From Thermus antranikianii DSM 12462 (GTDB taxonomy: Bacteria > Deinococcota > Deinococci > Deinococcales > Thermaceae): 64,000 nt of DNA. This document shows, piece by piece, positions 1-64,000 of the stretch; positions within the stretch are counted from its first letter, which is position 1; every line of letters begins with the position of its first letter. The notes under the pieces are model-generated. The model did not search any database. It had not been told where the DNA came from and saw only the letters and a list, made by a program, of their open reading frames with translations. The position numbers were made by a program, and so were the translations under genes. The DNA is taken from the NCBI RefSeq assembly GCF_000423905.1, contig NZ_KE384104.1:10586-74585 (forward strand), in the 5' to 3' direction.

Positions 1-507
1 GTCTGGGCGAACCGCCTTGCCTTTGAGGAACCGGTCATACCCCTCCCGGGACACCTGGGTGGTGAGATCGCAGAGAAAGTCGGTTAAGCGGTAGACGAGG
101 TGAGTGGATCGCTCCGTACCAAAAGAGCGCCCTATCTCAACAGTGCTATGCGCAGTGCATACCACAACGGGAATAGGAACCAAAAAACGCACCACACGAG
201 CCAGAAGGTTGGCATGGATCATGTGCGCATGGAGCACTTGGGGCCTAAACTCCCTGACCAAACGGGCCAAACGCCAAACGCCCCGGAGGCTTGGCTTACC
301 CCGGAGCATACTGAGGGAATGCACCGGGATATCAGACGATGCCAGTTCCCCCTTAGGCCCTTCGGAATCTGGGGGGATCATAGACACCACCTCTACTTGC
401 CAACCTCGAGCCTTCAAACCTTTAGCCAGCAGGACCACTTGGCTCTCTGCCCCACCCCGACCTAAACCGGTAATCAGAAACAACACCCTTCTAGAACCTA
501 GACTCAT
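1..507 (-). CDS. GT4-family glycosyltransferase, N-terminal part (cut by window start)
   Basis: Only the first 169 codons are in the window. The protein opens with a Rossmann strand and glycine-rich loop (FLITGLGRGGAESQ, about residues 9-22), the usual N-terminal signature of GT-B fold GT4 enzymes that use nucleotide sugars. The ATG at 507 overlaps the stop of the upstream polymerase gene as ATGA, so translation is probably coupled. It is the most downstream visible gene of the minus-strand glycan cluster. Codon use is less GC-rich than in the rest of the window, as in its two upstream neighbours. Donor and acceptor sugars cannot be read from the sequence. Confidence 0.85.
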   Translation of the reverse strand, partial: MSLGSRRVLFLITGLGRGGAESQVVLLAKGLKARGWQVEVVSMIPPDSEGPKGELASSDIPVHSLSMLRGKPSLRGVWRLARLVREFRPQVLHAHMIHANLLARVVRFLVPIPVVVCTAHSTVEIGRSFGTERSTHLVYRLTDFLCDLTTQVSREGYDRFLKGKAVRPD

Positions 508-2006
508 AACCCTCTTTCACCCTCTTTCAGGCTCCGTGGTTTTAGGAGAAGCCGGACACCTGCAAGCAAAACCAGTCCAGTTATTGCATAATAAACGGCT
601 TCCTGAAAGGACCAGGCTAAATCAATTCTGTTGAGGTTGAAAGCTTGGGGGAGAAGCAAAGCGTAAACAATACCCCAAGGTAAAGGCCTTCTACTTGCAC
701 ACGATCCAAGGCAGCCGCTTACCCATCCTAGGATGAAAAAAAGGGGAAGAGGTGCCCAAAAACCTCTGCCAAAGTTAAGTACAGCCTCAGCCAAGGGGCT
801 CAGGCCAAAGCCTACTGGAGCCCCGAAGTATGGAGCTAAATAATTTGTGTAAATGTAATCACTAAACTGGAAGCCGAGGGTCTGCCACTTATCTCCGGGG
901 TACAAGCTACGGGGCAGGAGATTGGGCAGAGAAAACAAATAGCTATACCCTCCCAGAGGAGCCTGGGTGGTGCTCCACCAGGCGGGGTCCGTAAGTGTGA
1001 ACACTAGAGTAGTATAAGGTCCCATAAACTCGGTAGACGATGGTGTAAACCAAGACCAAGATACATTTTCGCTCACCCAAGCGAAAGCCTCACCCAGGCT
1101 TAGCGAACCTTGTAAAAGCGGCGTAAATAGCCAACGAATTCCTCCAAAAAAAGAGGAGAGGATATATAGACCAAAAAACGCGAGAAATGCAGACCATGAG
1201 AGACGAAGGGTAGCGCCCCGAACAATAAAAAAACTCCCCAACGCCACCAAAAGAGTATAAAGAATAAATCTACGATCCCCTTGAATCAAAAGATAAGCAA
1301 CCCATCCAAAGAGAAGTAACCCTAACAGTAAGCCACGTATAAACCTGTGCCTGCCGGATGACCACCCCACTATAGCCAGAGCCATGCCTGCAAAAACCAG
1401 CGGCGCAGCTGGCAAACTTCCCCTCGTTGTGGCAAGTCCATAAAGCCGTTCCACCCTGGGAGTTAAGAGCCCCTGCAACCCACCCACCCTCGTCATGTCA
1501 TAAAGCATCAAGGCCAAACCCAAAAGTAAAGCCCCAACCCCCACCCAATAAAAGGAGGAGGCTTCTCTAACATACTCCCCTTTGGCAAACAGCTTTACTC
1601 TTGGCTTTATAAAAGGCAGCGCATACCAAGACCCTAAACCAAAGGCAAAAGCAACCAGCGATACACCCCCTAAGAAGGCAATCTCTTCTAATGGGAGCTC
1701 TTGGCTCTGAATGATCATTCCCAGAATCTCCCCATGGCTGGGCGACACCCCCAGTAGGGCCTCAAGGGTTGGACTACCCACATATGCAACAAAAAAAGTT
1801 GCAAAAAGAACAGGCCAACTTAGCAAATTAGCCTTTTCCAAGCGTACTATCAAAACCCATGCTACGCCCATGGCTCCAAGCCCTAACCCTACCGCCACTT
1901 CTCTGTTCCCGAGAAGATGAGCAAGTTGAGATGTGGTCAATAGGCCAAGGGAAAGGAGAAAAAGGATAAAGAAAGAAACTGTGGATAATCGGGGCTTGCT
2001 TATCAC
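504..2006 (-). CDS. Wzy-like oligosaccharide repeat-unit polymerase, multi-pass membrane protein
   Basis: A 500-residue, very hydrophobic protein with roughly ten or more predicted membrane segments and a larger polar loop around residues 300-400, the topology expected of O-antigen/oligosaccharide repeat polymerases. Such proteins diverge strongly, so the call rests on topology and on its place between glycosyltransferases, with a flippase further upstream. Start is GTG at 2006, preceded by a G-rich Shine-Dalgarno stretch 4 nt after the upstream stop. The stop overlaps the next gene (ATGA). The gene is relatively AT-rich, consistent with the exchangeable part of a surface-polysaccharide locus. 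Confidence 0.75.
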   Translation of the reverse strand: MISKPRLSTVSFFILFLLSLGLLTTSQLAHLLGNREVAVGLGLGAMGVAWVLIVRLEKANLLSWPVLFATFFVAYVGSPTLEALLGVSPSHGEILGMIIQSQELPLEEIAFLGGVSLVAFAFGLGSWYALPFIKPRVKLFAKGEYVREASSFYWVGVGALLLGLALMLYDMTRVGGLQGLLTPRVERLYGLATTRGSLPAAPLVFAGMALAIVGWSSGRHRFIRGLLLGLLLFGWVAYLLIQGDRRFILYTLLVALGSFFIVRGATLRLSWSAFLAFFGLYILSSFFGGIRWLFTPLLQGSLSLGEAFAWVSENVSWSWFTPSSTEFMGPYTTLVFTLTDPAWWSTTQAPLGGYSYLFSLPNLLPRSLYPGDKWQTLGFQFSDYIYTNYLAPYFGAPVGFGLSPLAEAVLNFGRGFWAPLPLFFILGWVSGCLGSCASRRPLPWGIVYALLLPQAFNLNRIDLAWSFQEAVYYAITGLVLLAGVRLLLKPRSLKEGERGL

Positions 2007-2010
2007 GTAT

Positions 2011-3123
2011 TCACCCCCCTAAGAGTTGCCAATACTCTTGGATTGCCCTATCCACGCCAAACCGCTCTAAGGCTACTTTTCGCATGAGCTCCCGCTCTTC
2101 TGAAGGCGGTGGGTTCTCTAGCACCTCCTGCATAGCGTTGGCAAGCCCAACCTCATCATCCACAGCCACCAGCTGGCCCCACCGCCCCCCTTCCAGGATC
2201 TCGCGGGGACCGAAGGGACAGTCCGTGGCCACCACGGGGGTACCGAGGGCCATGGCTTCTATCAGCACGGTGGGTAGGGCCTCATACCGAGAGGAGAGAA
2301 CAAGGGCGGCCGCTTTACGCATGAAAGGATACGGATTGGGCACAAAGCCTGGTAAGGAGACATCTTCTGAAAGACCCAGCTCCCCAACAAGGGCTTCCAG
2401 AAACCCCCGTTCCTGCCCCTCGCCCAGGATGAGCAAGCGGCTTGGTACCCGCCTTCTCACCCTGGCAAAAGCCCGCAGGAGTAAGGAAAAGTTCTTCTCC
2501 CTTGAAAGGCGCCCCACTGCAAGGAGGACCGGCGGTTGGTTTGGTGCAAACCAAGGATGCGAAAGCACCTCCTCTTCAACATCCGCCTTCCTAAACAACC
2601 CTTCACTCACCACAGGGTTGTAAATCATCCGAACCTTATCCCGTGGAATCCGGAAAACCTCCACCAGCTCTTCAGCAAGCCCCTTGGAAACCGCCACCAC
2701 GCCTTGAGCCTTAGGGTATACCCAGGGCAAAAGGGCATGGGCTGCCCTTTCCCTGAAGGAAATCGTACCCAACCGGCTTTCTTTAAGCGGGGTATGCTCA
2801 ACCACGAACACCTGGGTCGGGACCTGGGCCAGGCCTCTGGCCCAGAGGGCTAGGATATTGGCGTGGCTCAAAGAAGAGAACAAGGCCTTGGGCCTTTCCC
2901 TTCTAAGGTACGCCACCAAGGGAACCAGGGAAAAGAGCACACGGGGCGCTTTCAAATCCACCACCCTAACCCCCTTTGGAACGGCCGAGAGGTAAGGCCC
3001 TTGCGCCTGGGCCAAAACAAGATCTACCTCCGCGCCCCTTTCCTTAAGGCCCTGGGCCAGGAGCAAGCTAACCCGTTCGGCTCCGCCACCCTCGAGGGAA
3101 GGTAAGAAAAGCGCCACTTTCAC
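2011..3123 (-). CDS. GT4-family glycosyltransferase
   Basis: Complete 370-residue GT-B enzyme. It begins with a glycine-rich loop (LPSLEGGGAERVS), has the inter-domain SREKNF segment near residue 210 that typically contacts donor phosphates, and carries the EX7E motif (EALPTVLIE) followed by an AMALGTPVVATDC strand near the C-terminus. It presumably adds a sugar to a lipid-linked repeat unit at the inner membrane. Start is GTG at 3123. The 141 bp to the GT2 gene upstream holds no gene that I can support. Intermediate GC like its left neighbours. Sugar specificity is unknown. Confidence 0.88.
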   Translation of the reverse strand: MKVALFLPSLEGGGAERVSLLLAQGLKERGAEVDLVLAQAQGPYLSAVPKGVRVVDLKAPRVLFSLVPLVAYLRRERPKALFSSLSHANILALWARGLAQVPTQVFVVEHTPLKESRLGTISFRERAAHALLPWVYPKAQGVVAVSKGLAEELVEVFRIPRDKVRMIYNPVVSEGLFRKADVEEEVLSHPWFAPNQPPVLLAVGRLSREKNFSLLLRAFARVRRRVPSRLLILGEGQERGFLEALVGELGLSEDVSLPGFVPNPYPFMRKAAALVLSSRYEALPTVLIEAMALGTPVVATDCPFGPREILEGGRWGQLVAVDDEVGLANAMQEVLENPPPSEERELMRKVALERFGVDRAIQEYWQLLGG

Positions 3124-3264
3124 CTGTCCACCCCTCTACTCTAAAGCCCGGAAGTCCACAAAACCCTGACAAGCCTTTTAGGGCAAGCGAAACCAGAAAG
3201 TAAGCTCCCACAATATTTAACCGCGTGCTGCTCTAGGTTCCACCCACCCTTGAACTTCACTTCC

Positions 3265-4173
3265 TCACCTATTTTTGAGATCTATCCTACCTAATTTCCC
3301 TGTTAGCGCATGCCACATACCTAGGAGCCTGAGGGTTACCCTCGTCCATCGATCCTGCTCATACACCAAGTCCCCCAAGCCCTCACGAAAATTCCTTGCT
3401 ATGTAAGCCACCAAGCTCCTCATGCGCGGTTTTGCGTATGGAGTCCACAAAATTGTCCAACCCCAGTTTCTCACGCCATAGTAGAGCTTCCATGCGGGGG
3501 CATCCACCCTCAATTTGCTCCTTCCTAAAAAGGATACCTTTTTACGTCGACCGAGGTTATCATGGACAACCACCGAGCCAGGCACTAACAACACCTTTAT
3601 TCCCTGCTTTCTTATCCTAAGAGCATACTCAACATCATCAAACCAAATGAAGAATTCCTTCCGGGGAAAGCCAACCCTCTTCACCACTTCCCTATGGAAC
3701 AAAGGTCCTACAAACGCGAATATTTCCACGCGTAAAGGGGTGTGGGTAAGGGCCTCCAGATTATCTGCCTTATACCCACCCTTCCAATACCCCGCACCAT
3801 ACCTGTGTCCCTCCGAGCTTTGGAGAAGAGGGACCAACACCTTTGCTTCCCCAGCTCTTTCCAAGAGGAGGGCAAGGGCATCCGCCCTAGGAAAGGCATC
3901 ATCATCCATCACCCATATCCAGTCATACCCTGCTTCATAAGCCCGCTTCATCCCCTCATGGAAGCCCCCAGCTCCCCCCTGGTTCTCCGGCAGGGCCAGG
4001 ACCTCCACCTGGGGGAATTCTTCCTTGAGCATCTCCCGGGTCCCGTCGGTGCTGGCGTTGTCCACCACCAGTACGTGGTCCGGGGGCCGGGTCTGGGAAA
4101 GAACAGCCTGCAAACACTCCCGCAGGAGCTCCTTGCGGTTGTAGGTCACGATCACCGCACAAACCCTATCCAC
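3265..4173 (-). CDS. GT2-family glycosyltransferase, possibly galactofuranosyl- or rhamnosyl-transferase
   Basis: GT-A fold enzyme of about 302 residues: VIVTYNR strand, DNASTDGT loop and a WVMDDDAF metal-binding DXD motif near residue 95. The GGAGGFHEG segment is of the type seen in GlfT1/rhamnosyltransferase-like GT2 enzymes. The gene overlaps the end of the UDP-galactopyranose mutase gene, which makes a galactofuranose donor plausible. I chose GTG at 4173 because GAGGAGG lies just upstream of it; a TTG at 4188 would place that SD inside the gene. The first ~75 codons have typical Thermus GC-rich codons and the remainder is clearly AT-richer (change near 3955), suggesting a mosaic gene. Confidence 0.85.
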   Translation of the reverse strand: MDRVCAVIVTYNRKELLRECLQAVLSQTRPPDHVLVVDNASTDGTREMLKEEFPQVEVLALPENQGGAGGFHEGMKRAYEAGYDWIWVMDDDAFPRADALALLLERAGEAKVLVPLLQSSEGHRYGAGYWKGGYKADNLEALTHTPLRVEIFAFVGPLFHREVVKRVGFPRKEFFIWFDDVEYALRIRKQGIKVLLVPGSVVVHDNLGRRKKVSFLGRSKLRVDAPAWKLYYGVRNWGWTILWTPYAKPRMRSLVAYIARNFREGLGDLVYEQDRWTRVTLRLLGMWHALTGKLGRIDLKNR

Positions 4174-5287
4174 GCGCCACCTCCTCAAACAGCTTCAGGG
4201 CCCTGGCCACCGCCTGGTCCATGTTGTAGTAGCGGTAGTCCCCAAGCCTCCCCGCAAAGAGAACCGTCTTGAGTTTGGCCGCCTCCTTCTGGTAGAGGGC
4301 GAGCCTTTCCTCGTTCTCCTCCCGGGGCACCGGGTAGTAGGGCTCGTTTTTCCCAGGCTCGTAGGCCTCCGGGTACTCGTAGACCACGGTGGTGTGGGGC
4401 AGGTAGGCCTGATGGGTGAGGTGCTTGAACTCGGTGATGCGGGTGAAGCCATGGTCATTGGGATAGTTCACCGTGCCCACCTCTTGGAACCAGGGCCTCT
4501 GGTGGTGTTCAAAGGCAAAGCGTAGAGAGCGGTAGGGCAGGGGCCCGTGCAGGTAGCCGAAGAACTCGTCCATGGGCCCGGTGAAGATGAGACGGTCAAA
4601 GCGCACCTCCCCCTCCACCTCCTTCCAGTCCGCCCCTAGGAGCACCCGGATGTTGGGATGGGCCAGCATCCTCCGGAAAAGGGCCGTGTACCCCTCCTTG
4701 GGCATGGCCTGGTAGGTATCCTGAAAATAACGCTCGTCGTAGCTCACCAGGATGGGGACCCGGGCGGTGACCGAGGGGGAGAGCTCTTCCGGCTTCAAGC
4801 CCCACTGCTTGAGGGTATAGCCCTCAAAGACGTTCTTGTAGACGTAGTCCGCCAGGAAGCGGAGGTCGGGGTCCTGGACCTCCTTGAGCTTTAGGATGGA
4901 AATGCGGGCCCCGTAGCCAAAGTGGGCGATAAGCTTCTCCTCCAGTAGGTCCGCAAGCCTCTCCGAAAAGAGCCGCCTTAAGGAGGCCAGGCTGAAGGGA
5001 AGGGGGATCTCCTTGCCCTCCACCACCGCCCGCACCCGGTGGTAGTAGGGACGCCACTCGGTGAACCGGGAGAGGTAGTCCCATACCTTCTTGCTCTGGG
5101 TGTGGAAGATGTGGGGGCCGTAGCGGTGGACCAAAACCCCGTGCTCGTCGTATTCGTCGTAGGCGTTCCCCCCCATGTGGAGCCTCCGGTCCACCACCAG
5201 GACCTTCTTGTCCAGCTCCCTAGCGATGCGCTCCGCCAAGGTAGCCCCAGTGAAGCCAGCGCCCACGATGAGGTAGTCCACCTTCAT
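4166..5287 (-). CDS. glf: UDP-galactopyranose mutase
   Basis: Converts UDP-galactopyranose to UDP-galactofuranose using reduced FAD. The 373-residue protein starts with the FAD-binding motif VGAGFTGATLAERIA, continues with HMGGNAYDEYDEHG and the YGPHIFHT segment typical of UGM, and ends with the conserved active-site region around GRLGDYRYYNMDQ. Length matches the family (~370). The true start is ATG at 5287, which overlaps the flippase stop as ATGA; the open frame extends further upstream only as an antisense-like artefact. Its presence implies that the glycan made by this cluster contains galactofuranose. Confidence 0.96.
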   Translation of the reverse strand: MKVDYLIVGAGFTGATLAERIARELDKKVLVVDRRLHMGGNAYDEYDEHGVLVHRYGPHIFHTQSKKVWDYLSRFTEWRPYYHRVRAVVEGKEIPLPFSLASLRRLFSERLADLLEEKLIAHFGYGARISILKLKEVQDPDLRFLADYVYKNVFEGYTLKQWGLKPEELSPSVTARVPILVSYDERYFQDTYQAMPKEGYTALFRRMLAHPNIRVLLGADWKEVEGEVRFDRLIFTGPMDEFFGYLHGPLPYRSLRFAFEHHQRPWFQEVGTVNYPNDHGFTRITEFKHLTHQAYLPHTTVVYEYPEAYEPGKNEPYYPVPREENEERLALYQKEAAKLKTVLFAGRLGDYRYYNMDQAVARALKLFEEVARG

Positions 5288-6606
5288 TGGCCACCTCCCT
5301 GAAAGGCGAAGGGGTCTTGGCGGCTCCTCTTCAAATACAGCCACATCCCCAGGGTGACGAAAAGCTCCGAGACCACCACCGCCAGGGCCATGCCCACGTG
5401 GAAGAGGCGGGGGGCCAGGAGCAGCGCCAGTCCCAGGTTGAAGAGCCCAGCCCCCACGATGATGGCGTTGAAGGGGCGGTCCAGGCCCAAAGGCAACATC
5501 CACTGGATACCCAGTACGTTGGAGAGGGCAATGAGGGGTACCAGGAAGGCCAGGAGGCGCAAAGCCAGGACCGCGGGGTCATATCCCTCCCCCAGGAAGA
5601 GCCTGACCAGGAAGGGGGCCAGGGCAAAGACCAAAAGCCCCAGGAAAAGCCCCGAAAGCCCCATGGTCCAAAGTCCCAACCGGGCTAACCGGGCCGCCTC
5701 CGCAGGCGCACGCCGAACCAGGTGGCTTAGCCTCGGGTAAAGGGCCTGGCTCACCGGGGAGAGAAGCCCCAAGACCGCCTTGCTGATCTTCTCCGCCCCG
5801 GCGTAGTACCCCACCACCTGGGGCGGAGCAAAAAGGCCTAGGATGAAGGTATTTCCCAGGGTGTAGAGGCTCACTGCGCTGCGGAAGAAGAACATGCTCC
5901 ACCCCAAGCGGAGGGCTTCCAAGACCCCCTTTAGCGTTGGCAGGAACAAAGGCACCTCCCGGTAGGCGAGGTAGAGGGCCAGCAAGGTAGCCAGCAAGGA
6001 GGCGCCCCCTTGTAGGGCAAGGACCTTCCAGGTGTCGGAAGGACCCTTTACCCAAAGGAAGAGGAGAAGCAAAACCAGCCCCTTGGCCAAGACCTCCAGA
6101 CCGGCCACCAGGCGCATCCGCTCGAGCCCTTGGAAGTACCAGACGGGGCTAAAGGCGGTGGCCAAGGCCCAGAATACCCCGGCCCACAAGACCTGGGGAT
6201 GGTCACGGAAGGCGGGGATGAACCCTCCCACTAAGAGGGCTACCCCTATGGCCAAAAGGCCAAGAAAAGCCTTAGCGCCCAACACCGAAGCTAAAAGCTC
6301 GGCCCGCCCCCTCAAGGAATCCCGGGCCCTAGCCACCTGGCGGGTGGCGGAAAGGCTAAAGCCAAACTCCACTAAAAGCTGAAGGTACCCCCCAAAGGCT
6401 TGGGCAAAGGCCAATAGGCCCCACTCCTTGGGCCCCAAGACCCGGGCCAGGTAGGGCACGGTGAGGAGGGGAAAGAGGTAGTTAGCAATGTGGACTCCAT
6501 AAAGGGCCAGAATGTTGGTGGCTAAGCCCCCTGAGGCGGACTTGCCAACGAGCGCTTTGGTCAACCGCTCGGGGCTGGGAAAAAGGGAACGCAGAAAACC
6601 CTTCAT
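5284..6606 (-). CDS. Wzx-like polysaccharide flippase (MOP superfamily)
   Basis: A 440-residue membrane protein with about 12 hydrophobic segments. The N-terminal NILALYGVHIANYLFPLLT and LLTVPYLARVLGP segments are characteristic of RfbX/Wzx transporters, which flip undecaprenyl-linked repeat units across the inner membrane. It is the first large gene of the run that continues with glf and the GT2 gene, overlapping glf by 4 nt. Composition is normal for Thermus, unlike genes left of 3955. Start is ATG at 6606. A TATTGT-like sequence lies in the short gap after the small frame at 6641-6769, but no convincing dedicated promoter was seen. Confidence 0.92.
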   Translation of the reverse strand: MKGFLRSLFPSPERLTKALVGKSASGGLATNILALYGVHIANYLFPLLTVPYLARVLGPKEWGLLAFAQAFGGYLQLLVEFGFSLSATRQVARARDSLRGRAELLASVLGAKAFLGLLAIGVALLVGGFIPAFRDHPQVLWAGVFWALATAFSPVWYFQGLERMRLVAGLEVLAKGLVLLLLFLWVKGPSDTWKVLALQGGASLLATLLALYLAYREVPLFLPTLKGVLEALRLGWSMFFFRSAVSLYTLGNTFILGLFAPPQVVGYYAGAEKISKAVLGLLSPVSQALYPRLSHLVRRAPAEAARLARLGLWTMGLSGLFLGLLVFALAPFLVRLFLGEGYDPAVLALRLLAFLVPLIALSNVLGIQWMLPLGLDRPFNAIIVGAGLFNLGLALLLAPRLFHVGMALAVVVSELFVTLGMWLYLKRSRQDPFAFQGGGQ

Positions 6607-6640
6607 AATGCCCTGAGGATATTGTCCCGAAGTCTGCCGC

Positions 6641-6769
6641 TTAAGCTAGCCCGGAGCTGTAAAGCCGTCTGGCTCCCTTAAGATCCACATGTCCTCGGCT
6701 CAGTGCCTTCCGAGCGGCGATCTTGGCCTTCCGCTCCTTCGACAAAGTGGTTGCTAAGTGTTTAGGCAT
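6641..6769 (-). CDS. small basic hypothetical protein, 42 aa
   Basis: Short frame of unknown function, rich in Lys and Arg in its first half (KERKAKIAARKAL) and ending RRLYSSGLA. The ATG at 6769 follows a purine-rich GGGGGAAGGAAG stretch, and a GATAAT hexamer with a preceding TG lies about 20 nt further upstream, so expression is plausible. It is the first possible gene of the flippase-glf-GT2 transcript, 34 bp before the flippase. It could be a real small protein, a leader peptide or chance. I do not recognise a family. Confidence 0.35.
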   Translation of the reverse strand: MPKHLATTLSKERKAKIAARKALSRGHVDLKGARRLYSSGLA

Positions 6770-6840
6770 CTTCCTTCCCCCGAAAAAGATTATCACGGCT
6801 CCCGAGTATCCTTGGCTTTCCATAACCCCTAAAGCCTAAA

Positions 6841-8469
6841 ATGCAATGCATGCGGAGACTCTTGGTCTTGGGGTTGGTTTTAGGCCTAGCCCTCGCTTCT
6901 CCCTGCAAGGAAAGGCCCTACACCCTGGAAACGGAAGAGGGGCTTCTAGGGGGCCAGGAGATGAGCTACGACGGGGAGGTCCTGGTCTTTGAGGGCCGGG
7001 CCTGCTTGGAAAGGGATGGCCTTTACCTGGAGGCCCCCGTGATCCGCTACCTGGAAGGGGAAGGAAGCTTCCAGGCGGAAGGCCTAAAGGGCGAGGCCGA
7101 GGGCTGGCGGGTGGAGGCCAGGGTGCTCTTGGGAAAGGAACTCAAGGAGGTACGCCTGGCCCAGGGGCAGCTGAAGGCGGAGGTGGCCTCGCTGGCCCTG
7201 GGAACTCCCTTGAAGGGAAGGGGCATCCTTCTGGAAAGCCCCGCCTACCGGGTGCGGGCGGAGGAAGCCACCTTCACCCGGGAGGAAGCCCAGCTCAAGG
7301 GCTTCCTGGCCACCCCCTGCCCTTGCGGGGAGGATGTGCGCCTGGCCATGGAAGAGGCCACCTTCCTGGTGCGAACCGGGGAGCTTAAGGGAGACGCCAC
7401 CTTGGGGCTTTGGGGCCTCGAGGTTCCCCTGGAGGAAGCCCGGGCCAACGTGAACCGGAGGCCCGACCTCAAAAACCCCTTGATCCTTTCCAGCTCGGAT
7501 ACCGGGGGCTGGACCCTGGGCCTACAGGACTTTCCCCTCCCCAGGCCTGGCGATGAGATCGGGCAGTGGCCAAGAAGGTTCACCCTTCTGGCCTCAGGCC
7601 TGGGCACTTCCCAAGAAGCCCTGCGCCTGGGCCTACGGGAAGGCGGCCGGGGTGCCGAGGTGCAGCTGGGCTACGCCCCCTGGGTTAAGGCCTACTGGGA
7701 CGACCTCCTCTTCGCCGCAAGCCCCAACCCTCCCGACGCCGACACCCCCAGGCTGGAAGCCCGCTACACCCCCACCTTCCGTTTGGGAAACCTCACCCTA
7801 AGGCCCTTCCTGCGCTATGCGGAAACGGCAAGGAGCCAGGGGACCACGGTGGGCCTCGAGGGGGGGTACCGGGAAACCCTGAAGAAGGGGCCCTTTAGCC
7901 TTACCTTTAGCCCCAGCCTCCTATTCGCCTTTTACCCCTTCACCCCTTACGCCCCCTACCTGGCCCTGGGGGGAAGCCTGGAAGGCCTGTTCCGGGAAGG
8001 GGACCTCAGCCTGCGGGCCAGCTATGCGGGGAGGCTCGAGCCCCTTTCCCCCATGCCCCCTTTCACCTTTGAGCACCGGGACGAGTTCCAGCGCCTAAGC
8101 CTGGAGGGGCGGTATGGACCCTTTGGCCTTCGCTACACCCTGGAAAACCCCTTGGGCCAGCGGCTGGACCGCCTGGAAGGGGAGTTCCAAGACCCTGGCC
8201 TTGGCACCTTCCGCCTGGGGTACGTGCGGGGAAGCCTGGAGGAAGTCCGCCTGGGCTACGCCATGCCCCTTCCCGAGCGCACCTGCTGCCAGGCCCTTTG
8301 GCTTGCCCCCGAGGTGGGGCTTAACCGGGAGGGCCTCACCCGCCTTGGCCTCACCTTCCGCTACTACGACGGCTGCTTCGCCTACGAGGTGCGCTGGCAG
8401 AACATCCTGAAGGGGCAGTACAGCGAGGCCACAGGGCAGAGCCTCTCCTTTGGCCTTTCCCTGCGGTAG
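6841..8469 (+). CDS. LptD/OstA-like outer-membrane protein
   Basis: 542 residues with a hydrophobic N-terminal signal (MRRLLVLGLVLGLALAS), then about 170 residues of repeating short strands resembling the OstA/LptA-like jellyroll (LEAPVIRYLEGEGSFQAEGL), then a long C-terminal section of alternating amphipathic strands that looks like a beta-barrel and ends in a hydrophobic LSFGLSLR strand. In LPS-bearing bacteria LptD inserts LPS into the outer leaflet. Cysteines are present (PCPCGED, ERTCCQ) but I cannot assign disulfides. Start could be ATG 6841 or ATG 6850. LptC- and LptF-like genes lie 3 kb downstream. The fold assignment is inference from pattern. Confidence 0.7.
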   Translation: MQCMRRLLVLGLVLGLALASPCKERPYTLETEEGLLGGQEMSYDGEVLVFEGRACLERDGLYLEAPVIRYLEGEGSFQAEGLKGEAEGWRVEARVLLGKELKEVRLAQGQLKAEVASLALGTPLKGRGILLESPAYRVRAEEATFTREEAQLKGFLATPCPCGEDVRLAMEEATFLVRTGELKGDATLGLWGLEVPLEEARANVNRRPDLKNPLILSSSDTGGWTLGLQDFPLPRPGDEIGQWPRRFTLLASGLGTSQEALRLGLREGGRGAEVQLGYAPWVKAYWDDLLFAASPNPPDADTPRLEARYTPTFRLGNLTLRPFLRYAETARSQGTTVGLEGGYRETLKKGPFSLTFSPSLLFAFYPFTPYAPYLALGGSLEGLFREGDLSLRASYAGRLEPLSPMPPFTFEHRDEFQRLSLEGRYGPFGLRYTLENPLGQRLDRLEGEFQDPGLGTFRLGYVRGSLEEVRLGYAMPLPERTCCQALWLAPEVGLNREGLTRLGLTFRYYDGCFAYEVRWQNILKGQYSEATGQSLSFGLSLR

Positions 8470-8478
8470 ACTAAGGCC

Positions 8479-9255
8479 ATGCCCGAGGTGGAGGGGCTAG
8501 GGGAAAGGCTGGAAAAGCTGGAGGGGGTGGTGGAGGCCACCATCCGGGTGCTCCCCCCCTTGGTCCAGGACCTCTCCCGCCGCATAGACACCCTGCGGGA
8601 GGAGGTCAAGGCCGAGCTTCGGGAAACCCGGGCTCACATGGAAGGCCGGCTTGGGTCCTTGGAGAAGCGTTTGGGCGAGTTGGAAACCAAGCTGGAGGCC
8701 CGGCTTGGTTCCATGGAAAGACGCTTGGCGGAAGCGGAAAACAGGCTGGAGTCCCGGATGGACCAGATCCAGGTCCGCCTTGAAGGGCAGATCCAGCAGA
8801 CCCGCCAAGAGCTAGAAGGCCGGATCCTCCAAACGGAAGGCAAGTTGGAGGCCCAGATCGGTCAAGTCCAGGGGGCGCTAGAGGCCCAGCTTAGGCGCAC
8901 GGAGGAAAAGCTCGAGGGACAAATCCACCAGCTGGACGGGCGTCTGGAAACCCACATCCACCAGGTGGAAGAAAAGCTGGAAGCCAGAATCAGTCAGGTC
9001 CAAAGCCAGCTGGAAGGGCAGATCCACCAGGTGGAAGAAAGGCTGGAAGCCAGAATCAGTCAGGTCCAAAACCAGCTGGAAGGGCAGATCCAGCAAACCC
9101 GCCAGGAACTGGACACCCGGATGGGACAGCTGGAGACCAGGCTGGAGGCCCTGCGGCAGGAGGTTAAGGCGGATATCAGCACCGCCTTCAACAAGGCCAT
9201 GCTGGTCTTCACCGCCATCGGGGTGGTTTTGGCCCTGCTAACCCTTCTCCGCTAA
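8479..9255 (+). CDS. tail-anchored coiled-coil protein made of 11-residue repeats
   Basis: 258 residues, almost entirely charged helix, ending in one hydrophobic segment (AMLVFTAIGVVLALLTLL), so probably anchored in the membrane by its C-terminus. From about residue 92 to 220 it consists of tandem 11-residue units of the form xxxxLEGQIxQ, a hendecad pattern that favours a straight or slightly right-handed coiled coil. Two adjacent 66-bp DNA repeats (8956-9021 and 9022-9087) are nearly identical, showing growth by duplication. It lies 9 nt after the LptD-like gene. Function unknown; a periplasm-spanning or cytoskeletal tether is speculation. Confidence 0.8.
   Translation: MPEVEGLGERLEKLEGVVEATIRVLPPLVQDLSRRIDTLREEVKAELRETRAHMEGRLGSLEKRLGELETKLEARLGSMERRLAEAENRLESRMDQIQVRLEGQIQQTRQELEGRILQTEGKLEAQIGQVQGALEAQLRRTEEKLEGQIHQLDGRLETHIHQVEEKLEARISQVQSQLEGQIHQVEERLEARISQVQNQLEGQIQQTRQELDTRMGQLETRLEALRQEVKADISTAFNKAMLVFTAIGVVLALLTLLR
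8956..9087 (+). repeat. two tandem 66-bp direct repeats inside the coiled-coil gene
   Basis: Units 8956-9021 and 9022-9087 each encode 22 residues starting IHQVEE and differ at only a few bases (AAA/AGG codon for K/R, AGC/AAC for S/N). They represent a recent in-frame duplication of two hendecads. Confidence 0.9.
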
Positions 9256-9665
9256 GGCTCCACCCGCAAGGCCCGAAGGAAGAGGTTCCGGTCCTCAGGA
9301 GGGCGGTAGAGGTCGTTGGTGAAGGCCAAGGCCAGGGTTCCCCTGCCGCTGGTCGTCACCCAGACCTCCCTCACCCCCCGCACCTCCCCCTGCCAGAGCA
9401 CCCGGCTTCCCTCCACCACCAGGGCGTAAGGCCCTTTCCCCTGGGCCAGGGTGCCCTCGAGGAGAAGCCCCACCCGCGCCTTCCGGCAAAGGGGGATTTC
9501 CACGGCTCCGTTGCTCCATAGCTCCGCCCTTTCGGGAAGAGGGCCGGGCAGACAGGCCTCCTGGGCGAGGGGGGCTAGGCGGAAGCCCCGGTCCAAGGAC
9601 CAAAGGGCCAGGGAAAACCCGAGGGCGAAAACCCCAAGGCCGAGGAACCAGGCCAAGCCCCTCAC
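9252..9665 (-). CDS. small secreted or membrane-anchored beta-rich protein next to WaaL-like ligase
   Basis: 137 residues: one N-terminal hydrophobic segment (FLGLGVFALGFSLALW) followed by a beta-rich domain ending in a conserved-looking LALAFTNDLYRPPEDRNLFLRALRV. The C-terminal stretch (FTNDLY, D-RNLFL) recalls Ca-dependent xylan/carbohydrate-binding modules of CBM type, but this is a weak resemblance. GTG start overlaps the stop of the ligase gene as GTGA, so the two are probably made together and may act together outside the inner membrane. Its 3' end overlaps the convergent coiled-coil gene by 3-4 nt. Confidence 0.65.
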   Translation of the reverse strand: MRGLAWFLGLGVFALGFSLALWSLDRGFRLAPLAQEACLPGPLPERAELWSNGAVEIPLCRKARVGLLLEGTLAQGKGPYALVVEGSRVLWQGEVRGVREVWVTTSGRGTLALAFTNDLYRPPEDRNLFLRALRVEP

Positions 9666-11101
9666 CGCCTCACCTCCCTCTCCAGGACGTAGCGGGGCTT
9701 AAGGGCCAGGCGGTGCTGGCTGAAAAGGAGGATCCGAAGCCGGTACTCCCCGGGGGGAAGGTCTTGAGGAAGAGGGAACACAACCAGGCGATCCCCGGGC
9801 CACTCCCAACCCAAGCGCTGGCAGCCCTTTTGGCATAGCCACACCTGAACCCGGTACCCCTCAGCCCCCGCTAGGCGCAAAAACCCTACCCCCTCCTGGG
9901 GGAAGGCCAGGTAGGCCAGGGCCGGAGGAGGCGTAGGCGGCCTGGTGGCCAGGTAGAGGAAGGGCAGGGACCAAAGAAGGGCCGCCGCCCCGGCCAGGCC
10001 CAAGGTGGCGGGAAGCCTCACCCCCCGGGCCAGGGCCATCCCCCCCACCAGGAAGAAGATCTCCCCCCGGAAGGGGCTCGGAACGCTGAAGGGATTATCC
10101 GTCATCCCCATGGCCACAAAGGCCAGGAGGAGGGAGAAGAGAAGCCCTTCCCCCCAGGCCGCCGCCAAAAACCCCCCCACCAGGAGGAGAAGCCCTACCC
10201 CACCAAAGATCCCGCTTTCCCCCAGGGCCTGGAGGAGGTGGTTGTGGGCGAAGCTCCAAAGCCCCCCCAAGGGCTTAAGCCAGCCGGGGCAGGTGAGGCC
10301 GCGGGCCTCGAGGAGGGGAAAGAGGAAGCACTCCCCAAAGAGGGTTCCCTTCAGGTAATCCCCCAGCACATAGGGCCCTACCCCCGTCCAGGGATGGGCC
10401 TGGTAGACCTCGTAGGCCCTGAGCCATAACCCCTCGCGCCCCGAGAGGTGGGCCTGGAAGAAGCGCTCGGAGATAGGGGTATCCAGGGTGGAGGCGGCGA
10501 AGAGGACAAGACCCGCAAGCCCCAAGGCCCAAAGGCCCCGCCCCCGGAAAAGAAGCCCTCCGGCTCCTCCGACAAGCAGGGCCAGCATCCCCCCGCGGCT
10601 TGCCGAAAGGAGCAAGACCGCACCCCCAAGAAGGCCCAAAAGGAGGCGGAAGGGCCAGGGGTAGCGAAGATACACGGCAAGGAGCACCCCCATAGCCCCC
10701 ATAAACCCCAGGCCCACCGGGCTATGGAAGGGATGCATGAGCCTCTGCTGCACCGCCTGGTCCCCAAAGGTGAGGTAGGTGGCCACGAAGGCCGTTATGT
10801 AGAGGAGAAAAAGCCCATATCCTAAGGGCTTCAAAGCCTGGGTAGGGGAAGAGGCTCCCGCGTAAAGGGCCACACCGGCGCCCACCAGGCCCAGGACGTA
10901 AAGGACCCGGCCCAGGGCCAAGGGAAAAGCCAAAGGCTCTGGGGCCCCAAGGGCGGGAAGGAGGACGGAAAGGGCATAGACCCCCAACAGGCCCAAGGCC
11001 CAAGGGGAAAGCCGCCGCAGGTGGCCCAAAAAGAGGGGGGCCAAAAGGGCGAGAGGGGGAAAGAGGGGAGCCAGGGCCAAGGCGAAAGGCAAAAGGCGCA
11101 C
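9662..11101 (-). CDS. O-antigen ligase (WaaL)-like membrane protein
   Basis: About 479 residues with some 10-12 membrane segments. Ligase-family features are visible: LLLSASRGGMLALL, the SGREGLWLRAYEVYQAHPWTGVGPY stretch, and AHNHLLQALGESGIFGG, where the His is in the position of the conserved ligase histidine. The C-terminal ~100 residues form a beta-rich soluble tail. Such enzymes transfer undecaprenyl-linked glycans to a lipid or protein acceptor on the periplasmic face. I chose GTG at 11101 because TATATT lies exactly 7 nt upstream, suggesting a leaderless transcript; TTG 11110 is the alternative. Confidence 0.85.
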   Translation of the reverse strand: MRLLPFALALAPLFPPLALLAPLFLGHLRRLSPWALGLLGVYALSVLLPALGAPEPLAFPLALGRVLYVLGLVGAGVALYAGASSPTQALKPLGYGLFLLYITAFVATYLTFGDQAVQQRLMHPFHSPVGLGFMGAMGVLLAVYLRYPWPFRLLLGLLGGAVLLLSASRGGMLALLVGGAGGLLFRGRGLWALGLAGLVLFAASTLDTPISERFFQAHLSGREGLWLRAYEVYQAHPWTGVGPYVLGDYLKGTLFGECFLFPLLEARGLTCPGWLKPLGGLWSFAHNHLLQALGESGIFGGVGLLLLVGGFLAAAWGEGLLFSLLLAFVAMGMTDNPFSVPSPFRGEIFFLVGGMALARGVRLPATLGLAGAAALLWSLPFLYLATRPPTPPPALAYLAFPQEGVGFLRLAGAEGYRVQVWLCQKGCQRLGWEWPGDRLVVFPLPQDLPPGEYRLRILLFSQHRLALKPRYVLEREVRR

Positions 11102-11169
11102 GGGGGACAATATACGCCAAGGAAGCCTTAAGGCGCTCCTCAGAACTCTCGGGTAAAGTACGTGCCATG
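11099..11169. promoter_or_regulatory. divergent probable leaderless promoters between WaaL-like and LptC-like genes
   Basis: On the minus strand TATATT (11114-11109) is followed by 7 nt and GTG (11101). On the plus strand TAAAGT (11154-11159) is followed by 7 nt and ATG (11167). Both match the spacing expected if transcription starts at the start codon. No good -35 boxes are visible. Confidence 0.45.
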
Positions 11170-11802
11170 AACGGGCTTAGCCGCCTTCTTCTCACGGCCA
11201 TCCTTTTCCTGGCCGTTGCCCTGGGGGCCCGCTTCGCCGCCTTCAGCGTGGAACCCTTCGGCACCCAGCGGGTCAACCTGGACACCGGCGTCACCACCCT
11301 CCCCCAGGGGGGCATCCTCACCGACCACGAAAACGGCCTCCGCCTCAAGGCGGGCTACCTCGAGTACAAGGAGGGCAGCTTCGTGCGGGCCCGGAGTGCC
11401 GAGCTCCTCTCGGAGAAGGAAACCTTTTTAGCCCAGAGCCTCGAGCACGACATCCCCAAGCAGGAAGCCCGCTTTAAAGGCCTCACCTTCAGCAACCCCG
11501 ACTTCAAGGGCCTGAAGGCGGAAAGGGCCCTGGCCCTCTTCGCCGAGAACATCGTGGTCCTGAAGGGCAGGGTCCAGGCGGAAAGCCCCAGGCTCCAGGC
11601 GGAAACCCTGGTGGTGAACCTGAAGGACCAGGAGGCCTTGGCTCTCGGAAGCTTCACCTACCAGGAGGGGAAGGCCACCCTGAGGGGCCAGGGGCCAAAC
11701 GCCCGGCTATACCTGCGCTTTGCCTCGGGAAAGGTCCAGGCCAGCACCAAGGTGCCCCCTAGCGCAAGCCCCCTGGCCCAGTACGCCGCCCGCCTCCCAT
11801 GA
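11167..11802 (+). CDS. LptC/LptA-like export protein, membrane-anchored
   Basis: 211 residues: an N-terminal membrane anchor (LLLTAILFLAVALGA) then a repetitive beta domain (YLEYKEGSFVRARSAELL, VVLKGRVQAESPRLQAETLVVNLKDQEALALGSF) typical of the LptC/OstA beta-jellyroll that carries lipid across the periplasm. The stop overlaps the start of the LptF/G-like gene as ATGA. Together with the LptD-like protein at 6841 it suggests an Lpt-type bridge. LptC and LptA folds cannot be separated by eye. Confidence 0.75.
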   Translation: MNGLSRLLLTAILFLAVALGARFAAFSVEPFGTQRVNLDTGVTTLPQGGILTDHENGLRLKAGYLEYKEGSFVRARSAELLSEKETFLAQSLEHDIPKQEARFKGLTFSNPDFKGLKAERALALFAENIVVLKGRVQAESPRLQAETLVVNLKDQEALALGSFTYQEGKATLRGQGPNARLYLRFASGKVQASTKVPPSASPLAQYAARLP

Positions 11803-12905
11803 CCCTTTACCGGCACATCCTGAAAGAAAGCCTCCCCGTTCTGCTCCTGGCCCTTCTCTTCCTCACCGCCGTCTACCTCTTCGGCTTCTTCTACGCCGGG
11901 GCCCGCTGGCTGGAGGGGGTGCCCCTCATCAAGGTGGCCCGCTGGCTTTCCTACCACGTGCCCGGGGTCCTGGTGCAGGTCTTCCCCATCGCTTTGGTCA
12001 CCACCACGGTCCTGGTCTTCGGCAGGCTTTCCGCGGAAGGGGCCCAGTTCGCCCTCCTCTCCGGGGGGGTTCCCCTTTGGCGGGCGGCCCTGCCCCTTCT
12101 TGGGATAGGCGCTTTGCTGAGCGGGGTGGCCCTTTACCTCCAGGAGAGGCTGGTCCCCCACTACAACGAAAAGGTGCGGGTGGCCTGGTGGGACGAGATC
12201 CACACCCAAGGGGCGGGGCTTTTCCGCCTAAAGGGCCTACAGATCCCCATCGGCCAGGGGCGTAGCCTCTACTTTGAGGACTTTGACATGGGGACAAAGG
12301 AGATGGTGGGGGTGCGCATCGCCTCCTTCCGAGGGGAGGAGGGCACCTTCCTCTTCGCCGAGCGGGGAAGCTGGGAGGACAAGGTGATCACCTTAAGGGA
12401 TTACCGTTTCTACCGCATAGACTTCGGTGAGGTCCCCGGGCTGGAAACCGCCCGGGACCTCCTGGCCCAGACCCGAAAGGTATTCCGGGTGGTAAGCCAG
12501 GGAAAGGTGCTGGAGGTGGAGTCCGACCTCTCCCGGGCCCGGGCCATCGCCGACTACGCGGACACCTTCAGCTTCGGGCAGGATAGCCTTTCCCAGGCCT
12601 GGGCCAAGATCCAAGACCCCTTCTTGGCCCCCTTGGAGAAGTGGCGGGCCCGGCTGGAGTTCCACTCCAAGCTGGCCCTGCCCCTGGCCAACCTGGTCCT
12701 GGTCCTCCTGGCCGCGGCCATGGCCCTGAGGTACGGCCGGAGCACCGGGCTTGCCTTGGGCCTAAGTGTGGTCCTGGCCCTGGGGTACTACGGGGCCTTC
12801 TTCCTGGGCCGCTCCCTGGCAGGGATTGGGGCCCTTGCCCCGGAGGCGGGGGCCTGGGGGGCGAACCTCCTCTTCCTCCTTCTGGGCGTGAGGGCCCTAA
12901 GGTAA
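11799..12905 (+). CDS. LptF/LptG (YjgP/YjgQ)-family permease
   Basis: 368 residues with the family layout: three N-terminal membrane helices (VLLLALLFLTAVYLFGFFYA; VLVQVFPIALVTTTVLVFGRLSAEGA; LPLLGIGALLSGVALYLQERLVPHYN), a ~130-residue periplasmic beta domain, and three C-terminal helices. The EFHSKLALPLANLVLVLLAAAMALRYGR segment is highly characteristic. In the known pathway such subunits, with the ATPase LptB, extract a glycolipid from the inner membrane; no lptB is in this window. Coupled to the LptC-like gene and followed by a hairpin terminator. Confidence 0.92.
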   Translation: MTLYRHILKESLPVLLLALLFLTAVYLFGFFYAGARWLEGVPLIKVARWLSYHVPGVLVQVFPIALVTTTVLVFGRLSAEGAQFALLSGGVPLWRAALPLLGIGALLSGVALYLQERLVPHYNEKVRVAWWDEIHTQGAGLFRLKGLQIPIGQGRSLYFEDFDMGTKEMVGVRIASFRGEEGTFLFAERGSWEDKVITLRDYRFYRIDFGEVPGLETARDLLAQTRKVFRVVSQGKVLEVESDLSRARAIADYADTFSFGQDSLSQAWAKIQDPFLAPLEKWRARLEFHSKLALPLANLVLVLLAAAMALRYGRSTGLALGLSVVLALGYYGAFFLGRSLAGIGALAPEAGAWGANLLFLLLGVRALR

Positions 12906-12911
12906 AAGCGC

Positions 12912-12937
12912 ACCCCCCTGGGCTTCCCCAGGGGGGT
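12912..12937 (+). terminator. intrinsic terminator-like hairpin after lptF-like gene
   Basis: CCCCCCTGGG and CCCAGGGGGG form a 10-bp stem (11 with the flanking A-T pair) closed by a CTTC tetraloop. There is only a TT on the 3' side, so it is a weak U-tract terminator. It also lies just past the 3' end of the convergent tRNA-Ala gene and may serve both strands. Confidence 0.75.
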
Positions 12938-12940
12938 TCC

Positions 12941-13016
12941 TGGTGGAGCCGAGGGGATTCGAACCCCTGACCTCCTCAATGCCATTGAGGCGCGCTCCCA
13001 ACTGCGCCACGGCCCC
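12941..13016 (-). tRNA. tRNA-Ala (anticodon GGC)
   Basis: 76 nt on the minus strand with the 3' CCA encoded. Acceptor arms GGGGCCG / CGGCTCC pair with one G-U, the D arm is GCGC-loop-GCGC, the anticodon stem CCTCA/TGAGG encloses loop ATGGCAT with anticodon GGC, and the T arm is AGGGG-TTCGAAT-CCCCT. The G-U in the acceptor stem is at pair 3-70, the alanine identity element. Confidence 0.97.
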
Positions 13017-13027
13017 AAGCAACGCCT

Positions 13028-13056
13028 ATGGTACCGAGGGAAGGGCGGTTTGTCAA
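13028..13056 (-). promoter_or_regulatory. tRNA-Ala promoter
   Basis: TTGACA (13056-13051), a 17-bp spacer and TACCAT (13033-13028) stand 11 nt before the tRNA 5' end on the minus strand. The -35 box overlaps the secG stop codon, so this promoter sits inside the 3' end of secG. Confidence 0.75.
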
Positions 13057-13280
13057 CGGGGCCAAAGGCCGATCAAAAGGGCTAAGGCCACGAAGATGAC
13101 CCCCAGGATGACGGTGAGGCGGTAAAGCCCCCCGGTGACCCCGCGGGCGGAGAAGAGATCCGCGGAAGCCCCCATGAGGTCCCCGGCGCCCTGCTTGGGC
13201 TCCTGCACCAGGACCAGGTAGACCAAAAGCCCCGCCACGCCCAGGTAAAGAAGGATGACCAAGGTGTAAAGGAAGTCCAT
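13053..13280 (-). CDS. secG: preprotein translocase subunit SecG
   Basis: 75 residues with two membrane segments (LYTLVILLYLGVAGLLVYLVLVQ and YRLTVILGVIFVALALLIGL) separated by the conserved loop QEPKQGAGDLMGASADLFSARG, the SecG signature. It is an accessory subunit of the SecYEG protein-conducting channel in the inner membrane. Start is ATG at 13280, with AGGGG just upstream and TAAAGT about 15 bp upstream as a possible -10. Its stop codon lies in the -35 box of the tRNA-Ala promoter. Confidence 0.95.
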   Translation of the reverse strand: MDFLYTLVILLYLGVAGLLVYLVLVQEPKQGAGDLMGASADLFSARGVTGGLYRLTVILGVIFVALALLIGLWPR

Positions 13281-13329
13281 ACCCCTACCACTTTAGCGCG
13301 GAGCGAAGGGCGTGTCCACCCGGGCGCGG

Positions 13330-13340
13330 TATAAAGAGGT
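13330..13340 (+). promoter_or_regulatory. probable leaderless promoter (-10) of the threonine dehydratase gene
   Basis: TATAAA (13330-13335) is followed by 5 nt and the GTG start at 13341. No clear -35 element was found. Confidence 0.45.
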
Positions 13341-14279
13341 GTGGAGCTTGCCGAGATCCATGCCGCCTACCGGCGCATCCGCCCCCACATCCACCGCACC
13401 CCCCTCCTCACCTCGAGGCTCTTGGATGAGCTACTGGGCAAGCGCCTGCTTCTAAAAGCCGAGCACCTGCAGAAGACGGGAAGCTTCAAGGCCCGGGGAG
13501 CGCTTTCCAAGGCCCTGGCCCTGGAAAACCCCAAGGGGCTTCTTGCGGTGAGTAGCGGCAACCACGCCCAGGGGGTGGCCTACGCCGCCCGGATCCTGGG
13601 GGTCAAGGCCCTCATCGTCATGCCCGAGGAAGCAAGCCCCTTTAAGAAGGAGGCGGCCCGGGCCTACGGGGCCCAGGTGGTGGACCAGGGGGTCACGGTG
13701 GAAAACCGGGAGGAGGTGGCCAGGGCCCTCCTGGAGGAAACCGGCTACGCCTTCATCCACCCCTTTGACGATCCCTTGGTCATGGCCGGCCAGGGCACCG
13801 CCGGGCTGGAGCTCATGGCCCAGGCGGGGGAGATGGGCCTTTTCCCGGAGGCGGTTCTGGTCCCGGTGGGGGGAGGAGGGCTCATCGCCGGGGTAGCCAC
13901 GGCGGTGAAGGCCTTCTCCCCAAGCACCCTGGTCCTGGGGGTGGAGCCGGAAGGGGCGGACGACGCCCGAAGGAGCCTGGAAAAGGGTGAGATCGTGCGC
14001 CTCTCCCAGGCCCCCCAAACCCGGGCGGACGGGGTAAGGACCCTGGCTTTGGGCCAGCACACCTTCCCCATCCTGAAGAGGAAGGTGGACGCCATCCTCA
14101 CCGTGAGCGAGGAGGCCATCCTGGAGGCCGAGGGCCTCCTCTTCACCCGCACGAAGCAGGTGGTGGAGCCCACCGGGGCCCTGCCCCTGGCGGCGGTGCT
14201 GGAGCATGGGGAAAGGCTTCCTCAGGTTCTGGCCCTCCTCCTCTCGGGGGGAAACCGCGGGTTTCCCGCCCTCCCCTAG
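13341..14279 (+). CDS. threonine dehydratase / serine-threonine ammonia-lyase, short catabolic type
   Basis: PLP fold-type II enzyme of 312 residues. The PLP lysine is in KTGSFKARGA (near residue 48), the substrate loop is SSGNHAQGVAYAA, and the phosphate-binding loop VPVGGGGLIAG and the terminal LSGGNRG match threonine/serine dehydratases. It lacks the C-terminal ACT-like regulatory domains of biosynthetic IlvA, so it resembles TdcB or serine racemase. It deaminates L-threonine to 2-oxobutyrate, and possibly serine to pyruvate. Start GTG at 13341. It stands alone, divergent from secG. Confidence 0.88.
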   Translation: MELAEIHAAYRRIRPHIHRTPLLTSRLLDELLGKRLLLKAEHLQKTGSFKARGALSKALALENPKGLLAVSSGNHAQGVAYAARILGVKALIVMPEEASPFKKEAARAYGAQVVDQGVTVENREEVARALLEETGYAFIHPFDDPLVMAGQGTAGLELMAQAGEMGLFPEAVLVPVGGGGLIAGVATAVKAFSPSTLVLGVEPEGADDARRSLEKGEIVRLSQAPQTRADGVRTLALGQHTFPILKRKVDAILTVSEEAILEAEGLLFTRTKQVVEPTGALPLAAVLEHGERLPQVLALLLSGGNRGFPALP

Positions 14280-14291
14280 GGCGGGGCTTAT

Positions 14292-14329
14292 CCTTGAAAA
14301 TTTGACATCGCGATGCTATATTTTCAAGG
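14292..14329 (+). promoter_or_regulatory. 38-bp palindromic operator superimposed on a leaderless promoter
   Basis: Outer arms CCTTGAAAAT (14292-14301) and ATTTTCAAGG (14320-14329) are perfect inverted repeats, and the centre CATCGCGATG (14306-14315) is itself a perfect palindrome on the same dyad axis; 16 of 19 half-site positions match. The element contains TTGAAA (14294-14299), a 17-bp spacer and TATATT (14317-14322), which is 7 nt before the GTG start at 14330. The palindrome therefore covers the complete promoter, as expected for a repressor site. The binding protein is unknown. Confidence 0.85.
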
Positions 14330-15532
14330 GTGATCCCCCGCCGCCTGCAACCGGTCCTCGAGGAGCGCCTAGGCCAGGTACCCGTGGTGGTGCTCACGGG
14401 AGCCCGGCAGGTGGGAAAGACCACCCTGGCCTTGGCGGTGGGGGATCGGCTTGGGGCCTTGTACCTGGACCTCGAGTCGGAAAGGGACAGGGGGAAGCTT
14501 GCGGCCCCGGAGCTCTACCTGGAGGACCATCTGGACCGCCTGGTCATCCTGGACGAGGTGCACCGGATGCCCGAGCTTTTCCCCGTCCTGAGGAGCCTGG
14601 TGGACCGGGCCCGGCGAAGGGGAAAGAGGTCCGGCCTCTACCTCCTCCTAGGGTCCGTGTCCCCGGAGGTTTCCCGCCAGGCAGGGGAAAGCCTGGCGGG
14701 CCGGGCCAGCTACCTGGAACTCTCCCCCCTGGATCCCCTGGAGGTGGACCCCAAGGAGCTGGAGCGCCTCTGGCTCCGGGGGGGCTTCCCCGAAAGCTTC
14801 CTGGCGCCAAGCGACGCCCAAAGCCTCCGCTGGCGGCAGGATTTCCTCCGCACCTACACGGAGCGGGAAATCCCCGCTTTGGGCGGCAGGTTGCCCGCGG
14901 AAACCCTACGCCGCCTCCTCACCATGCTGGCCCACCTCCAGGGCGAAACCCTCCGCCTCTCCCGCCTGGCGGGCAACCTGGGGCTGGACGGCAGAACCGT
15001 AAGCCGCTATCTGGACCACCTGGCGGACCTCTACCTCTTAAGGAGGCTTCCCCCTTACGAGGCCAATGTGGGCAAACGCCTGGTAAAAAGCCCCAAGCTT
15101 TACCTCCGGGATAGCGGCCTGGTCCACGCCCTCCTCGGCATCCACGACCGGGAAAGCCTCCTGGGCCATCCCGTGGTGGGGGCAAGCTGGGAAGGTTTCG
15201 TGGTGGAAAACCTGCTGCGGGTAGCACCGGAAGGGGCCTTAGGCTTTTTCTACCGCACCCATGCGGGGGCGGAAATCGACCTCCTCCTCCTCTTCCCCAC
15301 GGGGACCCTGTGGGCCGTGGAGGTGAAGCGAAGCCTGGTACCCAAGCCCTCCCGGGGATTCCATCAGGCCCTGGCGGACCTCAGGCCCCAGGCTGCCTTT
15401 GTGGTGTACCCAGGGGAGGAAGCCTACCCGCTGGCCCCAGGAATCCTGGCCACCCCTTTACCCCAGTTGATGCGGCGGCTTTGGAGCCTGGCCACCCAAG
15501 GCGGGACTTCTTTCCCTGGAAAGGCGGAGTAA
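14330..15532 (+). CDS. AAA-type ATPase with DUF4143 C-terminal domain
   Basis: 400 residues. The N-terminal ATPase has Walker A GARQVGKTT (about residues 25-33) and Walker B LVILDEVH. The middle has a winged-helix-like segment (LSRLAGNLGLDGRTVSRYLDHLADLYLLRRL), and the C-terminal DUF4143 region carries a PD-(D/E)XK-like nuclease pattern (GAEIDLLLL...WAVEVK). Members are widespread, often mobile or accessory, with no firmly established function. GTG start at 14330 directly abuts the palindromic promoter, so autoregulation is likely. fhs begins 9 nt after its stop. Confidence 0.88.
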   Translation: MIPRRLQPVLEERLGQVPVVVLTGARQVGKTTLALAVGDRLGALYLDLESERDRGKLAAPELYLEDHLDRLVILDEVHRMPELFPVLRSLVDRARRRGKRSGLYLLLGSVSPEVSRQAGESLAGRASYLELSPLDPLEVDPKELERLWLRGGFPESFLAPSDAQSLRWRQDFLRTYTEREIPALGGRLPAETLRRLLTMLAHLQGETLRLSRLAGNLGLDGRTVSRYLDHLADLYLLRRLPPYEANVGKRLVKSPKLYLRDSGLVHALLGIHDRESLLGHPVVGASWEGFVVENLLRVAPEGALGFFYRTHAGAEIDLLLLFPTGTLWAVEVKRSLVPKPSRGFHQALADLRPQAAFVVYPGEEAYPLAPGILATPLPQLMRRLWSLATQGGTSFPGKAE

Positions 15533-15541
15533 GCTTAGCCC

Positions 15542-17173
15542 GTGATCGTCAAGGAAGCGCTTCTACCCATAGAGGAAGTGGCGGGCAAGCTGGGCCTAAG
15601 CCGGGATAGGCTCTACCTCTACGGCCCCCACATGGCCAAGGTCCTGGGGGAGCCCCCTAAGGCCAAAGGGAAGCTGATCCTGGTCACCGCCATCACCCCC
15701 ACCCCGGCCGGGGAGGGCAAGACCACCACCGCCATCGGCCTGGTGGACGCCCTATGGCGGCTTGGGAAAAGGGCGGCCTTGGCCCTGAGGGAGCCCTCCT
15801 TGGGCCCGGTTTTCGGGGTGAAGGGCGGGGCCACGGGAGGCGGCCGGGCCCGGGTGGAGCCCCGGCACGAGATCAACCTGCACTTCACCGGGGACTTCCA
15901 TGCGGTGACCAGCGCGGTCAACCTCCTGAACGCCCTCCTGGACAACCACCTGCACCAGGGAAACGAGCTCGGGATCGACCCCAGGCGCATCGAGCTCAAG
16001 AGGGCCATCGACATGAACGACCGGGCCTTAAGGCACATCGTCCTGGGCCTGGGGGGCAAGGCCCACGGGGTGCCCCGGGAGGGAGGGTTTGAGCTCACCG
16101 TGGCCAGCGAGGTCATGGCCCTCATGAGCCTGGCCCGGGACTTCAAGGACTTAAAGAAGCGCCTGGGAAGGATCCGGGTGGGCTTCACCTACGGGGGGAA
16201 GCCCGTCTACGCCCAGGACCTGGGGGCGGTGGGGGCCATGGCCGCCCTTTTACGGCAGGCCTTCCTCCCCAACCTGGTGCAGACGGCGGAGGGGAACCCC
16301 GCCTTCATCCACATGGGGCCTTTCGGCAACATCGCCCACGGCACCAACTCCCTGAGGGCAAGCCTCTTCGCCTTGGGCCTGGCGGACTACGTGGTGCAGG
16401 AGGTGGGGTTTGCCACGGATCTCGGCATGGAGAAGTTCATGAACGTGGTGGCCCGCACCACGGGCCTGGTCCCCGAGGCGGTGGTGCTGGTGGCCACCCT
16501 CCGGGCCCTCCGCTACCACGGGGGGCAGGATGCCTACGAGATGCCGGACCCCCAGGCGGTGGTGAGGGGCCTCGCCAACCTGGAAAAGCACGTGGAGAAC
16601 GTGGAGGTATTCGGCTTCAAGCCGGTGATCGCCCTGAACCGCTTCCCCACGGACGCCGAGGAGGAGATCGCCCTGGTGCGGGAGTTCGCCCGGGAACGCG
16701 GCCTGCCCTTCGCCCTAAGCGAGGTCTACGCCAAAGGGGGGGAAGGGGGGTTGGAGCTGGCGGAGAGGGTCCTCGAGGCCCTCTCCCTGCCCCACGCCTA
16801 CCGGCCCCTCTATCCCCTGGAGATGCCCCTCGAGGACAAGGTGGAAACCATCGCCACCCGCATCTACGGGGCGGAGGGGGTGGAGTGGAGCGAGGAGGCC
16901 AAGAAAGCCCTCAAGGCCGCCAAGAAGGAGGGGTGCGAGGCCCTCCCCGTGGTCATGGCCAAAGCGGCCACCTCCCTTTCCGACAACCCCAGGCTCCGGG
17001 GAAGGCCCCAAGGCTTTAGGGTGCGGGTCACGGACCTGAGGTGCCGGTTTGGGGCGGGGTTCGTGGTGGTCTACATGGGAGGGATCGAGACCCTGCCCGG
17101 CCTGCCCAAGGTACCCCAGGCCCTGGGGATCGACGTGGACGAGGAGGGGAACATCCGGGGGATGGACTACTAA
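15542..17173 (+). CDS. fhs: formate-tetrahydrofolate ligase
   Basis: ATP-dependent synthesis of 10-formyl-THF from formate and THF for one-carbon metabolism. The 543-residue protein has the P-loop TPTPAGEGKTTT (about residues 53-64), the EPSLGPVFGVKGGATGGG segment, DMNDRALR, and NIAHGTNS; length is close to the family's ~555. GTG start at 15542, 9 nt after the ATPase gene, so part of its expression could come from the palindromic promoter. A strong hairpin terminator follows. Confidence 0.96.
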   Translation: MIVKEALLPIEEVAGKLGLSRDRLYLYGPHMAKVLGEPPKAKGKLILVTAITPTPAGEGKTTTAIGLVDALWRLGKRAALALREPSLGPVFGVKGGATGGGRARVEPRHEINLHFTGDFHAVTSAVNLLNALLDNHLHQGNELGIDPRRIELKRAIDMNDRALRHIVLGLGGKAHGVPREGGFELTVASEVMALMSLARDFKDLKKRLGRIRVGFTYGGKPVYAQDLGAVGAMAALLRQAFLPNLVQTAEGNPAFIHMGPFGNIAHGTNSLRASLFALGLADYVVQEVGFATDLGMEKFMNVVARTTGLVPEAVVLVATLRALRYHGGQDAYEMPDPQAVVRGLANLEKHVENVEVFGFKPVIALNRFPTDAEEEIALVREFARERGLPFALSEVYAKGGEGGLELAERVLEALSLPHAYRPLYPLEMPLEDKVETIATRIYGAEGVEWSEEAKKALKAAKKEGCEALPVVMAKAATSLSDNPRLRGRPQGFRVRVTDLRCRFGAGFVVVYMGGIETLPGLPKVPQALGIDVDEEGNIRGMDY

Positions 17174-17178
17174 AATCA

Positions 17179-17205
17179 CCCCACCCTGGCTTCGCCAGGG
17201 TGGGG
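17179..17205. terminator. bidirectional hairpin terminator between fhs and carA
   Basis: CCCCACCCTGGC and GCCAGGGTGGGG form a perfect 12-bp stem around a TTC loop. It lies between convergent genes and can serve both; no long U tract is present on either strand. Confidence 0.8.
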
Positions 17206-17233
17206 ACCCCAGTTCGGAAACGCAAGGGCCGGG

Positions 17234-18409
17234 CTATACCCCGTACCCGTCCGCCCGCTGCTTCTCCACGGGAAGCCCCGTGGCCCCGTGGAAGGCCTCC
17301 ACCTCCTCCAGGAAGCGGCGGAAGAGGTAGAGGGCGTCGTGGGGCCCGGGGGCGGCCTCGGGGTGGTACTGCACGGAGAAGACGGGATAGCGGGCGTGGG
17401 CCATGCCCTCGAGGGTCCCGTCGTTCAGGTTGATGTGGGTGGGCCTGAACTCCTTCAGGGAGTCGATGTCCACCGCATAGCCGTGGTTCTGGCTGGTGAT
17501 CTCGATCTTCCCGGTGAGGAGGTTCTTCACCGGGTGGTTGGCCCCCCGGTGGCCGAACTTCATCTTGTAGGTGCGCCCCCCCGCGGCCAGGGCCAGGAGC
17601 TGGTGCCCCAGGCAGATGCCGAAGGTGGGAAGTAGCCCCATGAGCTTCCAGATGGTCTCGTGGGCGTAGCGGGGCATGGAGGGGTCCCCGGGGCCGTTGG
17701 AGATGAGAAGCCCGTGGGGCTCCAGGGCCATGATCTGGCTCGCCGGGGTTTTCCCCGGCACCACCAGGATCTCGAAGCCCAAAGCGGCCAGGTTCTCCAC
17801 GATGGCGTGCTTGATACCGAAGTCCATGACCACGATGCGCCGCCCCGACTTCAGGGTGGGCCAGGCGTAGGGCAAGGGGGTGGAGACCTCGGGGGTCATG
17901 TCCCGCCCGTCGATGTCCGTCCAGGCCTTGGCCTCCTGGCGGAGGGCCTCGAGCTCCTCGGGGGTGAAGGCGTGCTGGGGATCCCCGAAAAGGCTGGCGT
18001 GGGCGATGGTACCCTTGAGCACCCCCCCTTCGCGGATCTTGCGCACCAGGGCCCGGGTGTCGATCCCCTCGATCCCCACCACCCCGTAGAACTCCATGAA
18101 CTCCTTAAGGGTCTGCTGGGCCCTGGGGTTGGAGGCGATGCGGCTGAACTCCTTGGCCACGAAGCCCTTCACCCAGGGGCGGTTGGACTGCATGTCGTAG
18201 ACGTTGACCCCGTAGTTGCCCTGGTGGGGGTAGGTCATGACCACGATCTGCCCGTGGTAGCTGGGATCGGTCATGATCTCCTGGTAGCCGGTCTGGGCGG
18301 TGTTGAAGACCACCTCCCCCACCGTCTTCCCCCGGGCCCCGAAGGCGTAGCCGTGGTAGACGGTGCCGTCCTCCAGGACCAAAACCGCCCGTTCCTTCAC
18401 TCCAGCCAT
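17234..18409 (-). CDS. carA: carbamoyl-phosphate synthase small (glutaminase) subunit
   Basis: 391 residues. The N-terminal CPSase domain begins [18 protein letters not shown] with [20 protein letters not shown]. The C-terminal class I glutamine amidotransferase has the nucleophile elbow FGICLGHQ and the oxyanion/His region [14 protein letters not shown]. It supplies ammonia from glutamine for carbamoyl phosphate used in arginine and pyrimidine synthesis. It is last in the argG-argH-argA-like-hicB-hicA run and overlaps hicA by 13 nt; ATG 18409 follows a GAGGAGGAGG Shine-Dalgarno. carB is not in the window. Confidence 0.97.
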
Positions 18410-18615
18410 TCCTCCTCCTCAATCCCGGCTTGTTTGAGGATGCGCTTCAAAAGGTCCACGCTGATCTCACCCCGATGGGGATTGGGCAGGATCAAGCGCA
18501 CGGAACCCCGCACCATGAATTGGTGCCGACCCCCCGTGTAAGGCCCAGCAAATCCCAAAGCTTTAAGCCTCGCCACCAGCTCCCTCCGAGAAACAGGCCT
18601 AAGCCGCCTCGCCAT
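18397..18615 (-). CDS. hicA: HicA-family toxin (predicted mRNA interferase)
   Basis: 72-residue double-stranded-RNA-binding-fold protein. It has the HicA pattern [14 protein letters not shown], the catalytic-His segment TGGRHQFM, the strand [14 protein letters not shown] and the C-terminal [11 protein letters not shown] helix. ATG at 18615 is inside the end of hicB (17-nt overlap), and its 3' end overlaps carA. HicA proteins cleave mRNA when not bound by HicB. The intact GxxH region suggests activity, but toxicity is untested. The usual order hicB-hicA is kept. Confidence 0.88.
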
Positions 18616-18853
18616 GGGGCAGTTCGATGCGGACCTCGCCCAGGGGCGGAGGGGTTTCACCCCGGGAAAGCAGGAAGAGAAGCCAGTCCTCGAGGGCCGC
18701 CTGCAGGTTGGCCTCGCATTCTCTTAGGCTTTTGCCCGTGGCCCATACCCCGGGCAGGTCCGGAACCTCCCCATAGTAGGGCTCCTCGTCCTGGATGAGC
18801 TCGTAGCGGGCCCGGGCCATGGCCTCCTCCAAGTAGCGGGTCAAGGTGCCCAT
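18599..18853 (-). CDS. hicB: HicB-family antitoxin, short form
   Basis: About 84 residues with the HicB partial RNase-H fold: the strand-rich YYGEVPDLPGVWATGKSLRECEANLQAALEDWL pattern is typical. It lacks the C-terminal DNA-binding (HTH or ribbon-helix-helix) domain of long HicB proteins, so it probably neutralises HicA without strong autorepression. Start could be ATG 18853 or ATG 18862. It begins within 10 nt of the end of the N-acetylglutamate synthase-like gene, so the module appears to be transcribed with the arginine operon. Confidence 0.85.
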   Translation of the reverse strand: MGTLTRYLEEAMARARYELIQDEEPYYGEVPDLPGVWATGKSLRECEANLQAALEDWLLFLLSRGETPPPLGEVRIELPHGEAA

Positions 18854-18863
18854 CCCATCCATT

Positions 18864-19403
18864 CTAGCCGCCAAAGGCCCCCGGGGAAAGGTGCTTGATG
18901 ACGGCGATCTCCCGGCAGTTCTCGTAGAAGGGGCAGGCGTTGCACTCGCTCCACACCTTGGGGGGCAGGGCCTCCCGGGTGGTGACCTGGTAGCCCAAGG
19001 AGCGGAAGAAGCCCACCTGAAGCGTCCAGGCGAAGACCCGGGGTAGGCCCAGATCCCGGGCCTCCCGCTCCGCTCCCAGGACCAACCAGCGCCCAAGCCC
19101 TTCCCCCTGCCTGCTGGGGTGCACCGCCAGGCCCCTGATCTCCGCCAGATCCCGCCAGAGCACGTGCAGGGCCACGGTGCCCACGATGTTCCCGTCCTCG
19201 TCCTCGAGGACCTGGAAGTCGCGGATGTTCTCGTAGAGGTGGCTGTGGCTCCTGACCAGCATCAGGCCCTTCTCCGCCCAGTAGCGGATGAGCCAGTAGA
19301 TGGCGTCCACATCGCTCAGCCTGGCCTTCCTGAGCTCCACCCCCGCCTGGCGCCGCACCTCGGGCAGGGTAACCGTGGAGAGTTCGATTCCTGTCTCAAG
19401 CAA
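18864..19403 (-). CDS. argA: GNAT acetyltransferase, probable short N-acetylglutamate synthase
   Basis: 179-residue GNAT enzyme with the acetyl-CoA loop region [38 protein letters not shown] closely resembles the short N-acetylglutamate synthases of actinobacteria (Mycobacterium Rv2747 type), which make N-acetylglutamate, the first arginine-pathway step. I chose TTG at 19403 because AAGGAGG lies 6 nt upstream; GTG 19340 is an alternative. It overlaps argH by 8 nt. A cysteine cluster ([11 protein letters not shown]) near the C-terminus may bind metal. The enzymatic identity is inference from similarity plus operon context. Confidence 0.8.
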
Positions 19404-20784
19404 GGCCCACCTCCTTCTTGGCCTCCTGGATCCTCTCCCGCACCGCCTCGGGGGCCGTGCCCCCGAAGGAATTGCGCCGATGGATAGCGGATTCCAGCTG
19501 GAGAAGCGGCAGGGCATCCTCGGCGAAGAGGGGGTGGTGGGCCCTGAGCTCCTCCAGGGTCAGGTCCTTCAAGGCCCTTCCCTCCTCCACAAGCCTTCGC
19601 ACCAGGCGCCCCACCACGTGGTGGGCCTCCCGGAAGGGAAGCCCCTTTTCCGCCAGGTAGTCGGCGAGCTCCGTGGCCAAGGCATAGCCCTCCTCCGCCG
19701 CCCGCCACATCCTCTCCCGCCGCCACCTAAGCCCAGGAAGAAGGGCGGTGAGGAGCTTAAGGCTATCCCGGTAGGTGGCGAGGGCATCCAGAAGGGGTTC
19801 CTTGTCCTCCTGCAGGTCCTTGTTGTAGGCGAGGGGCAGGCCCTTCACCACGGTGGAGAGGGCCACCAGGGCCCCTAAGACCCTTCCCGCCTTGGCCCGG
19901 ATGAGCTCCAGGATGTCCGGGTTCTTCTTCTGGGGCATGATGGAAGAGCCGGTGGCGAAGGCATCCGGGACCTCCACGAAGGCGAACTCCTCGGTGCTAT
20001 AGAGGATGAGTTCCTCCGCCATCCGGGAGAGGTTCAGCATGCCGATGTTGAGAGCGGAAAGCACCTCCAGGGCGAAGTCCCGGCTCGCCACCGCATCCAA
20101 GGAGTTCCGCATGGGAGCGGAAAAGCCAAGCTCCCGCGCGGTGTAGTGGCGGTCTATGGGGAAGCCCGTCCCCGCCAGGGCCGCAGCCCCCAGGGGGCTT
20201 TCGTTAAGGCGCTCCCTGGCGTCCCTCAGCCTTCCCGCATCCCGGAGAAGCATCTCGTAGTAGGCCAAAAACCAGTGGGAAAGCAAGATGGGCTGGGCCC
20301 GCTGCAGGTGGGTGTAGCCGGGAAGGACGTAAAGGGGCTCGAGGTGCCGCTCGGCCTCCCGCACCAGAACCCGGCGCAGGTCCAGAAGGAGGGAGAGAAG
20401 CTCGTCTATGGCCCCCCGCAGGAAAAGCCGGAGATCGGTGGCCACCTGGTCGTTCCGGCTCCTCGCCGTGTGGAGCTTGCCCCCGGGTGGACCCACGAGT
20501 TCGATGAGGCGGGCCTCCAGGTTCATGTGCACGTCCTCAAGCTCCTCCCGCCAGGGGAAGGTGCCCGCCTCGATCTCCCGCTCGATCTGGTCCAGGCCCT
20601 CGAGGATGGCCCTTAGCTCCTCCTCGGTGAGAAGGCCCACCCGGTGGAGCATCTGGGCGTGCACCCGGTTCTGCCAGAGGTCCTCCCGCCAAAGGGCCCG
20701 GTCGAAGGAAAGGGAGGCGTTGAAGCGGGCCGCCAGCTCGCTTGGGCCCTCGGCGAAGCGGCCACCCCAGGTCCTATGCGCCAT
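19396..20784 (-). CDS. argH: argininosuccinate lyase
   Basis: 462 residues of the fumarase/aspartase superfamily. It has the signature loop [12 protein letters not shown] with the catalytic serine, [12 protein letters not shown], and the His region [16 protein letters not shown]. It cleaves argininosuccinate to arginine and fumarate, the last arginine-pathway step. ATG at 20784 overlaps argG by 11 nt, and its end overlaps the acetyltransferase gene by 8 nt, so translation of the operon is coupled throughout. Confidence 0.98.
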
Positions 20785-22003
20785 GGCCCTTCCCTTCCCC
20801 CTCGTTCCCTGACGGCAAAGCCTCCACCAAGGCCCGTACCCTGAGCCTTAGGGCGTTGATCCGGATGAAGCCCTCGGCGTCCTTCTGGTCGTAGCCCCCG
20901 AGCTCGTCGAAGGAAACCAGGTCCTTCTGGTAGAGGCTTTTGGGGGCCTTCCTCCCCACCACGTAGACGTTTCCCTTGTAGAGCTTCAGCCGGGCCACCC
21001 CGGTGACCGCCTGGGCCACGTGGTCGAAGTAGGCCTGGAGGGCCTCTCGCTCCGGGGCGTACCAGAAGCCGTAGTAGACGAGCTCGGCGTACTTGGGGGC
21101 AAGCTGGTCCCGCTGGTGGAGCACCTCCCGGTCCAGGGTGAGGCTTTCCACCGCCCGGCGGGCGTGGTAGAGGATGGTCCCCCCCGGGGTTTCGTAGACC
21201 CCCCGGGACTTCATGCCCACGAAGCGGTTCTCCACCAGGTCCACCCGGCCCACCCCGTGGCGGCCCCCGATCTCGTTGAGCCTTTGCAGCAGGGCTGCCG
21301 GGGAGAGCCTTTCCCCGTTCACCGCCACGGGATCCCCCCGCTCAAACTCCACCTCCACGTACTCCGGGGCATCGGGGGCTTCCTCGGGGTCCACGGTCAT
21401 GCGGAACATCCCCTTGGGGGGTTCGGCCCAGGGGTCCTCGAGGACCCCTCCCTCGTAGGAAATATGCAGGAGATTGGCGTCCATGGAATAAGGTTTCTCC
21501 TGGGTCACGGGAACGGGGATGCCGTGGGCCTCCGCATAGGCGATCATCTCCTGCCGGCCCTTAAAGCTCCACTCCCGCCAGGGGGCGATCACCCGGATGC
21601 CGGGCTTCAGGGCGTAGGCGGTGAGCTCAAAGCGCACCTGGTCGTTGCCCTTGCCCGTGGCCCCGTGGGCGATGGCCTCCGCCCCTTCCTCCTCGGCGAT
21701 CCTCACCAGGTACTTGGCGATGAGGGGCCGGGCGATGGAGGTGCCGAGGAGGTAGTACCCCTCGTACACCGCGCCCGCGCGGAACATGGGGAAGACGAAG
21801 TCCCGCACGAACTCTTCCCTTAGGTCCAGGGCGATGGCCTTGGAGGCCCCGGTCCTGAGGGCCTTTTGCCGGGCCTCCTCCACCTCCTCCCCCTGGCCGA
21901 TGTCCGCGGTGAAGGCGATGACCTCGGCCTTGTAGGTTTCCTTGAGCCACTTGAGGATGATGCTGGTATCCAGCCCGCCGGAGTATGCCAGGACGATCTT
22001 CAT
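20774..22003 (-). CDS. argG: argininosuccinate synthase
   Basis: 409 residues. The N-terminal ATP pyrophosphatase loop AYSGGLDTS starts near residue 6, followed by ADIGQGEE and [15 protein letters not shown], all hallmarks of ArgG, which joins citrulline and aspartate using ATP. The start is ATG 22003; the frame stays open 16 codons further upstream without support. It is first in the arginine operon, behind a TATACT promoter overlapping a palindromic GTATGCATAAGTATAC site, and downstream of the lpd terminator. Confidence 0.98.
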
Positions 22004-22033
22004 GCCAACCCCTAGTCTACCCCCTCGAGGGGG

Positions 22034-22049
22034 GTATGCATAAGTATAC
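22034..22049 (-). promoter_or_regulatory. argG promoter and possible arginine operator
   Basis: The imperfect palindrome GTATGCATAAGTATAC contains TATACT (-10, minus strand, 22048-22043). It is AT-rich, about 18 bp long and precedes the first arginine gene, like ArgR boxes elsewhere, but it is not a clear match to a known ARG-box consensus. A perfect CCCCCTCGAGGGGG palindrome (22020-22033) lies just downstream in the leader. Confidence 0.5.
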
Positions 22050-22052
22050 AAT

Positions 22053-22079
22053 CCCTGGCCAGGCAGGTCCTAGCCAGGG
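22053..22079 (-). terminator. terminator after lpd of the sucA-sucB-lpd operon
   Basis: On the minus strand CCCTGGCTAGG pairs with CCTGGCCAGGG (11 bp, one G-T) around the loop ACCTG. It begins 15 nt after the lpd stop and ends a few bases before the argG -10, so it separates the two operons. Confidence 0.75.
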
Positions 22080-22093
22080 GTTCAACGGATGGA

Positions 22094-23467
22094 TCACAGG
22101 TGGATGGCCTTTTCCCAGGCGGCCAGGGCGGCTTCCTTGAGGATCTCGGAGAGGGAGGGATGGGCGTGGGGGGCCCGGCCCAGGTCCTCCGCGCTGGCCT
22201 TGAAGAAGATGGCCAAGGCCGCCTCGGCCAGGACATCCCCCACCCGGGCCCCAATCCCGTGGACCCCCAGGATGCGGTCGGTCTTGGCGTGGGCCAGGAC
22301 CTTGACGAAGCCCTCCGTCTCCCCCATGGCCCGGGCCCGGCCCGAGGCGGAGTAGGGGAAGCGGCCCACCTTATAGGGGATCCCTTTGGCCTTGAGCTCC
22401 TCCTCCGTGTACCCCACCCCCGCCACCTCGGGGTGGGTGTAGACCACGCTGGGGATGGCCAGGTAGTCCACGTGGCCGTACCCCTTGGCCATGTGCTCCA
22501 CGGCGGCGATCCCCTCCTCGCTGGCCTTGTGGGCCAGCATGGGCCCCGGCACCACATCCCCGACGGCGTAGATGTGGGGGACGCGGGTCCTGAGGTGCTC
22601 GTCCACGGGGATCCGCCCCTTCTCGTCGGTGGCAAGGCCTGCCCTTTCCAGGTCCAGGCCCTCGGTGTAGGGCCTGCGGCCCACGGCGAGAAGCACCCTA
22701 TCGGCGGTGAGGACCTCTCCCCCCTCCAGCTCCACCCGGGCCCCCCGGCCCTCGGGGCGCACCGCCTTCACCTTGACCCCGGTGCGGATCTCAAGCCCCT
22801 CCTTCCGGAAGACCTTCTCCGCCGCCCTGGATAGCTCGGCGTCCAGGGTGGGGAGGATGCGGTCCAGGTACTCCAGGATGAGGACCTCCGCCCCCAGGCG
22901 ATGCCATACCACCCCGAGCTCCAAGCCGATGACCCCGCCCCCCACCACGATGAGGCGGCCCGGCACCTCCGGGAAGGAAAGGGCCTCGGTGGAGGTCACC
23001 ACCCGCTTTCCATCCACCTCCGCCCAGGGGGGGATGAGGGGGGCACTCCCCGTGGCGATGAGGAAGTAGCGGGCGGAAAGCTCCTCCCCGGTTTCCTCCA
23101 CCAAAACCTTCCGGTCCGAGAGGAAGCGGGCCCTTCCCAGGTGGCGGATGATGCCGTTTTTCTTGAAGAGGAACTCGATCCCCTGGGCGTTGGCCTGGAC
23201 CACCTTGTCCTTGTGGGCGAGAAGGGCGGGGAGGTCCACCTCGAGGCCCTGCACCCTAGCCCCGATCAAGCCCTTTTTCACCTCGTAGATGCGCTCGGTG
23301 GTTTCCAAAAGGGCCTTGGAGGGAATGCACCCCACCCTTAAGCAAGTGCCCCCCAGGGCCTTCTCCTTCTCCACCACCCCCACCCTCATCCCCAGCTGGG
23401 CGGCCCGGATGGCGGCCACGTACCCCCCGGGCCCCGCCCCGATCACCAACAGGTCGTAGGCCTCCAC
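22094..23467 (-). CDS. lpd: dihydrolipoamide dehydrogenase (E3) of the 2-oxoglutarate dehydrogenase operon
   Basis: 457-residue FAD disulfide oxidoreductase. It has the FAD motif VIGAGPGGYVAAIRAAQLG, the redox-active disulfide GGTCLRVGCIPSKALL, the NAD motif VVGGGVIGLELG and the C-terminal HAHPSLSE active-site histidine region. The CLRVGC version differs from the usual CLNVGC. It reoxidises dihydrolipoyl groups of E2 with NAD. GTG start 23467 is 1 nt after the sucB stop. A second E3 gene is at 44239-45624. Confidence 0.97.
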   Translation of the reverse strand: MEAYDLLVIGAGPGGYVAAIRAAQLGMRVGVVEKEKALGGTCLRVGCIPSKALLETTERIYEVKKGLIGARVQGLEVDLPALLAHKDKVVQANAQGIEFLFKKNGIIRHLGRARFLSDRKVLVEETGEELSARYFLIATGSAPLIPPWAEVDGKRVVTSTEALSFPEVPGRLIVVGGGVIGLELGVVWHRLGAEVLILEYLDRILPTLDAELSRAAEKVFRKEGLEIRTGVKVKAVRPEGRGARVELEGGEVLTADRVLLAVGRRPYTEGLDLERAGLATDEKGRIPVDEHLRTRVPHIYAVGDVVPGPMLAHKASEEGIAAVEHMAKGYGHVDYLAIPSVVYTHPEVAGVGYTEEELKAKGIPYKVGRFPYSASGRARAMGETEGFVKVLAHAKTDRILGVHGIGARVGDVLAEAALAIFFKASAEDLGRAPHAHPSLSEILKEAALAAWEKAIHL

Positions 23468-23468
23468 G

Positions 23469-24677
23469 CTAAACCTCCAGCATCAGGCGCACGGGGTTTT
23501 CCACCAGCTCCTTGACCCGCCTCAGGAAGGTCACCGCCTCCCGGCCGTCCACGATGCGGTGGTCGTAGGAAAGGGCCAGGTACATCATGGGCCGGATCAC
23601 CACCTGCCCCTCCCGGACCACGGGCCTTTCCTGGATGGCGTGCATGCCCAGGATGCCCACCTGGGGTGGGTTGAGGAGGGGGGTGGAGTTGAGGGAGCCG
23701 TACACCCCCCCGTTGGTGATGGTGAAGGTGCCCCCCATGAGCTCCTCGGGCTTCAGCTTCTTGGTGCGGGCCCTTTCGGCGAAGTCCGCGATCTGGCGCT
23801 CGATCTCGGCGAAGGAAAGCCGGTCGGCATCCCGGATGACCGGCACCACCAGCCCCTCTCCCCCGCCCACGGCCACCCCGATGTCGTAGTAGCGGTGGTA
23901 GAGGATGGTGTTGTCCCGGATCTCGGCGTTGAGCTCGGGGATCTCCTTGAGGGCCTGGACCACCGCCTTCACGAAGAAGCTCATGAAGCCCAGCTTCACC
24001 CCGTGCTTCTTCTGGAAGGCCTCCCCGAGCTCCTTCCTCAAGGCGATGATGGCGGACATGTCCGCCTCGTTGAAGGTGGTGAGCATGGCGGTGGTCTGCC
24101 GCACCATGAGGAGCCTCTCCGCGATGCGGCGGCGCAAGGGGCTCATGGGCACCGCCTCGCTCACCCGCCAGGGGCGGTCGGCCGGGGGTTGGGCGGGAAG
24201 CGGCGCGGGCTCCGGCATCCGGGGGGGCACCGCCTGGGGCGGGGCCTGCTTGGCCCTCTCCTCCAGGTGGCGCTCCACGTCCTCCTTGAGGATCCGCCCG
24301 CCCAGGCCCGTGCCCACCACCTCCCCTGGGGATACCCCCGCCTCCCGCAAAACCCGCTCCGCGGCGGGCATGGCCAGGGGCTCCTGGGGCTCGGGTGCCT
24401 GGGGTACCGCGGCCTCGGGCTCAGGCCGGGGAAGCCCCTCCCCCGAGGCCTTAAGGAGGGCGATGGCCTCCCCCACCCTGGCGGTTTCCCCGGTGCGCTT
24501 CAGGATCCGCTCCAGGGTTCCCGCAAAGGGGGCGGGGAGCTCCAGGGTGGCCTTGTCGGTGATGAGCTCCACCAGGGGCTCATCCTGGGCAAAGCCTTCC
24601 CCTTCCTTCTTCAGCCAGGCGCCGATCTCCACTTCCACGATGGACTCGCCCACGGAGGGCACTTTCAGTTCCTGCAC
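23469..24677 (-). CDS. sucB: dihydrolipoyllysine succinyltransferase, E2 of 2-oxoglutarate dehydrogenase
   Basis: 402 residues: one lipoyl domain (lipoyl lysine in [14 protein letters not shown], about residue 43), an E3-binding segment ([31 protein letters not shown]), a Pro/Ala-rich linker, and an acyltransferase domain with the catalytic DHRIVDG motif near the C-terminus. It transfers the succinyl group to CoA. GTG start at 24677 follows GAGGAGG. The order after sucA and before lpd identifies it as the OGDH E2 rather than a pyruvate E2. Confidence 0.97.
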
Positions 24678-24688
24678 CGTCTACCTCC

Positions 24689-27388
24689 TCACTTAAAGGC
24701 TTCCTCAAGAAGCGCTTCCTGCTCCTCTTTGTGCACCTTGGAGGAACCCACGGCGGGGCTTGGGGACTCCGGCCGGGCCACCACGCTGAAGGGGTGGCCG
24801 TAGATCTCCCCGCAGAAGCGGGCGGAGAGGTACCACCAGGCCCCCTGGTTCACCGGTTCCTCCTGGACGTAGACCACCGGGGTCTTCTTGGGGTAGAAGC
24901 CCAGGGCCTCCTTGAGCTCGGCCTCGGGGAAGGGGTAGAGGAGCTCAAGCCGCACCAGGGCCACGTCCTCCGCCCCCACCTCCCTCCGCTTTTGCAGGAG
25001 GTCGTAGTAGACCTTCCCCGAGGTGAGAAGGACCTTCCTGGCCCCCTTGACCCTCTCGGGGATGACCTTCTGGAAGCGCCCCTGGGCAAGCTCCTCCAGG
25101 CTGGAGACCACCTCGGGGTGGCGGAGGAGGCTTTTGGGGGTGAGGACCACGAGGGGCTTGCGGATGGGGCGCTTCACCTGGCGGCGGAGGAGGTGGAAGA
25201 ACTGGGCGGGGGTGGTGGGGTAGGCCACCTGGAGGTTGTCCTTGGCCCCAAGCTGCAGGAAGCGCTCCAGCCGGGCGGAGGAGTGCTCGGGGCCCTGGCC
25301 CTCGAGGCCGTGGGGCAGGAGGAGGACCAGGCCGGAAAGCCGGTTCCACTTAGCCTCGGCGCTGGCCAGGAACTGGTCGATGTAGACCTGCGCCACGTTG
25401 ACGAAGTCCCCAAACTGGGCCTCCCAGAGGACCAGGGCCTCGGGGTAGTCCAGGCTGTACCCGTACTCAAACCCCAGCACCCCGGCCTCGGAGAGGGGGG
25501 AGTTGTAGATCTCCACCTCCGCCTGCCCCTCGGCCAGGTGCTGCAAGGGGATGTAGGGCCTTCCCGTCTGGTAGTCGTACAGGGCGGCGTGGCGCTGGGT
25601 GAAGGTGCCCCTTAGGGCATCCTGCCCCGTGAGGCGCACCCGGTGCCCCTCGGCAGCCAAGGAGGCGAAGGCCAAGGCCTCGGCCGCCGCCCAGTCCAGG
25701 GGGCGCTTGGCCTCGGCCATCTCCTTTCGGGCCTCGAGGAACCGCTTCAGCTTGGGATGCACCTGGAAGCCCTCGGGCACGGTGCTCAGGCGGAGAAGGA
25801 GTTCCTTTAGCGCCTCCAGGGGCACCCCGGTATCCACCTCGGGCACCAGGTGGTCGGGCCCGCCCACGTACCCCTGCCAGATGCCGGAAAGCCCGTGGGG
25901 CACCACGGGGCCCGGCTCCGCCTTGACCCGGGCGAACTCGCTCTCCAGGTTCGCCAGGTAGGCTTCCTCCTTGGCTTTAAGCTCCCCTTCCGCCACCACC
26001 CCTTCGGCAAGGAGCCTCTCCGCATAGACCCTCCAGGGCTCGGGCTTTTTGGAGATGAGGGCGTACATGGAGGGCTGGGTGAAGGTGGGCTCGTCCGTCT
26101 CGTTGTGGCCCCGGCGGCGGTAGCCCACCAGGTCGATGACCACGTCCTTGCCGAAGCGCTGGCGGTACTCCAGGGCCAGGCCCAGCACGAACCAGAGCTC
26201 GTCCAGGGCCTCGGCGTTCACGTGGAAGACGGGAGCCCCCACCATCTTGGCGATGTCCGTGGGGTAGCGGCAGGAGGTGTACTCCTCGGGCAGGGTGGTG
26301 AAGCCCAGCTGGTTGTTGGCCACCACATGGAGGGTCCCTCCCACCCGGTAGCCGGGAAGCCGGGAGAGGTTCAGGGTCTCCTGGACGATGCCCTCCCCGA
26401 TGAAGGCCGAGTCCCCGTGGACCAGGATGGCCAGGCCCCTCTTCCGCTCCCGGTCGCCGAAGCGGTCCTGCTTGGCCCGAAGCCTCCCCAGGGTCACGGG
26501 GTTCACGAACTCCAGGTGGCTGGGGTTGAAGTTGAGGGAAACGTGCACCTTCCCGTAGGGGGTGGTGAGGTCGTTGGAGAAGCCCAGGTGGTACTTCACA
26601 TCCCCCGAGTAGCCCTCGGGGAAGATCTCCTCGAACTCGCGGAAGATGCGCTCAAAGGGCTTGCCCACCACGTGGGCCAGAACGTTGAGCCGCCCCCGGT
26701 GGGCCATGCCCAGGACCACCTCCCTGACCCCGTGGCGGGCGGCTTCCTCCACCGCCTCTAAGAGAAGGGGAACCAGGCTTTCCAGGCCCTCGAGGCTGAA
26801 GGTCTTGGCCCCCAGGTACTTGCGTTGCAGGAAGGCTTCAAAGAGGCTCGCCTGCATGAGGCGCTCCAGCATGCGCCGGCGCACCTCGCGGGGAGGCTTG
26901 GGCCAGGGGGCCTCGATGCGGGAAAGAAGCCAGGCCCGCTCCTCGGGCTCGGTATGGACCACCTCAAACCCCACCGGGCCCAGGTAAACCTCCTCCAGGC
27001 GGCCCAAGAGGTCCCCCAGGGTGGGGGCGCCGAAGAAGGGGGGAAGGGACCTAAAGAGATCCTCCCGGGAAAGGCCGTGGGCCTCCAGGGAAAGCTCCTT
27101 GGGCCTAGGCCGCTCCCGCCCCAAGGGGTCTATGCGGGCCGCCAGGTGACCAAGCTCCCTGTAGGCCTGAACCAGGCGCTCCACCTTGAGGAGGAAGGCC
27201 AGGTCCACCGCCTCGGCCAGGGGAGCGGGGGTGGCTCGTCGGCCGTCCTCGAGGGGTTCTCTTCGGGAACCCTCCAGGGCGAGGGCGGAAAAGTAGCGGC
27301 GCCACTCCTCCGGCAGGGAGAAGGGATCCTCCAGATAGGCCCGGTAGAGGGCCTCCAGGTAGCCTTGGCTTTCCAACGTGAGCTCCAT
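24689..27388 (-). CDS. sucA: 2-oxoglutarate dehydrogenase E1
   Basis: 899-residue thiamine-diphosphate enzyme that decarboxylates 2-oxoglutarate. The N-terminal YLEDPFSLPEEWRRYF region, HRGRLNVLAHVVGKPFERIFREFEE, the ThDP motif around HGDSAFIGEGIVQETLNLS, and YRRRGHNETDEPTFTQP are classic SucA/KGD features. ATG 27388 is chosen because GGGAGGTAGG lies directly upstream; the frame stays open 12 codons further. It is first in sucA-sucB-lpd and divergent from the enoyl-CoA hydratase gene. Confidence 0.98.
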   Translation of the reverse strand: MELTLESQGYLEALYRAYLEDPFSLPEEWRRYFSALALEGSRREPLEDGRRATPAPLAEAVDLAFLLKVERLVQAYRELGHLAARIDPLGRERPRPKELSLEAHGLSREDLFRSLPPFFGAPTLGDLLGRLEEVYLGPVGFEVVHTEPEERAWLLSRIEAPWPKPPREVRRRMLERLMQASLFEAFLQRKYLGAKTFSLEGLESLVPLLLEAVEEAARHGVREVVLGMAHRGRLNVLAHVVGKPFERIFREFEEIFPEGYSGDVKYHLGFSNDLTTPYGKVHVSLNFNPSHLEFVNPVTLGRLRAKQDRFGDRERKRGLAILVHGDSAFIGEGIVQETLNLSRLPGYRVGGTLHVVANNQLGFTTLPEEYTSCRYPTDIAKMVGAPVFHVNAEALDELWFVLGLALEYRQRFGKDVVIDLVGYRRRGHNETDEPTFTQPSMYALISKKPEPWRVYAERLLAEGVVAEGELKAKEEAYLANLESEFARVKAEPGPVVPHGLSGIWQGYVGGPDHLVPEVDTGVPLEALKELLLRLSTVPEGFQVHPKLKRFLEARKEMAEAKRPLDWAAAEALAFASLAAEGHRVRLTGQDALRGTFTQRHAALYDYQTGRPYIPLQHLAEGQAEVEIYNSPLSEAGVLGFEYGYSLDYPEALVLWEAQFGDFVNVAQVYIDQFLASAEAKWNRLSGLVLLLPHGLEGQGPEHSSARLERFLQLGAKDNLQVAYPTTPAQFFHLLRRQVKRPIRKPLVVLTPKSLLRHPEVVSSLEELAQGRFQKVIPERVKGARKVLLTSGKVYYDLLQKRREVGAEDVALVRLELLYPFPEAELKEALGFYPKKTPVVYVQEEPVNQGAWWYLSARFCGEIYGHPFSVVARPESPSPAVGSSKVHKEEQEALLEEAFK

Positions 27389-27402
27389 CCTACCTCCCAA
27401 GA

Positions 27403-27477
27403 AGGGGGCGTATACCCCCTTCATCTACGCTACACCAAAAAGCGGTGTAGGTGCTTTAGGACCTTTACAATAGGGCC
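27403..27477. promoter_or_regulatory. divergent control region between sucA and the enoyl-CoA hydratase gene
   Basis: Contains the perfect inverted repeat CTACACC-N7-GGTGTAG (27430-27450), operator-like for a dimeric repressor. On the plus strand TACAAT (27466-27471) is 6 nt before the ATG at 27478, a probable leaderless -10. On the minus strand TATACG (27414-27409), inside GGGGGCGTATACCCCC, is a possible -10 for sucA. Confidence 0.5.
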
Positions 27478-28242
27478 ATGGTCCTGAAGGAGAGACAGGA
27501 AGGCGTCCTTATCCTCAGCCTAAACCGGCCGGAAAAGCTGAACGCCATAACCGGTGCCCTGCTGGACGAACTCTACCAAGTCCTAAAGGAGGCCCAGGAA
27601 GACCCCGGGGTCCGGGCCCTCCTCCTCACGGGGGCCGGGCGGGCCTTCTGTGCGGGGCAGGACCTGGGGGAGTTCGGGGAGGGCAAGCCCGACTACGAGG
27701 CCCACCTCCGCCGCTACAACCGGGTGGTGGAGGCTCTGGCGGGGCTGGAGAAGCCCCTGGTGGTGGCGGTGAACGGGGTGGCGGCGGGAGCGGGGATGAG
27801 CCTGGCCCTTTGGGGCGACCTGCGCCTGGCGGCCCTGGAGGCCAGCTTCACCCCCGCCTTCGTGCGCATCGGCCTGGTGCCGGACTCGGGGATGAGCTTT
27901 ATCCTGCCCCGGCTGGTGGGGTTCGCCAAGGCCCAGGAACTCCTCCTCCTCTCCCCCAGGCTTTCCGCCGAGGAGGCCCAGGCCCTCGGCCTGGTGCACC
28001 GGGTGGTGCCGGGGGAAAGGCTTTTGGAGGAGGCCCTGGCCCTGGCCCGGGAGCTGGCCCAGGGGCCCACCCGGACCTACGCCCTCACCAAGAAGCTCCT
28101 TTTGGAAACCTACCGGCTTTCCCTCACGGAGGCCCTGGCCCTCGAGGCCATCCTCCAGGGGGAGGCCGGGCGCACCCAGGACCACGAGGAGGGGGTAAGG
28201 GCCTTTAGGGAAAAGCGCCCGCCCAGGTTCGTGGGCCGATGA
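27478..28242 (+). CDS. enoyl-CoA hydratase/isomerase family protein (PaaG-like)
   Basis: 254-residue crotonase-fold enzyme. The oxyanion-hole segments are GRAFCAGQDLGEF (near residue 60) and VAVNGVAAGAGMSLALWGDLRLA (near residue 105), and the FVRIGLVPDSGMSFILPRLVG segment resembles phenylacetate-pathway PaaG isomerases, which often have Asp in that loop. Likely acts in fatty-acid or phenylacetate CoA-thioester metabolism; the exact substrate is not readable. Its stop overlaps ruvA by 4 nt. Confidence 0.88.
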   Translation: MVLKERQEGVLILSLNRPEKLNAITGALLDELYQVLKEAQEDPGVRALLLTGAGRAFCAGQDLGEFGEGKPDYEAHLRRYNRVVEALAGLEKPLVVAVNGVAAGAGMSLALWGDLRLAALEASFTPAFVRIGLVPDSGMSFILPRLVGFAKAQELLLLSPRLSAEEAQALGLVHRVVPGERLLEEALALARELAQGPTRTYALTKKLLLETYRLSLTEALALEAILQGEAGRTQDHEEGVRAFREKRPPRFVGR

Positions 28243-28814
28243 TCCGCTACCTCAAGGGCACGGTCCTGAAGAGGGAGGAAGGGGGGTTTCTCCTTTTGGT
28301 GAATGGGGTGGGCTTCCTGGTGCAAGCCCCCCAGACCCTTCTGCAAAGCCTCAAAGAGGGCCAGGAGGTGGCGGTCCACACCCATCTTCAGCTCCGGGAG
28401 GAGGGCCTGTTTCTTTATGGCTTCCCTGACGAGGAAAGCCTCCTCCTCTTTGAGCTCCTCCTTTCCGTGAGCGGGGTGGGGCCCAAGGTGGCCCTCTCCC
28501 TTCTCTCCGCCCTCACCCCCAGGCTTCTGGCCCAGGCCCTGGCCCAGGGGGACCTGCGCCTCCTCACCGCGGCAAGCGGGGTGGGGAAAAGGCTTGCCGA
28601 GCGGATCGCCCTGGAGCTCAAGGGGAAGGTGCCCCCAAGCCTCCTCACCGGGCAAAAGGTGGAAAGCCAGGCGGCGGAGGAGGCCATCCTGGCCCTCACC
28701 GCCTTGGGCTTCAAGGAGGGCCAGGCCCGGGGGGTGGTCCTGGACCTCCTGGCCAAGCGCCCCTCGGCCAACGCCCAGGAGCTCATCAAGGAGGCCCTGA
28801 AGCGGTTGCGCTAG
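28239..28814 (+). CDS. ruvA: Holliday junction DNA helicase subunit RuvA
   Basis: 191 residues. N-terminal OB-fold MIRYLKGTVLKREEGGFLLLVNGVGF, two helix-hairpin-helix motifs (LLLSVSGVGPKVALSLLSALTP and LLTAASGVGKRLAERIALELKGK), and a flexible linker to the C-terminal RuvB-binding domain (EEAILALTALGFKEGQA). It binds four-way junctions as a tetramer and loads RuvB. It overlaps the upstream crotonase gene (ATGA) and converges with the gene at 28816, 1 nt away. Confidence 0.97.
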   Translation: MIRYLKGTVLKREEGGFLLLVNGVGFLVQAPQTLLQSLKEGQEVAVHTHLQLREEGLFLYGFPDEESLLLFELLLSVSGVGPKVALSLLSALTPRLLAQALAQGDLRLLTAASGVGKRLAERIALELKGKVPPSLLTGQKVESQAAEEAILALTALGFKEGQARGVVLDLLAKRPSANAQELIKEALKRLR

Positions 28815-28815
28815 G

Positions 28816-29307
28816 CTAGAGTTCGTCCAACGCCTCCCTGGGGGTGCGGCGGGCGGCCAGGTAACCCCCCTCCCTCAGAACCAGGGGGAAGAGCACCTCC
28901 CAGGGCCCCTCGAGGGCCAAAAGCCCCTCCCCCTGGAAGACCCTCGCCCCCTCGGGCGGGCCTCCCTCCAGGCCGAAGGGGAACAGGGCCAAAAACCCCT
29001 CCCCTGGCTCCCCCTCCCCATGGTCCAGGTAAAGGGCCACGGGCTCCAGAAACCCCATGAGGCGGGTGCGGTGCATCTCCCGCCTCAGGGCCTGCAGGGC
29101 CTTAAGGTGGGATGCCCCCTGCCAGAGGAGGAAGTCGGCCTCGGGGGAAAGCCCCACCAGGCTGTAGACCCGGAGGAAACCCTCCTTTTCCTGCCAGCGG
29201 GCCAGGAACTGGGCGAACTCCTCTTTAAGGTGCTCCTGGTGCTCGGCCTCGAGGCGGCGGAACTCCGGCAAAAGCCTATAGAGGCTAAACCCCCAAAGGC
29301 GCGGCAT
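28816..29307 (-). CDS. short chlorite-dismutase-family paralogue
   Basis: 163 residues. LVGLSPEADFLLWQGASHLKALQALRREMHRTRLMGFLEP parallels the ChdC neighbour (VITHKADLLFLNLRESLDALLEVEARLNKSLFARYLSP), so it looks like a single dimeric alpha/beta-barrel domain of the same family, followed by a short beta-rich tail. It is about 90 residues shorter than ChdC and lacks the second ferredoxin-like repeat with the haem-binding region. It is 3 nt downstream of chdC. Role unknown; haem handling or partner of ChdC is inference. Confidence 0.7.
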   Translation of the reverse strand: MPRLWGFSLYRLLPEFRRLEAEHQEHLKEEFAQFLARWQEKEGFLRVYSLVGLSPEADFLLWQGASHLKALQALRREMHRTRLMGFLEPVALYLDHGEGEPGEGFLALFPFGLEGGPPEGARVFQGEGLLALEGPWEVLFPLVLREGGYLAARRTPREALDEL

Positions 29308-29310
29308 GCC

Positions 29311-30063
29311 TCACCCCACCTCCAGGAAGCGGGCCAGGGCCTCTTGGCTGAGGCGCTTGCCCACGTAGAAGGGCCCGAACTCGCCAAAGCGGGCGGATAC
29401 CTCGTCAAAGCGCATCTCGTACACGATCTTCTTGAACTGGATGGGGTCCTCGCTAAAGAGGTCCACCCCCCACTCCCAGTCGTCCAGGCCCTGGGCCCCG
29501 CTGATCACCTGCAAGACCTTGCCCTGGTACTTCCTTCCCGTTTCCCCGTGGGCCTTCATGAGCTCCGCCCGCTCCTTGGCGGGGAGGAGGTACCAGTTGT
29601 CCTGGCCCTGGCGGCGCTTGTTCATGGGGTAGAAGCAGACGTAGCCCGTCTTGGGCAGCCTGGGGGTCAGGCGGGGCTTGATGTAGGGGGCTTCGGGATC
29701 CAAAGGCCCGGTCTGGCTCCCCAGCTCCACCACCGAGTAAAACCCGTAGGCGGGGCTTAGGTAGCGGGCGAAAAGGCTCTTGTTGAGCCTGGCCTCCACC
29801 TCCAGGAGGGCATCCAGGCTCTCCCTCAGGTTCAGGAAGAGGAGGTCGGCCTTGTGGGTGATCACCTGGTACACGCCGAAGGACCCCTTGCCCTCCGCCT
29901 CTACCTTTTCCCACTCCCCCAGGATTTCCGAAAGCTCCCCCCAGGCGGCCTGCCGTTCCTCCTTGGGGGCGGAGAACCAGGCGGCATGGTCCAGGCGGCG
30001 GAAGTCGTGAAGGATGTGCCAGCCCTCGAGGGTAAAGGTGGGCTCAGGAATGTGACCTCCCAT
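29311..30063 (-). CDS. chdC: coproheme decarboxylase (HemQ/ChdC), chlorite-dismutase family
   Basis: 250 residues. Typical ChdC features are WHILHDFRRLDHAAW near the start, HKADLLFLNLRESLDAL, YGFYSVVEL, the YVCFYPMNKRR segment whose Tyr forms the radical in ChdC-type enzymes, and DDWEWGVDLFSEDPIQFKKIVYEMRFDE near the end. It converts coproheme III to haem b in the coproporphyrin-dependent pathway used outside Proteobacteria. ATG 30063 has TATATT 6 nt upstream, so the message is probably leaderless; divergent from mscS. Confidence 0.93.
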   Translation of the reverse strand: MGGHIPEPTFTLEGWHILHDFRRLDHAAWFSAPKEERQAAWGELSEILGEWEKVEAEGKGSFGVYQVITHKADLLFLNLRESLDALLEVEARLNKSLFARYLSPAYGFYSVVELGSQTGPLDPEAPYIKPRLTPRLPKTGYVCFYPMNKRRQGQDNWYLLPAKERAELMKAHGETGRKYQGKVLQVISGAQGLDDWEWGVDLFSEDPIQFKKIVYEMRFDEVSARFGEFGPFYVGKRLSQEALARFLEVG

Positions 30064-30095
30064 GCCCCCAATATACCCGGGGATATACTCCCACC
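30064..30095. promoter_or_regulatory. overlapping divergent leaderless promoters of chdC and mscS
   Basis: Only 32 bp separate the two start codons. Minus strand: TATATT (30075-30070), 6 nt, ATG 30063. Plus strand: TATACT (30084-30089), 6 nt, ATG 30096. The -10 boxes are 8 bp apart, so polymerase can occupy only one at a time. No -35 consensus is visible. Confidence 0.6.
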
Positions 30096-31151
30096 ATGGT
30101 GGCCCTACACGTAGCCCTCGCCCTCCTTCTGGCCTGGCTTTTAGGCCTCTACGGAGCCAGAGCCCTGAACGCCCTGGGGCGCCTCACCCCCACGGAGCGG
30201 GACGACCGCTTCTTCCGGGCCCTCGGCTTCCTCTGGTGGGGGGTGGTGGTCCTCCTGGCCCTGAGCTACCTGGCCCACGCCCTCGCCTGGCCCCTGGAGC
30301 CCCTGGCCACCTGGGGGAAGGCCCTCGCCCAGTGGCTGGGAAGCCGGGGCCTGGCCATCCTGGCGGTGATGGGCCTCACCCTGGTGGCCTACCGCCTCGT
30401 GCCCCTCCTCCTCGCCCGGCTTCCCGAGCCCGAAGGGGAGCTCACCCGGGAGGCGGTGCGGCGCAAAACCTTAAGGGCGGTGGCGGAGTCGGTGCTAAGG
30501 GTAAGCATCGTGGTGATCGGCGGCCTCTTTATGCTCTCCAACCTGGGCTTCAACGTCACCGCCCTCCTGGCGGGGGCCGGGGTGGTGGGCCTGGCCATCA
30601 GCTTCGCTGCCCAGAACCTGATCCGGGACTTCATCAACGGATTTTTCATCCTTCTGGAGGATCAGTACGGGGTAGGGGATATCGTGCTCATCAACGGGGT
30701 GGGGGGGCAGGTGGAGCGCTTCAACCTGCGCCTCACCGTGCTCCGGGACCTGGAGGGCCGGGTCCACTTCATCCCCAACTCCGAGGTCCGCCAGGTGACG
30801 GTCCTCACCCAGGAGTGGAGCCGGGCGGTGGTGGACGTGGGCGTGGCCTACAAGGAGGACCTGGACCGGGTTTTGGAGGTATTCCGAGACGAGGTGGCCC
30901 GCTTCCACCAGGACCCGGAGTGGCAAGACCGGTTCACCGAACCCCCGGAGGTCCTGGGGGTGCAGGACCTGGGAAACAGCGCCGTGGTCATCCGGGTCCT
31001 CTTCAGCACCAAGCCCGCCCAGCAGTGGGCCGTGGCCCGGGAGTTCCGCCGCCGCATCAAAAACCGCCTGGACCGGGAGGGGATCGAGATCCCCTACCCC
31101 CACCAGAAGCTCTACTTCGGCGAACCCCTTAGGCTGGAGAAGGGAGCGTAA
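30096..31151 (+). CDS. small-conductance mechanosensitive channel (MscS family)
   Basis: 351 residues with four N-terminal hydrophobic segments and the pore-lining helix/beta-domain signature NVTALLAGAGVVGLAISFAAQNLIRDFINGFFILLEDQYGVGD, which is the MscS hallmark. The cytoplasmic vestibule follows (IPNSEVRQVTVLTQEWSRAVVDVGVAYKEDLDRVLEVF). It opens under membrane tension to release solutes after osmotic downshock. TATACT 6 nt before ATG 30096 indicates a leaderless start. The coiled-coil gene starts 2 nt after its stop. Confidence 0.95.
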   Translation: MVALHVALALLLAWLLGLYGARALNALGRLTPTERDDRFFRALGFLWWGVVVLLALSYLAHALAWPLEPLATWGKALAQWLGSRGLAILAVMGLTLVAYRLVPLLLARLPEPEGELTREAVRRKTLRAVAESVLRVSIVVIGGLFMLSNLGFNVTALLAGAGVVGLAISFAAQNLIRDFINGFFILLEDQYGVGDIVLINGVGGQVERFNLRLTVLRDLEGRVHFIPNSEVRQVTVLTQEWSRAVVDVGVAYKEDLDRVLEVFRDEVARFHQDPEWQDRFTEPPEVLGVQDLGNSAVVIRVLFSTKPAQQWAVAREFRRRIKNRLDREGIEIPYPHQKLYFGEPLRLEKGA

Positions 31152-31153
31152 GG

Positions 31154-33484
31154 ATGCCGGACGTCTACGGAACCATCCTGGAGGCCATCCACCCCCACCT
31201 GGGGGCCAGGGCCGAGGCGGTATTGGAGGAGGGGCTAAAACGCCTGGGCAAACGGCCCTCCGAGCTCACCCCAGCGGATGGGGCCCACCTCCTAAAGGGC
31301 CTGGTCTACCGCGAGCTCCAGGCCCGCATGCGCCCGGAGGAGGCCAGGCGGTTGGTGGAGGGGGTCCTGGCCAAGATAGAAGGCCAGGGTGCCAGGCTGG
31401 CCAAGCTGGAACAGGGCTTGAAGCGCTTCGGGCTCTATGTGGACTGGCCGGAGGTGGCCCGGCTCCGAGCCCTGGTCAACCGCCTGCGCCAGTCCCCGGA
31501 CCCTGGGCTTCTGGCGGAGGGGGAAGAGCTTTTAGAAGCCCTGGACGAGAAGATGGAGGAGGCCCTCTTGCGCCAGGCCAAGGACCTGGCCCACCTGGAG
31601 GAGGCCCTGGAAAGGGTGCGCCACCTGGGAGGGCCCAAGGTGCGGCGGCTGGAAAGCCTGGTGGAAACCATCCGCCAGGCCCAGAAGGAGGGCATCCTGG
31701 CCCAGGCGGAGGTGGAGCGGGCCCGGAGCCTGGCCCTGGAGCTAAGGAAGTTCCTGGAGTCCAGCGCCGTCAAGACCCCTACCTTGCCGGAGATCATCTT
31801 TGAAACCCAGGAAACCCCCCCGGAGACCCCACCCCAGGCGGAAACGCCCTCCCATCCCTCCGACGTCTTCCTCACCGTGGAGGAAGCCTCCGACCTGGAA
31901 GGGGAGCTCGTGGTGGACCTCGAGGCCCTTTCCCAGGAGGCCAGCCAGAGGATCCTGGCCCTGGAGGTGGAGGAGGAGAAGCGCAAGCTGGAAGAGCTCT
32001 TAAGCCGCTTCGCCCCCCTGGTGGAACGGGCCACGGTAAGCCCCCTTCTCGCCGAGGTCCAGGCCCTTCTGGATGCGGGCACCCCCGTGGGGGAAAAGCT
32101 CAAAGCCCTGGAGGAAGCCTTCCAGGAGGCCGAGAGAAACCTCCGGGCCGAGAAGCGGGCCCGCCTGATCCAGCTTCAGGAGGCCCTGCGCCTCCTCTCC
32201 CTGCCCGAGGAAGCCAAGCTCCCCCTAGAGCGGGCCTTGCAGCTGGCGGAGGAAACCCTGGAGGAGGGAGGCTACCCCGACCTCCTTCCCCTGGAGGAGG
32301 AGCTCAGGCGCCTGGAGGAGGAGGCCCGGCGCAAGGCGGAGGAGGAAAAGCGCCTCCTCCAGGAAAAGGAAGCCCTGGTGGAGGAGCTAAAGGAAAAGGG
32401 CGAGGCCTTCCGCCCCCTCCTGGAAGAACTGAAGGCGCTCCCCCTAGAAGCCCTTCCCCAAAGGCTTCCCGAGGTGCGGGCCCGGTATGCCGAGCTCCTC
32501 AAGGCCCAAGGGGAGGAGGCCGCCCTAAGGGCCAAGCTCACCGAGGCGGCTAAGGCCCTGGAGGCCCTAAAGCCCGAGGCCCTGGCCCTGGGCCTAAAGG
32601 AGAAGGTGGCCGAGGCGGAAGCCCTCCTGGCCCAGGGGAGCCTTCCCGACCTGGGGTCCTTACGGAAGAGCCTGGAGGAGGCCAAGGCTCAGGCCCGGCA
32701 GGAAGCCCTTTTAGAGCTGGGCCGCCTTCAGGCCCTGGCGGAGCGCTTCCGCGGCTTTGGGGGGGAAGGGGTCTTGCGGGCCATCGCCGAGGAAAAGGGC
32801 AAGCCCCTCCCCGACCCTACCCCCATTGCCCGGGCCCTGGAGGCCTTAAAGCGGCGGATGGAGGTGAAGCGGGAGGAGCTCACCACCCGCCTCACCGCCT
32901 TCTTCCAGGCTTACGCCCGCCTCGAGGGGTTCCAAAGCGAAACGGGCCGCCGCCTAAAGGCCCTTTTACCGGTGCTGAGAAGCGCCCAGGAAAAGCTTCC
33001 CCGCCTAGGACCCCAAGGCCTCCTCCAGGTGGAAAGAACCCTAAGCCAGGCGGAGGCCCTTCTCCGGGAACTGGAAAGGGAGCAAGAGGCCGCCAAGGCG
33101 GTGCTCCAAGAGATCAGAGAGATCAGAGGCGAGGAGATCGAGGCCCTCCTCGGGGTCTTCGACCAGGGCAGAACCCCGGCCCAGGCAAAGGCGCCGGAGA
33201 CACCCTCCCCCAAGGTGCTCGAGGCGGACCTCGCCCCCTTGCGCCTTCCCGGGGTGGAGGTGCTGGGCTACCTGGGGGGGGCCTTGCCCCTGCCCAAGGA
33301 ACCCCTGGAGGCTCTGGTCCAAGCCCTGGACCAGCTGGATAAAAGCCTGGGCCAGACCCGGGGGCCTGCGGCCATCCTCCTGGGGGAAAAGGCCTTGGTC
33401 CTGGCCCCCCGCAAGGGCCGCACCCTGGTGGCCCTGCTGGAAAAGACCAGCCTATCCGCCTTCCTCCTGGAACTCACCTCCTAG
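31154..33484 (+). CDS. large coiled-coil protein with a possible roadblock/LC7-like C-terminal domain
   Basis: 776 residues, dominated by Leu/Glu/Ala-rich helix from about residue 60 to 690 (for example EAEALLAQGSLPDLGSLRKSLEEAK). A small globular N-terminal segment is present. The last ~80 residues switch to a compact alpha/beta pattern (GVEVLGYLGGALPLPKEPLEALVQALDQL, then AAILLGEKALVLAPRKGRTLVALLEKTSL) resembling roadblock/LC7 domains, common in Thermus with small GTPases of the MglA type. It is not a recognised family member by eye. No membrane segment. It lies between mscS and rel in the same direction. Confidence 0.7.
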   Translation: MPDVYGTILEAIHPHLGARAEAVLEEGLKRLGKRPSELTPADGAHLLKGLVYRELQARMRPEEARRLVEGVLAKIEGQGARLAKLEQGLKRFGLYVDWPEVARLRALVNRLRQSPDPGLLAEGEELLEALDEKMEEALLRQAKDLAHLEEALERVRHLGGPKVRRLESLVETIRQAQKEGILAQAEVERARSLALELRKFLESSAVKTPTLPEIIFETQETPPETPPQAETPSHPSDVFLTVEEASDLEGELVVDLEALSQEASQRILALEVEEEKRKLEELLSRFAPLVERATVSPLLAEVQALLDAGTPVGEKLKALEEAFQEAERNLRAEKRARLIQLQEALRLLSLPEEAKLPLERALQLAEETLEEGGYPDLLPLEEELRRLEEEARRKAEEEKRLLQEKEALVEELKEKGEAFRPLLEELKALPLEALPQRLPEVRARYAELLKAQGEEAALRAKLTEAAKALEALKPEALALGLKEKVAEAEALLAQGSLPDLGSLRKSLEEAKAQARQEALLELGRLQALAERFRGFGGEGVLRAIAEEKGKPLPDPTPIARALEALKRRMEVKREELTTRLTAFFQAYARLEGFQSETGRRLKALLPVLRSAQEKLPRLGPQGLLQVERTLSQAEALLRELEREQEAAKAVLQEIREIRGEEIEALLGVFDQGRTPAQAKAPETPSPKVLEADLAPLRLPGVEVLGYLGGALPLPKEPLEALVQALDQLDKSLGQTRGPAAILLGEKALVLAPRKGRTLVALLEKTSLSAFLLELTS

Positions 33485-33504
33485 GGGTGCTACACTGAAC
33501 AATA

Positions 33505-35685
33505 GTGGTATCCGTCTCGGCCCTTTGGGAAAAACTTGCACCCCTTCTAGACTACCTCCCGGTGGGAGAGCGGGAAAAGGTGCGGGAGGCCTACCTCTTT
33601 GCCGAGGAAGCCCACCGGGGCCAGCTCAGGAGAAGCGGGGAGCCCTACATCACCCACCCGGTGGCGGTGGCGGAGATCCTGGCCTCCTTGCGCATGGACG
33701 CGGAGACCGTGATGGCGGGCCTCCTCCACGACACCCTGGAGGACTGCGGGGTGGCCCCCGAGGAGCTGGAAAGGCGCTTTGGGCCAGGGGTGCGCAAGCT
33801 GGTGGAGGGGGAGACCAAGGTCAGCAAGCTCTACAAGCTGGCCAACCTCGAGGGGGAGGAGAAACGGGCCGAGGACCTCCGCCAGATGTTCATCGCCATG
33901 GCGGAGGACGTGCGCATCATCATCGTGAAGCTGGCGGACCGCCTTCACAACCTCCGCACCCTGGAGCACATGCCCCCCGAGAAGCAAAGGCGCATCGCCC
34001 AGGAAACCCTGGAGATCTACGCCCCTCTGGCCCACCGCCTGGGGATGGGGCAGCTGAAGTGGGAGCTCGAGGACCTTTCCTTCCGCTACCTCCACCCCGA
34101 GGCCTACCATGCCCTTCTCTCCCGCATCCAGGAGACCCAGGAAGCCCGGGAACGCATCGTTCAAAAGGCCATGGCCATCCTGGAGGAAGCCCTCAGGAAG
34201 GATGAGCTCCTCCAGGCCCAGCTTCAGAGCTTTGAGGTGATGGGCCGCCCCAAGCACCTCTACTCCATCTGGAAGAAGATGGAGCGGGAGGGAAAGGCCT
34301 TGGAACAAATCTACGACCTTCTCGCGGTCCGGGTCATCCTGGATCCCAAGCCCGCCCTCACGGAGGAAGGGAGGACGTTGAGGGAAAAGCAGGTCTGCTA
34401 CCACGTCCTGGGCCTGGTCCACGCCCTCTGGCAGCCCATCCCGGGGCGGGTCAAAGACTACATCGCCGTACCCAAGCCCAACGGCTACCAGTCCCTCCAC
34501 ACCACGGTCATCGCCCTGGAAGGGCTCCCCCTGGAGGTGCAGATCCGCACGCGGGAGATGCACCGCATCGCCGAGTACGGGATCGCCGCCCACTGGCTTT
34601 ACAAGGAGGGCCTCACCGACCCCGAGGAGCTAAAAAGGCGGGTTTCCTGGCTGAAAAGCATCCAGGAGTGGCAGCAGGAGTTTAGCAGCTCCCGGGAGTT
34701 CGTGGAGGCGGTGACCCGGGACCTCCTCGGGGGCAGGGTCTTCGTCTTCACCCCCAAGGGGCGGATCATCAACCTGCCCAAGGGGGCTACCCCCGTGGAC
34801 TTCGCCTACCACATCCACACCGAGGTGGGGCACCACATGGTGGGGGCCAAGGTGAACGGAAGGATCGTCCCCCTCTCCTACGAGCTCCAAAACGGGGAGA
34901 TCGTGGAGATCCTCACCGCCAAAAACGCCCACCCCTCCAAGGACTGGCTGGAGTTCGCCAGGACCCGCACCGCCAAGAGCAAGATCCGCCAGTACTTCCG
35001 CACCCAAGAGCGCCAGGAGACCCTGGAGAGGGGGCAAAGCCTCCTGGAGCGTTACCTGAAGCGCAGAGGCCTTCCCAAGCCCAGCGACAGCCAGCTGGAG
35101 GAGGCCGCCAGAAAGCTGGGCCTTACCCCTTCCCCCGAGGAGCTCTACCTGGCCCTGGCCCTAAACCGCCTCACCCCCAAGCAGGTGGCGGAGAAGCTCT
35201 ACCCCAAGGCCCTTCTCAAGCCGGAAAGGCCCAAGGCACCCCCCAGGAACGAATGGGGAATCCGCCTGGAGCAGGACCTCCAGGCCCCCATCCGCCTGGC
35301 CTCCTGTTGCGAGCCCATGAAGGGGGACGCCATCCTGGGCTTCGTCACCCGGGGCCGGGGGGTTACCATCCACCGGGCGGACTGCCCCAACCTGCGCCGC
35401 ATCCTCCAGGGACCCGAGGCCGACCGGATCATCGGGGCCTACTGGGAGGGGGTGGGGGGCAAGGTGGCCACCCTCGAGGTCCTGGCCCAGGACCGCGCTG
35501 GCCTCCTGAGGGACGTGATGCAGGTGGTGGCCGAGGCGGGGAAGAGCGCCTTGGGCTCGGAAACCCGGATCCTCGGACCCCTGGCCCGCATCCGCCTCCG
35601 CCTCACCGTGCAGGACGGGGAGCGGGAATCCCTGGTCCAGGCCATAAAGAGCGTGAAAAGCGTGCAGGAGGTGCGCTGGGTCTAG
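33505..35685 (+). CDS. rel: bifunctional (p)ppGpp synthetase/hydrolase
   Basis: 726 residues. N-terminal HD hydrolase (HDTLEDC and KLADRLHNLRTL), a synthetase domain (GRPKHLYSIWKKM, LLAVRVIL, VKDYIAVPKPNGYQSLHTTV), a TGS domain (RVFVFTPKGRIINLPKGATPVDFAYHIHTEVGHHMVGAKVNG), and C-terminal zinc-finger/ACT regions (CCEPMKGD; VLAQDRAGLLRDVMQVVAEAG). Both catalytic halves look intact, so it can make and degrade the alarmone. GTG 33505 is preceded by TACACT 8 nt away, a possible leaderless -10. Confidence 0.97.
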   Translation: MVSVSALWEKLAPLLDYLPVGEREKVREAYLFAEEAHRGQLRRSGEPYITHPVAVAEILASLRMDAETVMAGLLHDTLEDCGVAPEELERRFGPGVRKLVEGETKVSKLYKLANLEGEEKRAEDLRQMFIAMAEDVRIIIVKLADRLHNLRTLEHMPPEKQRRIAQETLEIYAPLAHRLGMGQLKWELEDLSFRYLHPEAYHALLSRIQETQEARERIVQKAMAILEEALRKDELLQAQLQSFEVMGRPKHLYSIWKKMEREGKALEQIYDLLAVRVILDPKPALTEEGRTLREKQVCYHVLGLVHALWQPIPGRVKDYIAVPKPNGYQSLHTTVIALEGLPLEVQIRTREMHRIAEYGIAAHWLYKEGLTDPEELKRRVSWLKSIQEWQQEFSSSREFVEAVTRDLLGGRVFVFTPKGRIINLPKGATPVDFAYHIHTEVGHHMVGAKVNGRIVPLSYELQNGEIVEILTAKNAHPSKDWLEFARTRTAKSKIRQYFRTQERQETLERGQSLLERYLKRRGLPKPSDSQLEEAARKLGLTPSPEELYLALALNRLTPKQVAEKLYPKALLKPERPKAPPRNEWGIRLEQDLQAPIRLASCCEPMKGDAILGFVTRGRGVTIHRADCPNLRRILQGPEADRIIGAYWEGVGGKVATLEVLAQDRAGLLRDVMQVVAEAGKSALGSETRILGPLARIRLRLTVQDGERESLVQAIKSVKSVQEVRWV

Positions 35686-35695
35686 GCGGGCCCGG

Positions 35696-36076
35696 CTAGA
35701 GGAGCCTGACCCACACCTCCCGCATCCTCGGCCCGTCGAACTCCGCCAGAAAAACCTGCTGCCAGCGGCCAAGCCGAAGCCTCCCCCCCTCGGCGGGAAG
35801 GAGGAGGTGCACCCCGGTGAGGAGGCTTTTCAGGTGGGCGTGGGAGTTTCCCTCCGCATGCCGGTCCTTGGGATGCACCCTGGGGGCGAGCTCCTCCAGG
35901 CGGGCGAGAAGGTCGTGGGCCACATCGGGATCCGCCCCCTCCTGCACGGTAAGGCCACAGGTGGTGTGGGGAACGAAGAGGTACACCAAGCCGGTGTGCC
36001 CGGCCAAGACCTCCTCCACCTGGCGGGTGATGTTCACCAAACCTTCCTTGGGGGTGGAAATGCGGATGGCCTTCAT
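35696..36076 (-). CDS. YjbQ family protein (UPF0047, secondary thiamine-phosphate synthase-like)
   Basis: 126 residues matching the family length. The strand VYLFVPHTTCGLTVQEGADPDVAHDL and later GNSHAHLKSLLTGVHLLLPAEGG contain the conserved His and metal-site residues of YjbQ proteins; GRWQQVFLAEFDGPR is the C-terminal signature. Some members have weak thiamine-phosphate synthase activity, but the physiological role is uncertain. Converges with rel (10 bp apart). Confidence 0.93.
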   Translation of the reverse strand: MKAIRISTPKEGLVNITRQVEEVLAGHTGLVYLFVPHTTCGLTVQEGADPDVAHDLLARLEELAPRVHPKDRHAEGNSHAHLKSLLTGVHLLLPAEGGRLRLGRWQQVFLAEFDGPRMREVWVRLL

Positions 36077-36090
36077 CCTTTAAGCATATA

Positions 36091-36135
36091 GGGCCACGAA
36101 GATAGATCCCTTAAGCAAGGGCTTAAGCGTGGCCC
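36091..36135 (-). terminator. strong composite hairpin between methyltransferase and yjbQ genes
   Basis: GGGCCACG (36091-36098) pairs with CGTGGCCC (36128-36135), and CTTAAGC (36110-36116) pairs with GCTTAAG (36121-36127) around AAGG. The two stems are continuous on one side and separated by an 11-nt bulge on the other. It lies 18 nt after the methyltransferase stop. There is no U tract, so terminator is a guess; a processing or attenuator structure is equally possible. Confidence 0.5.
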
Positions 36136-36153
36136 TGCCAGGATGGGGTGGTA

Positions 36154-36957
36154 TCAGGCCATGCGGGTGGCCCGCAGGGTAAAGCTCCGTTCCAGGGTGA
36201 AGGAGCGGTCCAAATCGCCGAACTCCCCCTGGGCCCAGGCCCAGAGCCCAGGCATGATGCGCTCGTGCACCTCCTCGGGAACCAGCTGGGTGAAGGAGTA
36301 AAGCCTTTCCTCCAGGGCCTCGAGGGCCTGGCGGAGGGTGCGCTCCTCCCGCCACTGGACCACCTGCTTGGTCTTGGGCCTAAGGCCAAGCCGCTTTAGG
36401 GCTTCCTCCACCTCCTCGAGGCGCTTTCTGTGCAAGCCCCGCACCACCCCCACGCCCTCCGCCTCCACCAGGGAGCGCCACCTTTCCTGGATCAGGCGCT
36501 CCTCCTCCGCCTCCATCTCATCCCAGCCTTCCAGAAGCACCCCCCCAGGCTTCAGCACCCTCAGGGCCTCCGCCAGGGCCTTGGGCCAGTCGGGGAGGAG
36601 GTGCCAGAGGTGGACCACGATCACCCCGTGCACGCTCTCATCGGGCAGGGGAATGGCTCGGGCATCGGCCTCTATAAGGCGCACCTTGCGCATAACCCCC
36701 GCCACCTTCTGGCGGAAGACCTCCAACATGGCGGGATCCTTGTCCAGGGCCAGGTAGCGGTAACCCCGGGCGATGAGGGGCAGGGCGATGCGCCCGGTAC
36801 CCACCCCAAGCTCCAGAAGCACCGCCTCCTCCCCCCGCATCCCCAGGGCATTCCCTATGGCGGTGGCGATGCGACCCGCCACCTCCGGCGGGTAGGCCCG
36901 GAGGCGGTCATAGGCGTAGGCCATGCGTACGGAGGCCTTGGGCATCCTACTTCCCAT
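36154..36957 (-). CDS. SAM-dependent class I methyltransferase
   Basis: 267 residues. Motif I VLLELGVGTGRIALPLIARGYRYLALDKDPAML (starting near residue 47), the motif II/III region IPLPDESVHGVIVVHLWHLLPDWPKALAEALRVLKPGGVLLEG and a C-terminal extension with FTQLVPEEVHERIMPGLWAW are those of the UbiE/Coq5-like group. The substrate is unknown. ATG 36957 has TATACC 5 nt upstream in a 20-bp divergent gap. Downstream of its stop lies ATGGGGTGGTATCAG, a sequence shared with the hydroxyisobutyrate dehydrogenase gene end. Confidence 0.85.
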   Translation of the reverse strand: MGSRMPKASVRMAYAYDRLRAYPPEVAGRIATAIGNALGMRGEEAVLLELGVGTGRIALPLIARGYRYLALDKDPAMLEVFRQKVAGVMRKVRLIEADARAIPLPDESVHGVIVVHLWHLLPDWPKALAEALRVLKPGGVLLEGWDEMEAEEERLIQERWRSLVEAEGVGVVRGLHRKRLEEVEEALKRLGLRPKTKQVVQWREERTLRQALEALEERLYSFTQLVPEEVHERIMPGLWAWAQGEFGDLDRSFTLERSFTLRATRMA

Positions 36958-36977
36958 TTTACGGTATACTTCCCAGC
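36958..36977. promoter_or_regulatory. 20-bp divergent intergenic region with one shared bidirectional -10
   Basis: The element GGTATACT (36963-36970) reads TATACT on the plus strand, 7 nt before GTG 36978, and TATACC on the minus strand, 5 nt before ATG 36957. One symmetric -10 therefore appears to serve two divergent leaderless genes whose start sites are 20 bp apart. Confidence 0.6.
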
Positions 36978-38024
36978 GTGAAAGGACTCATTCTGGCTGC
37001 CGGACGGGGCACCCGGCTCCGCCCCCTCACCCATACGCGGCCCAAGCCCGTGATCCGGGTGGCGGGAAGGCCTATCCTTCACTACGGTCTGGAAAATCTC
37101 CTGCAAGCGGGGATAAATGAGATCGGGGTGGTGGTTTCCCCGGAAACGGAAAAGGACATCCGGGAGGCCCTTTCGGGCTACCGGGTGCGCTACATCCTGC
37201 AAGAGGAGCCCCAGGGCCTGGCCCATGCGGTGGCGGTGGCCAGGGACTTCCTGGGCCAAAGCCCCTTCGTCCTCTACCTGGGGGATAACCTCTTCCAGAA
37301 GGGAATCGCCCGCTTTCTCCAGGCCTTTACCCCGGGGGTGAGTGCGGTGATCGCCCTGGCGCGGGTGGAAAACCCCAGCCAGTTCGGGGTGGCGGTGCTG
37401 GAAGGGGCAAGGATCGTGCGCCTTTTGGAAAAACCCAAGGAGCCTCCCTCGGACCTGGCGGTGGCCGGGGTCTATGTCTTCACCCCGGAGGTGCTGGAGG
37501 TCATCGAGGGGCTCAAGCCCTCCGCCCGGGGAGAGTACGAGATCACCGACGCCATCCAGGGCCTCATCGACCGGGGGAAGAGGGTGGTGGGGGTGGAGGT
37601 GGAGGGGTGGTGGAAGGACACCGGCCGCCCCCAGGACCTCCTGGACGCCAACCGCCTCATCCTGGAAGAACTGGAACCCCAGGTGGAGGGGGAGGTGGTG
37701 GAAAGCCAGCTCACCGGGCGGGTGGTGGTGGAGAAGGGGGCTAGGGTACGGAAAAGCACCGTGATCGGCCCCGCCTTCATCGGGGAGGGAGCGGTGGTGG
37801 AAGGAGCCTACATCGGGCCCTTCACCTCCTTAGGGCCCGGGGCCAAGGTGGTGCGCTCGGAGGTGGAGTACTCCATCCTCGAGGACCACGCCATCCTGGA
37901 GGACGTGGCCTTACGCCTCCAGGAAAGCATCCTGGGGGTGGGGGCCCAGGTGAAAAACCGCGATGGCCTCCCCCGGGCCCACCGCCTGATCCTGGGGGAT
38001 CTCTCCCAGGTGGAGCTGGCCTGA
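36978..38024 (+). CDS. long-form glucose-1-phosphate thymidylyltransferase-like nucleotidyltransferase
   Basis: 348 residues. The N-terminal nucleotidyltransferase core has GLILAAGRGTRLRPLTHTRPKPVIRVAGRPILHYGLENL, the LGDNLF metal site and EYEITDAIQGLI, as in RmlA. The C-terminal ~110 residues are hexapeptide-like repeats (VIGPAFIGEGAVVEGAYIGPFTSLGPGAKV) forming a left-handed beta helix, as in the long RmlA group of archaea and Thermus. It probably makes dTDP-glucose or a similar nucleotide sugar for surface glycans. GTG 36978 with a leaderless -10 TATACT. Confidence 0.9.
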   Translation: MKGLILAAGRGTRLRPLTHTRPKPVIRVAGRPILHYGLENLLQAGINEIGVVVSPETEKDIREALSGYRVRYILQEEPQGLAHAVAVARDFLGQSPFVLYLGDNLFQKGIARFLQAFTPGVSAVIALARVENPSQFGVAVLEGARIVRLLEKPKEPPSDLAVAGVYVFTPEVLEVIEGLKPSARGEYEITDAIQGLIDRGKRVVGVEVEGWWKDTGRPQDLLDANRLILEELEPQVEGEVVESQLTGRVVVEKGARVRKSTVIGPAFIGEGAVVEGAYIGPFTSLGPGAKVVRSEVEYSILEDHAILEDVALRLQESILGVGAQVKNRDGLPRAHRLILGDLSQVELA

Positions 38025-38036
38025 AGAGCACCCCCC

Positions 38037-38942
38037 ATGGCCCGGCTTCTGGACCTCCTTACCGAGGACTACCAAAGCGGCGAGGCCCTGGCCCAGCGCC
38101 TAAAGGTAAGCCGCCAGGCGGTTTCCAAGGAGGCGAAAAAGCTTCTCGCCGAGGGCTTCCCCGTGGAGATGAGCCGGAAGGGCTACCGCATCCGGCCCGG
38201 CACTCCCCTTCCCCACCTCTTCCACCCCTCAGGGCGCCTCGGCCAGCCCTACCGCTACCTGGGGCGGGTGGGAAGCACCCAGGATGTCCTAAGGGCCTGG
38301 GCGGAGGAAGGAGCCGAGGAGGGAGCCCTGGTCCTGGCCGAGGTGCAGGAAAGGGGCCGGGGCAGGCGGGGAAGGCCCTGGGAAAGCCGCCCGGGGGAAA
38401 GCCTCACCTTCTCCCTCCTCCTCCGTCCCACCCTTCCCCTCTCCTCCATGGGCCTCCTTCCCCTTCTCGCCGGCCTGGCCCTTTGGCGGGCGGTGGGAGT
38501 GGGGGGGATCAAGTGGCCCAACGACCTCCTGGCCCCCGATGGCCGGAAGCTGGCCGGGGTCCTTTTGGAGGCCAAGGCCGAGGGGGAGGAGGTGGCCTAC
38601 GTCCTCCTGGGAGTGGGGGTGAACGTGGACTGGGCCCCCGAGGGCGCCGCCGCCTTGAGGGAGTTCTCCCCCCTCTCCCGGCGGGAGGTGCTTTCGGGCT
38701 TCCTCCTCCACCTGGAAAGCCTCCTCCCCCTTCTGGAAAGCCCGGAAACCCTCCTCTCCCTCTACCGGGAGGCCTCCTACACCCTGGGCCGAAGGGTGCG
38801 GGTCCAAACCCCTAAGGGGGTGGTGGAGGGGGTGGCGGAGGCCATCCTCCCCGACGGCAGCCTCCAGGTGGAGGGGGTCAGGATCGGCGCGGGCGAGGTG
38901 GCCCTCGTGTCCCCCCTCCGGACCGGGAAGTCCGACCCTTGA
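38037..38942 (+). CDS. birA: biotin-[acetyl-CoA carboxylase] ligase with N-terminal HTH (BirA)
   Basis: 301 residues. An N-terminal winged helix (SGEALAQRLKVSRQAVSKEAKKLLAEGFPVEMSRKGYRI) is followed by the ligase core with the biotinoyl-AMP loop EVQERGRGRRGRPWESRPGESLTFSLLLRP, KWPNDLL and GVGVNVDW, then a C-terminal SH3-like domain. It biotinylates carboxyl carrier protein and, with its HTH, may repress biotin genes as in group II BirA. 12 nt after the nucleotidyltransferase gene. Confidence 0.95.
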   Translation: MARLLDLLTEDYQSGEALAQRLKVSRQAVSKEAKKLLAEGFPVEMSRKGYRIRPGTPLPHLFHPSGRLGQPYRYLGRVGSTQDVLRAWAEEGAEEGALVLAEVQERGRGRRGRPWESRPGESLTFSLLLRPTLPLSSMGLLPLLAGLALWRAVGVGGIKWPNDLLAPDGRKLAGVLLEAKAEGEEVAYVLLGVGVNVDWAPEGAAALREFSPLSRREVLSGFLLHLESLLPLLESPETLLSLYREASYTLGRRVRVQTPKGVVEGVAEAILPDGSLQVEGVRIGAGEVALVSPLRTGKSDP

Positions 38943-38993
38943 GCATTCCAGGCTTAGATTTCCCAAAGCGTTTGTGCTAGGATAAGGCTAGGT

Positions 38994-39422
38994 ATGTTTG
39001 CCCGCATCTTCACCAAGGAAGAGGCCGATGCCCTCTTGCCCGAGATCCAGCGGGTCCTCTCCCAGATGCGGCAGGCCCGGAAGGAGCTTTCCGAGGTGCA
39101 GGCCCGGCTTCCCGAGGCCCGCGGGCTGGAACGAAGGGCCCTGGAGGAGGAGGCCCGCTTCCTCCTGGGCTCCTTGGAAGCCGACGCCCGTTACCTGGCC
39201 TCCCTGGGCGTCTTCCTCAAGGACTTGGACCGGGGCCTGGTGGACTTCCCCAGCCGGGTGGGTGGAGAGGTGGTCTTCCTCTGCTGGCAGGAAGGCGAAC
39301 CCGAGGTGGCCCACTACCATCCCCTGGCGGGGGGGGTTGCCGAGCGGCGCCCCTTAAAGGGAGAACCTAATGGCCTTCTCCCCCAGGCCTCCCGCCCCGG
39401 CGAAACTCGGCCAGGCGCCTAA
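38994..39422 (+). CDS. DUF2203 family protein
   Basis: 142 residues: an N-terminal helical hairpin starting FTKEEADALLPEIQRVLSQMRQARKEL, and the signature end KDLDRGLVDFPSRVGGEVVFLCWQEGEPEVAHYHPLAGG typical of DUF2203. Function unknown. Start ATG 38994, about 50 bp after birA. Its last 56 nt overlap the convergent metallopeptidase gene, so the C-terminal ~20 residues are probably unconstrained tail. Confidence 0.85.
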   Translation: MFARIFTKEEADALLPEIQRVLSQMRQARKELSEVQARLPEARGLERRALEEEARFLLGSLEADARYLASLGVFLKDLDRGLVDFPSRVGGEVVFLCWQEGEPEVAHYHPLAGGVAERRPLKGEPNGLLPQASRPGETRPGA

Positions 39423-39765
39423 GGTCCTCCCGCACCAGGTCGTCCTGGCCCGCCAAGGACTCCAGGTGGTGCCTTAACTCATGGAGGAGGGTTTCCCAGA
39501 CCTCTTCCTCCCAGTCAAACCCCGGCCCCGCCACCTTTTGGAAGGAACCGTAGTAGAGGGCGATGTGCCGCCCGAGCCCCTCAAATCCCCGGAAGGTGGA
39601 AGGAGGACCGGGGTCCAGGTATTCCCCAAGCCGCCACACCCCCTTTAGCCCGGGCTCCGGCTTGGCCTGGGGAAGGACGTGTACCCCCTGAAGCTCCCGC
39701 TTGAAGGCCTCGGGGATCTCCGCCCAAAGCCTTTCCACCAGCGCCACAAAGGCCTCGTAGGTCAT
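39367..39765 (-). CDS. metallopeptidase-family (zincin-like) protein
   Basis: 132 residues. It carries a zincin HEXXH motif in ETLLHELRHHLESLAGQDDL (near residue 95) and the upstream GRHIALYYGSFQ strand, matching the small 'metallopeptidase family protein' group of Actinobacteria and Deinococcota. Real proteolytic activity has not been shown for the group as far as I know. ATG overlaps the rlmH stop by 4 nt, so the two genes form an operon. Confidence 0.85.
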   Translation of the reverse strand: MTYEAFVALVERLWAEIPEAFKRELQGVHVLPQAKPEPGLKGVWRLGEYLDPGPPSTFRGFEGLGRHIALYYGSFQKVAGPGFDWEEEVWETLLHELRHHLESLAGQDDLVREDLRRLAEFRRGGRPGGEGH

Positions 39766-40175
39766 GGCCGATGGTAGGGATGCCCGGCCCTCAGGGTAAG
39801 GATCCGGTAGAGCTGCTCCATGAGGACCAAAAGGGCCAGCTCATGCTGCAGGGTAAGGGGGGAAAGGGAAAGGAGGAGGTCGGCTCCCTCACGTACCCCC
39901 TCAGGGTACCCTTCGGCACCCCCTACCAAAAAGGCCACCCGTTCCCCCTCCCAGCGCCTCAACTCTTCCCAAAGGCCCTCCGTGGTGAAGAGCTTTCCCC
40001 TTTCGTCCAGGACCACCTTGCGGTGGCCCTCCGCCTTGGGCAGGAGGTCCTGGGCTTCCTTGACGAAGTGGACCTCGAGGGAAGCATATTTCCGGATGCG
40101 CATCGCATACTCTTCCACTCCCAGCCGGGCGTAATCCAGCCTGGGTTTGCCCACCGCCACCACCCTTAGGCGCAC
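39762..40175 (-). CDS. rlmH: 23S rRNA pseudouridine-1915 N3-methyltransferase
   Basis: 137 residues of the SPOUT fold. The SAM-binding knot is visible in VAFLVGGAEGYPEGV and the C-terminal LSLSPLTLQHELALLVLMEQLYRILTLRAGHPYHRP is the invariant RlmH ending. The size is slightly below the E. coli protein (155). It methylates helix 69 of 23S rRNA in the assembled ribosome. GTG start at 40175, preceded by GGATGGAGGC and a TATACC -10 shared with the opposite-strand promoter at 40197. Confidence 0.95.
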   Translation of the reverse strand: MRLRVVAVGKPRLDYARLGVEEYAMRIRKYASLEVHFVKEAQDLLPKAEGHRKVVLDERGKLFTTEGLWEELRRWEGERVAFLVGGAEGYPEGVREGADLLLSLSPLTLQHELALLVLMEQLYRILTLRAGHPYHRP

Positions 40176-40194
40176 GCCTCCATCCTAAGGCCAG

Positions 40195-40202
40195 GGTATA
40201 CT
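40195..40202. promoter_or_regulatory. second GGTATACT bidirectional -10 (rlmH / 2-oxoacid dehydrogenase operon)
   Basis: GGTATACT reads TATACT (40197-40202) towards the dehydrogenase operon and TATACC (40200-40195) towards rlmH. It is the same octamer as at 36963-36970. No good -35 boxes are visible. Confidence 0.45.
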
Positions 40203-40208
40203 CAGGGC

Positions 40209-41411
<1,203 letters not shown>

Positions 41412-41421
41412 GGAGGTCCCC

Positions 41422-42396
<975 letters not shown>

Positions 42397-42397
42397 T

Positions 42398-42607
42398 ATG
42401 CCCAAGGAGCTTATTTTCCTGGTAGAGGAAGCGGAGGAGGGAGGCTACGTGGCCCGGGCCCTCGAGGAACCCATCTTCACCCAGGGGGAAACCTGGGAGG
42501 AGCTTAAGGAGATGGTGCGGGATGCCGTGCGTTGCCACTTCCCCGAAGGGGAAGCCCCCAGGGTCATCCGCTTGCATTTCGTCCGGGAGGAGGTTCTGGC
42601 CCCGTGA
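42398..42607 (+). CDS. hicB: HicB-family antitoxin, short form, inside the 2-oxoacid dehydrogenase operon
   Basis: 69 residues with the HicB-like strand/helix pattern LIFLVEEAEEGGYVARALEEPIFTQGETWEELKEMVRDAVRCHF and ending VIRLHFVREEVLA. Small proteins of this group are often labelled 2-oxoisovalerate dehydrogenase in databases, which I think comes from this gene neighbourhood; the sequence has no E1 features. ATG 42398 is 1 nt after the E1 beta stop, and its stop overlaps the hicA start (GTGA). Confidence 0.85.
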   Translation: MPKELIFLVEEAEEGGYVARALEEPIFTQGETWEELKEMVRDAVRCHFPEGEAPRVIRLHFVREEVLAP

Positions 42608-42831
42608 AGCTTCCCCGGGATCTCCATGGGGAGGAGCTGGCAAAGCGCTTATCCCGCCTGGGTTACCAGGTAGTGCGGCAGACGGGAAGCCACCTTCGCC
42701 TCACCTGGAACGAAGGAGGCCAGGAGCACCACCTCACCATCCCCCGCCACCATCTGGCGGGGATCCTACGGGAGATTGCGGAGGCGCGAAACCTAACCCG
42801 GGAAGAGCTTCTTAAGCTTTTAGACCTGTAA
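42604..42831 (+). CDS. hicA: HicA-family toxin (predicted mRNA interferase) inside the dehydrogenase operon
   Basis: 75 residues: HGEELAKRLSRLGYQVVRQTGSHLRLTW contains the HicA GSH catalytic-His motif, followed by HHLTIPRHHLAGILREIAEARNLTREELL. GTG at 42604 overlaps the hicB stop by 4 nt, so the pair is translationally coupled. The E2 gene starts 8 nt after its stop, with AAGGAGG between. It is the second hicBA in this window placed inside a metabolic operon. Confidence 0.87.
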   Translation: MKLPRDLHGEELAKRLSRLGYQVVRQTGSHLRLTWNEGGQEHHLTIPRHHLAGILREIAEARNLTREELLKLLDL

Positions 42832-42839
42832 GGAGGCCT

Positions 42840-44228
42840 ATGCCCAAGGAAATCCTCATGCCCGAACTGGCGGAAAGCGTGGTGGAAGGCGAGATCCTCA
42901 AGTGGCTGGTGGAGGAAGGGGACTACCTCAAGAAGGACCAGCCCTTCGTGGAGGTGATGACCGACAAGGTCACGGTGGAGCTACCCTCCCCCTACGAGGG
43001 GGTGCTTTTGAAAAAACTGGCCAAGGAAGGGGAGGTGGTCAAGGTCCACGCCCCCATCGCCCTCCTGGCGGAGCCCGGGGAGGCCGTGGCTGGGGTAAAG
43101 GTGGTAAAGGAGGAGGCTCCGCCCGTGCAAGCGGTGGAGGAGCGCTCCATCGTGGAGCCCGGGCTTCCCCCAAAGGAGGAAAAGGAGGATCTCTCCCTCT
43201 TCAAACCGGACACCACCCAGGTGGCGGTGAAGAACCCCTTCTTAAGAGGCCAAGCGGAGCAGGCTCCCAGGGAAGGCCAGGCTCCAGGCCGCATCCTGGC
43301 GGTGCCCGCCGCCCGGAAGCTGGCCCGGGAACTGGGGATTCCCCTCGAGGCCATCCCCGGCTCCGGCCCCATGGGCCGCATCCGGGTGGAGGACGTGCGG
43401 GCCTATGCCGAACAGCTTAAGGCCCAGGCCGTACCCCCGCCCCCAAGCCCCAAGGAGGCCCCAGCACCCCTTCCCACGGGCTTCCCGCCCCCACCCCGCT
43501 ACACCCCCCCCAAGGGCTACGAGCACCTGGAGGAGCGCATCCCTCTAAGGGGCATCCGCCGCACCATCGCCCAGGGGCTTTGGCAAAGCCACCTCTACAC
43601 CGTGCGCACCCTGAACGTGGACGAGGCCGACCTCACGGAACTGGTGGCCCTGAGGGAGCGCCTGAAGCCCGAGGCCGAACGCCAGGGGGTGAAGCTCACC
43701 TACCTCCCCTTCATCTTCAAGGCGGTGGTGCGGGCTTTGAAGAAGTACCCCATGCTGAACTCCAGCCTGGACGAGGAAAGGCAGGAGATCGTCTACAAGC
43801 GCTACTACCACCTGGGCCTGGCGGTGGCCACGGAAAGGGGGCTCATCGTGCCCGTGGTGCGGGACGTGGACCGGAAAAACATCCTGGAGCTGGCCCAGGA
43901 GATCGCCGAGCTCTCCGCCAAGGCCCGGGAAGGAAGGCTCTCCCCCGAGGAGGTCACGGGTTCCACCTTCACCATCACCAACATTGGCTCCGTGGGGGCT
44001 TTGATGAGCTTTCCCATCATCAACGTACCCGAGGCCGCCATCCTGGGGGTGCACTCCATCCGGAAGCGGCCCTGGGTGATGCCGGATGGCTCCATCCAGG
44101 CGAGGGATATCATGTACCTCTCCCTCTCCTTTGACCACCGCCTGGTGGACGGGGCCGAGGCGGCCTCCTTCACCCGGGAGGTGATCCGGCTCCTGGAGAA
44201 CCCCGACCTGCTCCTTCTGGAAATGTAG
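42840..44228 (+). CDS. 2-oxoacid dehydrogenase E2, dihydrolipoyl acyltransferase
   Basis: 462 residues: one lipoyl domain (lipoyl Lys in [14 protein letters not shown], about residue 43), a linker, an E3/E1-binding domain ([35 protein letters not shown]), a Pro-rich linker and the catalytic domain ending [15 protein letters not shown]. It carries the acyl group to CoA as the complex core. ATG 42840 follows AAGGAGG. The substrate class (branched-chain versus pyruvate) cannot be fixed by eye; Thermus E1 partners are described as branched-chain-type. Confidence 0.95.
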
Positions 44229-44238
44229 GATGGACCCC

Positions 44239-45624
44239 ATGAAGACCTACGACCTCATCGTGATCGGCACCGGACCCGGCGGCTACCACGCCGCCATCCG
44301 GGGAGCCCAGCTCGGGCTTAAGGTTCTGGCGGTGGAGGCCGCCGAGGTGGGGGGCGTGTGCCTGAACGTGGGGTGCATCCCCACCAAGGCGCTTTTGCAC
44401 GCCGCGGAAACCGTACACCACCTCAAGGGGGCCGAGGGCTTTGGCCTGAAGGCCAAGCCCGAACTGGATTTCAACAAGCTCGGCGCCTGGCGGGATGGCG
44501 TGGTGAAGAAGCTCACCGGGGGCGTGGCCGGGCTTTTAAAGGGCAACAAGGTGGAGCTTTTGCGGGGCTTCGCCCGCTTCAAGGGACCCAAGGAGATCGA
44601 GGTAAACGGCGAGGCCTATGGGGCGAAAAGCCTCATTATCGCCACGGGAAGCGAGCCCATGCCCTTAAAGGGCTTTCCCTTCGGGGAGGACGTGTGGGAC
44701 TCCACCCGGGCCCTAAGGGTGGAAGAGGGCATCCCCAAGCGCCTTTTGGTGATCGGGGGCGGGGCGGTGGGGCTCGAGCTTGGCCAGATCTACCACCGCC
44801 TGGGCTCGGAGGTGACCCTGATCGAATACATGCCGGAGATCCTCCCCGCAGGCGACAGGGAAACCGCCGCCCTCCTGCGCAAGGCCCTGGAGAAGGAAGG
44901 CCTTAAGGTACGCACGGGCACCAAGGCGGTGGGTTACGAGAAGAAGCAGGATGGCCTCCACGTGCTCCTCGAGGCCGCCCAGGGAGGCAGCCAGGAGGAG
45001 ATCGTGGTGGACAAAATCCTGGTGGCGGTGGGCCGCAGGCCCCGCACGGAAGGGCTCGGCTTGGAAAAGGCCGGGGTCAAGGTGGACGAACGGGGCTTCA
45101 TCCAGGTGAACGCCCGCATGGAAACCTCGGCCCCCGGGGTCTACGCCATCGGGGATGTGGCCAGGCCCCCCCTCCTTGCCCACAAGGCCATGAAGGAGGG
45201 CCTGGTGGCCGCCGAGAACGCCGCCGGCAAGAACGCCCTCTTCGACTTCCAGGTGCCCAGCGTGGTCTACACCGGTCCCGAATGGGCCGGGGTGGGGCTT
45301 ACGGAGGAGGAGGCAAAGAAGGCGGGGTATAAGGTCAAGGTGGGGAAGTTTCCCTTTTCCGCCAGCGGCCGGGCCCTTACCCTGGGTGGGGCGGAGGGCC
45401 TGGTGAAGGTGGTGGGGGATGCGGAGACCGACCTCCTCCTCGGGGTCTTCGTGGTGGGTCCTCAAGCGGGGGAGCTCATCGCCGAGGCCACCTTGGCCCT
45501 GGAGATGGGGGCCACGGTTTCCGACCTGGGCCTCACCATCCACCCCCACCCCACCCTCTCCGAGGGGCTCATGGAGGCGGCGGAAGCCCTCCACAAACAG
45601 GCCATCCACATCCTGAACCGCTGA
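44239..45624 (+). CDS. lpdA: dihydrolipoamide dehydrogenase (E3) of the second dehydrogenase operon
   Basis: 461 residues. FAD motif [20 protein letters not shown], redox disulfide [23 protein letters not shown] motif [15 protein letters not shown] and C-terminal [13 protein letters not shown] 44239 gives the common MKTYDL start; ATG 44230 (MDPMKTYDL) is also possible. It reoxidises E2 lipoyl groups. It diverges clearly from the E3 at 22094-23467 (CLNVGC versus CLRVGC), so each complex seems to have its own E3. Confidence 0.97.
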
Positions 45625-45638
45625 CCCAACCAGGTTTC

Positions 45639-45662
45639 CCGGTGGGGCTTCTGCCCCACCGG
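45639..45662. terminator. hairpin terminator after the dehydrogenase operon
   Basis: CCGGTGGGGC and GCCCCACCGG form a 10-bp stem closed by TTCT. It stands 15 nt after the E3 stop and just before the convergent azlD gene end; the U tract is poor. Confidence 0.78.
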
Positions 45663-45666
45663 ACCC

Positions 45667-45945
45667 TTAAAAGCCCAGGGCCCCGAGAAGCCCGTAAAGC
45701 CCTGCCCCCAGGAAGACGGCCACGCCCAGGTTCCCGGTGAGCCCAAGCCCCAGATAGGTGCCAAGAAGGGCCAAGGCCGCCCGGACCCACTCGGAAGAAG
45801 GAGGCGGGCTAAAGGCGGAGACCAGGAAAAGGGCCACCACCAAGGCGGGCCCTGCCTGGCCCGCCCTTAGGCCTTTTTCCGCCCGCCAGGGCAGGAACCG
45901 GAGGAGAAAGGTGCCCAGGGCCAGAAGGAGAAGGGCCAAGGTCAT
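45667..45945 (-). CDS. azlD: AzlD family branched-chain amino-acid transport protein
   Basis: 92 residues, three hydrophobic segments (LALLLLALGTFLLRFLPW; ALVVALFLVSAF; AALALLGTYLGLGLTGNLGVAVFLGAG), the size and pattern of AzlD. It pairs with AzlC in branched-chain amino-acid and analogue export. ATG overlaps the azlC stop (ATGA). Confidence 0.9.
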   Translation of the reverse strand: MTLALLLLALGTFLLRFLPWRAEKGLRAGQAGPALVVALFLVSAFSPPPSSEWVRAALALLGTYLGLGLTGNLGVAVFLGAGLYGLLGALGF

Positions 45946-46592
45946 GGACGCCTCCTTTCGCCAAATCCCTCTCCAAGGAGCCCGGTGACCCCTGCCAGGA
46001 AGAGGCCCCAGGCCGTCTGGCCCAGGAGGTGGAAGCCCAGGGCCACCCCGCCCGCCAGCAGGGCCACGGGGTTCTTCAGGTGGGGCAGGGCCAGGAGGAA
46101 GAAAAGGGCGGGAAGGGCGAAGGAAAGGGCCTCCCCCAAACCCGGGAAGGCCAAGAGCCCCTGGGCCCCCAAGACCCCGAGGGCGGTGCCCAGGTTCCAG
46201 GAGAGGTAGGCCCCGAGGCCCAAGCCCAGGAAGTAGCCCCGCCTTTCCCCTGGGGGAAGGCCCGGGAGGGCCCTCAAAGCCACGGCGAAGACCTCATCGG
46301 TGAGAAAGAAGGCCTCTAGGGGACCTCCCCTCAGGTAGGGCCTCAGGGCGGGGCCGTAGAAGGCGTGGCGCAGGTTGAGGAGAAGCCCCAAAAGGGCCGC
46401 CAACAAGGGCGGGACCCCCTGGGCCAAAAGCCCCACCAGGGCGAACTGGCTGGCCCCGGCGAAGACCAGGAGAGAGGTGAGCTGGATCCAAAGGGGGCTG
46501 AGCCCCGCCTGCGCCCCCAAAGCGCCGAAGGCCACGGCCACGGGGAAATACCCCAAGGCGATGGGCCAAGCTGCCCGTAGCCCCCGCTTCAT
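45942..46592 (-). CDS. azlC: AzlC family branched-chain amino-acid exporter
   Basis: 216 residues with about seven membrane segments. LGYFPVAVAFGALGAQAGLSPLWIQLTSLLVFAGASQFALVGLLAQG and LNLRHAFYGPALRPYL are typical AzlC stretches. It forms the permease with AzlD. ATG 46592 is placed over the stop of the regulator gene (ATGA) with GGAGG 6 nt upstream; the frame extends 14 codons further without a ribosome site. Probably regulated by the adjacent XRE-cupin protein. Confidence 0.92.
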   Translation of the reverse strand: MKRGLRAAWPIALGYFPVAVAFGALGAQAGLSPLWIQLTSLLVFAGASQFALVGLLAQGVPPLLAALLGLLLNLRHAFYGPALRPYLRGGPLEAFFLTDEVFAVALRALPGLPPGERRGYFLGLGLGAYLSWNLGTALGVLGAQGLLAFPGLGEALSFALPALFFLLALPHLKNPVALLAGGVALGFHLLGQTAWGLFLAGVTGLLGEGFGERRRP

Positions 46593-48304
46593 TTGGGCCT
46601 CCTCAGGAGGAAGAGGTGGGTGCCCCCGTCCCAAGAACCGCGGCCATGGGTGGCAAACAAACGGTGGTGGTGCTCCAGCTCAAAGCCCACGGCAAAGGCC
46701 AGCTCCAAAAAACGGCGGGGATAGGTCTTGGTCTCCACCTCGTAGTCCAGCCCGGCCAGAAGGGCCTGGAGCTCCAGCCGCGCAAAGGTAGCGAAGGCAT
46801 CGGAACGCGTTTCAAGGTCTTGCAGAGCCTCCTCGGCCAAGGCCCTAAGGCCTCGGGACTTTCCTTGCAAGGCTAGCAGGCGTAAAGCCCAAAGGGCCTC
46901 CGTTTCCTCCAAGGGAAAGGGGAGCAGGTAGGCCGTGTGGTGAAGCACCAGGTTCCGGGCCCGCTCCTCTCGGGTGGTGAAGGGACGCAAAAACTCGTCC
47001 GCCACCGCCAAAAGGCCCCCAGGGCGCAGGAGCCGGTAAGCCTTCTCTAAGAAGCGCCACGTGGACATGTGGTGGCTGGCCCCCACGCAGACGATCAGGG
47101 GAAAGGTTTCCTCCGGATCCAAAAGGGTGAAATCCTCAGGCAACACCTCCACGCCTGGGATCAACTGGGCCAGGGCTTGCCTCGAGGCCGGACTGGGTTC
47201 CACCGCCACCGGCTCCAAATGGGGCAACAGCTCCAAGAGCAGGAGAAGGTGATGCCCAGGCCCCGTGCCCACGTCCAAAAACCTTCCCCTCTCCAGGCCC
47301 ACGGCCTGCAACCCATAGGCCAGAAAAAGGGGCTGCCTGGCGTAGCCGGGATGGAGGAGTTCCACCCGGGCGTAGAGGTCCACCGAGATACGACTTTCCC
47401 CATTCTCTTCCTTTGAAGAGCCCACAGGAGGCCGCGCGGTTTGGACGAGAAGAGAGGCCGGGTCGGCCACTTCCCCCTTAAGGAGCAACCCCTCCCAAGC
47501 CAGGGTGCGTAGGAGGAGGCTGGGGCTTTGCCCATGGGACCTCAGATCTTCTGTAGGGGCATGGAGGAGGGCCAAGGCCTCGCCCAAAAGCCCCTGGGCC
47601 TCGAGGCGGGGTAAGGAGGCCAAAGGGAGGCTAAAGAGGTAGGTGCGGTTTGCGCCCCAACGAACAAAAACCCCTTCCTGGAACCCCGGCGCAAGCCAGC
47701 GGCCTTCCAAGGCCAGACCCCCCACCCCTAGGCTCACCTCCCGCAGGGCCAAGGAGGCCTTCTCCGGGCTACCGGCCTCCCCTTGCGGCCGGGGAGGCAG
47801 TGGGTAGTGCAGGAAAACCAGGAGGCTCGCCCCCTCCTCGCTGGCGTACACATGGGGTTCATCCCCAGCGAACTCCACCTCTTCCCCCGGCCCCACCTCC
47901 CTGCCTGGAGGCGGTCCCACCCTGGCCTTCCCCCTTAGGCCGATGACCCGCTCACGAAGCCCCCGCTCGTGCGCCTCCGCCCAACGCACAGAACAGGGGG
48001 AGAGGTCCATACGGTACACCTCCAGCGGCTCACCCGACCGCCCTCGGGTTCGTTCAATAAGTTGAACCGTAACGCCCTCATCGCCTACAGGGCGGGCTTG
48101 GACCAACTCACCAAAGGGCACCTCCAGGGCCTGGGCCAAGGCCCAAAGGGTGGCCAAGGTGGGGTTGGCGCGTCCCGCTTCCAAGGCGTGAAGAAGCGAT
48201 TTCGCCACCCCGGCTTTGGCCGCCAAGCCAGACAGGGTCAGCCCCTTGGCCTGGCGCAACCGGCGGAGGTTTTGCCCCACTTCGTAGAACAGATCGTTCT
48301 TCAT
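46589..48304 (-). CDS. XRE-type HTH, cupin and SAM-methyltransferase fusion regulator
   Basis: 571 residues. N-terminal XRE HTH (about 8-65: NLRRLRQAKGLTLSGLAAKAGVAKSLLHALEAGRANPT), then a cupin-like sensory region (about 95-170, with ERVIGLRGKARVGPPPGREVGPGEEVEFAGDEPHVYASEEGASLLVFLHYP), an uncharacterised middle, and a complete class I methyltransferase from about 335 (LDVGTGPGHH, VCVGASHHMSTWRFLEKAYRLLRPGGLLAVADEF). XRE-cupin regulators are commonly next to azlCD; the added methyltransferase is unusual. ATG 48304 has a TTGACC-17-TAAGGT promoter, 7 nt upstream, whose spacer is a perfect palindrome, so autoregulation is likely. The stop overlaps azlC. Confidence 0.85.
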   Translation of the reverse strand: MKNDLFYEVGQNLRRLRQAKGLTLSGLAAKAGVAKSLLHALEAGRANPTLATLWALAQALEVPFGELVQARPVGDEGVTVQLIERTRGRSGEPLEVYRMDLSPCSVRWAEAHERGLRERVIGLRGKARVGPPPGREVGPGEEVEFAGDEPHVYASEEGASLLVFLHYPLPPRPQGEAGSPEKASLALREVSLGVGGLALEGRWLAPGFQEGVFVRWGANRTYLFSLPLASLPRLEAQGLLGEALALLHAPTEDLRSHGQSPSLLLRTLAWEGLLLKGEVADPASLLVQTARPPVGSSKEENGESRISVDLYARVELLHPGYARQPLFLAYGLQAVGLERGRFLDVGTGPGHHLLLLLELLPHLEPVAVEPSPASRQALAQLIPGVEVLPEDFTLLDPEETFPLIVCVGASHHMSTWRFLEKAYRLLRPGGLLAVADEFLRPFTTREERARNLVLHHTAYLLPFPLEETEALWALRLLALQGKSRGLRALAEEALQDLETRSDAFATFARLELQALLAGLDYEVETKTYPRRFLELAFAVGFELEHHHRLFATHGRGSWDGGTHLFLLRRPK

Positions 48305-48340
48305 ACAGAACACCTTAGGGGGACGTCCCCCAAAGGTCAA
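48305..48340 (-). promoter_or_regulatory. leaderless promoter with palindromic spacer (regulator gene)
   Basis: On the minus strand TTGACC (48340-48335), a 17-bp spacer, TAAGGT (48317-48312), 7 nt, then ATG 48304. The spacer contains the perfect palindrome GGGGGACGTCCCCC (48318-48331), ideally placed for a dimeric repressor, most simply the XRE protein itself. Confidence 0.75.
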
Positions 48341-48345
48341 CCCTT

Positions 48346-48368
48346 CCCCTTCTCCCAGGGAGAAGGGG
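48346..48368. terminator. hairpin terminator between vapC and the XRE regulator promoter
   Basis: CCCCTTCTCCC and GGGAGAAGGGG are perfectly complementary around a single A, a long GC-rich palindrome. It separates the toxin-antitoxin transcript from the regulator gene; the loop must open a few base pairs in RNA. Confidence 0.6.
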
Positions 48369-48465
48369 CCCCCAACCTGGTTTTCCGGCGAATCTAAGGC
48401 GGGGTATAGGGCCGACCCAGCGGACCTGAGGAGAGAACCCGGGGTCTTTTCCCCGTACAGCGCAT

Positions 48466-48873
48466 TTAACCTGAGGGGCGGAAGCTCCGGATGAAGTCGC
48501 CGGGGGTGAGGACCCTTAGGGGGAGATCCTGACGGGCCATCAAGGGACCGAAGTGGCGGGTATCCCCGGTGAGGAGAACAGAAGCCCCTGCGGCCACGGC
48601 GGCGGCGAGGAAGGGAAGGTCTTTTTCGGGCACCAGGCCCTCCATCCAAGCCTCGCCTTTGGCTTCCGGCACCAAGCGCACCACCTTGAGCCGGTCCTTG
48701 AGCCCTCTAAGGGCTTGGGGTCGTTTGCGCACGAGGTTTTCCCGGGCCTCCAGCAGGCAGTAAGGGCTTGTGGCCAGCCGGTACCTTCCCTTCCTGGCCC
48801 CCAGCCAGATCGCCTCAAACACCTCCCCCCCGAGGCTTGCCGAGAAAAGGACGTTGGCGTCCAAAAAGACCAA
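48466..48873 (-). CDS. PIN-domain toxin (VapC-like)
   Basis: About 135 residues. It begins VFLDANVLFSA with the first PIN acidic residue and contains SPYCLLEARENLVRK and LTGDTRHFG, where the conserved acidic residues of PIN nucleases sit. Such toxins cleave tRNA or rRNA. Start is probably TTG at 48873, one base after the antitoxin stop; the frame extends upstream without support. No other start is better placed. Confidence 0.8.
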   Translation of the reverse strand: MVFLDANVLFSASLGGEVFEAIWLGARKGRYRLATSPYCLLEARENLVRKRPQALRGLKDRLKVVRLVPEAKGEAWMEGLVPEKDLPFLAAAVAAGASVLLTGDTRHFGPLMARQDLPLRVLTPGDFIRSFRPSG

Positions 48874-48874
48874 C

Positions 48875-49120
48875 TCAGAGGCCCCAGGCCCGGCGGAAGG
48901 CATCCAGCTCCTCCGGGGTGACCTGGGCGTTTTCGGCGAACTCCCGGATGCGCTCCTCCGTGTAGAGCTCCACGGGCAACACCACCGCAGGCTCCAAGAC
49001 AACCCTGCCCGCTTCCACCCGGACCACCAAGGTGTCCCCCGGCTTCAAGCCCAAGGCCCGGCGTACCTCCGCGGGGAGGGTGATCTGGCCCCGTTTGGAG
49101 AGGGAGGTAAGCGCCTTCAT
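48875..49120 (-). CDS. AbrB/MazE-type antitoxin (VapB-like)
   Basis: 81 residues with the swapped-hairpin DNA-binding fold: LTSLSKRGQITLPAEVRRALGLKPGDTLVVRVEAGRVVLEP. The C-terminal acidic tail probably wraps the PIN toxin. ATG 49120 has TATACT 6 nt upstream (leaderless). The pair forms a type II toxin-antitoxin module directly beside the DndC-NurA-HerA cassette, divergent from it. Confidence 0.85.
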   Translation of the reverse strand: MKALTSLSKRGQITLPAEVRRALGLKPGDTLVVRVEAGRVVLEPAVVLPVELYTEERIREFAENAQVTPEELDAFRRAWGL

Positions 49121-49132
49121 GTTTTCAGTATA
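49121..49132 (-). promoter_or_regulatory. leaderless -10 of the AbrB/PIN operon
   Basis: TATACT (49132-49127) lies 6 nt before the antitoxin ATG on the minus strand. No convincing -35. Confidence 0.5.
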
Positions 49133-49201
49133 TCCGAAGACCGGAAATACAGAAGACCCCTCACAATAGCTCCCCGAGGGCCGAGACGTCTTTGCAGGGT
49201 A

Positions 49202-49230
49202 TTGATGAACCAATTCCCCACCATTAGCAT
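49202..49230 (+). promoter_or_regulatory. candidate promoter of the DndC-NurA-HerA cassette
   Basis: TTGATG (49202-49207), a 17-bp spacer and TAGCAT (49225-49230). The spacing is ideal, and an ATG at 49237 lies 6 nt after the -10, as in leaderless genes of this window. The gene for DndC follows 91 bp downstream of the -10. Confidence 0.4.
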
Positions 49231-49236
49231 TGCGCC

Positions 49237-49338
49237 ATGAGGCGAACCGAGCACACTCCTTTGCTGGAACACACGCCCAAGGCGGGATGGGCAAAGTTCT
49301 GGATGCTTAAAGGAGGAGGCGATGAAGGTTTCCCTTGA
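49237..49338 (+). CDS. possible 33-aa leaderless leader peptide before dndC
   Basis: A short frame beginning MRRTEHTPLLEHTPK starts 6 nt after the TAGCAT hexamer and ends 17 nt into the dndC gene in another reading frame. It has an internal HTP repeat. It could couple translation to dndC, act as an attenuator or be chance. No family recognised. Confidence 0.3.
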   Translation: MRRTEHTPLLEHTPKAGWAKFWMLKGGGDEGFP

Positions 49339-50356
49339 AGCGCTGGCCGCGGGGATAGGGGAACCCTTTGGGTCTTTCGACCTCAAAGAGGCCACAGACC
49401 TGGCCGAGCGCGCCCTCGAGGCCGCCCTCGTCCAGGGGGCCGAGGCCTTCGTCCTCACCTACTCGGGGGGCAAGGACTCCACCGCCACCACCGTCCTCAC
49501 CCTGGAGTGGTGGAAGCGCCGGGGGAAGCCCGTGGAGATCCACGTGGTCTACGCCGACACGGGGCTGGAGATCCCCACCCTCCACGCCCAGGCCCTGGCC
49601 TTCCTGGAGGCGGTGAAGAGGCTCCACCCCGGGGTCCACGTTCACACCGCCCGCCCCCGCCCCGAGGAGAGCTTCTGGGTCCAAATCATCGGCAAGGGCT
49701 ACCCCCCGCCCCACAACCGCTTCCGCTGGTGCACCCGCAGGTTGAAGATCGCCCCCATGGACCGCCTGGTCCAGAGCCTTCCCGGGAAGAAGGCCATCCT
49801 CACGGGGGTGCGCTTCGGGGAGTCGGACGCCCGGGACCAGAGGCTCATCCTCTCTTGCTCCCGGGGCGGGGAGTGCGGCCAGGGGGTGCTCTTCCAGGAG
49901 GCCAAGCGCCTGAATGCCCTCTACGTGGCCCCCATCGCCTTCTGGCGGGAGTGCTTCGTGTGGGACTACCTGAACTTCGTGGCCCCCTCCCTGGGCTACC
50001 CCACGGAGGGCCTGGAGGCGGTCTACGGGGGCCGGGACACCCGCTTCGGGTGCTGGACCTGCACCGTGGTGCGGCGGGACAAGGCCATGGCGCGGGCCCT
50101 GGAGAACGGCCACGCCCACCTCCTCCCCCTCTACGAGTTCCGGGAGTGGCTTTGGGCGTGGACCCGGGATCCCCGGACCCGGGAGAAGCGGAAGGACGGC
50201 AAGCCCGGGAGGCTCACCCTGGAGGCCAGGCGGGAGGTGTACCGGAGGTTGAAGGAGGTGGAGGCGAAGCTCGGGATGGAGTTCCTCACTTCCGAGGAGG
50301 AGGCGCTCATTCAGAAGCTGTGGCGTTCCGGGAGGTACAATGGAAAACGCAGGTGA
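49322..50356 (+). CDS. DndC/PAPS-reductase-family sulfurtransferase
   Basis: 344 residues. PP-loop ATP pyrophosphatase motif TYSGGKDST (about 46-54), substrate loop VVYADTGLEIP, RWCTRRLKIAP (Cys 137) and the signature RFGCWTCTVVRRDKAM (Cys 244 and 247); Cys 179 and 185 also stand close together. This set matches DndC (SspD), the DNA phosphorothioation enzyme that binds an Fe-S cluster and adenylates the DNA backbone, more than assimilatory CysH. It is shorter than typical DndC. ATG 49322 follows AAAGGAGGAGGCG. First gene of a three-gene cassette with nurA and herA. Confidence 0.85.
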   Translation: MKVSLEALAAGIGEPFGSFDLKEATDLAERALEAALVQGAEAFVLTYSGGKDSTATTVLTLEWWKRRGKPVEIHVVYADTGLEIPTLHAQALAFLEAVKRLHPGVHVHTARPRPEESFWVQIIGKGYPPPHNRFRWCTRRLKIAPMDRLVQSLPGKKAILTGVRFGESDARDQRLILSCSRGGECGQGVLFQEAKRLNALYVAPIAFWRECFVWDYLNFVAPSLGYPTEGLEAVYGGRDTRFGCWTCTVVRRDKAMARALENGHAHLLPLYEFREWLWAWTRDPRTREKRKDGKPGRLTLEARREVYRRLKEVEAKLGMEFLTSEEEALIQKLWRSGRYNGKRR

Positions 50357-50362
50357 ACTCCT

Positions 50363-51490
50363 ATGCCGTATGCGGGAGAAGGAAGCAATCCCCTTGGCCT
50401 CAAGGACTTCCTTGACGATCTCAGGCTAGACCACTACCAGGATCTCCTGCGCGAGCTAGACGAGCTTTACCAAAAACTCAAGCAGGAGCGCCAAGTGCCC
50501 TTGCACGGGGACGGGGAGGCCTACCCTCTCCTCACCCTCACCGTGGACGGAGGCGAGGGACGCGCCTTCGAAGAGCTTCCGCTCCTCTCCTTCGGCCTCG
50601 TGCGCGTTGCCGCAGTGGGGGTGAAGGGTTTCCGCCTACCCTCCATCGCCCACCTCCTCCCTGGGTATGAAGTCCTACGGGATCCCAAGGGCTACCTGGA
50701 AGGTCTCCTCGAGCGCTCCGAAGAAAGCCCCGCCGCTGATGCTTTGAAGACCTTCTTCCGGGCCACAGGCATCTCCCTGGAGGATCTGGGAGAATACTAC
50801 ACCAAGGACCTCAGGGCCTTCATGGGGATCTTCCGGGACGTCCTGGAGTGGGCCTACCTGGTTTGGGGGGTGGAGAAGGTCTTGCAGGAAAGTTACAAAG
50901 ACTACCTTTTCATCAAAGACGGGCGCCTTGCGCAATTGGGCGTCAGAGAGAGTTTCCGCTCTAAACTACAGAACTACTTCGCAAGGAAGCACCTCCTTCT
51001 TGCTGGGGTCACCAAACGCTCCCGCCTCCTCGCTGAAGGCCTCACCTCCTTGGTGATGGCGAGGCTTTTCGCCGAAGCCAGGGGAACCTTCGTGCTCCAG
51101 GTCCCCCAGGAACTCATGGAGAAGGCTTACCGCTACGAGCGCCAGTGGAACGCCGACCTCGAGGGAGCCTTCGTCATGGGCAGGCGTTACGTGGCGCGCC
51201 TCCTTGAGGACACCTTTAGACCTCAGGAGGGTGTGGCCATCTTTGATCTCCCCCCCTACTTGGGGGAGGAGGATGCCGTTAAGGTAGCCCGAAGCCTAAG
51301 GGCACACCGTAGCGTCCTCTATGGGGGGAGTGTGGGAACGGTGGTAGAGGCCCACGGGAGGGCCTCCGTGGCCAGGTCCATCCCTCGCAGGATGGAGGAG
51401 GAGATCCTCGCTCGGTTCAGAAAGGCCTTTGGCGAAGATCTCGCCAAGAAGCTCACTGAATGGCTCAGGCTGGCAGACAGGGAGGACTGA
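50363..51490 (+). CDS. NurA-like 5'-3' nuclease
   Basis: 375 residues. The NurA motif I aspartate lies in LTLTVDGGEGRAF (about residue 62), and the C-terminal FDLPPYLGEEDAVKVARSLRAH, then GTVVEAHGRASVARSI, corresponds to the conserved NurA region where the terminal acidic/His residues bind metal. NurA works with HerA to resect DNA ends in archaea. ATG starts 6 nt after dndC. Annotation is by motif pattern and by its neighbour HerA, as NurA proteins diverge strongly. Confidence 0.8.
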   Translation: MPYAGEGSNPLGLKDFLDDLRLDHYQDLLRELDELYQKLKQERQVPLHGDGEAYPLLTLTVDGGEGRAFEELPLLSFGLVRVAAVGVKGFRLPSIAHLLPGYEVLRDPKGYLEGLLERSEESPAADALKTFFRATGISLEDLGEYYTKDLRAFMGIFRDVLEWAYLVWGVEKVLQESYKDYLFIKDGRLAQLGVRESFRSKLQNYFARKHLLLAGVTKRSRLLAEGLTSLVMARLFAEARGTFVLQVPQELMEKAYRYERQWNADLEGAFVMGRRYVARLLEDTFRPQEGVAIFDLPPYLGEEDAVKVARSLRAHRSVLYGGSVGTVVEAHGRASVARSIPRRMEEEILARFRKAFGEDLAKKLTEWLRLADRED

Positions 51491-51491
51491 G

Positions 51492-53252
51492 ATGGCCGAA
51501 AGCCCCATCGGCGTGGTGGTGTCTTCCAGGCGGAACGGCCCTTGGGCGGAGCTCACCTTAGTGCTCACCCCCCAGGAGCTGGACCAAGGCAAGCGCCTCC
51601 TCCTAGGCGAACTCGTTCGCGTTTCTTCTGGCGGGAAAGACTACGTGGGCATGGTTTTAGACGGCTACTACGAGCCCGTGGGGCGTAGCGACCCCACCTA
51701 TACCCTCGCTCTGGCCCACATCAATCAGGTGGACCTGGAGAAGGAGGACCCTTGGGCGCGAAAGGAAGTCAACTTCTACCACCACCGGATCGTCCTCCTA
51801 GGGAGGGTCGTGCAGGGAGGGCTCTTCGCCCCCTCCACCCGCCTGCTCCCCCCCGTGGTGGAGGCTCGGGTCTACCGCATGACGGAGGAGGAACTCCAAA
51901 GGTTGCTCGCCGCCGAGGTCAGAACCTCAGGGAGCGTTAAGGCCGAGGGGAAGAGGAGGTACGCCTTCGGCCACCTGGCCTACGGCCTAGAAGAAGGCGG
52001 GGAGTATCCAGAGGTGGTGAAGGAGGTGGACCCCGCCCTCTTCGTGGGCAGAAGGACGGCCAACTTCGGCAAGACGGGCTTCGGGAAGAGCAACGAGAAC
52101 AAGGTCATCCTCACCCTTTTGGCCCACGCCTTTCCCCGGGTGGGGATGTTGATCCTGGACCAGAACGCCGAGTACCTCCTCCAGACGGAGGCCACCACCT
52201 CCCCGGGCCTCGCCCAGGCCTTCAAGGCGCTGGGGATTCGGGGCCGGATCCGCTTCTACACCGCCAGGGAGGAGGCCTGGGCGAGGAGGTTGAAGGAACA
52301 CCTGGGGACGGAGTGGAGGGAGTACGTGGAGGTCTTGCCCCTTAAAGTGGACTTCTACCACTTCCCCGAGCTGGCCGTGGCCCTCGCCTACCAGAGGCGT
52401 CGCCTCCAGGGGGCAGAGCCTCCCCAGTACCTGGAGAACGCCTTTTACAACCTCGAGGACTGGAAGCATATCCCCGACCGCATGGCCTACGTCTACGGGG
52501 CGCTTCGGAAAGCGGGCCTCACCCCTCGCAAGGGCCTCAAAATAAAGTACAAGAACGAAAACTACGACATATCCGAAGAGAAGTCTTGGGGCAACCTCCA
52601 AGAGGCCATGGAGAACAACAGCCAGCGAGGGGACAATAAGGGAGGGGCGAGGGAGCTCTACAGCCGGGCCAAGGTCTTCTCTTTCCTCCGCGCTTTCCAC
52701 GCGCCTGGAAAGGAGGCGAACTTCCTCGAAACTATCAAAGAGGATCTCCTCGGGGAGAAAACCGAGGGAGAAGGTAAGGTGGTCATCCTCGACCTTCCTT
52801 CCCTGGGCGAGGCCGCCGACTTCTTCACCTTGCGCCTCATGGACCTCCTTTTCGACAGGGCCGTAGAACTCTACGGCAAGCGCCAGGCCAACTTCCTCGT
52901 GGTCCTGGAAGAGGCCCACAACTTCCTGGAGGACAAGGCAGGGATCTTCTACCGCGTGGCCAAGGAGGGGAGGAAGTACGGCATAGGAATGCTGTACTCC
53001 ACTCAGTCCCCCGCCAGCATCCCCATGGAGATACTCTCCCAGACGGAAAACTTTCTGGTGAAGCACCTCTCCAGCGAGGAGGACGTGAAAGTCCTCAAGA
53101 GGGCTAAAGCTCCTTTTGCCTTTGTGGCCGACTTTCTCCTCTCTGAGCCCATAATAGGCTACTCCTATGTTTACTTCGAGCCTTATCAGCCTTTCGTGGT
53201 CCCACTGCGGGTCAAACTCTTGGAGCATGTCCTCAAAAGCCTCGACTCGTGA
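51492..53252 (+). CDS. HerA-like DNA translocase ATPase
   Basis: 586 residues. N-terminal HAS-barrel-like beta region (IGVVVSSRRNGPWAELTLVL), a Walker A FGKTGFGKS (about 193-200), Walker B VVLEEAHNF (about 470-478), and the sensor segments GIGMLYSTQSPASIP and LVKHLSSEEDVKVL typical of HerA/FtsK-type hexameric motors. The ATG is 1 nt after the nurA stop, with GGGAGGACTGAG upstream. About 200 residues inserted between Walker A and B have AT-richer codons than the neighbours. It pairs with NurA as a DNA-degrading machine. Downstream, 105 bp without a gene follows. Confidence 0.92.
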   Translation: MAESPIGVVVSSRRNGPWAELTLVLTPQELDQGKRLLLGELVRVSSGGKDYVGMVLDGYYEPVGRSDPTYTLALAHINQVDLEKEDPWARKEVNFYHHRIVLLGRVVQGGLFAPSTRLLPPVVEARVYRMTEEELQRLLAAEVRTSGSVKAEGKRRYAFGHLAYGLEEGGEYPEVVKEVDPALFVGRRTANFGKTGFGKSNENKVILTLLAHAFPRVGMLILDQNAEYLLQTEATTSPGLAQAFKALGIRGRIRFYTAREEAWARRLKEHLGTEWREYVEVLPLKVDFYHFPELAVALAYQRRRLQGAEPPQYLENAFYNLEDWKHIPDRMAYVYGALRKAGLTPRKGLKIKYKNENYDISEEKSWGNLQEAMENNSQRGDNKGGARELYSRAKVFSFLRAFHAPGKEANFLETIKEDLLGEKTEGEGKVVILDLPSLGEAADFFTLRLMDLLFDRAVELYGKRQANFLVVLEEAHNFLEDKAGIFYRVAKEGRKYGIGMLYSTQSPASIPMEILSQTENFLVKHLSSEEDVKVLKRAKAPFAFVADFLLSEPIIGYSYVYFEPYQPFVVPLRVKLLEHVLKSLDS

Positions 53253-53346
53253 CGAATACCCTTTTCCCCTGTTTCGTTTGCTCGCCTACCACCGGAAGTC
53301 TCCGCTAAGGCTTTTCCCCAGGACCCCCGTGCGGGCTTGCGCCGGT

Positions 53347-53361
53347 ATGGGGTGGTATCAG
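53347..53361 (-). repeat. ATGGGGTGGTATCAG repeat at a gene 3' end
   Basis: The same 15-mer occurs at 36143-36157. In both places it covers the minus-strand stop codon (TGA) and the next bases TACCACCCCAT. The shared sequence is outside any coding similarity. Confidence 0.55.
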
Positions 53362-54227
53362 CGGATCTCCACCCCGCCCCAGCGCTCCAAAAGCCTCAGG
53401 GCCTCCACGTGGTCCGCATCCGGGCCCAGCTCCCGCTTGGCCATCTCGTAGACCTCCCGGGCGAGGCGGAGGAGGGGGCTTGGGGCCTTCTCCCCGTCCA
53501 AAACCCCCATGGCGATCCCCAGGTCCTTCACCAATAGCCCCAAGGCGAAGGTCTTGGGGAAGGCCCGGGTGAGGACCCTTTGGGGAATGAGGTTCTCCGT
53601 GGCGTTGGAGCGGCCCGAGGAGGCGTTGATGACCTCGAGGGCCTTCTCCGCGGAAACCCCCTGCTTCACCAGGGCCAAAAGCCCCTCCCCCGCCGCCCAG
53701 AGGTTCACGGCGAGGAGGGCGTTGTTGATAGCCTTCACCGCATGCCCCGCCCCCACGGGGCCCACGTGCACCACTTTGCCGGCGTAGGCCAAATACGGCC
53801 TGACCCATTCCACCGCCTCCTCCGGCCCCCCCATCATCACCGTGAGGGTGCCCCTTTGGGCCCCCAGGGTACCGCCGGATACCGGGGCGTCCAGGTAGGT
53901 CACCCCCTTTTCCAGAAGGCGCTCCGCCAGAAGGCGGCTTGCCTCGGGCTCGCCGCTGGTGGCGTCCACCCAGTAGGTGCCCTCCCTGAGGTAGGGGTAG
54001 AGGGCCTCGGCCACCTCGTAGACCTCCCGGGTGGTGGGAAGGCAGGTGAAGATCACCCGGGCCTCGGCCACCCTCTCCAAGGGCACGGCCTCGGAGCCGA
54101 ACTCCTCCTGGTGCCTCAGGGCCTTTTCAAAGGTGCGGTTCCAGACCAGGGTGGGGAAACGCCGCGCCAGGTGCCCCGCCATGGGGTAGCCCATGGCCCC
54201 AAGACCGATGAAGGCCACCTTTTCCAT
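53358..54227 (-). CDS. mmsB: 3-hydroxyisobutyrate dehydrogenase
   Basis: 289 residues of the beta-hydroxyacid dehydrogenase family. N-terminal Rossmann motif [19 protein letters not shown], the substrate-binding signature [24 protein letters not shown], and the catalytic-lysine region [15 protein letters not shown] (Lys near residue 170). It oxidises 3-hydroxyisobutyrate (valine catabolism) to methylmalonate semialdehyde. It heads the minus-strand gene pair group 53358-56207 and lies 105 bp from herA, in a convergent layout. Confidence 0.92.
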
Positions 54228-54236
54228 GGCTTTTTT

Positions 54237-54592
54237 TTACCAGAGGCGAAGCCCCTTGGCGAGGCCCCTTAGGAGAAGGAGGAAAAGGAGGCTGAACCCC
54301 ATGGCCACGCCCAAGAAGACGAAGAACCCCACCCCGAAAGCCCCGCCCAAGACCATCTGCCTCAGCCATAGCCCCGCGGGGAAGGCGAAGAGCCAGGTGA
54401 GGAGGAGGTTTTTCCAGGTGGGCCTCCTGTAGGTGCCGAGGAAGGGAGCAAGGAGGAGCCAGACGAAGAGGACGGGGAGGACGTTCCGGGCGAGGCCTCC
54501 CAAGGAGAGGGGAAGCCCGTGGGAAAGGAGGCCCACCCCGGCGAAGAGGAGGAGGGCGAGGAGGTCCAGGAGGAAAAGGGCCGTCTTTCGGC

Positions 54593-54596
<4 letters not shown>
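54237..54596 (-). CDS. DUF3054 family membrane protein
   Basis: 119 residues with four hydrophobic segments ([74 protein letters not shown]). Matches DUF3054 length and topology; function unknown. ATG overlaps the lipA stop (ATGA), so it is co-translated with lipoate genes. Confidence 0.85.
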
Positions 54597-56361
<1,765 letters not shown>

Positions 56362-57299
56362 TAAGAAACTGTTGTAAAAGTCCCCTCCTCCAGCTTATGC
56401 GGCCCTGGCCAGCCGCTTCACCAGCAAGCGTATCATGCCTAAATACATCCAGGCTTCCGTTACCTCAGGGTGGTACTCGTAATCTTTCCCCAGCCGTCGG
56501 TTTCGCCCCATCCAGGCAAAGGTCCGCTCCACCACCCACCGCTTGGGCAGGGGCTTGAACCCACCCTCCCGCGGGATCTCCGGCACCTCCTCCCCCTCCC
56601 GCACCCAGACCCCCCGCACCCCCGCGTAAGGACGGGCCACCACCTCCAGCTCCAGTCCCAGCCCCCTAGCCACCTCCCGCAAACCCCGGTAACCCCAGTC
56701 CACAAAGAGCTTGCGTACCCGGGGCCACAAGGAGAGGTCCATCCCCAAAAGCAACGCCTGCCCACCCCACTTGTCGTGCTCATTGGCCGGGTGGACAAAG
56801 GCCTTCAAAAGACGGCCCCCCGTGTCCGTCAGGATCTGCCGCTTCCTCCCTTTGACCTTCTTCGCCCCGTCGTGTCCCCGGGGCCCCCCTTTTCACTCGT
56901 CTGCAAGATACGGGCTATGCCCGTGACCACCGACTGGCTGTCCATAACCAGGGCACTCGGGGAGGCATACCGTCCTCCCCGCTCCCGGTCACGACGGGCC
57001 AGAACCTGAGCTACCTTCTCCCAAACCCCTTCCTTCTGCCACTTGCGGAAGTAGTGGTAGACCGTGGACCAGTGGGGCAAGTCGTGAGGCATGGCCCGCC
57101 ACTTGATGCCGTTTTCCAGGACGTAAAGTATGGCGCTGACGATCTCCCTCCTCGGCACCTTTGCGGGTCGGCCACCGGGCTTGGGGGCGGGGATCAACGG
57201 CTCCAGGATGGCCCACTCCGCGTCCGACAGGTCGCTGGGGTAAGATCTCCGTGTAGAAGCCACCCTTCAAGTATAGCGGACTTTTACGACAGTCTCTAA
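56362..57299 (-). mobile_element. IS5-family insertion sequence with 3-bp target duplication
   Basis: Terminal inverted repeats GAAACTGTTGTAAAAGTCC (56365-56383) and its near-complement at 57278-57296 match at 17 of 19 positions, flanked by TAA on both sides (56362-56364 and 57297-57299). A TNA duplication is typical of the IS1031 group of IS5. The transposase is on the minus strand. The insertion lies exactly in the TAA stop codon of the SDR gene and re-creates a TAG stop. Confidence 0.9.
56395..57263 (-). CDS. IS5-family DDE transposase, two frames joined by -1 frameshift
   Basis: First frame (57263 to about 56829) carries the DUF4096-like N-terminus (SDAEWAILEPLIP, SAILYVLENGIKWRAMPHDLPHWSTVYHYFRKWQKEGVW) and the first catalytic Asp (ALVMDSQSV). 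The second frame, ending 56395, continues with GHDGAKKVKGRKRQILTDTGG, VHPANEHD, FVDWGYRG and VVERTFAWMGRNRRLGKDYE, which contain the second Asp and the Glu. The frames join at the slippery heptamer G GGG GGC (minus strand 56889-56883), a classical -1 site. Catalytic residues look intact, so the element may be active. Confidence 0.9.
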
Positions 57300-58120
57300 G
57301 CGCCCAGAAGCCGGGCCACGAGCCGGTCCCGCAAGGGGGTAGGAAGAAGGCGCAAAAGAAGGGTCTCCCGGGCCCTCCGGGGGTGGGCCACCAGGTAGCG
57401 GGCCTTAGGGCTTGGGCTTTCCAGGGCCTTTAGGACGGCCTCCGCCACCCTTTCCGGGGGAAGCCCTCTTTGTGCGCTCCTTTCCGCCACCTTCCGGGCC
57501 ACCTCCAGGTAACGGCCATAGACCCCTTCCGTCCCTGGGGGCGGGGGCTTGAGGTAGCCTTCGGCCCGCCTTAGGGAGCGCTCCCAGATGGGGGTGGCCA
57601 CGGAGCCGGGCTCTATGAGGACCACCCGGACCCCGAAAGGCAGAAGCTCCACCCTAAGGGCGTCCGCCAGGGCCTCGAGGGCGAACTTGCTGGCGGCGTA
57701 GGGCCCCATGAGGGGCAGGGCCACAAGCCCCGAGACGGAGCCCATGAGGACCACCCGCCCCTTGGCCGCCCGCAGGTGGGGCAAGAAGGCCTGGACCGTG
57801 GCCAAGGCCCCGAGGACGTTCACCTCCAAAGCCTCCCCGAAGGCGGAAAGGGGCACGAGCTCCAAGGGCCCCGCCACGGCGATGCCGGCGTTGGCCACGA
57901 GGCCAAAAAGCCGGTCCGGCACCTCCTCCGCCGCCCGCCTCAGGTCCTCCTCCCGGGTCACGTCCAGGAAAAGGGGCTCCACGCCAAGCCCCTTCAGAGC
58001 CTCGGCGTCCTCCGCCTTCCGCACCCCGCCCAAGACCCTATAGCCCCTTCCGGCCAGAAGCCTTGCGGTGGCGAGGCCGATGCCGCTCCCTGCGCCGGTG
58101 ATGAGGACCGTCCTTTCCAT
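57296..58120 (-). CDS. short-chain dehydrogenase/reductase
   Basis: 274 residues. The cofactor motif TGAGSGIGLATARLL, NAGIAVAGPLE, the catalytic SGLVALPLMGPYAASKFALEA (Ser, Tyr-X3-Lys) and RVVLIEPGSVATPIW are classical SDR. The C-terminal AHPRRARETLLLRLLPTPLRDRL suggests the NADP-dependent group acting on retinol/ketone-like substrates; substrate unknown. ATG 58120 is chosen as it starts the beta strand directly; the frame extends 27 codons upstream without support. The stop codon TAG is formed at the IS junction. Confidence 0.9.
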   Translation of the reverse strand: MERTVLITGAGSGIGLATARLLAGRGYRVLGGVRKAEDAEALKGLGVEPLFLDVTREEDLRRAAEEVPDRLFGLVANAGIAVAGPLELVPLSAFGEALEVNVLGALATVQAFLPHLRAAKGRVVLMGSVSGLVALPLMGPYAASKFALEALADALRVELLPFGVRVVLIEPGSVATPIWERSLRRAEGYLKPPPPGTEGVYGRYLEVARKVAERSAQRGLPPERVAEAVLKALESPSPKARYLVAHPRRARETLLLRLLPTPLRDRLVARLLGA

Positions 58121-58172
58121 TTGCACCCAGCTTACGCCGGAGAAACAGGGTGGTAAAATCCCGGCCAAAGCC

Positions 58173-59465
58173 ATGATCGGCCGCCAAGTGCAGCAGGCCA
58201 TCTACCTCAAAGGACTCCTTGGGGAAAGGCCCCGGGTCCCCGTGCGTCCGGAGGGGCTCGAGGAAGCGGCCAAAAGGCGCATGTCCCCCGAGGCCTTCGC
58301 CTACGTGGCGGGCGGGGCCGGGGTGGAGTGGACCATGGCGGAAAACCGGGAAGCCTTCCGCCGCCTCCGCCTCCTTCCCAAGATGCTCCGGGGGGCCAAG
58401 CCCCCCGCTTTGGACGTGCGCCTCTTCGGCCGGACGTGGCAAGCCCCCCTCTTCCTCGCCCCCATCGGGGTTTTGGAGCTCGCCCACCCCTTGGCGGAGC
58501 TCGCCGCCGCAAGGGCCGCCGCCAAGAGGGGCCTTCCCTTCATGGTCTCCAACCAAGCCTCCTACCCCCTGGAACGGGTGGTGGAGGCGGCCAAGGCGGC
58601 CAACCCCGAGGCCGCCGTCTTCTTCCAGCTCTACCACTCCACCGATCCCGAGGTGGTTAAAAGCTTCCTCCGGCGGGCGGAGGCCGCGGGGTGCTCTGGG
58701 GTGGTCCTGACCCTGGACACGGTGCAGCTGGGCTGGCGGCCCCGGGACCTGGACCTCGGCCACCTCCCCTTCCTCAAGGGGCAGGGCCTGGCCATCTACC
58801 TCACGGACCCCGCCTTCCTGAAGGCCCTGGACGAACCCCTGGAAGGCCCCGCCTTCCGCCCTAGGCCCACCCCCGCCCTCCTCAAGAACCTCCTCGCCCT
58901 AAGGCGGGCGGGAAGGCGCTTTGGGCTAAGCCTTTCCCGGATGCAGAAGGCGGTGCGCCGCTTCGTGGCCACCTACTCCTACCCGGAGCTTTCCTGGGAC
59001 GACGTGGCCCGCCTGCGGGAAGCCACCTCCTTGCCCCTGATCCTCAAAGGGGTCCTCCGTCCCGAGGACGCCGCCCAAGGGGTGGCCCTGGGGGTGGACG
59101 GAATTTACGTCTCCAACCACGGGGGAAGGCAGGTGGACGGAAGCCTCGCCGCCCTCCATGCGCTTCCCCAGGTGGTCCAGGCGGTGGGGGGAAAGGTCCC
59201 GGTCCTCCTGGATAGCGGCGTCCGCACCGGGGCGGACGTGGCCAAGGCCCTGGCCCTAGGGGCCAGGGCGGTGGGCCTGGGGCGGCCTTATGTCTACGGC
59301 CTGGCCCTTGCGGGGGAGGAAGGGGTGGGGGCGGTTCTGGACCACGCGCTGGCGGAACTGGAACTCACCCTGGCCCTCTCGGGGGTGAGGAGCCTGGAGG
59401 AGCTCGGCCCCCACCTCCTTGCCAAGGAAAACCCCCCGCCCCTCTTGGGACGGGGAGGAGCCTAA
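58173..59465 (+). CDS. FMN-dependent alpha-hydroxy-acid oxidase (lactate 2-monooxygenase-like)
   Basis: 430 residues of the GOX/lactate oxidase TIM-barrel family: YVAGGAGVEWTMAENREAF, LFLAPIGVLELAHPLAELAAARAAAKRG, LILKGVLRPEDAAQGVALGVDGIYVSNHGGRQVDGS with the catalytic His, and LDSGVRTGADVAKALALGARAVGLGRPYVYGLALAG. N-terminal length and GAGVEWTM resemble lactate 2-monooxygenase. It oxidises a 2-hydroxy acid such as lactate. ATG 58173; TAAAAT 14 nt upstream is a possible -10. Divergent from the SDR gene. Confidence 0.88.
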   Translation: MIGRQVQQAIYLKGLLGERPRVPVRPEGLEEAAKRRMSPEAFAYVAGGAGVEWTMAENREAFRRLRLLPKMLRGAKPPALDVRLFGRTWQAPLFLAPIGVLELAHPLAELAAARAAAKRGLPFMVSNQASYPLERVVEAAKAANPEAAVFFQLYHSTDPEVVKSFLRRAEAAGCSGVVLTLDTVQLGWRPRDLDLGHLPFLKGQGLAIYLTDPAFLKALDEPLEGPAFRPRPTPALLKNLLALRRAGRRFGLSLSRMQKAVRRFVATYSYPELSWDDVARLREATSLPLILKGVLRPEDAAQGVALGVDGIYVSNHGGRQVDGSLAALHALPQVVQAVGGKVPVLLDSGVRTGADVAKALALGARAVGLGRPYVYGLALAGEEGVGAVLDHALAELELTLALSGVRSLEELGPHLLAKENPPPLLGRGGA

Positions 59466-59476
59466 GGGGTTTGCCC

Positions 59477-59923
59477 CTACTCCTGGGCCACCACGCTCAC
59501 CTTGAGCTGGATGGGGACCTCGGGATGGGGCTTGTAGGTGAGGACGTACTCCCCAAGCTCCTTGATGGGCTTTTCCAGCTGGAGGCGCTTGGGGTCAATG
59601 GTGATCCCGTGCTGGCGGGAAAGGGCCTCGGCGATGTCCTTGGCGGTGACGGAGCCGTAGATCTTGGTCTCCCCCGCCCGCACCGGAATGGTGAGGGTGA
59701 GGTTCTCCAGGATCTCCTTAAGCCGCTCCGCCTCCGCCTTGCGCTCCGCCAGACGCTTGGCCTGGGCGCGGATCTTGGCCTCGAGGGCCTTCAGGTTGCT
59801 CTCCGTGGCCAAAACCGCCAGACCCCGGGGCAAGAGGTAGTTCCGGGCGTAGCCGGGCTTCACGTCCACCACCTGCCCCACGTCGCCCAGGTTCTCCAGG
59901 GGTTCCAAGAGAATGACCTTCAC
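59477..59923 (-). CDS. rplI: ribosomal protein bL9
   Basis: 148 residues with the L9 N-terminal signature MKVILLEPLENLGDVGQVVDVKPGYARNYLLPRGLA, the long connecting helix (LEAKIRAQAKRLAERKAEAERLKEILE), and C-terminal SVTAKDIAEALSRQHGITIDPKRLQLEKPIKELGEY. Ends the S6-SSB-S18-L9 operon, 10 nt after rpsR. Confidence 0.98.
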   Translation of the reverse strand: MKVILLEPLENLGDVGQVVDVKPGYARNYLLPRGLAVLATESNLKALEAKIRAQAKRLAERKAEAERLKEILENLTLTIPVRAGETKIYGSVTAKDIAEALSRQHGITIDPKRLQLEKPIKELGEYVLTYKPHPEVPIQLKVSVVAQE

Positions 59924-59933
59924 GGCTCACCCC

Positions 59934-60200
59934 CTACTTCCGCACCAGCTTCTCGGTGAAGGGCAAAAGCCCTAGGATCCTCGCCCGCTTGATGGTCTTG
60001 GCCAGGATCCGCTGCTCCTTGGCGGAAAGCCCCGTGCGGCGGCGGGGAAGGATCTTCCCCGTCTCCGACAGGAACCGCTTCAGCACCTCCACGTTCCGGT
60101 AGTCCCTGAGGTCAAACTCCCCCAGGGTGGCCTTCACCTTAGCCTTGCGGGATGGGCGCCTCTGCGCCTCCTTCTTTGGTTTCGCGTTCTTCGTGCTCAA
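59934..60200 (-). CDS. rpsR: ribosomal protein bS18
   Basis: 88 residues, the Thermus S18 length, with basic N-terminus and [55 protein letters not shown] overlaps the ssb stop by 4 nt. S18 binds S6 in the 30S platform. Confidence 0.98.
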
Positions 60201-61009
60201 AACGGCAAATCCTCCTCCGGCGGGAAGTCTTCCAGTCCTTCGTCGATGTCCACCCCACCCGTCTGGACGGAGCGCTCGGGCTCCTGGGGCCTGCTTCCGC
60301 CGGTCCTTTCAGGCCCACGGGTGGGTCGCTCCAACCTGAGGGCTTCCACACGGGTCTGGAAGCGCCTCTCCCCGGTGGAGCTCATCCAGGAGTCGTTCAC
60401 CAAACGGCCGATCACCAAAAGCCCCTCGCCCCGCTTGAGTTCCCCGGCCCACTCGGCCAGGTCGCGCCAGGCCTGAACCTCTATGAAATGGGTCCTTTCC
60501 CCATCCGGCCCCTGGCCCGGGCGGCGCTCGTTGATCGCCAGGCCGAGCCTGGCCACCGCCGTCCCCTGGGGAGTGTAGCGCAGATCGGGATCGCGGGTGA
60601 GGTTGCCCATGAGGATCACCTGGTTTAGGGCGTGGCGGAGCCTGGGCTGGCCCCGGGCGTCCTCGAGGGTCTCGCGGCCCCGCCCCTCCAAGGGGTCGAT
60701 GAAATCCGCCCGGATCTGGACCTCGCTCCGCTTCTCCCCTTCCCGCTCCCACTGCCGGTATTCCAGCCGGCCCTCCACAAAGACCAGCTGGCCCTTTTCC
60801 AGGATGTCCCCCCACATCTCCGCCTGCCGGCCTAAAAGGCGGACCCGATGGTACCAGGGCACCTCCCGCTCCTGGCCGGAAGCATCCAGGAGAGTATCCT
60901 GGCCCGCCAGGTTCAGGTCCAAAATGGCCATTCCCCCGGGGGTGTAGCGCATGTCCGGACGGGCGGTAAGGGTGCCGATAAGGAAAACGCGGTTCAGGCC
61001 TCTTGCCAT
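60197..61009 (-). CDS. ssb: single-stranded DNA-binding protein with two OB folds
   Basis: 270 residues, twice the usual SSB length. The two OB domains start [31 protein letters not shown] (about residue 5) and [32 protein letters not shown] (about residue 128), joined by a short linker, and the protein ends in the acidic tip [10 protein letters not shown] used for partner binding. Thermus/Deinococcus SSBs act as dimers of such two-domain chains. Operon with rpsF and rpsR. Confidence 0.98.
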
Positions 61010-61018
61010 GAGAACAGT

Positions 61019-61324
61019 TTACGCCTTGGTGAGGAGGGGCTCCTGGGTTTTCACCACCATGACCCGGCGCACGTTATCGCGCAGGCGGAGCTCCCGGGCC
61101 AGGTCGTTTACCCGGTCCTCGGGCATCTCCACCTGGTACCAGAGGAAGTAGCCCTGGGTGTCCTTGGCGATGGGGTAGGCCAGGCGGCGCATACCCCACT
61201 CCTCCACCTTTTCCACCCGGGCGCCGAAGGCCTCGAGGGTCTTCCCGATGACCTCCTTCTCCAGGGCGAGCTGGTTCTGGTCCAGGTTGGGGTTCAGGAT
61301 GATGTTCACCTCGTACTTGCGCAT
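61019..61324 (-). CDS. rpsF: ribosomal protein bS6
   Basis: 101 residues, the Thermus S6 size: MRKYEVNIILNPNLDQNQLALEKEVI, VEEWGMRRLAYPIAKDTQGYFLWYQVEMP and LRLRDNVRRVMVVKTQEP. First gene of the S6-SSB-S18-L9 operon, ATG preceded by GGAGAGGAGGTG. Confidence 0.98.
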   Translation of the reverse strand: MRKYEVNIILNPNLDQNQLALEKEVIGKTLEAFGARVEKVEEWGMRRLAYPIAKDTQGYFLWYQVEMPEDRVNDLARELRLRDNVRRVMVVKTQEPLLTKA

Positions 61325-61365
61325 CTACACCTCCTCTCCGGGCCCGGCAGGCCGCACGAGCTAAG

Positions 61366-61371
61366 ATTATA
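61366..61371 (-). promoter_or_regulatory. rpsF operon promoter -10
   Basis: A perfect TATAAT (minus strand) lies about 42 nt before the rpsF ATG. The only -35-like sequence is TTTAGG 15 bp upstream, which is part of the T tract of the tRNA-Asn terminator. Confidence 0.6.
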
Positions 61372-61388
61372 CCCTTTCGCCTCTCCTA

Positions 61389-61418
61389 AAAAAAGACCCA
61401 GGGGGCCCTAGGGCCCCC
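61389..61418 (-). terminator. intrinsic terminator of tRNA-Asn with U tract
   Basis: On the minus strand GGGGGCC-CTAG-GGCCCCC forms a 7-bp or longer stem-loop, followed after CTGGGTC by seven T residues. It starts 4 nt after the tRNA CCA end. One of the few true U-tract terminators in the window. Confidence 0.85.
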
Positions 61419-61421
61419 ATA

Positions 61422-61497
61422 TGGCTCCGCGGGCAGGACTCGAACCTGCGACCAACCGGTTAACAGCCGGCCGCTCTACCAGCTGAGCTACCGCGGA
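61422..61497 (-). tRNA. tRNA-Asn (anticodon GTT)
   Basis: 76 nt on the minus strand with encoded CCA. Acceptor TCCGCGG/CCGCGGA, discriminator G, anticodon loop CTGTTAA with GTT, T arm GCAGG-TTCGAGT-CCTGC. All stems pair. Confidence 0.97.
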
Positions 61498-61512
61498 CCG
61501 ACCGCACTAGGC

Positions 61513-61542
61513 ACTATAGCAGGAGGCCCTGGGAAGCGTCAA
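61513..61542 (-). promoter_or_regulatory. tRNA-Asn promoter
   Basis: TTGACG (61542-61537), 18-bp spacer, TATAGT (61518-61513), 15 nt before the tRNA 5' end. The TTG of the -35 box continues from the T-rich tail of the pnt terminator. Confidence 0.75.
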
Positions 61543-61548
61543 GAAGAA

Positions 61549-61573
61549 GACCCCGGGGAGTTTCCCCGGGGTC
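61549..61573 (-). terminator. intrinsic terminator of the pnt operon
   Basis: GACCCCGGGGA and TCCCCGGGGTC form an 11-bp stem around a 3-nt loop, followed on the minus strand by TTCTTCTTG. It begins 14 nt after the pntB stop. Confidence 0.85.
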
Positions 61574-61586
61574 CAGCCAGGGATTT

Positions 61587-62939
61587 CTAAAGCTTCTTCA
61601 GGGCCTGGGTGAGCTGGGTGAGGACGTTCTGCGCATCCCCGTAGAGCATCCGGGTGTTGTCGGCGTAGAAGAGCTCGTTCTCCACTCCGGCAAAGCCCCT
61701 GCCCTGGCCCCGCTTGATGACGATGACGTTCTTGGCCTTGTCCACGTCCAGGATGGGCATGCCGTAAAGGGGGCTCCCCGGGCGGCGGGCGGCAGGGTTC
61801 ACCACGTCGTTGGCCCCGATGACCACCGCCACGTCCACGGTGGGGAACTCGGGGTTGATCTCCTCGAGGTCCTTGAGCTTGTCGTAGTCCACGCCAGCCT
61901 CAGCCAGGAGCACGTTCATGTGCCCAGGCATCCGCCCCGCCACCGGGTGGATGGCGAACTTCACCTCCACCCCCTTGCTCTCCAAAAGGTCCGCCAGCTC
62001 CTTCACCTTGTGCTGGGCCTGGGAAAGGGCCATGCCGTAGCCGGGCACGAAGACCACCTTGCTGGCGTAGGCCAGCATGACGGCAGCATCCTCCACGTCG
62101 ATGGGCTTGAGGCTTCCCTTGACCTCCCCGGCCTCCTGCTCCACGCCGAACCCCCCCATCAGCACGTTCCACACGGAGCGGTTCATGGCCCTGGCCATGA
62201 GCACGGTGAGGAGGGTACCCGCAGCCCCCACCAGGGTCCCCGCCACCATCAAGGCCGGGTTCCCCACGGCGAAGCCCTCAAAGCCCACGGCCATACCGGT
62301 GAAGGCGTTGTAGAAGCTGATGGCCACCGGCATATCCCCGCCCCCGATGGGTAGGGTCATGAGAACGCCGAAAAGTAGGGCCAGGAGGAAGAAGAGCACG
62401 ATGCTCAGGGTGGGGTCGTTCCAGAGGAGGGAAAAGCCCAGGAGGACCGTAACGAGAAGGGCCAGGGCGTTCACCGCCTTCTGCCCGGGGAAGAGGATGG
62501 GCCGGCTTTTCATGATGCCCTGAAGCTTGGCGAAGGCGATGAGGCTTCCCGTGAAGGCCACGCTCCCGATGAGGCCACCCAGAATGGCCAAGGCCATGAG
62601 GCCGGGGTTCTCAAAGGCTCCCTTCAAGAGCTCCACCGCGGCGATGGTGGCGGCCGCGCCCCCACCCATGCCGTTGTAGATGGCCACCATCTGGGGCATG
62701 TCGGTCATGGCCACCTTGACGGCCGCCCACCAGGCCACCACGGAGCCCACCAGAAGGGCGATGAGCATAAGGCCAAAGTTCTGCATCCCCGGCCAGAAGA
62801 AGGTGGCCAGAACCGCCAGGGCCATGCCCCACCCCGCCCAGACGATGCCGCTTTTGGCGGTGGTGGGATGGGCCATGCGTTTTAAGCCCACGATGAAAAG
62901 GATGGCCACCACGAAGTAGGCTGCCTGGATGAGATCCAT
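61587..62939 (-). CDS. pntB: NAD(P) transhydrogenase subunit beta
   Basis: 450 residues: about nine membrane helices (for example GIVWAGWGMALAVLATFFW and MGGGAAATIAAVELLKGAF), then the soluble NADP-binding domain dIII with VVFVPGYGMALSQAQHKVKELADLLESKGVEVKFAIHPVAGRMPGHMNVLLAEA and VVIGANDVVNPAA. It couples hydride transfer from NADH to NADP with proton translocation. ATG overlaps the pntAb stop (TAATG). Confidence 0.97.
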   Translation of the reverse strand: MDLIQAAYFVVAILFIVGLKRMAHPTTAKSGIVWAGWGMALAVLATFFWPGMQNFGLMLIALLVGSVVAWWAAVKVAMTDMPQMVAIYNGMGGGAAATIAAVELLKGAFENPGLMALAILGGLIGSVAFTGSLIAFAKLQGIMKSRPILFPGQKAVNALALLVTVLLGFSLLWNDPTLSIVLFFLLALLFGVLMTLPIGGGDMPVAISFYNAFTGMAVGFEGFAVGNPALMVAGTLVGAAGTLLTVLMARAMNRSVWNVLMGGFGVEQEAGEVKGSLKPIDVEDAAVMLAYASKVVFVPGYGMALSQAQHKVKELADLLESKGVEVKFAIHPVAGRMPGHMNVLLAEAGVDYDKLKDLEEINPEFPTVDVAVVIGANDVVNPAARRPGSPLYGMPILDVDKAKNVIVIKRGQGRGFAGVENELFYADNTRMLYGDAQNVLTQLTQALKKL

Positions 62940-63241
62940 TACTGACCACCCCCCTTGCCCGGCTTCCTCTCAAACATCTCCAGCATGCGCACCGTAACCG
63001 CATACCCCCCGGCGGCGTTGGCCGCCCCCAGGATGACCCCCAGGAAGCCGATAAGCTTCTCCAAACCGGTTTCCGCGTGCCCCAGGACCACCATGGCCCC
63101 CACCACCACCACCCCGTGGATGAAGTTGGACCCGGACATCAAGGGGGTGTGGAGGATCACCGGCACCCGGGTGATGAGCTCATAACCCAAAAAGGCCGTG
63201 AGCACGAAGATATAAAGGGCAGACCAGAAGCCAAACTCCAT
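62939..63241 (-). CDS. pntAb: NAD(P) transhydrogenase subunit alpha, membrane part (alpha-2)
   Basis: 100 residues with three hydrophobic segments (LYIFVLTAFLGYELITRVP, HGVVVVGAMVVLGHAE, KLIGFLGVILGAANAAGGYAVTVRMLEMF). In Thermus, Rhodospirillum and relatives the alpha subunit is split into a soluble and a membrane chain. ATG 63241 overlaps the pntAa stop by 1 nt; longer readings of the frame run antisense-like into pntAa and are rejected. Confidence 0.93.
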   Translation of the reverse strand: MEFGFWSALYIFVLTAFLGYELITRVPVILHTPLMSGSNFIHGVVVVGAMVVLGHAETGLEKLIGFLGVILGAANAAGGYAVTVRMLEMFERKPGKGGGQ

Positions 63242-64000
63242 CACGCACCTCCCACGAGGGCCTTGGTGGGCCCGTGCAGGATCTCGCCTTCCTTCATGAG
63301 AAGCGCCCCCTGGATGATCTCGTCCTCCCACTTGGGGGCAAACTCGCCCTTTTCCACGAGCAGGCTGGAAAGGTTCAAAAGGTTTTTGGCATACATCTCC
63401 GAGGCGTGCACGGAAAGCTCGCTGGGGAGGTTCAAGGGGCCAAAGATCCTCACGCCCCTTACCTCCACCACCTCCCCGGGTTGGGTGAGGACGCAGTTAC
63501 CCCCGCTTTCCGCCGCCAGGTCCACCACCACCGTGCCCGGCTTCAGGCGCTCCACCATGTCCTCGGTGAGGAGGATGGGGGCTCGGCGGCCCGGCACCTG
63601 GGCGGTGGTGATGATGGCGTCCATCCCCGCCACGTGCTCCCGCAGGGCCTCGTGCTGGATGCGCTTCTCCTCCTCGGTAAGCTCCCGGGCGTAGCCGCCC
63701 TCCCCTTCCGCGCTGATGGGAAGCTCAATGGGCTTGGCTCCCAGGGAGAGGGCCTGCTCCACCGCCGCCTTGCGCACGTCATAGGCAAAGACCTGGGCCC
63801 CCAGGCGCTTGGCGGTGGCGATGGCCATAAGCCCCGCCACCCCCACCCCCATGACCATCACCTTGGCGGGGCGGATGGTGCCCGCCGCCGTGGTGAGCAT
63901 GGGGAAGAAGCGGGGGGAAAGCCTCGCGGCGTGAAGGGCCGCCAGGTACCCCGCCACCGTGGCCTGGCTGGAGAGGGCATCCATGCTCTGGGCCCGGGTG
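63241..64000 (-). CDS. pntAa: NAD(P) transhydrogenase subunit alpha, NAD-binding part (alpha-1), N-terminus outside the window
   Basis: C-terminal ~252 codons of the soluble dI subunit, open to the window end. The NAD Rossmann core is PAKVMVMGVGVAGLMAIATAKRLGAQVFAYDVR, followed by AIITTAQVPGRRAPILLTEDMVERLKPGTVVVDLAAESGGNC. PNT-type alpha-1 binds NADH. First visible gene of the pntAa-pntAb-pntB operon. Confidence 0.95.
   Translation of the reverse strand, partial: TRAQSMDALSSQATVAGYLAALHAARLSPRFFPMLTTAAGTIRPAKVMVMGVGVAGLMAIATAKRLGAQVFAYDVRKAAVEQALSLGAKPIELPISAEGEGGYARELTEEEKRIQHEALREHVAGMDAIITTAQVPGRRAPILLTEDMVERLKPGTVVVDLAAESGGNCVLTQPGEVVEVRGVRIFGPLNLPSELSVHASEMYAKNLLNLSSLLVEKGEFAPKWEDEIIQGALLMKEGEILHGPTKALVGGA

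Follow-up and report, generated by a model that had tools for sequence, protein, structure and literature searches.

The Tdp phosphorothioation system, published by An et al. (Nat Chem Biol 2025), reportedly comes from a Thermus strain, T. antranikianii. In this system, TdpC is said to make phosphorothioate (PT) via an adenylated DNA intermediate, and TdpAB reportedly restricts phage DNA and is hindered by PT in self DNA. Single elements of this make-up recur in other described systems: DndABCDE(-FGH) contains DndC, a homolog of TdpC; SspABCD-SspE and Type 4 BREX (BrxP) each contain a sulfur enzyme of the PAPS reductase family; and the NurA-HerA end-resection complex likewise pairs a hexameric HerA-like motor with a nuclease. 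We analyzed a window of 64,000 nucleotides from T. antranikianii DSM 12462 (contig NZ_KE384104.1) and found that the TdpA and TdpB it encodes are the very proteins whose structures have been published. TdpB (375 of 375 amino acids) and TdpA (586 of 586) are identical over their full lengths to the chains named TdpB (8wet_G) and TdpA (8wet_A), and this identity extends over PDB entries 8WET, 8WFD, and 8Y1K, which were released on 2025-01-22 under the titles “The cryo-EM structure of TdpAB complex” and “TdpAB in complex with AMPPNP and DNA.” The three entries together contain 18 TdpA and 6 TdpB chains, i.e. a ratio of 6:2 per entry. For TdpC, neither phmmer nor a profile search returned a relevant PDB match, and because TdpC has no solved chain for a letter-by-letter comparison, its equivalence to the published protein rests on operon context. 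Compared with TdpABC (An et al. 2025; 8WET, 8WFD, and 8Y1K), the locus has the same three-gene make-up, and we found no difference. We therefore consider it close to certain that the operon, in the order tdpC-tdpB-tdpA, is the published TdpABC defense system. The initial annotation had proposed a compact module pairing a DNA-sulfur enzyme with a nuclease and motor, which is what the operon encodes, but had presented it as an undescribed system; as the Tdp machinery is published and TdpA and TdpB match the solved chains letter for letter, this part of the proposal falls.

The operon lies on the forward strand. A ribosome-binding site, AAGGAGGAGG (positions 49310–49319), was read off the sequence ahead of tdpC (49322–50356), which encodes a DndC-like enzyme of 344 amino acids with the ATP-pyrophosphatase/PAPS-reductase fold, the sulfur-modifying component, assigned from PF01507, DndC-type PADLOC and NCBIfam matches, its position in a clade of its own, and a structural model. 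It is followed after 6 nt by tdpB (50363–51490), the gene for the nuclease subunit, and, after a further 1 nt, by tdpA (51492–53252), which encodes a HerA/DUF87 hexameric DNA translocase (PF01935 and PF05872). The gene starts were refined by reading the sequence after the automatic ORF call; for tdpA, we took the ATG at 51492, whereas the automatic call begins further upstream at a TTG. The three genes, their spacing, and the motifs SGGKDST, RFGCWTCTVV, VDGGEG (in TdpB), GKTGFGKS, and LEEAHNF, as quoted in the initial annotation, were all confirmed in the ORFs and by sequence reading. To the left of the operon, on the reverse strand, lie an AbrB/MazE-like antitoxin gene (48875–49120) and a PIN-domain gene that overlaps it (the pair spanning 48466–49120). 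Elsewhere in the window, we noted by eye overlapping reverse-strand ORFs (56395–56808 and 56829–57263; overall 56395–57263) that resemble an IS5-type transposase gene split by a frameshift.

Of 50 Thermaceae genomes, TdpB was detected in 7; in each, tdpC immediately precedes and tdpA immediately follows tdpB, so the conservation of the triplet, proposed at the outset as a check, held for every carrier. Beyond these, the 111 genomes of the phylum yielded a single very weak TdpB match (G098, 20.6 bits), which was left out of the counts together with TdpC matches in G005 and G012 (36 and 33 bits, respectively), and no TdpB was found in the plasmids, phages, and viral contigs searched. Two loci are damaged. 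In a fragmented assembly of 620 contigs (G042), the tdp copy contains stops, and tdpA is spread over two contigs; in G028 (L051, 11434–12609), tdpB is split near codon 183 by ∼1.18 kb containing a transposase-like ORF, but its neighbors tdpC and tdpA remain intact, and this locus may be a natural case of modification only. A block of ∼10.6 kb in the window (45683–56261), comprising the operon and its flanks, is 98.9% identical to the chromosome of Thermus parvatiensis RL, whereas neighboring blocks are 84–96% identical. This difference points to a recent exchange of the tdp block between species, with recombination in the flanks as its route. The flanks of tdp loci are common only to close copies, and two of the seven triplets (in G037 and G049) share none of these flanks. 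The AbrB/PIN pair does adjoin the operon, as had been noted, but its membership in the system was rejected, as only close copies share this setting, and we regard it as a bystander.

TdpC also occurs without TdpB and TdpA. The Thermus phage Tsatsa (L026, PQ109078) encodes a TdpC that is 85% identical to that of the window over 315 amino acids, and further stand-alone copies were found in G031, G033, IMG/VR contigs, and a T. parvatiensis genome (G038), which carries a complete tdpCBA and, in a second place, a prophage with its own tdpC (L050 and L049). All stand-alone copies belong to IN93/P23-77-like Thermus phages or prophages, where they occupy one slot, downstream of the replication gene and ORF2, and are never accompanied by tdpB or tdpA. 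Counting only readable IN93-like elements, the slot contains TdpC in Tsatsa/G031, G033, G038, and two IMG/VR contigs (plus two partial ones), and tblastn detected no TdpC in the slot of L088, L091, L094, L096, G029, G036, G022, G009, and two elements of G044. PAPS reductase genes of phages Tsatsa and P23-77 are known, with the function of the phage “PAPS reductase” left open by the Tsatsa authors (PMC11437467). The two differ in kind: the Tsatsa gene is a relative of tdpC without a neighboring tdpB or tdpA, whereas P23-77 holds in the same slot (L057, 1889–2656) a PAPS reductase of another family, which matches phrog_424 (155 bits) and SspD (50 bits) but no DndC model and was therefore rejected as a TdpC. 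This suggests that the slot accepts various sulfur-enzyme genes.

The phage copies retain traces of how they were acquired. In Tsatsa, tdpC lies between two 59-nt direct repeats (1576–1634 and 2649–2707, within the region 1576–2707) that are 95% identical to each other, stem from a duplication of the start of the following phage gene, and include its ribosome-binding site and eight opening codons. Phage L088, which is nearly identical to Tsatsa, has a single copy of the repeat and no tdpC, i.e. an empty site. Judging from the reading frame, the Tsatsa gene probably starts at the GTG at 1611, fused to these eight codons, rather than at the annotated position 1710. In a second type of phage or prophage (L047, 7988–8926; L049, 9647–10585; L061, 1792–2730; and L062, 5001–5939), phage-specific ends are joined to a 926-bp core of host tdpC. 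In the G033/L061 type (L047 and L061), this core is 98.6–98.7% identical to positions 49379–50304 of the window, with both ends different, and the phage copy is closer to the window tdpC than is the host gene of G048 (95.3% over codons); G036 is an empty relative of this type. The phage copies fall in two places of the TdpC tree, where two origins are not required if one goes by the supported branches alone. Because both junctions and lineages differ, however, the simplest reading suggests at least two separate insertions of tdpC into phages. Comparison of the two phage types gave a dN/dS of 0.22–0.24, which suggests that purifying selection has acted and that the phage genes work.

For a phage that carries the marking enzyme but never the nuclease, the simplest gain would be the marking of its own DNA. 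We thus propose that membrane-containing phages of the IN93/P23-77 group acquired host tdpC on repeated occasions, use it without tdpAB to mark their own DNA with PT, and so pass as self before TdpAB, a counter-defense to which we give an even chance. As alternatives, phage tdpC may protect against another PT-sensitive defense, may benefit the lysogen, or may have a role in sulfur metabolism. The general idea of anti-restriction by a DndC-type phage protein is not new, because a phage paper of 2026 raised such a role, which it did not test, for a phage DndC homolog (PMC13299392). Our search, which left most subscription journals outside its reach, returned no paper naming phage TdpC. Overall, the tdpC-tdpB-tdpA operon is real and already known as the Tdp phosphorothioation system; the phage-borne tdpC, for which we found no published explanation, looks new and is the main interest of the locus.

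Further, the operon itself might be read in other ways. A HerA-type motor beside a nuclease with a NurA-like motif could be a NurA-HerA pair for DNA-end resection in repair that lies next to a sulfur-metabolism gene by chance, and the bacterial NurA-HerA of other taxa does function in resecting DNA ends (PMC9960219). TdpA exceeds the cut-offs of the DUF87 and HerA_C domains (37.4 and 25.5 bits versus 23.2 and 22, respectively) but stays far under those of the HerA repair helicase equivalogs NF040937 (34.8 of 800 bits) and NF040819 (28.9 of 970 bits). A patchy presence, in a minority of Thermaceae genomes, the constant company of TdpC, and structures solved and named as TdpAB also speak against a repair pair, which we consider very improbable. 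TdpB had no match in Pfam, PADLOC, or PHROGs; its AlphaFold model, built from four sequences, is too poor (pLDDT of 50.9) to establish a NurA fold, and the sole significant fold match is TdpB itself.

That the Tdp operon is instead left over from a complete Dnd or Ssp system has, in our estimate, hardly any probability. The best PADLOC matches of TdpC are indeed DndC models, and DndC is also among its top two NCBIfam matches, which bears out the original reading of the gene as DndC-like. However, TdpC misses the cut-off of the DndC equivalog TIGR03183 (151.8 versus 290.4 bits), and in a maximum-likelihood tree it forms one supported clade (99/99) beside, and separate from, that of DndC (99/100); the methyltransferase-associated phage homologs lie apart from it. 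DndD did not exceed its cut-off in the genome (best match, 26.2 versus 245.85 bits), and the triplet itself is conserved; the view of the locus as a Dnd fragment, raised earlier as a caveat, is not supported. HerA/NurA-like TdpAB stands in place of DndFGH, and DndE had no match in the genome, with control genomes equally silent. SspD and BrxP models score TdpC at 45.5 and 49.1 bits, respectively, well below DndC. A Deinococcus plasmid match (41%) and matches in Pseudomonas, Rhizobium, and Microcystis phages were rejected as Tdp, since they fall in the DNA-methyltransferase-associated group. TdpC does belong to the superfamily of PAPS reductases (PF01507, 54.8 bits versus a cut-off of 22.5), and its moderate AlphaFold model (pLDDT of 66) is similar in structure to PAPS reductases and to TtuA and NcsA, which are [4Fe-4S] thiolases, a likeness that fits ATP-driven sulfur insertion. 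All nine homologs compared, phage copies included, retain six cysteines (137, 179, 185, 211, 244, and 247). The assignment of TdpC to the assimilatory PAPS reductases (CysH) or tRNA thiolases of this superfamily can be dismissed almost entirely, as the CysH model scores 28.9 bits against a cut-off of 154 and against 151.8 for DndC, and as tdpC is patchy, operonic with tdpBA, and found as phage cargo.

In the Tdp system as we picture it, TdpC, with its PP-ATPase fold, SGGKDST loop, and conserved cysteines, would use ATP to activate a phosphate in the backbone of the DNA and then exchange the adenylate for sulfur, leaving PT marks on the host genome. The HerA-like TdpA hexamer and the TdpB dimer would encircle double-stranded DNA, move along it, and degrade it; PT in self DNA would hinder TdpAB, and unmarked phage DNA would be destroyed. 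The PT chemistry, adenylated intermediate, anti-phage activity, and PT sensing in this scheme come from the literature, and the TdpAB identity, 6:2 ratio, operon order and conservation, and TdpC family and fold from the present analysis. We infer that the operon is active in the T. antranikianii strain. The present survey maps Tdp as a patchy, exchangeable defense of the Thermaceae, and stand-alone phage tdpC offers a directly testable case of evading a DNA-sulfur defense by carrying its marking enzyme. If true, this would also explain what the phage “PAPS reductase” does, a question that the Tsatsa authors left open.
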